Shown here: positions 1 to 35,747 of the stretch, piece after piece
Numbering within the stretch: position 1 is the stretch's first letter
Layout: each line of letters begins with the position of its first letter
Assembly (NCBI GenBank): GCA_016285145.1
Contig: JAEEQE010000033.1
Span: forward strand, 1 to 35,747
Direction: 5' to 3'
Source of the DNA: Bacteroidales bacterium
GTDB taxonomy: Bacteria > Bacteroidota > Bacteroidia > Bacteroidales > WCHB1-69
DNA length: 35,747 nt
Notes under the pieces: generated by a model
Seen by the model: only the letters and a program-made list of their open reading frames with translations
Database searches by the model: none
Told to the model about the DNA's origin: nothing
Position numbers and translations under genes: made by a program

Positions 1-338
1 ATTCCACCTAAATGATGTTCATTAAGGTTTTTTATTGCCGCTGCAAATTGTTTCTTAAATTCTTTTGAAGTACCTTTTGCAAACACAATCTTTCTTCCGT
101 CTGGATCCATTAATTTTACCGGGTTATTAGCACAATATACATACGGGCTCAACGAGGGATATTTCGAGGCTTGCGGGTTGACACTGAGCCAGATGCTCAA
201 ATCGGAGCTGTAATAGCGTGCGCCAAAGTAAGATAGACCGGTTTCGGAGTCCTTCTCTTTTGCGGAGAAGGTGAAAGTCCAGGCGGGGTGCGGGCACGGG
301 GCACTAATGGGGCAATATGTCGGTGTTATTCTGCTCAT
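1..338 (-). CDS. RHS repeat-associated core domain protein, 3' end outside window
   Basis: An open minus-strand frame begins at an ATG at 336-338 and runs off the left edge without a stop, giving 112 visible codons. Residues 21-80 match the RHS repeat-associated core: TFTFSAKEKDSETG, then YFGARYY at 37-43, then a SPYVYCANNPVKLMDPDG block. That block normally marks the end of the conserved core, after which a variable C-terminal (often toxin) domain begins. The large YD-repeat shell of a full RHS protein is missing: an in-frame stop (TAA) lies a short way upstream of this ATG. This is therefore either an orphan RHS tip cassette or the remnant of a broken gene. A TATTTTTG element sits just upstream. 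The domain after the core cannot be seen, so no toxin type is assigned. Confidence 0.75.
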   Translation of the reverse strand, partial: MSRITPTYCPISAPCPHPAWTFTFSAKEKDSETGLSYFGARYYSSDLSIWLSVNPQASKYPSLSPYVYCANNPVKLMDPDGRKIVFAKGTSKEFKKQFAAAIKNLNEHHLGG

Positions 339-354
339 TTTGAGCGCGAAATTA

Positions 355-362
355 CAAAAATA
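355..362 (-). promoter_or_regulatory. Possible -7 promoter element for the RHS tip ORF
   Basis: On the minus strand this reads TATTTTTG, matching the Bacteroidota -7 consensus TAnnTTTG. It lies 17 nt upstream of the ATG, so the leader would be very short. No clear -33 TTG is visible, so this is a weak call. Confidence 0.35.
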
Positions 363-455
363 TTCTATACGGCCTTAACCTCCTTGCCGTTGAGGAGGAC
401 AATTGCATTTTTTTATGGCGGCAGGTCGTCTTTTCCGCGGCGTGAGGGCTTAATG

Positions 456-486
456 CTCCGTGGCACGCGCCTGCCGCGCCGCGGGG
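456..486 (+). repeat. GC-rich repeat, copy 1
   Basis: A 31-nt GC-rich segment (ctccgtggcacgcgcctg followed by ccgcgccgcgggg) recurs almost unchanged at 940-970. It is itself rich in short GCGC palindromes. It belongs to the gene-free repeat area between the RHS tip and aroA. Confidence 0.6.
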
Positions 487-506
487 CTTTGCGGGCGACA
501 TCCGCC

Positions 507-536
507 ACACCAGATTACGCTGCGCTCATCTGGTGT
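507..536 (+). repeat. Inverted repeat ACACCAGAT / ATCTGGTGT
   Basis: Nine-base perfect arms at 507-515 and 528-536 flank a 12-nt loop. A third copy of AGATCTGGTGT follows at 542-552. There is no U tract, so this is not a typical terminator. It looks like part of the dispersed repeat cluster. Confidence 0.6.
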
Positions 537-607
537 TAATAAGATCTGGTGTCTCCGACACCGGTGCTTGCGTAAGGGCACGCGTGTGTCATCCGTTCTA
601 TAGGGCA

Positions 608-1124
608 GGAATCCCTGACGGAATTCTGTGTCGCATTTGTCACTCACCGTGCTTGAAAATCCCTGTCAGGTGTGTGGGGCTCGGTAGGACAGGCCAACCT
701 GACGGCCACCATGTCCCGCAGGGACCAAAGCTCGGTAGGAAAAGATAACGACGTGTGTCCCCGAATCCCCGTCAGGGGATGCATATCTTTAGAGGGCGTT
801 CCCGCAGGCGGGTCAAATCCCAGTAAGGGGATTCATCGGTCTCCACGTATCACACGGACCTCCGCGGAAAACCCTTGAACGGCCCTGCTCGTTCCCGTCA
901 TCGGTTATCATTTTCGTTTCGCGGCGGTCCCATTCCGTTCTCCGTGGCGCGCGCCTGCCGCGCCGCGAGGGTGTGTGCGTATGCACGATTCTACCAAGCT
1001 TTTGCCCTATCGGGGCATTTGTGTCTGCGTGGGGCCCCATTCCTACAGATATGCAACGCCTGACGGCGTTGTGGCGGGATGGGCGCGTTCCCTGGCTACA
1101 GATATGGATCCCCTGACGGGGATG
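608..1124 (+). repeat. Cluster of short palindromic REP-like units, core CCTGACGG
   Basis: At least six short palindromes share a CCTGACGG or CCGTCAGG core: near 608-625, 657-671, 694-710, 764-780, 1052-1071 and 1107-1124. Three carry the same flank. ctacagatatg precedes the palindrome at 1043-1053 and 1096-1106, and its reverse complement (gcatatctttag) follows the palindrome at 781-792, so units lie in both orientations. An 11-nt direct repeat gctcggtagga is at 680-690 and 730-740. No ORF here resembles a protein. The arrangement fits intergenic REP/BIME-type elements, which in other bacteria are mobilised by a REP-associated tyrosine transposase; none is in this window. Confidence 0.6.
940..970 (+). 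repeat. GC-rich repeat, copy 2
   Basis: This is the second copy of the segment at 456-486, differing at a few positions (tggcgcgcgcctg instead of tggcacgcgcctg, and gcgagg instead of gcgggg). Confidence 0.6.
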
Positions 1125-1178
1125 TTTTGTAAACTGTACCCAAAAAGTTGGTAAAAATCTGATCGGGACGTGAAGGAG

Positions 1179-1209
1179 ATTCCGCCGCTCCTGTCGTCGC
1201 CGGCGGAAT
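1179..1209 (+). repeat. Inverted repeat ATTCCGCCG / CGGCGGAAT
   Basis: Nine-base perfect arms at 1179-1187 and 1201-1209 surround a 13-nt loop. The right arm overlaps the left outer arm of the larger nested element at 1203-1314. The two folds would therefore compete. Confidence 0.6.
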
Positions 1210-1314
1210 GGTGTATGTCACACTTGCAGACCATGCGGCGGCAGACGGCCTTTCCCAAAAATACAAATTCTTGTGCCGCCGCATTCTTGGATTAGTTGGC
1301 TCGCACCATTCCGC
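1203..1314 (+). repeat. Nested inverted-repeat (foldback) element upstream of aroA
   Basis: Outer 11-base perfect arms GCGGAATGGTG (1203-1213) and CACCATTCCGC (1304-1314) enclose inner 11-base perfect arms ATGCGGCGGCA (1233-1243) and TGCCGCCGCAT (1274-1284). The 30-nt centre contains a minus-strand TATTTTTG promoter-like element (1256-1263). No protein-coding signal is convincing here. The structure resembles a small MITE-like or cruciform element. Confidence 0.6.
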
Positions 1315-1384
1315 GATACGCAATAGCGTTGAGCGGAATCCCCAAACATTCAGGGAACCGCAAATCGCAAACCGAAAAAAATAC

Positions 1385-1392
1385 TACTTTTG
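1385..1392 (+). promoter_or_regulatory. -7 promoter element of aroA
   Basis: TACTTTTG matches TAnnTTTG exactly. It lies 5 nt before the GTG at 1398, which places the expected transcription start at or next to the start codon. Confidence 0.55.
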
Positions 1393-1397
1393 CCGCC

Positions 1398-2573
1398 GTG
1401 AAATATACGGTTGTTCTTCCCGAATCAAAAAGTATGCGGATTCGTAATCTGCTGATACACTATGTCTTGACGGGCGATGCTTTGTCCGTGGGGGAAGATG
1501 CGCCTTCGGATGTGCGCGTCACGGCCTCGGCGTTGCGGACAATTCGCGACGCGGTGCGTGCGGGTGAAGCTGGCGATTCCCTTACCCGGGTGGATGTGCG
1601 CGACTGCGGAGCGGCGTTCCGTTTTATGATGGCGTTGCTGGCGGCCACCCTTGGCGGATGGCTGCTCACCGGCACCCCCCGTTTGTTGCAACGTCCTATA
1701 GAAGAGCTGGTTGACGTGCTCCGGGGCGTGGGTGCACATATGCATAAGGAGGCGGACGGCTGGCTCATCCAGGGCTGCAAGCTGCACGCCGACACGCTGA
1801 CGGTGGATTGCACCCGCACCGGGCAGTATGCCTCCGCACTATTGCTTATCGCCCCGCTCACTGGCCTGCGGTGCCTGCATCTGCTGCCTGCGGAGGTGCC
1901 GTCAGCATCCTATATTCAGATGACACGCCAGATGATACCTTGGGCGGTGGATGTTCCGGAGCTGCCGTTCCACCGTATGCCGCAGGGCGGTTTGGCCGAC
2001 TGGAGCTCCGCACTTTTTGTCTATGCCTGCGCCATGCTTCATCCCGGCCATTTTTTCCGGATACCGGGACTCACGATGGAATCCATCCAGGGCGACTCCG
2101 TCATTGACAAGTGGTTCTGTGCGATGGGGGTGAGGAGTAGGGAAGAGGAACAGGGCGTTGAGATTGTGGCAGAGCCTGTTGGTGCCCCGTTGCAGCGGGC
2201 GTTCCCCGTGGCCGACCATCCCGATGTAGTGCCGGTGATGGCCGCGCTGGCCTGCCTGCTGCCGGCGGAGTTCCGCTTTGAGGGGGTGCGCAATCTTGCA
2301 TACAAGGAATCGAATCGGGTGAGGGCACTTGCCGGACAACTGGCCCCCTTTGCCGACATCTTTCTGTCAGAGAATATGTTGTGCGTAACGGGAAAGGACC
2401 GGTCGCAGTGGCCGTCCGCCCCGTATGTGTTCAAAACCCTCGGCGACCACCGGTTGGCGATGGCGTTCCTGTTGTTCGGACGCGAGTCGCAATTAGATGA
2501 TGTGACCTGCATGGAAAAGTCGTGGGGAACCTTGTGGCGGCAACTGCCAGAATTGGTGTCCTTAACCGTTTGA
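1398..2573 (+). CDS. aroA: 3-phosphoshikimate 1-carboxyvinyltransferase (EPSP synthase)
   Basis: EPSP synthase transfers the enolpyruvyl group of phosphoenolpyruvate to shikimate-3-phosphate in the chorismate pathway, in the cytoplasm. The 391-residue product has the N-terminal PESKSMRIR (K11, S12, R16, matching the K-S-x3-R substrate site). It also has DCGAAFRFMMALLAA, then RPIEELVDVL with the phosphate-binding Arg, then HPDVVPVMAALA with the catalytic Asp, and YKESNRV and GDHRLAM near the C-terminus. The sequence is divergent: common N-S-G-T/S is D-C-G-A here, and the length is slightly short. I chose the GTG because it starts just before the conserved strand and follows a perfect -7 box. 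An in-frame ATG at 1296 would add 34 unconserved residues and overlap the palindromic element. No other aro gene is adjacent. Confidence 0.87.
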   Translation: MKYTVVLPESKSMRIRNLLIHYVLTGDALSVGEDAPSDVRVTASALRTIRDAVRAGEAGDSLTRVDVRDCGAAFRFMMALLAATLGGWLLTGTPRLLQRPIEELVDVLRGVGAHMHKEADGWLIQGCKLHADTLTVDCTRTGQYASALLLIAPLTGLRCLHLLPAEVPSASYIQMTRQMIPWAVDVPELPFHRMPQGGLADWSSALFVYACAMLHPGHFFRIPGLTMESIQGDSVIDKWFCAMGVRSREEEQGVEIVAEPVGAPLQRAFPVADHPDVVPVMAALACLLPAEFRFEGVRNLAYKESNRVRALAGQLAPFADIFLSENMLCVTGKDRSQWPSAPYVFKTLGDHRLAMAFLLFGRESQLDDVTCMEKSWGTLWRQLPELVSLTV

Positions 2574-2721
2574 TTTTTGACAAAATACGCGGCGTTTTTT
2601 TCGAAAGAGAATGGGGCTTCCAAGGCTTTTGTCTTTCTTGTTTTTGTTATAAAACTGAAAATCAGTAAATTAATTTCGCGAATAAAATTAATTCACTGTA
2701 GTTCAGATAGTAAAAAAAGTG

Positions 2722-2729
2722 TATCTTTG
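2722..2729 (+). promoter_or_regulatory. -7 promoter element of rplM-rpsI
   Basis: TATCTTTG followed by C is a perfect Bacteroidota -7 element. It lies about 110 nt before the rplM ATG, leaving a long leader. The sequence around it is A/T-rich, unlike the neighbouring genes. Confidence 0.75.
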
Positions 2730-2735
2730 CACGCT

Positions 2736-2840
2736 TTAAAATAAACCGATTATTGTCCTTAATGTTAGTAAAAGGAATTAATTAAAACATCGGGGTGCGT
2801 GGGTGAAGACGTATCCCATTAAAAAAACAAACAAACTGAA
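2736..2840 (+). promoter_or_regulatory. rplM 5' leader with hairpin (candidate L13 autoregulatory leader)
   Basis: The leader between promoter and rplM contains an 8-bp stem, GGGGTGCG (2792-2799) with CGTATCCC (2810-2817), including two G-U pairs, closing a 10-nt loop tgggtgaaga. The rest is A/T-rich and ends in an A-rich stretch before the ATG. Ribosomal protein operons are commonly controlled by such leaders, which bind the encoded protein. I have not matched it to a named family. Confidence 0.4.
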
Positions 2841-3296
2841 ATGGATGCAGTAAGTTACAAAACAATTTCGGCGAATGAGAAAATCGTCAAGAAAGAGTGG
2901 GTTCTGATTGATGCCCAGGAAGAGATCGTCGGTCGCTTGGCTACCGTCGTGGCTCGCATACTGAAGGGCAAGAACAAACCCTACTACACACCGCATTTCG
3001 ATTGTGGTGACAATGTTATTATCATCAATGCGGAGAAGGTCCGTTTTACGGGTCACAAGTGGACTGACAAGCAGTACGTCCACCACACCACGTACCCTGG
3101 CGGCCAGCGTTTCGCCACGCCCAGAGAGGTGATGCGCAAATATCCGGAACGCATTCTCGAGCACGCCATCAAGGGCATGCTTCCGAAGAACCGTCTCGGA
3201 GCCCAGCTTTTCCGGAACCTGCATGTCTATGTGGGCCCCAACCATCCGCATGAAGCACAACAACCCAAGTTAATTAACATTAAAGACATCAAATAG
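2841..3296 (+). CDS. rplM: 50S ribosomal protein L13 (uL13)
   Basis: L13 binds 23S rRNA early in assembly of the large ribosomal subunit. The 151-residue product has the family's usual length and features: WVLIDAQEEIVGRLAT near residues 20-35, then an ILKGKNKPYYTPHFDCGD block, and then TGHKWTDKQYVHHTTYPGG. The C-terminal part has the AIKGMLPKNRLG motif followed by LHVYVGPNHPHEAQQP. The gene begins a classic L13-S9 pair, with rpsI starting 2 nt after its stop, so the two are almost certainly translationally coupled. The short N-terminal extension (MDAVSYKTISANEKIVKK) is typical of Bacteroidota L13. Confidence 0.97.
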   Translation: MDAVSYKTISANEKIVKKEWVLIDAQEEIVGRLATVVARILKGKNKPYYTPHFDCGDNVIIINAEKVRFTGHKWTDKQYVHHTTYPGGQRFATPREVMRKYPERILEHAIKGMLPKNRLGAQLFRNLHVYVGPNHPHEAQQPKLINIKDIK

Positions 3297-3298
3297 AA

Positions 3299-3685
3299 AT
3301 GGAAGTCATCAATACATTAGGCAGAAGAAAAACAGCTGTCGCCCGTCTCTATATGAAGAGCGGAAGCGGCCAAATTCTGGTCAACAATCGCGATTACAAG
3401 GAGTATTTCTGCGTTCCCACGTTGCAGTACAAGGTGGAGCAGCCGCTCCAGCTGGCCCAGGTCATGGGACAGTATGACATCAAGGCCAACCTCGACGGCG
3501 GTGGTGTCACCGGCCAGGCGGAGGCTCTTCGCATGGCCATCGCCAAGGCTCTCGTCGAGATCAATCCCGAAATCCGCCACGAGATGAAGGTGCAGGGATT
3601 CCTCCGTCGTGACCCGCGTATGGTTGAGCGTAAGAAACCCGGCCAGCCGAAGGCTCGTAAGAGATTCCAGTTCAGCAAACGTTAG
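3299..3685 (+). CDS. rpsI: 30S ribosomal protein S9 (uS9)
   Basis: S9 sits in the head of the small subunit, where its C-terminal tail reaches the P-site tRNA. The 128-residue product shows GRRKTAVARLYMKSGSG at the N-terminus, the INNRDYKEYF-like segment (VNNRDYKEYF here), GGGVTGQAEALRMAIAKAL in the middle and the basic tail KKPGQPKARKRFQFSKR. The final SKR is the P-site-contacting end of the family. Its length is normal. The start lies 2 nt after the rplM stop. Confidence 0.97.
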   Translation: MEVINTLGRRKTAVARLYMKSGSGQILVNNRDYKEYFCVPTLQYKVEQPLQLAQVMGQYDIKANLDGGGVTGQAEALRMAIAKALVEINPEIRHEMKVQGFLRRDPRMVERKKPGQPKARKRFQFSKR

Positions 3686-3732
3686 TCTTACAATATTTAT
3701 ATATTATCTGACGGAAGCTTGTTTAGTATCGA

Positions 3733-3773
3733 AACTGTGGAGATTTCCATCGAACTACTTCACAGTTGTTTTT
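3733..3773 (+). terminator. Hairpin plus U tract between rpsI and rpsB (terminator or attenuator)
   Basis: AACTGTG (3733-3739) pairs with CACAGTT (3761-3767), with one further G-U pair inside, over a loop of about 20 nt. The right arm is followed by GTTTTT (3768-3773). No clear TAnnTTTG promoter is seen between this hairpin and rpsB at 3804. The hairpin could therefore be a partial terminator or a regulatory attenuator, rather than the boundary of two units. Confidence 0.55.
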
Positions 3774-3803
3774 AAGAATGTAAACAATTAAAAAAATCAA
3801 AAC

Positions 3804-4607
3804 ATGTCAAGATTACAATTCGAAGAATTATTGGACGCAGGTTGTCATTTCGGACACCTCAAGAGAAAATGGAACCCGGCTATGGCCCCCTACATCTTCA
3901 TGGAGAAGAACGGCATCCACATCATCGACCTCTATCGCACGATAGAGAAAGTGGACGAGGCCGCCGCTGCCGCCAAGCAGATTGCCCGTTCCGGACGCAA
4001 GATCTTATTCGTCGCCACCAAGAAGCAGGCCAAGGAGACCGTTTCCAGCATGGTGCAGGAAATCGGTATGCCGTACGTGACCGAGCGCTGGCCTGGTGGT
4101 ATGCTGACGAACTTCATGACCATCCGCAAGGCCGTGAAGAAGATGAGCGACATTGACCGCCTGATTGAGAGTCCCCAATTCAACAACATCTCCAAACGCG
4201 AACGGCTCCAGATCCAACGTGAGCGTGCCAAATTGGACAAGAACCTCGGTTCCATCGCCGATTTGAACCGCCTGCCTGCCGCAGTCTTCATCATCGACGT
4301 TATGAAGGAGCACATCGCCCTGGCCGAAGCCCGCAAGCTCGCCATCCCGACGTTCGCCATCGTGGACACGAACTCCGACCCCAGAATGGTTGATTTCCCG
4401 ATTCCGGCAAACGATGACGCATCCAAATCCATTGCCGTGATCCTGAAGGCCATCTGCGAAGCCGTCAAGGAGGGTCTCGCCGAGCGCGAAGCCAACAAGG
4501 ATGCCCAGGAAGAAGTGGAACCCGAAGTGGAGGAAACGGCTGAGGAGAATGCCGAAGATAACAACGGCAGACGCCGTCGCATCACGCGCAACGCCCCAAG
4601 AAATTAA
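3804..4607 (+). CDS. rpsB: 30S ribosomal protein S2 (uS2)
   Basis: S2 joins late in small-subunit assembly and supports binding of S1 and mRNA. The 267-residue product starts at MSRLQFEELLDAGCHFGH and contains KRKWNPAMAPYIF, then the FVATKKQAKE segment, then RWPGGMLTNF. IFIIDVMKEHIALAEARKL and the IPTFAIVDTNSDP segment follow, all in the family order. It ends with an acidic Glu-rich stretch and a short basic tail (RRRRITRNAPRN), a lineage-type extension beyond the globular domain. tsf follows 26 nt later, the usual rpsB-tsf pair. Confidence 0.97.
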   Translation: MSRLQFEELLDAGCHFGHLKRKWNPAMAPYIFMEKNGIHIIDLYRTIEKVDEAAAAAKQIARSGRKILFVATKKQAKETVSSMVQEIGMPYVTERWPGGMLTNFMTIRKAVKKMSDIDRLIESPQFNNISKRERLQIQRERAKLDKNLGSIADLNRLPAAVFIIDVMKEHIALAEARKLAIPTFAIVDTNSDPRMVDFPIPANDDASKSIAVILKAICEAVKEGLAEREANKDAQEEVEPEVEETAEENAEDNNGRRRRITRNAPRN

Positions 4608-4633
4608 TCATTAACAATAAAACGATTTGAATT

Positions 4634-5641
4634 ATGGCAACAATTACAGCTGCTGATGTAAATAAACTGAGACAACAGACCGGTATCGGTATGATGGATT
4701 GCAAGAAGGCTTTGGTTGAAGCCGAAGGCGATTTCGAGAAAGCTATCGATATCCTCCGTAAGAAAGGCCAGAAAGTGGCCGCCAAACGTGCTGACCGCGA
4801 ATCCAATGAGGGCCGCCTCATTGCGAAGACCAACGCTGACCACACCAAGGGTTACATGCTCTTAGTGGCTTGCGAAACCGACTTCGTGGCCAAGGGCGAG
4901 GAATTCGTCAACTTCGTGGATGGTCTCCTTGACAAGGCTATGGAGACTGGCATCAACACCCGCGAGGAACTCCTGGAAATGGATTTCAACGGCATGAAGG
5001 TTGCCGACAAGCTCACCGAGCTTACCGGCAAGACGGGTGAGAAACTCGAACTCCCGCATTACGACACGTTGGAAGCCGCTTATGTGGAGGCGTACAACCA
5101 CATGGGCAACCACAAAGCCACGCTCGTCGGCTTCAACAAGAACGACGACAACGCCAAGGAAGCCGCTCACAATGTGGCACTGCACATCACGGCCATGAAT
5201 CCGCTGGCACTGGACGAGACCGCCATCCCGCAGGATGTGAAGGATCGTGAGCTTGCCGTGGCTGTGGAGAAGACCCGCCTCGAGCTGATTAGCAAGGCTG
5301 TGGACGCCGCCCTGAACAAGGCTGGCATTAACCCCGCCCACGTGGACAGCGAAGACCACATCAACTCCAATATGGCCAAGGGTTGGATCACGGAAGAGCA
5401 GGCTGACCTCGCCCGCAAGATCAAGGAAGAGGAAGCCGCCAAGAAAGCCGCCAACCTCAATGAGGCTCAGATCCAGCAGATTGCCCAAGGCCGTCTGGTG
5501 AAATTCTTCAAGGAAAGCACCCTGATGTATCAAATCCTCGTCATGGGTGGCGACGGCAAGCAGAACGTGCGCGATTACATCCACGCCAACGACAAGGCTC
5601 TGGAGTGCACCGGCTTCGTCCGCAGACAAATTGGTGAGTAG
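4634..5641 (+). CDS. tsf: Translation elongation factor Ts
   Basis: EF-Ts is the guanine-nucleotide exchange factor that recharges EF-Tu with GTP during elongation. The 335-residue product has the N-terminal UBA-like domain with the signature LRQQTGIGMMDCKKAL (about residues 13-28), then KKGQKVAAKRADRESNEG. The core continues with CETDFVAKGEEFVNF, and then the conserved HITAMNPLAL near residue 190. The C-terminal part includes a KKAANLNEAQIQQIAQGRL stretch and ends with a typical EF-Ts tail. The length is at the long end for the family, because of a coiled-coil region that Bacteroidota proteins usually have. It ends the ribosomal operon and is followed by a strong terminator. Confidence 0.96.
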   Translation: MATITAADVNKLRQQTGIGMMDCKKALVEAEGDFEKAIDILRKKGQKVAAKRADRESNEGRLIAKTNADHTKGYMLLVACETDFVAKGEEFVNFVDGLLDKAMETGINTREELLEMDFNGMKVADKLTELTGKTGEKLELPHYDTLEAAYVEAYNHMGNHKATLVGFNKNDDNAKEAAHNVALHITAMNPLALDETAIPQDVKDRELAVAVEKTRLELISKAVDAALNKAGINPAHVDSEDHINSNMAKGWITEEQADLARKIKEEEAAKKAANLNEAQIQQIAQGRLVKFFKESTLMYQILVMGGDGKQNVRDYIHANDKALECTGFVRRQIGE

Positions 5642-5677
5642 TCTCACTACTCATTAAAGGGTTAATTAAATCATTAG

Positions 5678-5708
5678 ACAGGCTCTCTTCGGAGGGCCTG
5701 TTTTTTTT
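5678..5708 (+). terminator. Rho-independent terminator after tsf
   Basis: A 10-bp stem, ACAGGCTCTC with GAGGGCCTGT (including one G-U pair), is closed by a TTCG tetraloop and followed by eight T residues. It clearly separates the translation block from nadB. Confidence 0.92.
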
Positions 5709-5771
5709 GCTTGGAAAAATACCCCTGTTGGAAGCGAAAATTTTTGATTTTCTTGTTTCATTAGTTTTTTG

Positions 5772-5779
5772 TATCTTTG
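5772..5779 (+). promoter_or_regulatory. -7 promoter element of the nadB operon
   Basis: TATCTTTG followed by C, 25 nt before the nadB ATG. It lies after the nearest upstream in-frame ATG (5769). This rules out that ATG and fixes the start at 5805. Confidence 0.8.
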
Positions 5780-5804
5780 CAACGCTCTAAATATATACTC
5801 TATT

Positions 5805-7373
5805 ATGCGCAAAGAAGTTGATTTTCTGGTGATTGGTTCGGGCGTTGCCGGATTGTGCTTCGCACTGAAGGCGGCAAACTACGGAAAAGTCTGTATGGTC
5901 ACGAAGGCCAAGATGGACGACGGATCCACCCGCTATGCCCAAGGTGGCATCGCGTCGGTGATATACCAGCCCGACACGTACGAAAAACATATCGAGGACA
6001 CGATGGTGGCTGGCGACGAGCTGTCCGACCGCCACATTGTGGAGCTCACCATCCGCGAGTCCACCGAACGCGTCATGGAACTGGTGGAGTGGGGTGTGGA
6101 CTTCGACAAGAACAAGGACGGCAGCTTTGCGTTGGCCAAGGAGGGCGGCCATTCTGAGTTCCGTGTGCTGCACCACAAGGACATGACCGGCTATGAGATT
6201 GAGGAGAAACTCATCCAGGCGGCCAAACGACACAAGAATATCGAGATCATAGAGAACAGGATCGCCCTTGAAATCATTACCCAGCACCATCTCGGTGTGG
6301 AAGTCACGCGCCGTTCATCAGACATTACCTGCTACGGAGCTTATATTTTCAATCCGGAGACCAATTGTGTGGACACGGTATTAGCTAAGATCACCATGAT
6401 GGCCACGGGCGGTTTGGGCATGGTGTATGAGCACACCACCAACCCACTTGTCGCCACCGGCGACGGCGTGGCGATGGTTTATCGCGCCAAAGGGGCGGTG
6501 CGTGGCATGGAGTTCGTGCAGTTCCACCCGACGTCTTTGTACAATCCCAAAGAGTCGCCTTCATTCCTGATCACGGAGGCCATGCGCGGTGCCGGTGCCA
6601 TCCTGAAGGACGCGAACGGGGCCACCTTCGTGGAGAAATATGACGAGCGAGGTTCATTGGCACCCCGCGACATTGTGGCGCGTGCCATTGACTCGGAAAT
6701 GAAGCGTCAGGGCGTGGACCATGTCTATCTGGATGCCACGCTGATTCCCAAGAAGGAGATTTTCGAACACTTCCCCAATATTTATGCCAAGTGTCTCAGT
6801 ATCGGCATTGACATCACCAAGGAGATGATTCCGGTGGTGCCGGTGGCCCATTATTCTTGCGGTGGCATCCAAACGGACGAGTGGGGGGCCACCTCCATCC
6901 GTAACCTGTATGCTTCGGGCGAGTGCGCCTCAACGGGCTTGCATGGTGCCAACCGCTTGGCTTCCAATTCGCTGCTCGAGGCGCTGGTGTTCTCCCACCG
7001 TGCCTGCATCAAAGCTATGCAGACGATTCCCGGTATCTCCTTCTGCCAGGATATTCCGGACTGGAACAGCGAGGGCACCGTCCTGAATGAGGAAATGGTG
7101 CTCATTACGCAGTCACGCAAGGAATTGCAGACCATCATGAGCAGTTATGTGGGTATTGTGCGTTCCAACCTGCGTCTGCAGCGGGCCTTCGACCGTCTCG
7201 ACATCCTCTATCGTGAAACGGAGGAACTGTATAAGAAATCTGTCCTTATTCCGGAGATTTGCGAGTTGCGCAACATGATCAATGTGGGATACCTTATCAT
7301 CAAGCATGCCATGGACCGCAAGGAGAGCCGAGGGCTGCACTATTCCTTAGATTATCCACCGCATCATAAATAA
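5805..7373 (+). CDS. nadB: L-aspartate oxidase
   Basis: NadB is a flavoenzyme that oxidises L-aspartate to iminoaspartate, the first step of quinolinate and NAD synthesis. The 522-residue product begins with a dinucleotide-binding strand and GSGVAGL (residues 11-17). Further features are GSTRYAQGGIASV, HHKDMTGYEIEEKL, GGLGMVYEHTTNPLVATGDG, the substrate-site segment EFVQFHPTSLY, EAMRGAGAIL, and HGANRLASNSLLEALVF near residue 380. The helical C-terminal domain is present, so the protein is full length. NadB belongs to the succinate dehydrogenase/fumarate reductase flavoprotein family. The SdhA alternative is disfavoured by the missing companion subunits and by the short C-terminal domain. mtaB follows after 8 nt in the same operon. 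nadA and nadC are not in the window. Confidence 0.94.
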   Translation: MRKEVDFLVIGSGVAGLCFALKAANYGKVCMVTKAKMDDGSTRYAQGGIASVIYQPDTYEKHIEDTMVAGDELSDRHIVELTIRESTERVMELVEWGVDFDKNKDGSFALAKEGGHSEFRVLHHKDMTGYEIEEKLIQAAKRHKNIEIIENRIALEIITQHHLGVEVTRRSSDITCYGAYIFNPETNCVDTVLAKITMMATGGLGMVYEHTTNPLVATGDGVAMVYRAKGAVRGMEFVQFHPTSLYNPKESPSFLITEAMRGAGAILKDANGATFVEKYDERGSLAPRDIVARAIDSEMKRQGVDHVYLDATLIPKKEIFEHFPNIYAKCLSIGIDITKEMIPVVPVAHYSCGGIQTDEWGATSIRNLYASGECASTGLHGANRLASNSLLEALVFSHRACIKAMQTIPGISFCQDIPDWNSEGTVLNEEMVLITQSRKELQTIMSSYVGIVRSNLRLQRAFDRLDILYRETEELYKKSVLIPEICELRNMINVGYLIIKHAMDRKESRGLHYSLDYPPHHK

Positions 7374-7381
7374 TTCGCTTT

Positions 7382-8608
7382 ATGAAGAATTTTGAAATTC
7401 ACACGTTAGGTTGTAAATTGAACTTCAGCGAGTCGGCGGCCATCGCCGCCCGATTGGAGGCGAACGGATGGCATCAGGGCGGAATCCCTGAGATCATCAT
7501 TGTCAACACCTGCGCCGTCACGTCAGCGGCGGAGAAGAAGACACGCAACCTCGCCTCGAAGCTCCATCGTGACAATCCGCTGGCCTCGCTGGTGGTGGTG
7601 GGCTGCTATAGCGCCCTGAAACCAGACCTTCTGGAAAGATGGTCCGGCGTGATCAAGGTGTTCGGCAGCTCGAACAAGATGAGCGCGGTGGACTTCATCC
7701 TCCAGCGTGAGGCTCAGAGCACGCCGGTGTTTTTCGATGCCTACTCGGTGCATGACCGGACGCGCTCGTTTCTGAAGATCCAAGACGGGTGCAACAACCA
7801 TTGCACTTTCTGCACGGTCTGGATTGCACGTGGCAAAAGCCGTAGCGACAGTATCGAGAATGTGTTGAAGAATATCAAGAATATCGCCGATGCCGGCGTA
7901 CACGAGGTGAACTTGACCGGTGTGAACGTGGGCGACTTCGGACGCGGCACGAACGATAACTTGCTGAAACTGCTCAAGGCGATTGTCAAGCAGAATGCCT
8001 TGGAGCGCGTGCGCATTTCGTCCATTGAACCGGAGGCTTTGTCGGAGGACATCATCAAATTGGTGGCCAAATCGCCGATTCTGATGCCGCATTTCCATAT
8101 TCCCTTGCAGTCGGGCTGCGACCGCATCCTGTCCGACATGCGCCGGCGTTACACGGCGCAGGAGTATGCCGACAAGGTCCATTTCATCAAGAAACTGATG
8201 CCGGATGCTTGTGTGGCCTGCGATGTGATTACCGGTTTTCCAGGGGAGACGGATGAAGAGTTCGAGGAGACGTATCATTTTCTGGAAGAGCTGCCTGTCA
8301 GCTATATGCATGTGTTCACCTATTCCCGTCGTCCGCGCACCCACGCCAACATGATGGAAGATCAGGTGCCTGAGGAGGTGAAGCATGAGCGTACGGAACG
8401 TCTGCTGGAACTCTCGCACGCCAAGAAAATGGCCTTTTATGCGCAATGTGAGGGGCAGACGCGGCCCGTCCTTGTGGAGTCTGAAGTGGTGGATGACCAA
8501 CTGACCGGCTTCACCGACAACTACATCCGTGTCACCCTGCCGAATGATGAGAACCTTGTGAATACCATTCAAAAGGTAACCATAGAGCAATGCCGCACGA
8601 TATTATAA
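7382..8608 (+). CDS. mtaB: tRNA t6A37 methylthiotransferase (MtaB type)
   Basis: This radical SAM enzyme converts t6A to ms2t6A at position 37 of tRNAs that read ANN codons. The 408-residue product has the three-domain build of the family. The N-terminal UPF0004 domain carries Cys11 (TLGCKLNFSES), Cys44 (NTCAVT) and Cys75 (VGCYS), which hold one iron-sulfur cluster. The radical SAM domain has C137-NNH-C141-TF-C144, followed by ARGKSRS. The C-terminal TRAM-like region is short. The L-G-C-K-L-N start separates MtaB from MiaB and RimO, which read differently there. It sits 8 nt after nadB and overlaps the next gene by 19 nt, so translation is probably coupled. Confidence 0.92.
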   Translation: MKNFEIHTLGCKLNFSESAAIAARLEANGWHQGGIPEIIIVNTCAVTSAAEKKTRNLASKLHRDNPLASLVVVGCYSALKPDLLERWSGVIKVFGSSNKMSAVDFILQREAQSTPVFFDAYSVHDRTRSFLKIQDGCNNHCTFCTVWIARGKSRSDSIENVLKNIKNIADAGVHEVNLTGVNVGDFGRGTNDNLLKLLKAIVKQNALERVRISSIEPEALSEDIIKLVAKSPILMPHFHIPLQSGCDRILSDMRRRYTAQEYADKVHFIKKLMPDACVACDVITGFPGETDEEFEETYHFLEELPVSYMHVFTYSRRPRTHANMMEDQVPEEVKHERTERLLELSHAKKMAFYAQCEGQTRPVLVESEVVDDQLTGFTDNYIRVTLPNDENLVNTIQKVTIEQCRTIL

Positions 8609-9825
8609 GGCTGCAAAACGGTTTGCGGCTGGTCCATAAGGAGTTGGATGCCCCGATTTCTCATTTCGGGGTGCTGGTGAATGCGGGCACCCGCGATGAG
8701 TCGGAAGCTCAGATGGGTATGGCGCATTTCGTGGAGCATACGATTTTCAAAGGAACCACCAAACGGAACGCTTTCCGTGTCATCAGCCGTATGGAGGCGG
8801 TGGGCGGCGACATGAATGCCAGCACCTCCAAGGAGGAAACCTATTTCCACACCTCGTTCCAGTCGCAGGACTATCCCCGTGCTGTGGAATTGCTATCCGA
8901 CATTTTTTTCAACGCCACCTTTCCGGAAAAGGAACTTGAGAAGGAGAAAACCGTCATTTTGGAGGAAATCAACTATTATAAGGATACGCCATCGGAACTG
9001 ATTTTCGATGATTTTGAAGATCTGGTGTTCTCCGGACATCCGTTGGGAAAGAACATTTTAGGCACCCGTCAGAGTGTGAAGCGGATGAAACGGGAGAGCA
9101 TACTGTCTTTTATAGCCCGGAATTATACGCTGGACAATGTGGTTCTGTCCTCTGTGGGACGGATACCGACCAAGCGTTTGGTGAATCTTTGTGAGCGTTA
9201 CTTTGGTACCCGTCCGATGCTGGAGAGCTCGCGTGTGCGCACGCCGTTCGGGCAGTACCGCCCACAGACGCGCATGGTACGCAAGAACACGGCGCAGACG
9301 CATGTTATGATGGGCAACGTGGCATTTTCGATCCGGGATGACCGGCGTGTGCCATTCCTCCTGCTGACCAATCTGTTGGGCGGACAAGGCATGAACACGC
9401 GTCTCAATATGAGCCTGCGTGAGAAACAGGGGCTTGCCTATACCGTGGAGGCCAATTACACGCCCTTCTCCGACACGGGTCTGTTCTCCATCTTCTTCGG
9501 TTGCGACCCGCATAACTGCGATCACTGCATGGAATTGGTGGATCGTGAGTTGCGCAAGGTGCGGCAACAGAAACTGGGCACCATGCAACTCTATTATGCC
9601 CAAAAGCAGCTTATCGGGCAGATGGCCCTGTCCAATGAAACCAAACTGAACGAGATGCTCGCCCTCGGCCATACCGCCCTCTTCTTCGACGAGGTGGACA
9701 CGCTGGAGGAAAGCATCGCTGAAATCCGGGAAATCACCTCGGATGAAATATGCCAGGTGGCCAATGAAATATTCCAAAGGGATGATTTTTCCGTTCTTGT
9801 TTTTGATCCCGCACGCGGTGCGTAA
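8590..9825 (+). CDS. M16 family zinc metallopeptidase (PqqL/processing-peptidase like)
   Basis: The 411-residue protein has the M16 zinc motif HxxEH as H46-FVE-H50, with the third ligand Glu supplied by VILEEINYY at about 125-126. This matches the family spacing of about 76 residues. The C-terminal half has the second M16 domain, including the R-Y-like loop GLAYTVEANYTPFSDTG. It should be an active endopeptidase. M16 proteins often come as an active and an inactive pair; only the active partner is here. No signal peptide is apparent, so it is probably cytoplasmic. The start overlaps mtaB by 19 nt, and the next gene begins 9 nt after the stop. Family membership is clear, but its substrate is unknown. 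Confidence 0.9.
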   Translation: MPHDIIRLQNGLRLVHKELDAPISHFGVLVNAGTRDESEAQMGMAHFVEHTIFKGTTKRNAFRVISRMEAVGGDMNASTSKEETYFHTSFQSQDYPRAVELLSDIFFNATFPEKELEKEKTVILEEINYYKDTPSELIFDDFEDLVFSGHPLGKNILGTRQSVKRMKRESILSFIARNYTLDNVVLSSVGRIPTKRLVNLCERYFGTRPMLESSRVRTPFGQYRPQTRMVRKNTAQTHVMMGNVAFSIRDDRRVPFLLLTNLLGGQGMNTRLNMSLREKQGLAYTVEANYTPFSDTGLFSIFFGCDPHNCDHCMELVDRELRKVRQQKLGTMQLYYAQKQLIGQMALSNETKLNEMLALGHTALFFDEVDTLEESIAEIREITSDEICQVANEIFQRDDFSVLVFDPARGA

Positions 9826-9834
9826 ATATTTGTC

Positions 9835-11784
9835 ATGAAAAAAATTTATTTGTTGCTATTATTTGTGATTATGGGTCAGGTTGTTTTTGGTCAAGATATC
9901 ATACAGGAACCATCCGACACGTTGTACTCCCCGTATTCTTTTGGTTTGGCGGAGGCCGCTTCCGACATCGACCGTTATGAGGTGCTGTACAAAACCCATT
10001 TGGCGGCTGTTGATGCGGGCGTTGGAGTGGATTATACGGGCATTGACACGCTTACGATTGAGATTCCGGCCAACGCACGTCCCATCCCGCTGACCCCATT
10101 CACGGATTTCTCCGGCCTGGTGCTGACAGTTCGCAATACACATAAGACGCTCTTCCTCTTTGAATTGGTGGGGGCGGCAATGCCCATCGACATCGAGAAG
10201 GATCTGTTGGGGGGTAAAGACTTCACCTCAGTGGAGGCGCTGGCGGAAGGCACGAACCTATTGCTCCTGGAGGATGAGAATCTCTGGGTGGAACGCCGCC
10301 AGGGCCGCGATTACGGAGCCACCCGAAAAGATGTCCTTTTCATCCATCATGGCAAGGCGCAGAACACCCCTGTGGCTTCCTACCTTACGGAATCCTCAAG
10401 TCCCAAATGCTTTGTTTGTCCTGTGACAGACACGTTGCAATATGTCCGTAACCTTACTTTTGTGCGTGATACGGGCTGTACTTATAAGACCAAATTGCTG
10501 AAAATCCGCTATCAAAACAACGTACTACTCGAGAATATCAACATCCAGACACCTTCCAGCACCATGACGGCGGATGCGGCCATTTCCATATACGACTGCG
10601 CCAACATCACCATGAAGGATGTGACCATCAAGGGCACGTATTCTCGTAAGGATTATTATGGCTATGGAATTGAAATGAACAATGTGTGGAACTCGCAATT
10701 CTTACGCCTGAACGCACAGGCCAACTGGGGCATCTTCGGAACCAACAATCTGAACAAAGTGTCGTTGAGGGATTGCGACATCAACCGTTTTGATGTGCAT
10801 TGCTATGGGAAAGATATAACCCTGACAAACTGCAAGTTCAGCAAGTTGTATAACCAGTTTTCTTCTGTCTATGGGACGGTGAAATTCGATGGGTGCCGAT
10901 TCAAGGATTTTGTGCCGGTCCTCTTTGAACCTTCGTATAATGCCTATACCGGTTTCGAGCTGGTTTTCCAGAATTGCGTCTTTGATGTGACGCGTTCGCG
11001 CAACTTTCTGGTCAGTGCCGGATATTTGGATGACCGGATGAACAACCGTCCGGAGCTGAATTTGAAATGCTGGCCGAATGTGGTTATCCGGAATATGACG
11101 GTGAACGTGCCCGACAACGTCGCTAAGGTTTATCTGTTTAATGTGAAAAGCCCTGTTTCCACGAAATATACGGTACGCCACATCGCGCAGGTGAAAATCG
11201 ATGGACTGGATTTCCATTATTCCGGTTCCGGTCATGCGGCGGATTTCATTCTTTCGAATTTGAAGGTTACGACGGAGAAAGGATTCACGTGTTCCGTCAA
11301 CAAGCTTAATCTGCTTCCTGTTCAGGATCAGAAGATTGAGCAGAGCACCACAAAGTATCAGTATCCGGCAAGTCTGGGCTTCAATATTCTTTCCGACAAG
11401 GCACAGAACAGTTATACGGTTTCCAATTCCCGTTTGAATTATAATGTGAATACAAATGCATCCTATACCATTCATTACACGGAATGTACGTTGGGCCATG
11501 TCCGTTTTACCTCAAAGTCTTCATCGGCAAGGCGTTATTACAAGAATTGTAAAATATATCTGAACTGCAACGACGATCGCCGCTACTATATTGACAACCA
11601 CGCCACCTATACGAATTGCCGTTTCATCCCTTGTGATCCGTATCGTCAGATTGATTTTACCGGCACCAATAATGATGTGGTCATTTCCCAGTGCAAGACG
11701 GACAAAAACGGGCCGCTGTTTTTCAAAGGACATCTTAACAATCAGGAATTGAGGGGTTTTGTGCTGAAAGGTGCCCGCAAGTAG
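9835..11784 (+). CDS. Secreted right-handed beta-helix protein, function unknown
   Basis: A 649-residue protein starts with a signal peptide (MKKIYLLLLFVIMGQVVFGQ), so it is exported. I do not recognise a named family. From about residue 200 onward it consists of short repeating strands of the type xxITMKDVTIKGTY, VSLRDCDINRF, ITLTNCKFSKLY, VKFDGCRFKDF and VFQNCVFDVTRS. Regularly placed Asn, Cys and Phe suggest stacked rungs of a parallel beta-helix, the fold of pectate lyases and other polysaccharide-acting proteins. No catalytic set can be assigned. It lies between the M16 peptidase and the GH89 glycosidase, with 9- and 29-nt gaps, so a role in glycan binding or cleavage is inferred from position and fold. 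Confidence is for its being a real secreted gene. Confidence 0.75.
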   Translation: MKKIYLLLLFVIMGQVVFGQDIIQEPSDTLYSPYSFGLAEAASDIDRYEVLYKTHLAAVDAGVGVDYTGIDTLTIEIPANARPIPLTPFTDFSGLVLTVRNTHKTLFLFELVGAAMPIDIEKDLLGGKDFTSVEALAEGTNLLLLEDENLWVERRQGRDYGATRKDVLFIHHGKAQNTPVASYLTESSSPKCFVCPVTDTLQYVRNLTFVRDTGCTYKTKLLKIRYQNNVLLENINIQTPSSTMTADAAISIYDCANITMKDVTIKGTYSRKDYYGYGIEMNNVWNSQFLRLNAQANWGIFGTNNLNKVSLRDCDINRFDVHCYGKDITLTNCKFSKLYNQFSSVYGTVKFDGCRFKDFVPVLFEPSYNAYTGFELVFQNCVFDVTRSRNFLVSAGYLDDRMNNRPELNLKCWPNVVIRNMTVNVPDNVAKVYLFNVKSPVSTKYTVRHIAQVKIDGLDFHYSGSGHAADFILSNLKVTTEKGFTCSVNKLNLLPVQDQKIEQSTTKYQYPASLGFNILSDKAQNSYTVSNSRLNYNVNTNASYTIHYTECTLGHVRFTSKSSSARRYYKNCKIYLNCNDDRRYYIDNHATYTNCRFIPCDPYRQIDFTGTNNDVVISQCKTDKNGPLFFKGHLNNQELRGFVLKGARK

Positions 11785-11813
11785 GGTGGGGCGTTTTATA
11801 AACATTATATAAT

Positions 11814-13976
11814 ATGAAACATGTTTTCATTTGTCTTGCCATCATGTGCGGTTTGGAGGCGGCATCTGCCCGTCCGATAGAGCGTCTTGCCCATCGGATT
11901 CTGGGTGCCGATGACACGAATTTTGTGTTTGTCTGCCAGCCCGACACCTTGGATTATTTCCAGTTGGAAACGAAGGATGGTAAAATCTGTATTACGGGCA
12001 ACAACGACAACTCCATGGCAATGGGGCTTAACTACTATTTGCAGCATTATGCGCATGTGTATGTGTCGTGGCACGTGCACGAGCCGGTGGAGTTACCAAC
12101 CCGTTACCCGCTGGTTACGGAGCCGGTGCGCAGAGAAGCCCTTGTGAAGGAACGTTTCTTCCTCAATTACTGTACTTTCGGATACACGATGCCTTGGTGG
12201 AAATGGGAGCAATGGGAGCGTTTTATCGACTGGATGGCACTCCATGGCATCACGATGCCGTTGGCGATTACCGGGCAGGAAGCCGTCTGGTACGAGGTGT
12301 GGAGAGATTATGGTTTGACTGATGAGGAGATCCGAGGCTACTTCTCCGGTCCGGCGCATCTTCCGTGGCATCGCATGGCCAATCTTGACGGTTTCGGCGG
12401 CCCGCTGCCGATGTCGTGGATAGAGGGTCAGAAGGAACTGCAGATGCGGATTCTGGAGAGGGAGCGCGAGCTGGACATGACACCGGTTCTGCCCGCCTTC
12501 GCCGGGCATGTGCCCGCCCGTTTCGCGGACATGCACCCGGAGGCGGACATCAAACCGCTGAGCGCCTGGTGCGGTTTTGCCCCCACCCATTTCCTGAACT
12601 CCTCCGATCCGCTTTTTGCGGAAATTCAGAAACGATTCATGGAGAAGGAGATAGCCCTGTTCGGCACCGACCATATCTATGGGGTGGACCCCTTCAATGA
12701 GATGGACCCGCCGCACTGGCAGCCGGAGTATCTTTCGGATGTGTCGGAGAATATCTACTACTCCCTGCGCAAAGCCGACCCCGATGCCCGATGGCTGCAG
12801 ATGACGTGGGTGTTCTACTACAAGCGCAAGTCGTGGACCACGGAACGCCTGCGGGCCTATCTGTCGGCGGTGCCCCGCAAAAGATTGATTCTGCTTGACT
12901 ATTTCTGCGAGAAGACGGAGGTGTGGCGCACCACGGAATCCTTTTTTGGACAGCCTTTTATATGGTGCTATTTGGGTAATTTCGGTGGTAATACGATGCT
13001 TGTGGGCAATGTTCATGATTTGGAGGAGCGGTTGTCGGCAGCCCTGCGTGAGGCCGGCCCCAACATGACTGGAGTCGGTTCCACCTTGGAGGCCTTTGAC
13101 GTAAGTCCGCAAATCTATGAGTATCTATTCTCTCGCGCCTGGGAATCCAATCCCGATGTGGATGCCTGGATGGCCGATTGGGCGCAGCTCCGCTGTGGAC
13201 TCTCCTTTTTCAATAGGGAATGGAAGTTGTTGAATGACAGCGTGTATAAGGATAACTCCTTCTATGGGTTGGGGACGCAGTTGGTGGCCCGGCCGTCGCT
13301 GGAAGGACATGGTACCTACTACACGAAGCCCGCTTATTCCTATTCCAACGACACACTTGGCCGGATATGTCGGCAGCTGCTTAATCCGGTTGCTGATGCG
13401 CGAATGAAAGATGCGTTTCAATATGATATCGTGAATTTGATGTCGCAATGGGTGGGCAACTATTTTATGACGGTGCGTGACAATTTTACGGCAGCCTATA
13501 AAAAGGGGGATTTGAAGGGGATGGTTCAACAGAAGAAATTGGCAGACAGGCTTTTCCGGGATGTTGATGGATTACTGTCCTCGCATCCTTCGTTCATGCT
13601 CGGGCCATGGATTGAGAATGCCCGCGCGTGGGGCACAACGCCGGCGGAAAAAGATTATTTTGAGCAGCAGGCACGGACAATCCTCACAATATGGGGTGGG
13701 CCTGTCTTGAACGATTACGCAAACCGCATGTGGGGTGGGCTGGTGAAAGACTATTACGCTAAGCGCTGGGATATGTTCTTCCGCAAGGTCCTGCAATGTG
13801 CACGTCAGGGAAAATCCTTTGATGAAAAAGCCTTTAACGAAGAACTTTCGGCCTTTGAGCAGGATTGGACTCGCCGCCACACGCATTATGCCGTATCCCC
13901 ACGTAAAAACACTTTGGGTGAGGCTCTGAAAATCTATGACCGTTATATGAGAGAATTTTATGGTGAGGTCAGGTGA
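11814..13976 (+). CDS. Alpha-N-acetylglucosaminidase (GH89)
   Basis: GH89 enzymes remove terminal alpha-linked N-acetylglucosamine from glycans such as mucin O-glycans and heparan sulfate. The 720-residue product has a signal peptide (MKHVFICLAIMCGLEAASA), so it is periplasmic or surface-located. It has the NAGLU N-terminal domain, then the TIM-barrel domain with GITMPLAITGQEAVW, then GVDPFNEMDPP carrying the putative acid/base Glu at about 296. GVGSTLEAFDVSPQ carries the putative nucleophile Glu at about 426. The spacing of 130 residues equals that of the human enzyme's catalytic pair. A helical C-terminal domain completes a normal length. It is the last gene of the nadB run. Confidence 0.93.
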   Translation: MKHVFICLAIMCGLEAASARPIERLAHRILGADDTNFVFVCQPDTLDYFQLETKDGKICITGNNDNSMAMGLNYYLQHYAHVYVSWHVHEPVELPTRYPLVTEPVRREALVKERFFLNYCTFGYTMPWWKWEQWERFIDWMALHGITMPLAITGQEAVWYEVWRDYGLTDEEIRGYFSGPAHLPWHRMANLDGFGGPLPMSWIEGQKELQMRILERERELDMTPVLPAFAGHVPARFADMHPEADIKPLSAWCGFAPTHFLNSSDPLFAEIQKRFMEKEIALFGTDHIYGVDPFNEMDPPHWQPEYLSDVSENIYYSLRKADPDARWLQMTWVFYYKRKSWTTERLRAYLSAVPRKRLILLDYFCEKTEVWRTTESFFGQPFIWCYLGNFGGNTMLVGNVHDLEERLSAALREAGPNMTGVGSTLEAFDVSPQIYEYLFSRAWESNPDVDAWMADWAQLRCGLSFFNREWKLLNDSVYKDNSFYGLGTQLVARPSLEGHGTYYTKPAYSYSNDTLGRICRQLLNPVADARMKDAFQYDIVNLMSQWVGNYFMTVRDNFTAAYKKGDLKGMVQQKKLADRLFRDVDGLLSSHPSFMLGPWIENARAWGTTPAEKDYFEQQARTILTIWGGPVLNDYANRMWGGLVKDYYAKRWDMFFRKVLQCARQGKSFDEKAFNEELSAFEQDWTRRHTHYAVSPRKNTLGEALKIYDRYMREFYGEVR

Positions 13977-13997
13977 GACGCACATGCTATTATTTTG

Positions 13998-14005
13998 TAT
14001 CTTTG
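13998..14005 (+). promoter_or_regulatory. -7 promoter element of the 223-residue hypothetical gene
   Basis: TATCTTTG followed by CC, 26 nt before the ATG at 14032. It lies just after the GH89 stop, so this gene forms its own unit. Confidence 0.75.
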
Positions 14006-14031
14006 CCGCATTAAACCAATATATGTAAAAT

Positions 14032-14703
14032 ATGGATGATTCCTTATGTAACTTATTGATTTCCAAAGGACAATTGAAGCAGGATGTGTTTGCCGTCACG
14101 CTTGACGCCATGCAGATGTTTAAGGATTGTGCCAAAGGATTCGAGGATTTTTACCGCAACAATTATGCGGATGACCATGAAGATGTGCCGGTTTTATATA
14201 CGAATAAGAACCAGTACCAGTTCCAGCTGAAGTTTGCCGGCGATGTGTTGGTTTTCCTGATGCATAGCAATATCTTTGAGTTTTCCCGCGAGCACGAGGT
14301 GATGCGTTCAAACTATATCAAGGAGGACAAAACCCGTTCCTATTGCGGTATGATTCAGATTTTCAACTTTTTAAGTGATTCTTTCAAGTATAATCGTGTC
14401 AATGACCTTGGATATATGATCGGTCGTATTCTGATTAACAAGGAGGGGCATTATTATATTGAAGGCAAGCGTGAACTGTCACGTGTGCTGAACAATTTCA
14501 GCACGAATCAGATCAGCAAGGAAGCGGTGGAGGAGATTCTGCGTTCTGCGTTGACCTACACGATTAATTTCGATTTGTTGGTGCCGGATTATGAGGAAAC
14601 CAAGATTATCACGGTGGATGACATGTTGCAAATCGAGGATCAGAACTTGATAAAAACAGGTAAACGTCTGGGATTCAGGTTTGAACAGGATAAGACGGAG
14701 TAG
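14032..14703 (+). CDS. Conserved-looking hypothetical protein, 223 residues
   Basis: I do not recognise this protein. It has no signal peptide or membrane segment, so it should be cytoplasmic. The sequence is mixed alpha/beta and charged. Its segments include LISKGQLKQDVFAVTLDAM (a helix at the start), YQFQLKFAGDVLVFLMHSNIF, EFSREHEVMRSNYI, CGMIQIFNFLSDSFKYNRVNDLGYMIGRILINKEGHYYIEGKR (positions about 105-148), and a charged tail with ITVDDMLQIEDQNLIKTGKRLGFRFEQDK. It has its own promoter and sits between the GH89 gene and tRNA-Glu. The lack of frameshifts, a clean start and a good promoter argue that it is real. Confidence 0.8.
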   Translation: MDDSLCNLLISKGQLKQDVFAVTLDAMQMFKDCAKGFEDFYRNNYADDHEDVPVLYTNKNQYQFQLKFAGDVLVFLMHSNIFEFSREHEVMRSNYIKEDKTRSYCGMIQIFNFLSDSFKYNRVNDLGYMIGRILINKEGHYYIEGKRELSRVLNNFSTNQISKEAVEEILRSALTYTINFDLLVPDYEETKIITVDDMLQIEDQNLIKTGKRLGFRFEQDKTE

Positions 14704-14750
14704 TATTTACCTTTTTTTCAACAGATTGGCTGAGCAAACGAAAAAAAGTG

Positions 14751-14758
14751 TATTTTTG
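14751..14758 (+). promoter_or_regulatory. -7 promoter element of tRNA-Glu
   Basis: TATTTTTG matches TAnnTTTG, 22 nt before the tRNA. A TTG at 14726-14728 is near the expected -33 distance. Confidence 0.6.
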
Positions 14759-14780
14759 CACCGTCAAAATGAGACACGAT

Positions 14781-14855
14781 GGCGAGTTCGTCTAGTTGGC
14801 CCAGGACGTCAGGTTTTCATCCTGAAGATCAGGAGTTCGAATCTCCTACTCGCTA
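14781..14855 (+). tRNA. tRNA-Glu (anticodon UUC)
   Basis: The acceptor stem GGCGAGT (14781-14787) pairs with ACTCGCT (14848-14854), with a G-U first pair, and the discriminator is A14855. The D arm is GTCTAGTTGGCCCAGGAC. The anticodon stem TCAGG/CCTGA encloses the 7-nt loop TTTTCAT, whose bases 34-36 are TTC. The T arm is AGGAG-TTCGAAT-CTCCT. The arms match known glutamate tRNAs closely, and CCA is not encoded. It has its own promoter and is followed by a terminator. Only one tRNA gene is present here. Confidence 0.93.
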
Positions 14856-14860
14856 CGAAG

Positions 14861-14895
14861 AAAAGACGCTGAAATTGTTTTCGGCGTCTTTTTTT
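14861..14895. terminator. Terminator after tRNA-Glu, shared with the converging gene
   Basis: AAAAGACGC (14861-14869) pairs with GCGTCTTTT (14884-14892), across a loop of 14 nt, then T residues. The stop codon of the minus-strand gene overlaps its right edge at 14894-14896. The A tract before the stem would serve as a U tract on the minus strand, so it may work in both directions. Confidence 0.8.
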
Positions 14896-15097
14896 ATGGT
14901 AATTCTTCGTCTTCTGCGGCATGATAGTCATCAAAGGCCTCTTCCACGTATTTGGCCGACTTTTTGATTTCCTCCCCGTAGCCGGTGAGGGCGGAAAATG
15001 GCGCGAACTGGGCGGCGCGGGCCAGCATCGACATCTGCGGATGCTTTTTCGAGACGTGGTGCGGAAGGTTGATGATGTCGTCGTAATCCGTATTCAT
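14894..15097 (-). CDS. Small partner ORF of the Y-family polymerase, 67 residues
   Basis: The 67-residue product contains DYDDIINLPHHVSKKHPQMS and RAAQFAPFSALTGYGEEI. This sequence type recurs as a small ORF directly after UvrX/YqjW-type polymerases in Firmicutes and in some Bacteroidota. Its ATG overlaps the polymerase stop by ATGA, so the two are translationally coupled. It has no cysteines, no signal peptide, and an acidic tail (AAEDEELP). Its role is unknown; pairing with the polymerase suggests a DNA-repair accessory part. It is not an ORF shadow, because it fits the partner sequence type and the coupling. Confidence 0.85.
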   Translation of the reverse strand: MNTDYDDIINLPHHVSKKHPQMSMLARAAQFAPFSALTGYGEEIKKSAKYVEEAFDDYHAAEDEELP

Positions 15098-16605
15098 GCT
15101 TTGTGTCCTCCTATCTGTTGGTTGCGGTCGCGGGCCGTGGCTCCCTCTTCGAAGTTCAGTCCTTTCAGGATGGCGTTTTTCCCGAAACGCCGTTTGATGG
15201 CCAGCTGTGCCTCTTGGATCTTGCGTTCTTTTTGTCGTGCCGCCGTCTCCTTTTGTTGCTCTTTTTCTTTGGCTTCGTAGTCGGTGAAAAGGTCCAGTTG
15301 CAGAGCTTCTTCCTGTGTGACAGCCAATTGTTCGTCCACCACGTGTCCCACGGAGATGTTCAGATAACGGATCAGCAGGTCGCGGTTGACGATGCGGTCG
15401 AAGAGTTTGGCGGTCTCGTTCAGGATGGTCTTGGAAGAAGAGGTGGCTTTGTCTAAGCGTATAGTCCCGTGGGCGGGTTTTGGCACCTGCCGCCCGTAGT
15501 GGTCCGTCGCGACAGGTCCCTTGTATTTCTCTCGGATGGTTGGATTGGTCAGATTTTCAGCATCGTAGCCGATGCTTATCATCAGCTGGTCGGTGACGAG
15601 CCGTTTGTCCACCAGCTTCAGCGACATGGCGTCGGCCATCTCCAGTATGACCACGCGGGCTTTCTTGGTCGGGTAGGGAGTGCTCAGTACCTGCCCGTTG
15701 CTGAAAGAGTTACTCTCGGGGCGGTAGGCTTTCACCAGGTCAATGGTGCAGGGTTCCCACCCCCAGGCATGGTCAATGAGCAGTTCCGCGTTCACGCCGA
15801 AGAGCTGGTACAGCAGCTCCTCGTCACGTACGGAACATCGTGCTATTTTGCCCATGGTGTCAATTCCGTATTGTGCCAGCCGGTTCATGGTGCCACGTCC
15901 CACGCGCCAGAAGTCCGTCAATGGGCGGTGGTCCCACAGTTGGCGGCGATAGCTCATCTCGTCCAGCTCGGCGATGCGCACGCCGTCGTGGTCGGCGGGC
16001 TGCTTCTTGGCCATGATATCCATAGCCACCTTGCTTAGATAGAGATTGGTGCCGATGCCTGCCGTGGCGGTGATACCGGTCTGGCGCAGCACATCGCGGA
16101 TTATTGTCATGGCCAGCTGGTGGGCCGTCATGTGGTAGCTCTTCAAGTATTCGGTCACATCGATAAAGACTTCATCGATGGAATAGACGTGGATGTCCTC
16201 CGGGGCCACGTATTTGAGGTATGTTTCATAGATTTTCGCGCTGAAGTGCATGTAATGGGCCATACGGGGCGGGGCGGCGATGTAGTCCACCTCCCAGTCG
16301 GGGTGCGCCCGCAGGTCGAGGTCGGAGACGGACTTGCCCGTGAGCCGGTGCCCAGGGGTTTGTGCCCGTCGTTCGGCGTTCACCTGGCGCAGTCGCTGCA
16401 CCACCTCGAAAAGGCGTGCCCGTCCGCCGATGCCGTACTGCTTCAGCGAGGGCGACACGGCCAGGCAGATGGTCTTTTCCGTGCGGCTCCGGTCGGCCAC
16501 CACCAAGTTGGTGGTCAGCGGGTCCAATCCGCGCTCCACGCACTCCACGGAGGCGTAAAACGACTTCAAATCGATGGCAATATAGGTCCGCTGCCGCTCT
16601 TCCAT
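15094..16605 (-). CDS. Y-family DNA polymerase, UvrX/YqjW (ImuB/UmuC-like) type
   Basis: Y-family polymerases copy across damaged bases with low fidelity. The 503-residue product has the palm motifs AIDLKSFYASVEC near residue 12 (first metal-binding Asp) and YSIDEVFIDVT near residue 145 (the second acidic pair). It also has the fingers segment and the GIGTNLYLSKVAMD stretch. It carries an extended little-finger region and ends in GKNAILKGLNFEEGATARDRNQQIGGHKA (about residues 475-503). That tail is typical of Firmicutes UvrX-type proteins, so an ancestral transfer is plausible. It is coupled to a 67-residue ORF. A TACCTTTG promoter lies 50 nt upstream. No LexA-like operator was recognised. Confidence 0.9.
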   Translation of the reverse strand: MEERQRTYIAIDLKSFYASVECVERGLDPLTTNLVVADRSRTEKTICLAVSPSLKQYGIGGRARLFEVVQRLRQVNAERRAQTPGHRLTGKSVSDLDLRAHPDWEVDYIAAPPRMAHYMHFSAKIYETYLKYVAPEDIHVYSIDEVFIDVTEYLKSYHMTAHQLAMTIIRDVLRQTGITATAGIGTNLYLSKVAMDIMAKKQPADHDGVRIAELDEMSYRRQLWDHRPLTDFWRVGRGTMNRLAQYGIDTMGKIARCSVRDEELLYQLFGVNAELLIDHAWGWEPCTIDLVKAYRPESNSFSNGQVLSTPYPTKKARVVILEMADAMSLKLVDKRLVTDQLMISIGYDAENLTNPTIREKYKGPVATDHYGRQVPKPAHGTIRLDKATSSSKTILNETAKLFDRIVNRDLLIRYLNISVGHVVDEQLAVTQEEALQLDLFTDYEAKEKEQQKETAARQKERKIQEAQLAIKRRFGKNAILKGLNFEEGATARDRNQQIGGHKA

Positions 16606-16654
16606 CTTTGTTTCAAAGGATTATGAAAATAGGTTTAATGGTATGAATGGGATG

Positions 16655-16662
16655 CAAAGGTA
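16655..16662 (-). promoter_or_regulatory. -7 promoter element of the Y-family polymerase
   Basis: On the minus strand this reads TACCTTTG then C, 49 nt before the polymerase ATG. It is divergent from the thioredoxin promoter at 16765. Confidence 0.7.
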
Positions 16663-16764
16663 CAAAAAAAAGAATGCCTCACACAAGATTGGAATGCGAT
16701 GAATGCACTTTTTTCTTTTGTTTTGAAATTGTCGCCATTCTGTTCGGGAATGGGATAAAAATGC

Positions 16765-16772
16765 TATTTTTG
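16765..16772 (+). promoter_or_regulatory. -7 promoter element of the thioredoxin-like gene
   Basis: TATTTTTG followed by C, 58 nt before the ATG at 16831. Confidence 0.65.
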
Positions 16773-16830
16773 CGGCAGGGAATGATATGACGTTGGAGGT
16801 GTTTATAAATAATGTTTTAATATTCGGAAT

Positions 16831-17337
16831 ATGAAAAAAATCATCATTGTCTCTGCACTTCTGATGGCCGCATTGAACATACAAGCCCAAACCACATTAC
16901 CTAAAGTATATAATGAGGAAATTAATCCTAATAAACAGATAAACAATGCTTTACAAAAAGCAAATGGAGAGGATAAATTCGTGGTTTGCCAAGTGGGCGG
17001 CAACTGGTGCCCGTGGTGTCTGCGTTTCGCCGATTTCATCACCAATGACAGCATCATCAGCAAGGTGATAGAGGATAATTTCATCTACATTCATGTGAAC
17101 TACAATCCTCGTCAGACGAGTGAGGAAATGAATGCGCAGCAGGCTGCCATGATGAAACGCCTTGGCAATCCGGGCCGTTTCGGCTATCCTGTGTTTGTGA
17201 TTCTGGATGGAGAGGGCCGGGTGGTGCACATTCAGGACTCCAGCTTCTTGGAGGAGGGGAAGGGGTATAATCGGGAGAAGGTGCTTCGGTTTTTCCGAAG
17301 TTGGACACCCGCAGCCGTTCGAGGAAAGGAGTTCTAA
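16831..17337 (+). CDS. Exported thioredoxin-like protein (CPWC motif)
   Basis: A 168-residue protein with an N-terminal signal peptide (MKKIIIVSALLMAALNIQAQ) is expected in the periplasm. The core carries W59-C60-P-W-C63, a CxxC redox site in the thioredoxin fold, followed by a helix. The conserved cis-proline loop appears as FGYPVFVILDGEG near residue 130. The arrangement resembles the thioredoxin_7/DUF255-like group, rather than classic thioredoxin (CGPC). It may reduce or oxidise exported proteins, which is inferred from location. No partner gene (such as a DsbD-like reductase) is adjacent. A terminator follows at 17371. Confidence 0.85.
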   Translation: MKKIIIVSALLMAALNIQAQTTLPKVYNEEINPNKQINNALQKANGEDKFVVCQVGGNWCPWCLRFADFITNDSIISKVIEDNFIYIHVNYNPRQTSEEMNAQQAAMMKRLGNPGRFGYPVFVILDGEGRVVHIQDSSFLEEGKGYNREKVLRFFRSWTPAAVRGKEF

Positions 17338-17370
17338 GGGAAAATAACTGCATCATCAACTGTTAACAAA

Positions 17371-17399
17371 AAAAGGACCGAAAAATTCGGTCCTTTTTT
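17371..17399. terminator. Bidirectional terminator
   Basis: A perfect 12-bp inverted repeat, AAAAGGACCGAA and TTCGGTCCTTTT, closes a 3-nt AAA loop, with T residues after the right arm and A residues before the left arm. It ends the thioredoxin transcript and serves the converging lipoprotein gene. Confidence 0.9.
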
Positions 17400-17418
17400 G
17401 TCATGCGTGGTGTATTTG

Positions 17419-17646
17419 TTACTCCTGCACACATTCTACTTTTTGTGAAATCGTTTCCCCATCGATGGTGGTGGTCTGTTCGGAATTCATGTCAGAACAT
17501 TTTCCTTTTTCAATGGTTAAAGTCGTGTGAGTCACATAGGCCGGTTCATCCGGGAATTGTTGCGTGGAAGTGCAGTTGCAGGTTTTCTTGCATCCGACGA
17601 ACATAAAGGCACTGGCAATAGCAACCAGTAAAAGAACTTTCTTCAT
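17419..17646 (-). CDS. Small lipoprotein, 75 residues
   Basis: The 75-residue product begins with a basic, hydrophobic signal segment that ends in the lipobox FVGC, with the lipidated cysteine at residue 19. It would be attached to a membrane after cleavage. The mature part is short and polar, with C-N-C near the start and two more Cys (about residues 50 and 72), which could form disulfides. I do not recognise a family. It has its own promoter (17757-17764) and faces the thioredoxin-like gene. The pairing is suggestive only. Confidence 0.75.
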   Translation of the reverse strand: MKKVLLLVAIASAFMFVGCKKTCNCTSTQQFPDEPAYVTHTTLTIEKGKCSDMNSEQTTTIDGETISQKVECVQE

Positions 17647-17756
17647 TTTTTTTTAACGTTTTTTAGGACTCATGTTTGTTTTGTCTCCTATCTGATTGGC
17701 GAGTCCGCACAACCTCTCAAACAGTGCTCCTCATCTTTTGTGGGATTTTGATGCCG

Positions 17757-17764
17757 CAAAAATA
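17757..17764 (-). promoter_or_regulatory. -7 promoter element of the small lipoprotein
   Basis: On the minus strand this reads TATTTTTG followed by C, about 110 nt before the lipoprotein ATG. Confidence 0.6.
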
Positions 17765-17820
17765 CAATTTTTACAAAATAACCATGTTAAATGGATTACT
17801 TTTTTTTTCGTATCCCGATA

Positions 17821-20800
17821 TCAGTCCCCATATTTCACGAACTTTGCCTCGCGCCGTTCTCCATCCGCATACTCTACCTGCAGAATATAGCTTCCGGACT
17901 TCAACGCTGTAATATCCAGCACCGTTGGAGTTGCTACCTTCTGGATCAGCACCTTCTTGCCGCCGGCATCATAGACAGACATGGCATGTGTGGTCTTATC
18001 GCCGGTTTCCACCATCAAATAGTTAACAGTGGGATTCGGGTAAACCTTCAGTGTCGGATACTCATGGTCTTGAGGATCTGGTGTGTTGTCGATAACATAA
18101 ACCGTAACGGTACTGCGCGGACTGATGCACAGAAGCGTGTCGTCCTGATAGTGTTCTTCCAGATAATACGTGGTTGTGTCATAAAGCGCTGGTGTGGTGA
18201 AAAGACCGCCCACAGCGATGGCCTGCGAAGCCGTGTCGGAATCGTACCAGTGCACCTCATTTTGTGCCAGCGCGACCACCGTGGTCTGCATCCCCGGCAA
18301 GATGTACTGGTCGAAGGCTACGGGCGCCTCGACCTGCGGATGGAGCTCCACGTCGTGTCGGATCCCTACGCCCGGACGCGTGGTGACGGTGAACGTCACC
18401 GGCTGATAGCAGGGGGCGGAGACCTCCACCGTGTAGGTGCCGGCCATGATCGGACGATGATACACGCCCAAGGGCAGATGCGAATAGACCTCGGAGTGGA
18501 AACGGTCGTGATTCAGCACTTTCACTTGCGCCTCGACGGGCTCGTGGGTCTCGGCATCGGTGACCATGCCCCAGAATCCGTAGCTGCTCTCCACCGCGTA
18601 GCTCAGCAGCGCGTCCTTGCTCTTGTCCCAGAAGGTGGGCAGCACCGTCGTGTCCGTGATCACCGGGATGTAGCTCATCTCGATGGTCACCTCACGGCAA
18701 CGCTGGTAGTAGGTCATGTAATCCTGTCGGCCGCCAGCGAGCGGGCTCCAGTCGGCACCTTCGATGACCGAGCGTCCGCGGTAATCGCCGTAGAGATAGG
18801 CGGTGTCCTGCGCGTGACACAGCGAGGCGTAGTTCTGGCCCGTATAGCGGAACCAGTCGGCGTCGGCATGGGAGCGCTGCTGAGTGGTCCAGGCATCCCA
18901 CGGGTAGTTCACGATTTCGGCGCCGCAATGGAAGTTGACCGACATCACGAAATGGATCGGCGTGACCCAGTCGATGATGGCCTGCGTCTCGGGTTGGATA
19001 TTTGCTTCGCCCTCTAACCCTGGCAGGTAGGGATAATTGCGGTTTAGCTGTACATCGTTGTAGTTGTGGTAGATGGAATGGATGCCGTCTTTCAAGATCA
19101 GGTCGTTGGTCAGGTAATAGGTCCCGTCGGGGTTCTCCAGCGGACAGATGTATAGGTCAACACTGTCCAACAGCCGCTGAACGGCAGTGTCAGTGGTGGC
19201 GTTGTTCAGAATGTAGTCGGCCAGCCGCAGCGTCATGTAGTAGCACACCGTTTCCCACCCGTGCATCGTTGACGAATAGAGGAAGGCCGGTTTCGTGGTG
19301 GTCTGTCCCAGAGTCTTGCTGATGTGAATGGCGAAGATGGAATGATGCAAATCCGGATGGGGCGTGTCCTCTAAAATGGTGTCTATCTGACAAAGATTCG
19401 GGAAGGAGTCCCGGAAATGTTGCAGAAGTTGGGTGTAAACATCGTAAGTCGGGTACTTGTTCCACCGCAGCATCTCCTCCAATGTTTCGGCCATGTGGCT
19501 GTTGCTTGCATCTTTACATTCGGACGACAGCTCGTAGGGTAGGGCGTCCCTATCCTCCGGCATGACCGCTGCCGGCGCGGTGTTGAGCTGGATGCATACG
19601 CTGTCGGAATGGGCCGACTCCATGTCGCCGCAGCTGTAGGTGATTGAGTAGCAGTGCTCTCCGGTGGTGGCGAGACTGTCCACATACACCGAGTCGGTCA
19701 CTCCCGAGGCGATCAGCATCCCGTCGCGATAGACGTTGCATAGGTGCCCGCTCGTCCTCCGGCCCTGTATGGTGAGGTCGTCCAGGCAAAACATATACTG
19801 GTCGTGCGAGACGCAGTGCACCGCCACATACTTGGCCGCGGCGGGCACCATGAAGGAGTATTCGTTCCACTCGGCGTTGGTCGTGATGGTGTCGCTGTGC
19901 AAGGGGATGAAGCTGTTGGCATTGGTGTCCGTCATCGAATAGGCCGCCACGAATTTCTCATCCGGAAACCGGTCGGCGAAGCTGCGGGCGAAGAATGAGA
20001 ATGTGAAGGGCTCGGTGAAATCCAGTTCAGGGCTTACAATCCAATCGTCATTGGCAACATTCGGGTGGTAAGGACTCCCGAAAAACCGATGTCCCGAATG
20101 TGCCGTGGTGTTGTACTGATTCCCCGCAAGGAGATAGTCATCCAACACAACAAATGCCATGGGCGATCCCACATTGGGAAAACTCAAAACACTGAAGGCA
20201 GCCGTGGGTGCCCCGTCGCCGTCGATATAGTGCCATCCCAGTGTGCCAGGTGAATTAACAGTCCCGTAAGGATGTCCTTCCACATCATCAAAAAGCAGGA
20301 TTTCTTCCGAATGATAGGCGCTGCCCCACGAGAGCGTCACCTCGTTTCCTCTGACTGTGGATTGCGGTCTTCCCGGTGTCTCGCATGAATCTGTGCTGAA
20401 TTGGGCTATGATGCCATCCGGAAGCTGTATGTCGTCTAACCACACGCAATCCGACCCTTTGCTTTTCGTCTGGTTTTTTGTATAGCAGAACTTCAGCACA
20501 TGATAGCCCGAACTGATTGGGCATTGAAACTCGCTCCACTCCACATATCCCGCTAACGAGTCGCGCAGCTCCCCGTCTAACCAGAAGAGGAACGCTCCGC
20601 TACCCTCTGCCGAAAAGACCCTGCGGTAATACGAAAGATTCCCGCTCTCCGTCAGATAGACCCCCAGTTGCATCACTGACTCCGTATTCAACGTATAGTA
20701 GTTTCCGCTTCGGGCGCAATATCGGCCGTTGTGCGCTCCCTCACTGGTGATTTCCCAACGATACTGCGTGCCGGGACGCTCCCAAGAAAGGAAAGTGAAA

Positions 20801-20904
20801 TCCCCGGTTTCCCAGTCCTCCGCAATCGGGTGCGAAACCACTTGGCCCGACAATGGCACGGCCAGAATTGCCATAATACAAACAATGAAACTCTTGATTC
20901 TCAT
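17821..20904 (-). CDS. Secreted M14 zinc carboxypeptidase with T9SS sorting domain
   Basis: The 1027-residue product has a signal peptide (MRIKSFIVCIMAILAVPLSG). Two choice-of-anchor-J-like jelly-roll modules follow (about residues 30-170 and 205-380), then an Fn3-like stretch. The peptidase domain spans about 480-770. Its zinc ligands are H548 and E551 (STMHGWET) and H659 (NFHCGAE), with the catalytic Glu at 742 (VTIEMSY). A carboxypeptidase regulatory-like domain follows. The last 80 residues are a T9SS type A sorting domain (KVYPNPTVNYLMVE, then GSYILQVEY). It would be carried across the outer membrane by the type IX system and released or anchored at the surface. Specificity is unknown. 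The plus-strand ORF overlapping its 3' end is a shadow. Confidence 0.92.
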   Translation of the reverse strand: MRIKSFIVCIMAILAVPLSGQVVSHPIAEDWETGDFTFLSWERPGTQYRWEITSEGAHNGRYCARSGNYYTLNTESVMQLGVYLTESGNLSYYRRVFSAEGSGAFLFWLDGELRDSLAGYVEWSEFQCPISSGYHVLKFCYTKNQTKSKGSDCVWLDDIQLPDGIIAQFSTDSCETPGRPQSTVRGNEVTLSWGSAYHSEEILLFDDVEGHPYGTVNSPGTLGWHYIDGDGAPTAAFSVLSFPNVGSPMAFVVLDDYLLAGNQYNTTAHSGHRFFGSPYHPNVANDDWIVSPELDFTEPFTFSFFARSFADRFPDEKFVAAYSMTDTNANSFIPLHSDTITTNAEWNEYSFMVPAAAKYVAVHCVSHDQYMFCLDDLTIQGRRTSGHLCNVYRDGMLIASGVTDSVYVDSLATTGEHCYSITYSCGDMESAHSDSVCIQLNTAPAAVMPEDRDALPYELSSECKDASNSHMAETLEEMLRWNKYPTYDVYTQLLQHFRDSFPNLCQIDTILEDTPHPDLHHSIFAIHISKTLGQTTTKPAFLYSSTMHGWETVCYYMTLRLADYILNNATTDTAVQRLLDSVDLYICPLENPDGTYYLTNDLILKDGIHSIYHNYNDVQLNRNYPYLPGLEGEANIQPETQAIIDWVTPIHFVMSVNFHCGAEIVNYPWDAWTTQQRSHADADWFRYTGQNYASLCHAQDTAYLYGDYRGRSVIEGADWSPLAGGRQDYMTYYQRCREVTIEMSYIPVITDTTVLPTFWDKSKDALLSYAVESSYGFWGMVTDAETHEPVEAQVKVLNHDRFHSEVYSHLPLGVYHRPIMAGTYTVEVSAPCYQPVTFTVTTRPGVGIRHDVELHPQVEAPVAFDQYILPGMQTTVVALAQNEVHWYDSDTASQAIAVGGLFTTPALYDTTTYYLEEHYQDDTLLCISPRSTVTVYVIDNTPDPQDHEYPTLKVYPNPTVNYLMVETGDKTTHAMSVYDAGGKKVLIQKVATPTVLDITALKSGSYILQVEYADGERREAKFVKYGD

Positions 20905-20981
20905 AACCCTGTCAGACTTCTTGTTTTTGTAATATCAAAGTGAAAAGAATGATTTTCCAAACAAATATGAAAAATCGGAGG

Positions 20982-20989
20982 CAAATGTA
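20982..20989 (-). promoter_or_regulatory. -7 promoter element of the M14 peptidase
   Basis: On the minus strand this reads TACATTTG then CC, 78 nt before the ATG. Confidence 0.65.
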
Positions 20990-21093
20990 CACATTTTATC
21001 TTTGTTCTGTGAAAATGAAATTCGGAAGAAAAATCATTATTTAATCGTATTAAATATTATATCCATTTTTATCCGATAGAAAAAATTTTTTTC

Positions 21094-21101
21094 TATCTTT
21101 G
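21094..21101 (+). promoter_or_regulatory. -7 promoter element of gatE-gatD
   Basis: TATCTTTG followed by CC, in an A/T-rich stretch. The ATG of gatE is 165 nt downstream, leaving an unusually long leader. Confidence 0.8.
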
Positions 21102-21107
21102 CCGCTT

Positions 21108-21265
21108 GTTTTTGAGGGGCAATAGGGAACGTGCAAAAGGAAACAGGAACTTATTCCTGGAACAGCCTCGAAGAGGCAAGACGCACGAAGTGCAATTAAC
21201 CCCATGTCAGCGGTATTGGCCGCAGTGTGGGGATGGTGAATGGCAAACAATAAACTATAAACGAT
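21108..21265 (+). promoter_or_regulatory. Structured 5' leader of gatE-gatD, candidate cis-regulatory RNA
   Basis: Four hairpins can be drawn by eye. CAGGAA/TTCCTG (21144-21149, 21154-21159) has a CTTA loop. GCCTC/GAGGC (21165-21169, 21173-21177) and GCAC/GTGC (21183-21186, 21190-21193) both have a GAA loop. A larger stem pairs CCCCAT (21200-21205) with GTGGGG (21227-21232) and GCGG with CCGC inside it. Alternative pairings exist: CGTGC (21130-21134) with GCACG (21183-21187), and GGGG (21116-21119) with CCCC (21200-21203). It does not match a riboswitch I know. Whether it binds a tRNA, protein or metabolite is unknown. Confidence 0.45.
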
Positions 21266-23233
21266 ATGCAAACCATCAATCCTCAGGAAAATTACGAGAA
21301 AAGCCGCAAGGCCATCGGCTATGTGGACCGCAAGGAGGCCACCCAAGCCGACTACGACCGCATCGGCTTCATGTCCGGGCTGGAGGTTCACCAGCAACTG
21401 GCCACAAAAGAGAAACTCTTCTGCCGCTGCCCTGCCGGCATCTTCCAGAAACCCGACGAATACGACGCGGAGTTGCTGCGCCACATGCGCCCCACGCTCT
21501 CCGAGATGGGCGAGTACGACGGCACGGCCCTCATGGAGTTCAAAACCCGCAAGAACATTGTCTATCGCATCGCGCACCGCACGGCGTGTACCTACGAAGT
21601 AGATGACACCCCGCCTTTCCCCATCAACCCCGAAGCATTGCAATATGCGCTCGAGATTGCCCTCGCTTCCAAACTGAAAATCGTTGGCGAGGTGCATATC
21701 ACACGTAAACAGTACCTTGACGGCTCCATTCCTACAGGTTTCCAGCGTACTGCCATTCTCGGTATTGATGGTGAAATACAGCTGAAGAACAAAAAGGTGC
21801 GCCTCATCCAGCTCAGCGTGGAGGAGGATGCCTGCCGCGAAGTCTCCGACATCGGCCACACGAGAATCTATCGTACCGACCGTTTGGGTATGCCGCTGAT
21901 TGAGACGGTGACCTACCCTGAGATGGTGAATCCCGACGAAGTGGAGGAGGCATGTAACTACATCCGCTTCCTGAACCGCAGCACCGGACGCGTGCGCACG
22001 GGCATCGGTGCAGGTCGTGAGGACGTGAACGTGAGCTGCACCGGCGGCACCCGCATCGAGGTCAAGGGCGTGGCCCACACCAAGTGGATTCCGGAGGTTA
22101 CCCACGTGGAGTGCTTCCGCCAGTGGGCGCTGCTCGCTATCCGCGAGCAACTGAAAGCCCGCATCTCCAAAGAGAATTGGAAAATGAACTATACGGAACT
22201 CAACCCCAAGGAGTTCCATTTCTACTTCGATCCCATCACCGATGCCATCAAGAACGGGGCTAAGGTGTATGCTGTCAATCTGCCGCAGTTTGCAGGTCTG
22301 CTCTCCCATTTCACACAACCCGGTCATCCCTTCTACAGCGAGTTCGCCGACCGGCTGAAGGTCATCGCCTGTCTGGAACGCCCCAACATGGCTACCAGCG
22401 AGGATTTGGAGGATGTGGTGAGCCGCAGCGTCTTCGAGAAGGCCGCCAAGGCTATGAATGCCGGCGACAATGACGCGCAGATTATCTTCTGGGCTCCCGA
22501 AGACGATGTGAAGACCGCCCTCGAGACCATCGAGGAGCGTGCGCTGATGGCCTTTGACGGCGTGCCGCAAGAGACTCGCAAGGCCCTGACCGACTGCACC
22601 ACCATCTTCGAGCGCGTGCTGCCCGGCGCCGACCGTATGTACCCCGACACCGACTCCGCGCCCATCCCGTTGACCAACGACTACATCGAGGAGCTGCGCA
22701 AGAACATCCCCGACGCTGTCGCCGACCGCTACGCCCAGATGGTCGAGTGGGGCGTGCCGCAGGACTGCTTCAAGTACATCTTCACACACAACCTCTTCCC
22801 GCTCATCAAGAAAATTGCCGACGAACTTGGCTATTGTCCCAAATACATCAGCACCCTCTTCGGCCAGCGGCTCAAGCACATGCACGGCCAGTACGGCAGA
22901 ATACCGTTCTGCACCTGCAAGCTCTACGACTTGTTCGCTTTCATAAAGAAAGAGAATCTCGACAAAGGCATCGTGCTTGATTTGTTAAAGCTAATGTTCG
23001 AGCATCCGACCGCCACGATGGAGGAACTTCTGAAACTCACGGGCTACACCAAAGCGTCCAAGCAGGAACTTATGGATCGAATGTTCGAGGCTGCCGACAC
23101 GTTCAAACAACGTCGCAACCGTATGATAGAAGATGGCTCCGACCTCAGAAACACAATGCTCGGCACCATCCGCCCGTTGGCTGTGGGCAATGTCTCATTC
23201 ACCGAACTGGCCAGCGAGATAAAAACCTTATAA
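21266..23233 (+). CDS. gatE: Glu-tRNA(Gln) amidotransferase subunit E
   Basis: GatE is the tRNA-binding and kinase subunit of the GatDE complex. It phosphorylates Glu-tRNA(Gln) and, with ammonia released by GatD, makes Gln-tRNA(Gln). The 655-residue product has the GatB/E signatures GLEVHQQLATKEKLFC (near 38-53), then DGSIPTGFQRT, LSVEEDACRE, TDRLGMPLIE, and REDVNVSCTGGTRIEVKG. It also has the inserted central domain (about 320-450) found in GatE but not in bacterial GatB, and the helical C-terminal tail domain. This length and insert favour GatE over GatB (about 480). GatDE is normally described as archaeal. gatD follows 22 nt later, and no gatA or gatC is near. The frame is intact, so this is not a remnant. 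Confidence 0.9.
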   Translation: MQTINPQENYEKSRKAIGYVDRKEATQADYDRIGFMSGLEVHQQLATKEKLFCRCPAGIFQKPDEYDAELLRHMRPTLSEMGEYDGTALMEFKTRKNIVYRIAHRTACTYEVDDTPPFPINPEALQYALEIALASKLKIVGEVHITRKQYLDGSIPTGFQRTAILGIDGEIQLKNKKVRLIQLSVEEDACREVSDIGHTRIYRTDRLGMPLIETVTYPEMVNPDEVEEACNYIRFLNRSTGRVRTGIGAGREDVNVSCTGGTRIEVKGVAHTKWIPEVTHVECFRQWALLAIREQLKARISKENWKMNYTELNPKEFHFYFDPITDAIKNGAKVYAVNLPQFAGLLSHFTQPGHPFYSEFADRLKVIACLERPNMATSEDLEDVVSRSVFEKAAKAMNAGDNDAQIIFWAPEDDVKTALETIEERALMAFDGVPQETRKALTDCTTIFERVLPGADRMYPDTDSAPIPLTNDYIEELRKNIPDAVADRYAQMVEWGVPQDCFKYIFTHNLFPLIKKIADELGYCPKYISTLFGQRLKHMHGQYGRIPFCTCKLYDLFAFIKKENLDKGIVLDLLKLMFEHPTATMEELLKLTGYTKASKQELMDRMFEAADTFKQRRNRMIEDGSDLRNTMLGTIRPLAVGNVSFTELASEIKTL

Positions 23234-23255
23234 ACCAATTTTCAATTCTGTAAAT

Positions 23256-24731
23256 ATGGACGACAAAACCACATTCCAAGGATATAAAGGACGGGCATTG
23301 GAGATGCTCAAAAAATATGACGTTCACGTGTGGGACAAGGCCGAGGTCGAGACCACGCGCGGGCACTTCTCGGGCAAGATCTTGCCCAGGGCCGAGAACA
23401 CCGACGACATTCACATCGTGATGAAGGTGGCCACCGGTTACAATATCGGTATCGATATCGAGACTATCACCGACATGAAGGGTGAGCGCGACCCGCAACC
23501 CGTATTCAAGATTCCGGAGAAGGAATTCCCTTACACACCGGGCTTGCCGCACGTGAAACTGCTCGGCACCGGCGGCACCATCGCCTCGCGGTTGGACTAC
23601 CGCACCGGCGCGGTGATTCCCGCCTTCTCGCCCGGCGAGCTCTACGGTGCCGTGCCCGAGCTGGCCGACATCTGCAACTTGGAGACCGAGAAGGTCTTCG
23701 CCGTCTTCTCCGAGAACATGTCGCCGACGGAGTACAAGGCCTTGGCCAACAAGATCGGTGACGAAATCAAGAAGGGCATTGAGGGTATTGTAATCGGTCA
23801 TGGTACCGACACGCTGGCGCACACCGCCACCGCGTTGACCTATATGTGCCAGAACCTGCCCATGCCGGTGGTGCTGGTCGGTTCCCAACGCTCCTCCGAC
23901 CGTCCGAGTTCCGATGCTGCCCTGAACCTAATGCACGCCATGACCGCTGCCGGTCACGGTGACATCGCCGAGGTGATGGTCTGTATGTTCGGTCCCACCA
24001 GCGACGACTATGGTTTCCTGCACCGCGGCACGCGCGTGCGCAAGATGCACAGCTCCTACCGTTCCACGTTCCGTACCATCGGCGACACGCCGTTGGCCAC
24101 GGTGAACCGCAAGGACGGCGTGCAGCCCATCAAGGAGGTCTATAACCACCGCCGCCACGGCGAGCAGCACCGCCAAGTGGAGGTCATCACCAACTACGAG
24201 GACTACAAGCGCAGCATCGCCAAGAACGACCCGAACGTCACCCGCATCGTGCCGACGTTCGACGACCGTGTGGCCATCCTCTACTACTACCCGGGTATGA
24301 AACCCGACGTGCTGGACGCCTTGATTGACAACGGCTACAAGGGCATTGTGTGGGACGGCACCGGCCTCGGGCACGTCAACAAGGGTATGTTCGACGCCAT
24401 CCAGCGCGCCACCGACGCGGGCGTGCACCAGTACATGAGCGTGCAGACCATCTGGGGCTACACCCACATGTTCGTCTATGACACCGGCCGTGACATGATG
24501 GCGCGCGGCATCATCCCCGCCGACAACATGCTGGCGGAGAGTTCCTACATCAAACTCGGCTGGGCGTTGGGCCTTACCAAGGACAGCGGCCAAAAGAGAG
24601 AGGATGTGAAGAAGCTGATGCTGACCCCCATCAACGACGAGATCACCAAGCGCGAACCCTACGACGGCTACCTCGTCTATCAAGGCGGCGTGCCGGAGGT
24701 GGAGGAATTTGTGAAGAAGGTGAGAAAGTAG
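23256..24731 (+). CDS. gatD: Glu-tRNA(Gln) amidotransferase subunit D (asparaginase-like)
   Basis: GatD hydrolyses an amide donor (Gln or Asn) and feeds ammonia to GatE. The 491-residue product has an N-terminal beta domain (about 1-90), as in archaeal GatD but not in ordinary asparaginases. The asparaginase domain follows. The four catalytic residues of the archaeal enzyme (reported as T101, T177, D178 and K254 in Methanothermobacter) have counterparts T108 (GTGGTIAS), T184 and D185 (GHGTDT) and K263 (TRVRKMHSS), with near-identical spacing. This argues for a functional enzyme. The tail ends in YQGGVPEVEEFVKKVRK. A stand-alone L-asparaginase is the alternative; the N-terminal domain, spacing and gatE partner disfavour it. 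A partial copy of its 3' end follows at 24953. Confidence 0.9.
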   Translation: MDDKTTFQGYKGRALEMLKKYDVHVWDKAEVETTRGHFSGKILPRAENTDDIHIVMKVATGYNIGIDIETITDMKGERDPQPVFKIPEKEFPYTPGLPHVKLLGTGGTIASRLDYRTGAVIPAFSPGELYGAVPELADICNLETEKVFAVFSENMSPTEYKALANKIGDEIKKGIEGIVIGHGTDTLAHTATALTYMCQNLPMPVVLVGSQRSSDRPSSDAALNLMHAMTAAGHGDIAEVMVCMFGPTSDDYGFLHRGTRVRKMHSSYRSTFRTIGDTPLATVNRKDGVQPIKEVYNHRRHGEQHRQVEVITNYEDYKRSIAKNDPNVTRIVPTFDDRVAILYYYPGMKPDVLDALIDNGYKGIVWDGTGLGHVNKGMFDAIQRATDAGVHQYMSVQTIWGYTHMFVYDTGRDMMARGIIPADNMLAESSYIKLGWALGLTKDSGQKREDVKKLMLTPINDEITKREPYDGYLVYQGGVPEVEEFVKKVRK

Positions 24732-24761
24732 CGATGTATAATAATTTGTAATGAATAATTG

Positions 24762-24788
24762 TAGGGACGTCACAATGTGGCGTCCCTA
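24762..24788 (+). terminator. Hairpin after gatD, probable terminator
   Basis: TAGGGACG (24762-24769) pairs with CGTCCCTA (24781-24788), and CAC/GTG extends the stem inside, with an AAT loop. It is A/T-rich on the right (TATTATATAATAT) rather than a clean U tract. It is well placed to end the gatE-gatD transcript. Confidence 0.6.
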
Positions 24789-24826
24789 TATTATATAATA
24801 TCCATCCGATTATACAGCGACAACAT

Positions 24827-25129
24827 TTGATGGCAGACAAGGATGTGGGCACGGTGAAAGCATTGCAGCAGATTCGACTATCTCGTGTTATTACGAGCAG
24901 GAAGGGCAAACCGTACACAATCCTGGGGTTGAATTGCTGGAAAAGAATATTCACCCCCATCAACGACGAAATCACCTATTGCGAGCCCTGCGACGGCTGC
25001 CTCGTCTGTCAAGGCGGCGTGCCGGAAGAGGAGGAGCTCTATTGGGCTATTTTAACACATCGCACGCTGAGGCCCATGCCTTTGTCCTGTGTGGTGTCAA
25101 TGAGCATCGGGCAGCTGTGCGTGATGTAG
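24827..25129 (+). pseudogene. Partial duplicate of the gatD 3' end inside a 100-codon frame
   Basis: Bases 24953-25035 align without gaps to gatD 24624-24706; I count about 10 differences in 83 by hand. The copied protein part changes KREPYDGYLVYQGGVPE to YCEPCDGCLVCQGGVPE, so the Tyr codons become Cys codons. This gives C-EP-C-DG-C-LV-C, a CxxCxxCxxC pattern. The rest of the frame (MADKDVGTVKALQQIRLSR and onward) does not resemble gatD. No promoter is visible, and the frame ends antisense to the 3' end of the FISUMP gene. I treat it as a fragment left by a local duplication. A short real Cys-rich peptide is possible but unsupported. Confidence 0.6.
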
Positions 25130-27297
25130 GAACAGTTACCTTTCGTAACAGTAGTGGTGGGTGTGGAAGTCCAGTAATAGGTCTCACCCAACAGGTTGTA
25201 ATATCTACCTGTGGTCGGATCATAGTAACCGGAAGCCACTGCCTCGAAGCCGGAGCCGTTCGTACCTTGGGCGCCCGGCAGCCACTTGCTGGCATCGTCG
25301 GACTTCACGTCGCTGAAGTTGGCGACGCTGTTGGCCATGGTCCGGTATTGCCCGTCAGTAGGCAGAGCCCAACCAGAGGGACATATCCCTTGAATGTATG
25401 TGATATTGCTGATAGGATCGGTTGCGGTAGTGGGGGCAGCAGTGGAATTTTCAGGCAGACCTACGGCTGAATACCAAGAGTAAAGACGACCGAATTTCTC
25501 GGTGTTGGCATCCTTGTTTTGATATACATAGCTATTGCCTGTTACACCTGTGATGGTTTTGAGGTTGGTTCTGGTCCAGCATTCGCAACCCAAGCGAACA
25601 GTCTCGTATTCATTGCCGTCCACATCAGCAACGATCATGGTACCACCGCAGGGAGGATAAACGACGACATATTTCTTGGGGTATTCAATATAAGTGCCGG
25701 AAGGACTGGTGAGGCGCCATACGATAGTGTATTCGCCAGCAGTGATACGACCCAAGATAGCACCTTCGTTAGCGCTGCTCTTGTCGTTAGACAAGCTTAG
25801 ATCGTTTATGCTGTATTGGCTTGAACCTGTCGTTGAATAGGAGGGAATGTGCACATAATACAAGGTGTCACAAATACCATAATATAATGTGATAGTGTCG
25901 TTTGAATCATCGAAATCTATATCTGCCGCAGAAAAGGGAGAAAGAGTGGCAGGAGCTTTTACATCGATAGAGATATTATAAGTGGTACCACATACTGTTT
26001 TATAATTTGCCACCACTGTAACAGTGGTGTTAGGGGCCATCTCTGTGCCGGCGGTATCAACCTGAACGTAAGTGGAATTGACGATGAGGTTGCAAGTGGT
26101 ATGGAAGCAGGCTTCGAGGGTATCTTTCAAATTTGGAACCATATACGTGCGGTTAGCTGGATTGATTTGGGCACTAACCTCGGTAACGGGAGTCCAATTT
26201 GATTCATCGGAGGTTGTGAATGAGCCGTTTATAGTGTTGCTGGGACATCCGTGTTCATCTTCTACTGTCAGCCTGTAATTGTATTGCTGATCGCAAGGAT
26301 AAGGTGAAGCAGGGATGGTGTCTATACTAGAAGTGGTTCCGTTTATTGAACCATCCCAGAAATAAGTATAGGTGCCACTGCCAGGGGTGATGTCGGCGGA
26401 GATATAATACTCTTCCAGTCCGGGACAAGTGTCAGCAGGGATAAGCTTGTTGATAACAGGAGGAGTCGCCACATTTAATTCCCAGGTGTTGGTGGATGCG
26501 ACAGTTGCGCAACCTGGCAATTGAATAGTATAACGGAATTTTTGGGAAGCCGTAAAGTTCGTGATGACAATCTTGTATAACGTGTCATTTGCGCCAGCGA
26601 CAGTTGTCCATTCATTGCCATTCCATTCTTGCCATTGAATGGTATAGATTCCACTTCCCACAGAAGGATTGGCTGTTAAGGTGTCGTCGATGCTGGTTCC
26701 ATGGCAGTAATTGTTCTTAGCATCTTCTGTAGTGATAATACCGGGGTCAATAATTCCTCTCACAGTTATGGTAACTGTGAAATTTTCAGTATTAGAGCTA
26801 GATGAAGCAGTTACATTGTACACCACGTCAATATTGTTGTAGGTGCTGTTGGTCAGTGTGCCGCTGATGTTGGAGGCCCCGCTACCGCTTGTTGTTCCGC
26901 TAATGCCGGGAACGGAGGGAGCGGACCATGAGTATGTTGTTCCTTCGGGAATAGTCCCTGAGGGGATAATGGTGAAACTTTCACCTGAACAAACAGTGTC
27001 AGTCATGTCGTCAACGGCTAATACTGGAGGGGCAACATAGGTAATAGCGACGTAACCATTGGCCCCTTTAGCACCGTTCTCGTCGCTGATACCTGTACAT
27101 TGGGAGCCGGAACCGCCGCCACCGACACATTCGATGGTCTGAGAGGTGACTTCGGCAGGAACTTCCCATGTGCTACTTTCGGTGAATGTCTTTTCCATGG
27201 TCGCTGTTTGCGCAGTAGCTGTCCCACAAAGAAAACATAGTACCGCAGCAAAAATGAAGTTGTTTAGAAAATTTGTCGCTTTAAAATCCATGTTCAT
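25039..27297 (-). CDS. Secreted PKD-like and FISUMP domain protein, 752 residues
   Basis: A signal peptide starts the product (about residues 1-29, ending GTATA). The N-terminal half holds a glycine-rich GGGGSGSQC segment like those of predicted adhesive proteins. A chain of PKD/Ig-like modules follows, with VCSGESFTIIPSG and IIDPGIITTEDAKNNYCHG among their starts. The last 190 residues are a FISUMP domain: VADVDGNEYETVRLGCECW, then YSWYSAVGL, then ICPSGWALPTDG, then YYWTST, and GLSVRCVKIAQ at the end. It has no T9SS sorting tail after the FISUMP domain, so its surface attachment is unclear. Two ATGs (residues 1 and 3) could serve as start. Its own promoter is at 27358-27365. Confidence 0.82.
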   Translation of the reverse strand: MNMDFKATNFLNNFIFAAVLCFLCGTATAQTATMEKTFTESSTWEVPAEVTSQTIECVGGGGSGSQCTGISDENGAKGANGYVAITYVAPPVLAVDDMTDTVCSGESFTIIPSGTIPEGTTYSWSAPSVPGISGTTSGSGASNISGTLTNSTYNNIDVVYNVTASSSSNTENFTVTITVRGIIDPGIITTEDAKNNYCHGTSIDDTLTANPSVGSGIYTIQWQEWNGNEWTTVAGANDTLYKIVITNFTASQKFRYTIQLPGCATVASTNTWELNVATPPVINKLIPADTCPGLEEYYISADITPGSGTYTYFWDGSINGTTSSIDTIPASPYPCDQQYNYRLTVEDEHGCPSNTINGSFTTSDESNWTPVTEVSAQINPANRTYMVPNLKDTLEACFHTTCNLIVNSTYVQVDTAGTEMAPNTTVTVVANYKTVCGTTYNISIDVKAPATLSPFSAADIDFDDSNDTITLYYGICDTLYYVHIPSYSTTGSSQYSINDLSLSNDKSSANEGAILGRITAGEYTIVWRLTSPSGTYIEYPKKYVVVYPPCGGTMIVADVDGNEYETVRLGCECWTRTNLKTITGVTGNSYVYQNKDANTEKFGRLYSWYSAVGLPENSTAAPTTATDPISNITYIQGICPSGWALPTDGQYRTMANSVANFSDVKSDDASKWLPGAQGTNGSGFEAVASGYYDPTTGRYYNLLGETYYWTSTPTTTVTKGNCSYITHSCPMLIDTTQDKGMGLSVRCVKIAQ

Positions 27298-27357
27298 AAT
27301 GTTTTATGTTTTAAATTTGTTGATTTTTCTGGGTTTTTGCTTTAGGCATAAACTTTG

Positions 27358-27365
27358 CAAAAATA
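27358..27365 (-). promoter_or_regulatory. -7 promoter element of the 752-residue FISUMP gene
   Basis: On the minus strand this reads TATTTTTG then C, about 60 nt before the start codon. It lies between this gene and the terminator of the giant gene, so the two are separate units. Confidence 0.65.
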
Positions 27366-27384
27366 ATTATTTTTTTGTTCCACA

Positions 27385-27416
27385 AGGAAAAGGGCGTAGC
27401 TATTTTGCCACGCCCT
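27385..27416 (-). terminator. Terminator after the giant FISUMP gene
   Basis: AGGGCGT (27391-27397) and ACGCCCT (27410-27416) form a 7-bp stem extended by a GC/GC step. On the minus strand it is followed by TTTTCCTT. It ends the gene whose stop is at 27453. Confidence 0.8.
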
Positions 27417-27452
27417 CTCATTTTTTATTCTTAATTTTTAATTCCGAATTGG

Positions 27453-28143
27453 TTAATCCCGGAGACAGCGGACAGAATAGCCATTGAACCAGTGTGTGCA
27501 GCTTCGGTACATGATGGAACCGGTATGGTACAATACGAGATTGTAAGTTTCCGAAGCCCTACACTTGGTACAGCTCCAAAAGTGGGCTTCTTTTCCGTAA
27601 TCATTGTTTTCACTCATGCCCTCGCCTGCAGGAAATGCATCGAAACCAGTGGCGTTGTTTGCACTTAGGTCGTTGCCCACCGCGCAGTTGTTCGTGGTAG
27701 TATTCCACCCGGAAGTGGAAGCCAATGCCTTGGCGATATTAGCACTGTTGCTGTCACAAATGTATTCGCTTTGGCTACTCACATAGTCCGTAAGCTGTGT
27801 CCATTCCGCATCGCTCGGCACATGCCAACCTGTGGGACAGACACCCTGAACACCACTGGGATTGGCGCTGCTGGAGGCGGCACCGTGCATTAGCGCAGGC
27901 CAATTGTAGCGCAGGCCATGTCCCATCAAAGAAGTGCTGGGGGCAAAGAAAAAATCATCACCGTAGTAGTAAGGATCTGGATTGTAAGGATCTGTCAGAT
28001 TGTTGTTGCTGCTATAGGGAATGGAAGTGCCGTCAGCATAGTGTGTGGTACGGAGATTCTCCCTCATCCAGCACTGCTGGCCGATTTGAACGGTGTTGTA
28101 GGTATTGCCGTCGTAGTCGGTGACCGTGGGCGTGCCAGGACAA
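27453..28143 (-). other. FISUMP domain 6 (C-terminal) of the giant protein
   Basis: This copy starts at CPGTPTVTDYDGN and ends at the protein's C-terminus, SVRCLRD. Its terminal loop reads FWSCTKCRASETYNLVLYHTG and onward, quite unlike the loops of copies 3 to 5. Most of its codons end in C or T. Confidence 0.7.
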
Positions 28144-31100
28144 GTTTGGACATTCTGGGCTGAACTGCCGCCGACAGTCGTGAACGTCATCTCGTCGCCG
28201 TAGATAATGCCGAACACAGAGGTGACGAAAGCACGGTAGGTGTAGCCTATGCCAGCGGTGAGGCCAGCAAGGGCGTAGCTCATCGTGGAATCCGAGACAA
28301 ATACCTGCGTGTACGTTCCGCCTATTGTAGTCTTCCATTCAAAGCCATGATTCTCGATTGGCACATTGTCGGGATTCACGATGGTGGCATTGAGGATGGC
28401 GGATGTCTGCGTGACATCAGTCACCGAACGTGTGGTCATTGTAGGGGCTTGGACAGCAATGCCGGAGTCATCGCGGACACAACGTACGGAATAACCGTAT
28501 TGCTTGGGGCTGTGCCAGCCACTCACCTTCGCGTAATTATATTCAATGGTTCTGCGGTTGGCATCCGTAGCAGTCCAGAAATAAGCTCTGTTGCCAGAAT
28601 TGCCGTAACTTCTATATTCGTAGTAGCCCGCAGGCAAAATGCTAAAGCCTGTGGCATTATTGTTTTCTGGCGTATTGCCTACAGCACAGGTATTCGGACT
28701 ACTATCCCAGCCTATAGAAGAACTCAAAGCCTTGGCTATACTTTGTCCATCACTATTATCACATCGGCACCGAGGCCGGCAGCTCACACAGTCGATCATC
28801 TGCGACCACTCTGCCTCACTCGGCAAATGCCATCCCATAGGACAAACACCCTGTACACCGCTGGGATTGGCACCACTAGAGGCCGAACCGTGCATCACAG
28901 CAGGCCAGTTATATAAGAGGCCCCGCTCCGTCAAGGCAAAGTTGGAGGATGTGTAATCGTAGTAGTAAGGATTTGCATCGCTAGAGTTGCTGCCGCCTAC
29001 GGGAATGGAAGTGCCGTCAGCATAGTGCGTGGTACGGAGATTCTCTTTCATCCAGCACTGATAGCCCAGTTGTATAGTGTTATACATGTTGCCGTCCACA
29101 TCCGCCACCTTGCTCGTACCACACGTAAAGGCGACAGAGGTGGTAGTGGTAAAGTTCACCTCATTGCCATAGATTGTGTCGGAAGTGGTAGTGACGAAAG
29201 CACGGTAGGTGTAAGTAGTAGCAGGGGTGAGACCGGTAAGGGCGTAACTCATCGTGGAGCCCGAGGCAAACACCTGCGTGTAGCTGCCGCCATCAGTGGC
29301 TTTCCATTCAAAGCCTTGAGCTGTGATTGGCACACTGTTGGGGTTTGCGATGCTGCCATTCAGCGTGGCAGAAGTAGCTGCATGGGAGGTGGCACTGTCG
29401 GTGGTCACCGTGGGAGCATGGGTGGCATTGCCGGACCCGTCGCGGAGACAGCGGACAGAAAACCCAGCATTCTTGAAGTGGTCGTTCTTGCCCACGTTGG
29501 CACCGCCGTAGTAAAGACCAGGGAAGTAGGCGGTGTTGCCATAGCGCTCCGTAGCACTCCAAAATAAGGCGTTGCTGCCGAAACTATCGTAATAGCTGCC
29601 GTTGATGCGGCCAGCGGGAAGGGCCGAGAAACCCGTGGCATTGTTGGCATGCACACTCTGGTCGCCAGGATAGCACTCACCGCTATGGTAGTAAATCCAC
29701 CCCGTGGTCGCGGCCAACGCCTTGGCAATATAGGTGTTGTTGCTACCACACACATACTGGCTTTGACTGCTCACATAATCGGTCAACTGTGTCCACTCCG
29801 CATCACTCGGAACATGCCAGCCAGTGGGACAGATACCCTGAACACCACTGGGATTAGCCGATGAGGAAGATGCCCCATGCATCATCGCTGGCCAATTGTA
29901 CAGGTAGCCATAGACGGCGACATTGGCCTCGTCATTATCCGGGGCATAACGGTAAGGATCGGTGTTACTGTAAGTGTCGCCCGCAGGGATGAGGGTGTTG
30001 TCGGCGTAGTGCGTGGTGCGCAGGTTCTCCTTCATCCAACACTGATTTCCTATCTGCACCGTGTTATAGATATTGCCGTCGTAGTCGGTTACATTAGGTG
30101 TGCCAGGGCAAGGTTGACCGTCAACAGCCGTACTTCCAGACGTGGTGGTGAAGTTTACCTCGCTACCGTAGGTGGTACCGAAACCCGTAGTAACGAAAGC
30201 CCTATAGGTATAAGTTGTAGCAGGGGTGAGACCGGTAAGGTCATAGCTCATCGTAGAGCCCGTGGCTGACACCTGCGTGTAGCTGCCGCCATCGGCGGCT
30301 TTCCATTCGAAGCCCTGAGCTGTGATTGGCACGCTGTCGGGGTTTGTGATGCTACCATTCAGCGTGGCAGAAGTAGCCGCGAGGGATGTGACACTATCTG
30401 TGGTCACCGTGGGAGCATGGGTAGCATAGCCAGACCCATTGCGGAGGCAGCGGACCGATAAACCGCCGTTCTTGTCGAAGTAGTTCCTGTTCACGTTGGC
30501 AAGATTGAAGCCCAGGCGGCGCAGCGACACGCCGGTCGCATCGTACTCCGTGGAGGACCAGAAGTAGGCGAAGTAGCCCGCGTTGCTGAGCCCGTTGTTC
30601 CAACTGCCGGAAGGCACAGCGGAAAAGCCCGTTGAGTTGTTGGCACTCAGATTGTTGCCCACTTCACATGAACTTATGGAGGAGCTCATCCCAGTGGCTA
30701 AGTTCCACCCAGTGGTGGATGCTAAGGCCTTGGCAATATTATCGCTGCTGCCGCCGCAGGTGTACTCGCTATGGCTTCTTACGTAGTTTGTCAGCTGCGT
30801 CCACTCCGCATCGCTCGGCAAATGCCATCCTGTGGGACAAATGCCCTGCACACCGCTGGGGTTGGCGTTGCTGGAAGAAGCACCGTGCATCGCTGCAGGC
30901 CAGTTGTAGTGGTAGCCGCGCTGATCCAATGGGATGCTGGATAATGTGTCGTAATAGTATGGGGCGATGGAGCTGGCGTAGCTGCCGCCGAGGGGGATAG
31001 CGGTGCCGTTAGAGTAGTGCGTGGTGCGCAGGTTCTCCCTCATCCAGCATTGCTCACCGATTTGCACCGTGTTGTAAATGTTGCCGTCGTAGTCGGTTAC

Positions 31101-34100
31101 CGTGGGTGCGTCTGGACAAGCTTGCAAAGCGATGGGAGTCATGTCAATAATTTCATCTTCTTCAACGGTAACCTCTCTGCTGTATTCACAGCCTGCATAG
31201 TCTCTCACGTACGCTGTATAGACTCCCGGCGACAAAGAAGGGAACATATTGCTTGTGATAAATTCGTTTCCATCGAGAGAATATTTGTAAGGAGGTGTCC
31301 CTTCTATACCCTGTAGAATCAGTGCACCATTACTGTATTCCGCATCCAAGCCGAGGTCAGACCATGCGCAATTCATGTTGTCAATATGTCCATACGTGAT
31401 GGTTCGGATGCACCCGAAATCATCTTTCACCGACAATACATGGCCAGATAAAGCCGACAGGACCGGCAATCTGTCCAAACTGACAAAATTTCCTCCATTC
31501 ACCGAATAGGTATAGGGTGGTCTGCCTCCCTCTGCCTGCAACGTCAGGGTGTTGCCCGTGACAAGATACTTCAGTTTGAGTGTGGAGCTGGCGCAACCTT
31601 CGAATTCGTATGCGGTAAACACCACCGGTGCTCCCTTGATTGGGTTCTGTTCACAATCATAAACGTATGCGTACAACTGATGAACGTCGGAATTTTGGCC
31701 AGGTTCCCACCTTGCTTGCGCAATGCCATTCGCATCTGTTCGCGCAGAAGAGGGAACAACAGTATCACCATCCTGCGGCCTGAAAATGACAATGGCATTG
31801 CGAGAAGGCTTGCCACCGCTCCCCAAAACTTTCACTTTGACAAGACTGGATGCTCGAGCATTTAAATTATTGCCGCTATAACGACACACCGTATCCGGGA
31901 ACACATGCTTCTCGCCAACAGGTAAAGTCCACTCTTTTGACCAATTTTTAGGAATAATCTTATCAACCAATTTTATCCCTTTGAGATCCAACTTCAGGAA
32001 CAACTCAGATGTGAGTTTTCCTTGCACTCCTGCTATATGTGCTTCGTTAGATCCTCCAGCGCATTCTTTTATTTTGAATTTGTAACCGGCCTTGACGCGT
32101 GGACCCACTACACCTGCCAACTTCACATTCGCATAGCCGGAAGCCGATGCTTCCAGTTCCAACGATCCTTCGAGATTGACCTCGCCAACGCGCCCCATAT
32201 CGCATTTGCCATCGAAGCCTTTGTCGATGGTGAAATCATTGTATCGTCCCCAATAGTTGACCCCGTATGTAAAAGTGGCCTCCGCATTAAATCTGTATCG
32301 TGCCTCCATTGAAGCACCTATGGTGCCTTTAACTTCAACACTCGCCCCGCAATCCACCGTGAACGGAATCACAATAGGACCGACAGGAACGGCAAAAGCC
32401 ACTTCAGGAATCTTTAAGAAAACGAATTCAAAAGGGGTTACTTCAATATTAAGAGGTGTAAATTTAGGAACTATATCCGCTCCCACACTGAAGTTGGCTC
32501 CGTAAAGGCCAAATCTTAAATGACGGTTGTCTTTGTCATATGCAAAAACAGGGTTGAGTTCCAAATGGAAGTGTGCACTGTCGATTTTATACTCGAAATC
32601 TGGGGCAATATCAATATCGCTGTCTAACTCCAAATATTTAGGTCTATCGTCATCGGAATCCCCTCTGCGGGAATTGCCACGCAACATATTCACCCGGTTG
32701 CCATTATTGTCTTCCACATCCATGCGCATTAAATAGACGGTGCCGCTTTTAGTCATATTCGGATTCGAGCGCAGTTCGTTTCGGGTGGGAATATGGTCAA
32801 GATACTCCACATTCTGTCTTGTCGGCTCATTTTGGGCTGTGTTGTCCGCATTTTCTGCAGCAGGTATCGCATCAAACTGAATCACCCCGCTTTCCAAAAT
32901 GTCATACAATGAGGCTTGAGAGGTTTGCATGGCGTACGTAGAATCATTGGCCATCGACCAGGAATCGACCATGCGCATAAAGCCACCGTTGATCAGGCTG
33001 ACCAGAATAGTGGAATCACCAATCACAATGTTCGGGTCACTGAAAGAGATTTCGTAGTAACCCTGTGCCATCTGCGCCGAATCGCTGAAAATGATGTCCG
33101 TGGTATCCACCATCACCACTCTGTCGCTCACCACCGTCCGCACAAAACGCACTTCAATGTCATCGGAGTTGGAACCACAGCTGTTAGTTAGAGTCCAGCG
33201 CAGGCGGTATAGCGTGTCGGTGCCGGAGAACCTCGTATAAGCATCATTCGGGGCAGAAAGGAAACCGCCTACACCCTGCAGAATCTGCCAATTGCCCGTC
33301 GCACCCTCCACCATATTGGCATGCAAATTCAAAGTGTCTCCAATATTAGCCGTTCGCGAAATTCCCGCATTTGCAGACGGAGACATCTGCAACAACCTCA
33401 CTGGCGAGTACTCTGGCGGACAGTTTTCATACGAGACCACAGCCCTTACAAACTGCGTCTGTTCGGGCTTGTAGGTCAGTTGCGGCTCGATGGCACCGGG
33501 GATATTGTACCAAGAGATTGTATCGTTGGAAAATTGCCACTGTATGCCTCCATTTTGGTGATTGTACAAGGTCAGAACCACGCTGTCGATACCGACACAG
33601 ATAGTGCTGCCAGGAGAAAGGGTAGGATGCCACGTGGTGTTCGTGTCAACAGAGCAAGGGTCGGGCATAATCAAGCTGTTGGCGGAAGTGTCAGAAGTGG
33701 TAAACGTCACCTCACTGCCGTAACTTGTGCCGGAAGCGGTGGTGATGAACGCCCGGTAGGTGTAACCCGTACTGGGGGTAAGTCCGGTGAGTGAGTAGCT
33801 CATCGTGGAATCCGTGGCCGTGGCCGTCACCGATGTGTAGCTACCGCCATCGGTGACTTTCCACTCGAATCCCAAATCCGTAATGGTCACATTGTCGGGG
33901 TTCGACAACGTGCCGTTCAGCGTGGCGGAGACCTCCGTAACGGATGTGGCACTATCGGTGGTCACCGTGGGTGCTTGGCTGGTGCTGCCAGACGCATCCT
34001 GAACGCATCGGACAGAAATGACATAGCCGGAGCCGGAAACGGAGCAGTATCCTTGCAATGCAGCATGGACTTCACAAGCATTCCCATTACCATTAAGGGC

Positions 34101-35747
34101 AACATTAGTGGATTGTACGATGGTAGGTGTAATGAGCGTGAACGAATTACCTCCATTATCCGCCCATGGAATAAGGTCTGAAGTCCAATATTCGCCATCG
34201 CCGAATGGCACGGAAGACGACGGGAGGTTTGCCCCGAGTGTACCCCAATCGCTATTGTCTGGCATATGCCAGCCGGTCGGGCAGGAAGTCAAAACACCCG
34301 GCCAATCGAATTGGTAGCTGCCGGACGCACTTCGTAGGTTTTCGGTCATCCAGCACTGGCTGCCGTATTGGTAGGTGGTGTAGCTGTAGTCGCCGACAAC
34401 CAAGTTGTCGCCGCAATTGAATGCCGTAGGGGTGGCGGCATTCGTCGTGAACGTCACTTCACTGCCGTAGATTGTTTGATTGTCATAGACAATGTATGCG
34501 CGACAGGTGTATTCCGTGCCTGCCAAAAGGCCGGTGATGTTTGCTGTGAAGTTTCCGCCGTTTCCAACACCCTCCACCATCGTGTCAACGATACTGCCGG
34601 AAGCCTTGTATTCGAAGCCCTTTGAGGTAATCGTCACATTGTCAGGGTTGGTGATGGTGGCGTTGAGCGTGGCGGCGTTCTCCGTGACGGATGTGGCGCT
34701 GTCAGTGGTCACCGTGGGCGCTTGACTGGTGCTGCCGGACGCCTCCCGGACGCATCGGACAGAAATGAGGGAACCGGAGACGTTGCAGTATCCTTGCAAT
34801 GCATCATGGACTTCACAAGCAATACCATTACCACCAAGGGTGACACTGGTTGATTGTACGATGGTGGGTGTTATGAGCGTGAACGAATTACCTTCGTTAT
34901 CTGCCCATGGAATAATGTCCGAAGTCCAATAATCGCCATCGCCGAAAGGCACGGAAGACGACGGGAGGTTAGCGCCGAGAGTGCCCCAGTCATTGTTGTT
35001 TGGCATGTGCCAGCCGGCAGGGCAGGCCTCCAAAACACCTGGCCATCCGAATTGGTAGTTGCCGGACGCGCTCCGCAGGTTTTCGGTCATCCAGCACTGG
35101 CTACCGTATTGGTGGGTGGTGTAGCTGAAGTCGCCAATAACCAAGTTATCGCCGCAATTGAATGCCGTAGGGGTAACAGGTGTTGTGTCACCACCATTGT
35201 TGCGAACACTGTCAATAAACGCCTGTTGTTCGGCAATAATAGTTTGCTGTGCACTAATCACTCTGCCAAGACTGTCAAGCTGGTGTTGGAACGCGACGCT
35301 GAAGGCGGACAACTGCCCCATAAGGTAACGTAAGGTCACGGCATCCTGCGCATCCGTGGGGTCCGCCACCTCTTTCAGCTGTTGGTTGCCTGCAGTGTTC
35401 CCTTGTGCTGTCACGTTGGCCAAATTTTGGGTTTCGGTATAGCCCGTCAGGTACCCTGCGTCGTTCTGGAAAGCGCTTACATTCGTGGGGATGGTGGGGA
35501 TAGCAGGAACAGAATCCATCGTGATGTAGCCAGCGTCGTTATTGAAAGCGCTGACATTCGTGGGAACGGTGGGGATAGCAGGGACAGAATCCATGGTGAT
35601 GTATCTGGCATCGTTTTGGAATGCACTGACATTTGCCGGAATAGATGGCACAGAATCCATTGTGATGTAGCCCGCATCGTTGGTGAAGGCACTCACGTTC
35701 TGCGGAATCTGCGGAATCTGCGGGCGATTGCTTAGATCATTGTAATC
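27453..35747 (-). CDS. Giant multi-FISUMP surface protein, 5' end outside window
   Basis: The frame is open to the right edge (DYNDLSNRPQIPQIPQ precedes the first in-window GTG at 35696), so at least 2764 residues are visible. In N-to-C order it has about four tandem 20-30-residue repeats (NVSAF-NDAGYI-MDSVP), then a heptad-like stretch (LMGQLSAFSVAFQHQLDSLG and onward). Two FISUMP domains with Fn3-like linkers follow. A long central part has a beta-rich region, an Ig-like module (VKVKVLGSGGKPSRNAIV) and SprB-like repeats (GTPPYKYSLDG). Four further FISUMP domains end the chain, separated by Fn3-like linkers. Each FISUMP domain has the CWM-ENLR, GWH-P and SVRC marks. No T9SS tail follows. It is a predicted adhesin-like surface protein; its ligand is unknown. 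Confidence 0.85.
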   Translation of the reverse strand, partial: DYNDLSNRPQIPQIPQNVSAFTNDAGYITMDSVPSIPANVSAFQNDARYITMDSVPAIPTVPTNVSAFNNDAGYITMDSVPAIPTIPTNVSAFQNDAGYLTGYTETQNLANVTAQGNTAGNQQLKEVADPTDAQDAVTLRYLMGQLSAFSVAFQHQLDSLGRVISAQQTIIAEQQAFIDSVRNNGGDTTPVTPTAFNCGDNLVIGDFSYTTHQYGSQCWMTENLRSASGNYQFGWPGVLEACPAGWHMPNNNDWGTLGANLPSSSVPFGDGDYWTSDIIPWADNEGNSFTLITPTIVQSTSVTLGGNGIACEVHDALQGYCNVSGSLISVRCVREASGSTSQAPTVTTDSATSVTENAATLNATITNPDNVTITSKGFEYKASGSIVDTMVEGVGNGGNFTANITGLLAGTEYTCRAYIVYDNQTIYGSEVTFTTNAATPTAFNCGDNLVVGDYSYTTYQYGSQCWMTENLRSASGSYQFDWPGVLTSCPTGWHMPDNSDWGTLGANLPSSSVPFGDGEYWTSDLIPWADNGGNSFTLITPTIVQSTNVALNGNGNACEVHAALQGYCSVSGSGYVISVRCVQDASGSTSQAPTVTTDSATSVTEVSATLNGTLSNPDNVTITDLGFEWKVTDGGSYTSVTATATDSTMSYSLTGLTPSTGYTYRAFITTASGTSYGSEVTFTTSDTSANSLIMPDPCSVDTNTTWHPTLSPGSTICVGIDSVVLTLYNHQNGGIQWQFSNDTISWYNIPGAIEPQLTYKPEQTQFVRAVVSYENCPPEYSPVRLLQMSPSANAGISRTANIGDTLNLHANMVEGATGNWQILQGVGGFLSAPNDAYTRFSGTDTLYRLRWTLTNSCGSNSDDIEVRFVRTVVSDRVVMVDTTDIIFSDSAQMAQGYYEISFSDPNIVIGDSTILVSLINGGFMRMVDSWSMANDSTYAMQTSQASLYDILESGVIQFDAIPAAENADNTAQNEPTRQNVEYLDHIPTRNELRSNPNMTKSGTVYLMRMDVEDNNGNRVNMLRGNSRRGDSDDDRPKYLELDSDIDIAPDFEYKIDSAHFHLELNPVFAYDKDNRHLRFGLYGANFSVGADIVPKFTPLNIEVTPFEFVFLKIPEVAFAVPVGPIVIPFTVDCGASVEVKGTIGASMEARYRFNAEATFTYGVNYWGRYNDFTIDKGFDGKCDMGRVGEVNLEGSLELEASASGYANVKLAGVVGPRVKAGYKFKIKECAGGSNEAHIAGVQGKLTSELFLKLDLKGIKLVDKIIPKNWSKEWTLPVGEKHVFPDTVCRYSGNNLNARASSLVKVKVLGSGGKPSRNAIVIFRPQDGDTVVPSSARTDANGIAQARWEPGQNSDVHQLYAYVYDCEQNPIKGAPVVFTAYEFEGCASSTLKLKYLVTGNTLTLQAEGGRPPYTYSVNGGNFVSLDRLPVLSALSGHVLSVKDDFGCIRTITYGHIDNMNCAWSDLGLDAEYSNGALILQGIEGTPPYKYSLDGNEFITSNMFPSLSPGVYTAYVRDYAGCEYSREVTVEEDEIIDMTPIALQACPDAPTVTDYDGNIYNTVQIGEQCWMRENLRTTHYSNGTAIPLGGSYASSIAPYYYDTLSSIPLDQRGYHYNWPAAMHGASSSNANPSGVQGICPTGWHLPSDAEWTQLTNYVRSHSEYTCGGSSDNIAKALASTTGWNLATGMSSSISSCEVGNNLSANNSTGFSAVPSGSWNNGLSNAGYFAYFWSSTEYDATGVSLRRLGFNLANVNRNYFDKNGGLSVRCLRNGSGYATHAPTVTTDSVTSLAATSATLNGSITNPDSVPITAQGFEWKAADGGSYTQVSATGSTMSYDLTGLTPATTYTYRAFVTTGFGTTYGSEVNFTTTSGSTAVDGQPCPGTPNVTDYDGNIYNTVQIGNQCWMKENLRTTHYADNTLIPAGDTYSNTDPYRYAPDNDEANVAVYGYLYNWPAMMHGASSSSANPSGVQGICPTGWHVPSDAEWTQLTDYVSSQSQYVCGSNNTYIAKALAATTGWIYYHSGECYPGDQSVHANNATGFSALPAGRINGSYYDSFGSNALFWSATERYGNTAYFPGLYYGGANVGKNDHFKNAGFSVRCLRDGSGNATHAPTVTTDSATSHAATSATLNGSIANPNSVPITAQGFEWKATDGGSYTQVFASGSTMSYALTGLTPATTYTYRAFVTTTSDTIYGNEVNFTTTTSVAFTCGTSKVADVDGNMYNTIQLGYQCWMKENLRTTHYADGTSIPVGGSNSSDANPYYYDYTSSNFALTERGLLYNWPAVMHGSASSGANPSGVQGVCPMGWHLPSEAEWSQMIDCVSCRPRCRCDNSDGQSIAKALSSSIGWDSSPNTCAVGNTPENNNATGFSILPAGYYEYRSYGNSGNRAYFWTATDANRRTIEYNYAKVSGWHSPKQYGYSVRCVRDDSGIAVQAPTMTTRSVTDVTQTSAILNATIVNPDNVPIENHGFEWKTTIGGTYTQVFVSDSTMSYALAGLTAGIGYTYRAFVTSVFGIIYGDEMTFTTVGGSSAQNVQTCPGTPTVTDYDGNTYNTVQIGQQCWMRENLRTTHYADGTSIPYSSNNNLTDPYNPDPYYYGDDFFFAPSTSLMGHGLRYNWPALMHGAASSSANPSGVQGVCPTGWHVPSDAEWTQLTDYVSSQSEYICDSNSANIAKALASTSGWNTTTNNCAVGNDLSANNATGFDAFPAGEGMSENNDYGKEAHFWSCTKCRASETYNLVLYHTGSIMYRSCTHWFNGYSVRCLRD
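28465..29118 (-). other. FISUMP domain 5 of the giant protein
   Basis: This copy starts at TSKVADVDGNMYN. At 28763-28792 it has DCVSCRPRCRCD where the other copies read DYVSSQSEYICD or similar. This gives five cysteines in ten residues. The terminal loop reads FWTATDANRRTIEYNYAKVSG before YSVRCVRD. Confidence 0.7.
29433..30112 (-). other. FISUMP domain 4 of the giant protein
   Basis: This copy starts at CPGTPNVTDYDGN. Its terminal loop reads FWSATERYGNTAYFPGLYYGG, ending in GFSVRCLRD. It is followed by an Fn3-like linker (THAPTVTTDSAT, then TYTYRAFVTTTS). Confidence 0.7.
30438..31128 (-). other. FISUMP domain 3 of the giant protein
   Basis: This copy starts at ACPDAPTVTDYDGN. Its terminal loop reads FWSSTEYDATGVSLRRLGFN, ending in GLSVRCLRN. 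It is the closest of the six to the usual FISUMP form. Confidence 0.7.
31130..33675 (-). other. Central beta-rich region of the giant protein
   Basis: This stretch separates FISUMP copies 2 and 3. It contains two SprB-like repeats (GRPPYTYSVNGG and GTPPYKYSLDGN), an Ig-like module, and a part with many alternating hydrophobic strands (IEVTPFEFVFLKIPEVAFAVPV). I recognise no enzyme motif in it. Confidence 0.55.
33995..34435 (-). other. FISUMP domain 2 of the giant protein
   Basis: This shorter copy (about 145 residues) starts at TPTAFNCGDNLVVGDYS. It keeps the CWMTENLRSASGSY, CPTGWHMPDNSDWG and VISVRCVQD marks. It is nearly identical to copy 1, so this pair is a recent duplication. Confidence 0.7.
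34740..35178 (-). other. FISUMP domain 1 of the giant protein
   Basis: This copy starts at TPTAFNCGDNLVIGDFS. It keeps CWMTENLRSASGNY, CPAGWHMPNNNDWG and ISVRCVRE. It is nearly identical to copy 2. An Fn3-like linker follows each. Confidence 0.7.
35430..35747 (-). repeat. N-terminal tandem repeats of the giant protein
   Basis: Four similar units of about 60-80 bp each encode variants of NVSAFxNDAGYITMDSVPAIP, with linker lengths differing by one or two PT steps. Such DYNDLxNxP / NVSAFxNDAGY repeats resemble those of phage tail-fibre-like and other trimeric proteins. They continue past the window edge. Confidence 0.75.

Follow-up and report, generated by a model that had tools for sequence, protein, structure and literature searches.

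A gatE-gatD pair in a Bacteroidales genome belongs to a bacterial clade that trees place beside archaeal GatDE

The gatE-gatD locus

The window analyzed here, a 35,747-nucleotide stretch of a Bacteroidales genome, carries two adjacent genes on the + strand: gatE (21266..23233), encoding a Glu-tRNA(Gln) amidotransferase subunit E of 655 aa, and gatD (23256..24731), encoding a subunit D of 491 aa. The two are separated by 22 nt. Upstream of gatE, a motif scan with TAnnTTTG, which we take to be the Bacteroidota -7 consensus, predicted a Bacteroidota-type -7 promoter-like motif, TATCTTTG (21094..21101, + strand), and a second -7 promoter-like motif at 20997-21004. An Rfam search of the 5' leader returned no family at the gathering score.

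GatE (NF003107/TIGR00134, PF02934) is composed of a GatB/GatE catalytic domain with the GatE insert, a helical domain and a tail domain. In NCBIfam profile searches it scored 408.7 bits against TIGR00134 (cut-off 319.55) and 463.9 bits against NF003107 (cut-off 456), and remained far under the cut-offs of the GatB models (110.6 versus 314.8 bits for TIGR00133; 126 versus 338 bits for the top GatB model). GatD, a GatD_N domain followed by an asparaginase-like amidase, scored 459.8 bits against TIGR02153 (cut-off 324), and Pfam recognized GatD_N (PF18195) and both asparaginase domains (PF00710 and PF17763). Its score as GatD is higher than that against the broad type I asparaginase subfamily model TIGR00519, which it also passed (338.2 bits, cut-off 260.5).

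The original prediction, that both subunits are intact, that GatD keeps its four catalytic residues at near-archaeal spacing and that GatE has its specific insert, was borne out. Both reading frames are full length and over the family cut-offs. The Thr, Thr, Asp, Lys amidase site of GatD is complete (T108, T184, D185 and K263) and invariant across 20 GatD sequences (alignment A2), with spacings of 76 and 78 residues compared to 76/77 in Pyrococcus abyssi and 76/76 in Methanothermobacter thermautotrophicus. The GatE insert aligns with both archaeal structures and is missing in aligned GatB. Residues common to GatB, archaeal GatE and bacterial GatE are retained in the window protein, 36 positions being more than 90% conserved in each of the three groups. 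A sequence search of the PDB with GatE gave 2d6f_C and 1zq1_C as top matches. AlphaFold2 models of GatE (mean pLDDT 89.0) and GatD (mean pLDDT 80.6) were closest in fold to 1zq1_C, the top match, and 2d6f, and to 1zq1_A and 2d6f, respectively; the C-terminal tail of GatE is among the less certain parts of its model (block pLDDT 69-85).

Both genes are under purifying selection within the genus: comparison of each window gene with 21 same-genus genes gave median pN and pS of 0.086 and 0.511 for GatE and of 0.032 and 0.404 for GatD. Most of the genus loci fetched contain intact, full-length gatE-gatD frames, and GatD of this genus exceeds by 30 aa the 461 aa typical of other families. Immediately downstream of the pair is a second, broken copy of the 3' end of gatD. 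The GC3 values of gatE (0.758) and gatD (0.846) are the highest of the 17 window genes tested, the other 15 ranging from 0.491 to 0.748.

Distribution, gene order and phylogeny

GatE is present in 32 of the 60 relatives searched, in 31 of the 392 genomes sampled across the phylum (own genome counted) and in 8 of the 25 sampled families of the order. Outside the class it occurs in 7 of 45 families by hand count, and a pattern scan detected it in additional phyla of bacteria. The bacterial GatDE clade covers several phyla. The pair is found on individual contigs 3.7-3.9 Mb long (G191, G183 and G353) and, in Phycisphaerales, on a chromosome record of 3.8 Mb (L215), and its flanks differ among dozens of genomes. 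The placement of the operon in a bacterial chromosome is upheld by the relatives, the phylum genomes and these large contigs. Four genomes of the same genus, 94-99% complete (G002, G004, G033 and G034), gave no GatE match and have a full GlnRS each, so GatDE is dispensable there. A viral or mobile origin was rejected: the one IMG/VR contig matching the GatE pattern contained no GatE by profile and was taken as a chance match.

In all 57 distinct genomes having both genes, gatD comes 3' of gatE on one strand, at a distance of up to about 1 kb. All 26 bacterial pattern loci that carry both genes show this order; a further 10 showed a single gene. The raw count for 50 archaeal two-gene loci (a further 29 with a single gene stand outside this count) was 47 D-E, 2 E-D and 1 with the genes on opposite strands. 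For the two archaeal E-D loci (L252 and L256), the coordinates reveal an overlong frame and a contig-edge gatD, and both were read as D-E. Gene order therefore differs between the domains, E-D in bacteria and D-E in archaea.

The neighbor survey revealed no gene pointing to another pathway. The sole neighbor block common to several lineages, OstA/Lpt, MlaD, Amidase_3 and LptD, concerns the envelope, not translation; it was seen in four Bacteroidales loci (L055, L056, L199 and L230), not with every gene in each. The commonest neighbor family (five locus groups) was discarded, as its members, read from their positions, are frames over gatE on the opposite strand. In a single genome (G073), glnS and gatED are convergent, with about 40 bp between them.

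Trees of GatE and GatD were built from 80 loci (L184-L263), which supplied 67 GatE (420 aa or longer) and 42 GatD (300 aa or longer), together with 26 hand-picked Bacteroidota rows; two structure-derived archaeal rows are partial sequences. Loci L264-L298 stand outside the unrooted trees, and their archaeal rows outside all trees. A single branch (SH-aLRT 100) separates 46 bacterial from 49 archaeal rows in the unrooted GatE tree, and the same split, again on one branch with SH-aLRT 100, is found among 37 bacterial and 33 archaeal GatD. Rooting the GatE tree on 13 GatB rows, with 44 bacterial rows (15 of 59 dropped) and 23 of the 49 archaeal rows selected by name for breadth, recovered both GatE clades with SH-aLRT 98 and 98. 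In a reduced GatB-rooted tree (21 bacterial, 21 archaeal and 7 GatB rows), the two clades were reciprocally monophyletic (UFBoot 100 and 100). GatB formed a clearly separate clade in the rooted trees, with which gatE did not group.

The window sequence falls deep within the bacterial clade, and Methanobrevibacter and Methanothermobacter are on the archaeal side; neither window GatE nor window GatD branches within archaeal GatDE. The trees thus place window GatDE in a bacterial clade that is sister to all archaeal GatDE sampled, and indicate that none of the sampled archaeal lineages is the donor. Of the two origins first suggested, transfer from an archaeon and an old bacterial lineage of GatDE, the latter fits a GatE clade that is monophyletic with GatB as outgroup, and a recent transfer is contradicted by the unrooted trees, where one branch parts all bacterial GatE, and likewise all bacterial GatD, from the archaea. 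The label 'archaeal-type' stands as to the naming of the subunits and fails as to archaeal membership; 'bacterial sister clade of archaeal GatDE' is the better description.

A recent horizontal transfer of the operon into the Bacteroidota lineage, for example from a co-resident methanogen, would agree with reviews that describe GatDE as confined to archaea (among them PMC8007984 and PMC9499178) and with the scores of both subunits over archaeal models. We regard it as very improbable, given that all archaea lie across the branch from the window sequence, in the rooted trees too, that the gene order is reversed relative to archaea and that the gene is common to the families counted above, within the order and outside the class. 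Even less credible, to the point of being negligible, is an assembly chimera or binning contamination with an archaeal contig. The genome is in 71 contigs with glnS broken at contig edges, and gatE and gatD exceed the 15 other window genes tested in GC3; against this, the pair occurs in varied surroundings in dozens of bacterial genomes, including the megabase-scale contigs and the Phycisphaerales record, and the tree relatives of both window proteins are bacterial. The check for a chimera was thus negative.

Glutamine-tRNA enzymes and tRNA(Gln) alongside GatDE

The genome of the window encodes AsnRS and, in two copies that break off at contig edges, glnS. A glnS profile search gave no match on the window contig, the copies being elsewhere in the genome. 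A GatB profile search of the genome returned one match, gatE itself, and no GatB anywhere. This test of GatCAB rested on GatB, not on GatA or GatC; the GatB model also matches control genomes such as Bacillus subtilis, which we take to have GatB only and no GatE, and the GatE profile finds the GatB of relatives. The observation that no gatCAB or glnS lies nearby therefore holds for a contig without a glnS match and a genome without GatB, with GatA and GatC outside the search. The implied idea that GatDE stands in for missing GlnRS or GatCAB is right about GatB and wrong about GlnRS, which is not missing from the genome.

GlnRS exceeded the cut-off in 47 of 53 GatE-bearing genomes. Outside the class it was found in 27 of 30 GatE-positive versus 82 of 257 GatE-negative genomes (Fisher p = 6e-10); at family level the association is weaker (p = 0.014, hand counts), and it may come partly from shared ancestry. 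GatDE is not a replacement for GlnRS here. Two genomes (G372 and G346) carry GatDE and GatB but no GlnRS. An apparent absence of GlnRS from a Phycisphaerales genome (G461) was rejected, as only the GlnRS C-terminus was seen there, in a stretch that includes 100 N. A Coatesbacteria genome (G468) has GatE with neither GlnRS nor GatB found, a case set aside on grounds of genome completeness. Of the 60 relatives, 56 had AsnRS over its cut-off, so a separate route supplies Asn-tRNA.

GluRS specificity was assessed at position 358 of the Thermus thermophilus enzyme, where Arg is presumably a marker. The own GluRS has Arg there, as do 14 of 14 GluRS tested from GatE-negative, GlnRS-less genomes; the marker does not discriminate and was dropped. 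Exceptions among the rows were Phe in G461 and Lys in L355; one row had no GluRS start found (L351) and one had a gap (L353). Of the 27 genomes queried, one (G063) gave no GluRS. Both own tRNA-Gln have U1-A72, not A1-U72, as do 30 of 30 tRNA-Gln(UUG) loci fetched (own counted; all from the genus). Archaeal GatDE is reported to recognize tRNA(Gln) by A1:U72 and the D-loop (PMC9499178).

Proposed function and relation to known systems

The locus probably encodes a working tRNA-dependent amidotransferase of the bacterial GatDE clade, most likely one that rescues Glu-tRNA(Gln) or provides a second route under certain conditions. The full GatD amidase site, the GatE kinase/transamidase cradle, the conserved gatE-gatD unit and purifying selection all point to a functional enzyme. 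By analogy with the known family, GatD would hydrolyze glutamine or asparagine and pass the ammonia to GatE, which with ATP would activate the glutamate of Glu-tRNA(Gln) and amidate it to Gln-tRNA(Gln). Because GlnRS is present too, GatDE would not be the main route to Gln-tRNA(Gln); it may instead rescue Glu-tRNA(Gln) made by GluRS, or act conditionally as backup or repair of GlnRS, on a tRNA(Gln) bearing the bacterial U1-A72 pair, not the archaeal A1-U72. Several points run against this reading: a strict GluRS would make the proposed substrate scarce, the host tRNA is without the A1:U72 that archaeal GatDE is reported to read (PMC9499178), the GlnRS association is weaker at family level, and G372 and G346 combine GatDE with GatB and no GlnRS.

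Alternatively, the fold may have been kept for a new job on another aminoacyl-tRNA, such as Asp-tRNA(Asn), or on a non-translational substrate, with no overlap with GlnRS. With GlnRS and AsnRS both present, there is no obvious need for GatDE; 15 columns, mostly in the catalytic domain, split bacterial from archaeal GatE, bacterial GatE has I155-P156 where archaea have N and T, and the GatD of this genus is longer than usual. We nevertheless consider this unlikely, though deserving of some weight, since the motifs common to GatB and archaeal GatE are intact, the neighborhood offers no other pathway beyond the envelope cluster of four Bacteroidales loci, and Asn-tRNA is already served by AsnRS. 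That the pair is a decaying relic, with GlnRS doing the work, is highly improbable: the four genus genomes without a match and the broken gatD end downstream would suit decay, but intact frames in most genus loci, pN far under pS for both genes and invariant catalytic residues do not.

The finding departs from archaea-only descriptions in providing an old bacterial GatDE branch, usually beside the GlnRS thought to make GatDE unnecessary. PMC9499178 relays a view in which GatDE, today confined to archaea, was already part of LUCA, and in which GlnRS was barred from archaea by the co-evolution of GatDE and archaeal tRNA-Gln. We tentatively suggest, as a possibility below even likelihood, that GatDE is no archaeal signature and forms two domain-level clades, perhaps from a common ancestor or a very early exchange, with bacterial GatDE persisting as a partner of GlnRS in Glu-tRNA(Gln) quality control, instead of as the Gln-tRNA route, and with an identity pair shifted to U1-A72. 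With a bacterial sister clade, a real second clade becomes available for testing the LUCA question, cells with both GatDE and GlnRS run contrary to the exclusion described for archaea, and bacterial enzymes are now at hand for asking what a second Gln-tRNA route is for.

Compared to archaeal GatDE (1ZQ1, Pyrococcus abyssi; 2D6F, Methanothermobacter thermautotrophicus with tRNA-Gln), the window pair has the same subunits and domains, the GatD catalytic residues at near-equal spacing and the GatE insert, and archaeal GatDE provides its top sequence and fold matches. It differs in belonging, by the trees, to a sister clade, in its E-D order and in the U1-A72 of the host tRNA-Gln, as opposed to the A1:U72 reported in part of PMC9499178; bacterial GatDE is accompanied by GlnRS in most genomes examined, unlike the archaeal route through GatDE and ND-GluRS. 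With bacterial GatCAB, whose GatB is the GatE homologue, it shares the catalytic cradle and its 36 conserved positions, whereas GatB forms a separate clade, aligned GatB is without the insert, window GatE scores under GatB cut-offs and the amidase partner is the asparaginase-like GatD, not GatA. With type I L-asparaginase (AnsA), the parent fold of GatD, it shares the asparaginase N and C domains and a passing TIGR00519 score, yet PF18195, the higher GatD equivalog score and the gatE partner set window GatD apart from a free-standing asparaginase.

The gatE–gatD pair and its surroundings

The predicted complete and adjacent GatDE genes were confirmed in the window, where gatE (21266–23233, + strand) and gatD (23256–24731, + strand) encode intact proteins of 655 and 491 aa, are separated by 22 nt on the same strand and each passed the NCBIfam equivalog cut-off. 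GatE contains the Pfam GatB/GatE catalytic domain and scored far under the cut-offs of the NCBIfam GatB models; GatD contains GatD_N and both asparaginase domains. The catalytic residues T108, T184, D185 and K263 are kept in GatD as proposed, with spacings of 76 and 78 compared to 76/77 and 76/76 in two archaeal GatD structures, and were invariant in an alignment of 20 GatD sequences. Alignment of GatB, archaeal GatE and bacterial GatE gave 36 GatE positions common to all three at >90%. AlphaFold2 models had pLDDT values of 89.0 (GatE) and 80.6 (GatD), and the top fold matches of both were the GatDE structures from Pyrococcus abyssi (1zq1) and Methanothermobacter thermautotrophicus (2d6f, with tRNA-Gln). 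The window GatD is ~30 aa longer than the 461 aa usual in other families.

Compared to 21 genus genes, median pN and pS were 0.086 and 0.511 for GatE and 0.032 and 0.404 for GatD; judged from sequence, both are under constraint in the genus. Across the genus loci (L039–L065), GatD is 96–99% identical and GatE 82–97%. GC3 values of gatE (0.758) and gatD (0.846, the highest) exceeded those of all 15 other tested window genes (0.491–0.748).

Upstream of gatE, TATCTTTG (21094–21101) resembles the −7 promoter motif of Bacteroidota. Parts of the gatE 5′ leader (~21047–21235) recur in related genomes, some at two places near gatDE, and a dispersed repeat may therefore sit in this leader. tRNA aside, no Rfam family reached its gathering score in the window. 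Downstream of gatD lies a broken second copy of its 3′ end (24953–25035, + strand; 88% identity over 83 nt), and the same piece is repeated in a relative (locus L059, 12149–12221 and 13219–13303). A frame with Fib_succ_major and PKD_5 domains (25039–27297) was found by domain search and adjoins a 2,747-aa open frame (27453–35696, − strand), in whose translation similar stretches recur. The surroundings of gatDE differ from genome to genome, even inside the genus, leaving the gatE–gatD pair as the only constant element. The one neighbor block that recurs, in four Bacteroidales gatDE loci (L055, L056, L199 and L230), is drawn from an envelope cluster (OstA/Lpt-like, MlaD, Amidase_3 and LptD), with some of its genes missing from individual loci.

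Distribution and origin of bacterial GatDE

GatE was detected above cut-off in 32 of 60 relatives including the window's own genome, comprising 25 of 36 in the genus and 7 of 24 genomes (24 families) elsewhere in the order; two further genus genomes have an edge fragment. Across the phylum, 31 of 392 sampled genomes (own included) were positive, with 0/104 among other class members versus 30/287 outside the class by our own count of the listings. Several GatE-bearing genomes have the gene on single contigs of 3.7–3.9 Mb. A scan with a degenerate GatE pattern, covering a single genome for each species and amounting to a sample rather than a census, gave at least 115 places; all 115 listed match the GatE profile and 36 of them are labeled bacterial. 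These are mainly from Bacteroidota, with others from Planctomycetota (a 3.8-Mb chromosome record), Gemmatimonadota, Acidobacteriota, Myxococcota, Zixibacteria, Fermentibacteria and relatives, WOR-3, Cloacimonetes, Krumholzibacteriota, Chlorobiota and Coatesbacteria. The presence of GatE in relatives, in further bacterial phyla and on multi-megabase contigs rules out an assembly chimera with an archaeon and places gatDE in a bacterial chromosome, as originally proposed.

The original prediction left the origin between transfer from an archaeon and an old bacterial lineage. One branch parted 46 bacterial from 49 archaeal rows in the unrooted GatE tree (SH-aLRT 100), and 37 bacterial from 33 archaeal rows were parted likewise in the GatD tree. 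When rooted on 13 GatB sequences, bacterial (44 rows) and archaeal (23 rows) GatE were each monophyletic (SH-aLRT 98), with GatB clearly separate from both. A more careful rooted tree (21, 21 and 7 rows) gave both clades UFBoot 100, each whole in 100% of 200 bootstrap trees. The gene order agrees with this split: gatE precedes gatD in 57/57 distinct genomes with both genes and in 26/26 bacterial pattern loci with both, whereas of 50 archaeal loci with both, 47 were D–E, 2 E–D and 1 on opposite strands; by coordinates, we read the two E–D cases as overlong or contig-edge frames. The data do not support recent transfer from an archaeal donor, as reciprocal monophyly and the reversed order both speak against it, and the bacterial-lineage part of the prediction stood. 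The split may be either as old as the domains or the result of an early transfer. Within the bacterial GatE clade phyla are mixed, with WOR-3, acidobacterial, zixibacterial, chlorobial and fermentibacterial rows joining the Bacteroidales type, and a second gatE type occurs in other Bacteroidota, even within one family (f60; L132 and L182 versus L104 and L105), suggesting that gatDE was likely exchanged among bacteria, between bacterial families. GatE of a Coatesbacteria genome (G468, L245) holds a basal position among the bacterial sequences.

GlnRS, GatB and tRNA-Gln in GatE-bearing genomes

The genome that contains the window as contig 45 is 2.73 Mb in size and 94.8% complete. The prediction had seen neither gatCAB nor glnS nearby; genome-wide, glnS and tRNA-Gln were found and GatB was not. 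The GatE model, which also matches control genomes such as Bacillus subtilis, hit a single place on all contigs, gatE itself, and thus no GatB was found. Two glnS copies end at contig edges, with two C-terminal pieces at two other edges (contigs C42, C49, C19 and C20; L069–L072). The copies share 87% DNA identity over the compared 1.3 kb and are identical in the 120 nt that directly precede the break, a pattern that gene conversion or a mixture of strains may have produced. AsnRS (628 bits) and tRNA-Gln with anticodons TTG and CTG, both U1-A72, are also present; the cell therefore has direct routes to Gln-tRNA and Asn-tRNA. A further tRNA-like sequence (L170, contig C18, 52093–52163) was given no anticodon by ARAGORN.

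We examined 53 bacterial genomes with GatE, 30 taken from the phylum sample and 23 containing pattern loci. GlnRS is above cut-off in 47 of them; the six below it are G310, G346, G372, G452, G461 (which shows a GlnRS C-terminus) and G468. Outside the class, GlnRS was present in 27/30 GatE-positive versus 82/257 GatE-negative genomes (Fisher P = 6 × 10−10). By hand-counted family the figures were 7/7 versus 19/38 (P = 0.014), so taking kinship into account leaves a much weaker link. Most GatE-positive phylum-sample genomes have weaker matches, among those listed, that we read as GatB, a reading checked in G346 and G372. From match positions, 5 of the 23 pattern-locus genomes (G452, G459, G460, G461 and G462) carry, alongside GatE, a GatB frame that is matched in its two halves, with G469 ambiguous. 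The Coatesbacteria genome G468, which may be incomplete, has GatE and no GlnRS or GatB match. In one Bacteroidota genome (L396, 2999–7943, G073), glnS and gatE–gatD lie tail to tail ~40 bp apart, and in a Gemmatimonadetes contig (G469:C264), GlnRS sits in an 843-aa open frame with a GatB/YqeY-like tail match. Four genus genomes of 94–99% completeness (G002, G004, G033 and G034) gave no GatE match, with GlnRS found in each.

Proposed role and comparison with archaeal GatDE

As in known members of the family, GatD would use Gln or Asn as its ammonia source, and GatE would activate the glutamate on Glu-tRNA(Gln) by phosphorylation and amidate it. The window sequence offers nothing against this chemistry, by which the pair would yield Gln-tRNA(Gln). 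Because the cell also has GlnRS and some genomes of the genus do without the pair, GatDE here is most likely a rescue or a conditional second route to Gln-tRNA(Gln) beside GlnRS.

Archaeal GatDE is reported to recognize the D-loop and A1:U72 of tRNA-Gln (PMC9499178). In contrast, U1-A72 was read in every one of 30 retrieved tRNA-Gln(UUG) loci, which come from the genus and include that of the window's genome (the underlying search matched 48 of 60 genomes), and tRNA recognition must therefore differ. The GluRS position matching Arg358 of the Thermus thermophilus enzyme, a marker for whether Glu-tRNA(Gln) is formed in the first place, is Arg in the window's genome but does not discriminate, because genomes without GlnRS carry the same Arg.

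GatDE is described as only or exclusively archaeal in reviews (PMC8007984, PMC8762117 and PMC9499178), and among the open-licence matches listed, no title or abstract describes bacterial or Bacteroidota GatDE. Since the family cut-offs are passed, such genes are likely annotated automatically as GatD/GatE in databases; of the domain-level bacterial GatDE clade we found no description. This clade belongs to the same enzyme family as archaeal GatDE and differs from it in its gene order, which is reversed, and in its cellular setting.
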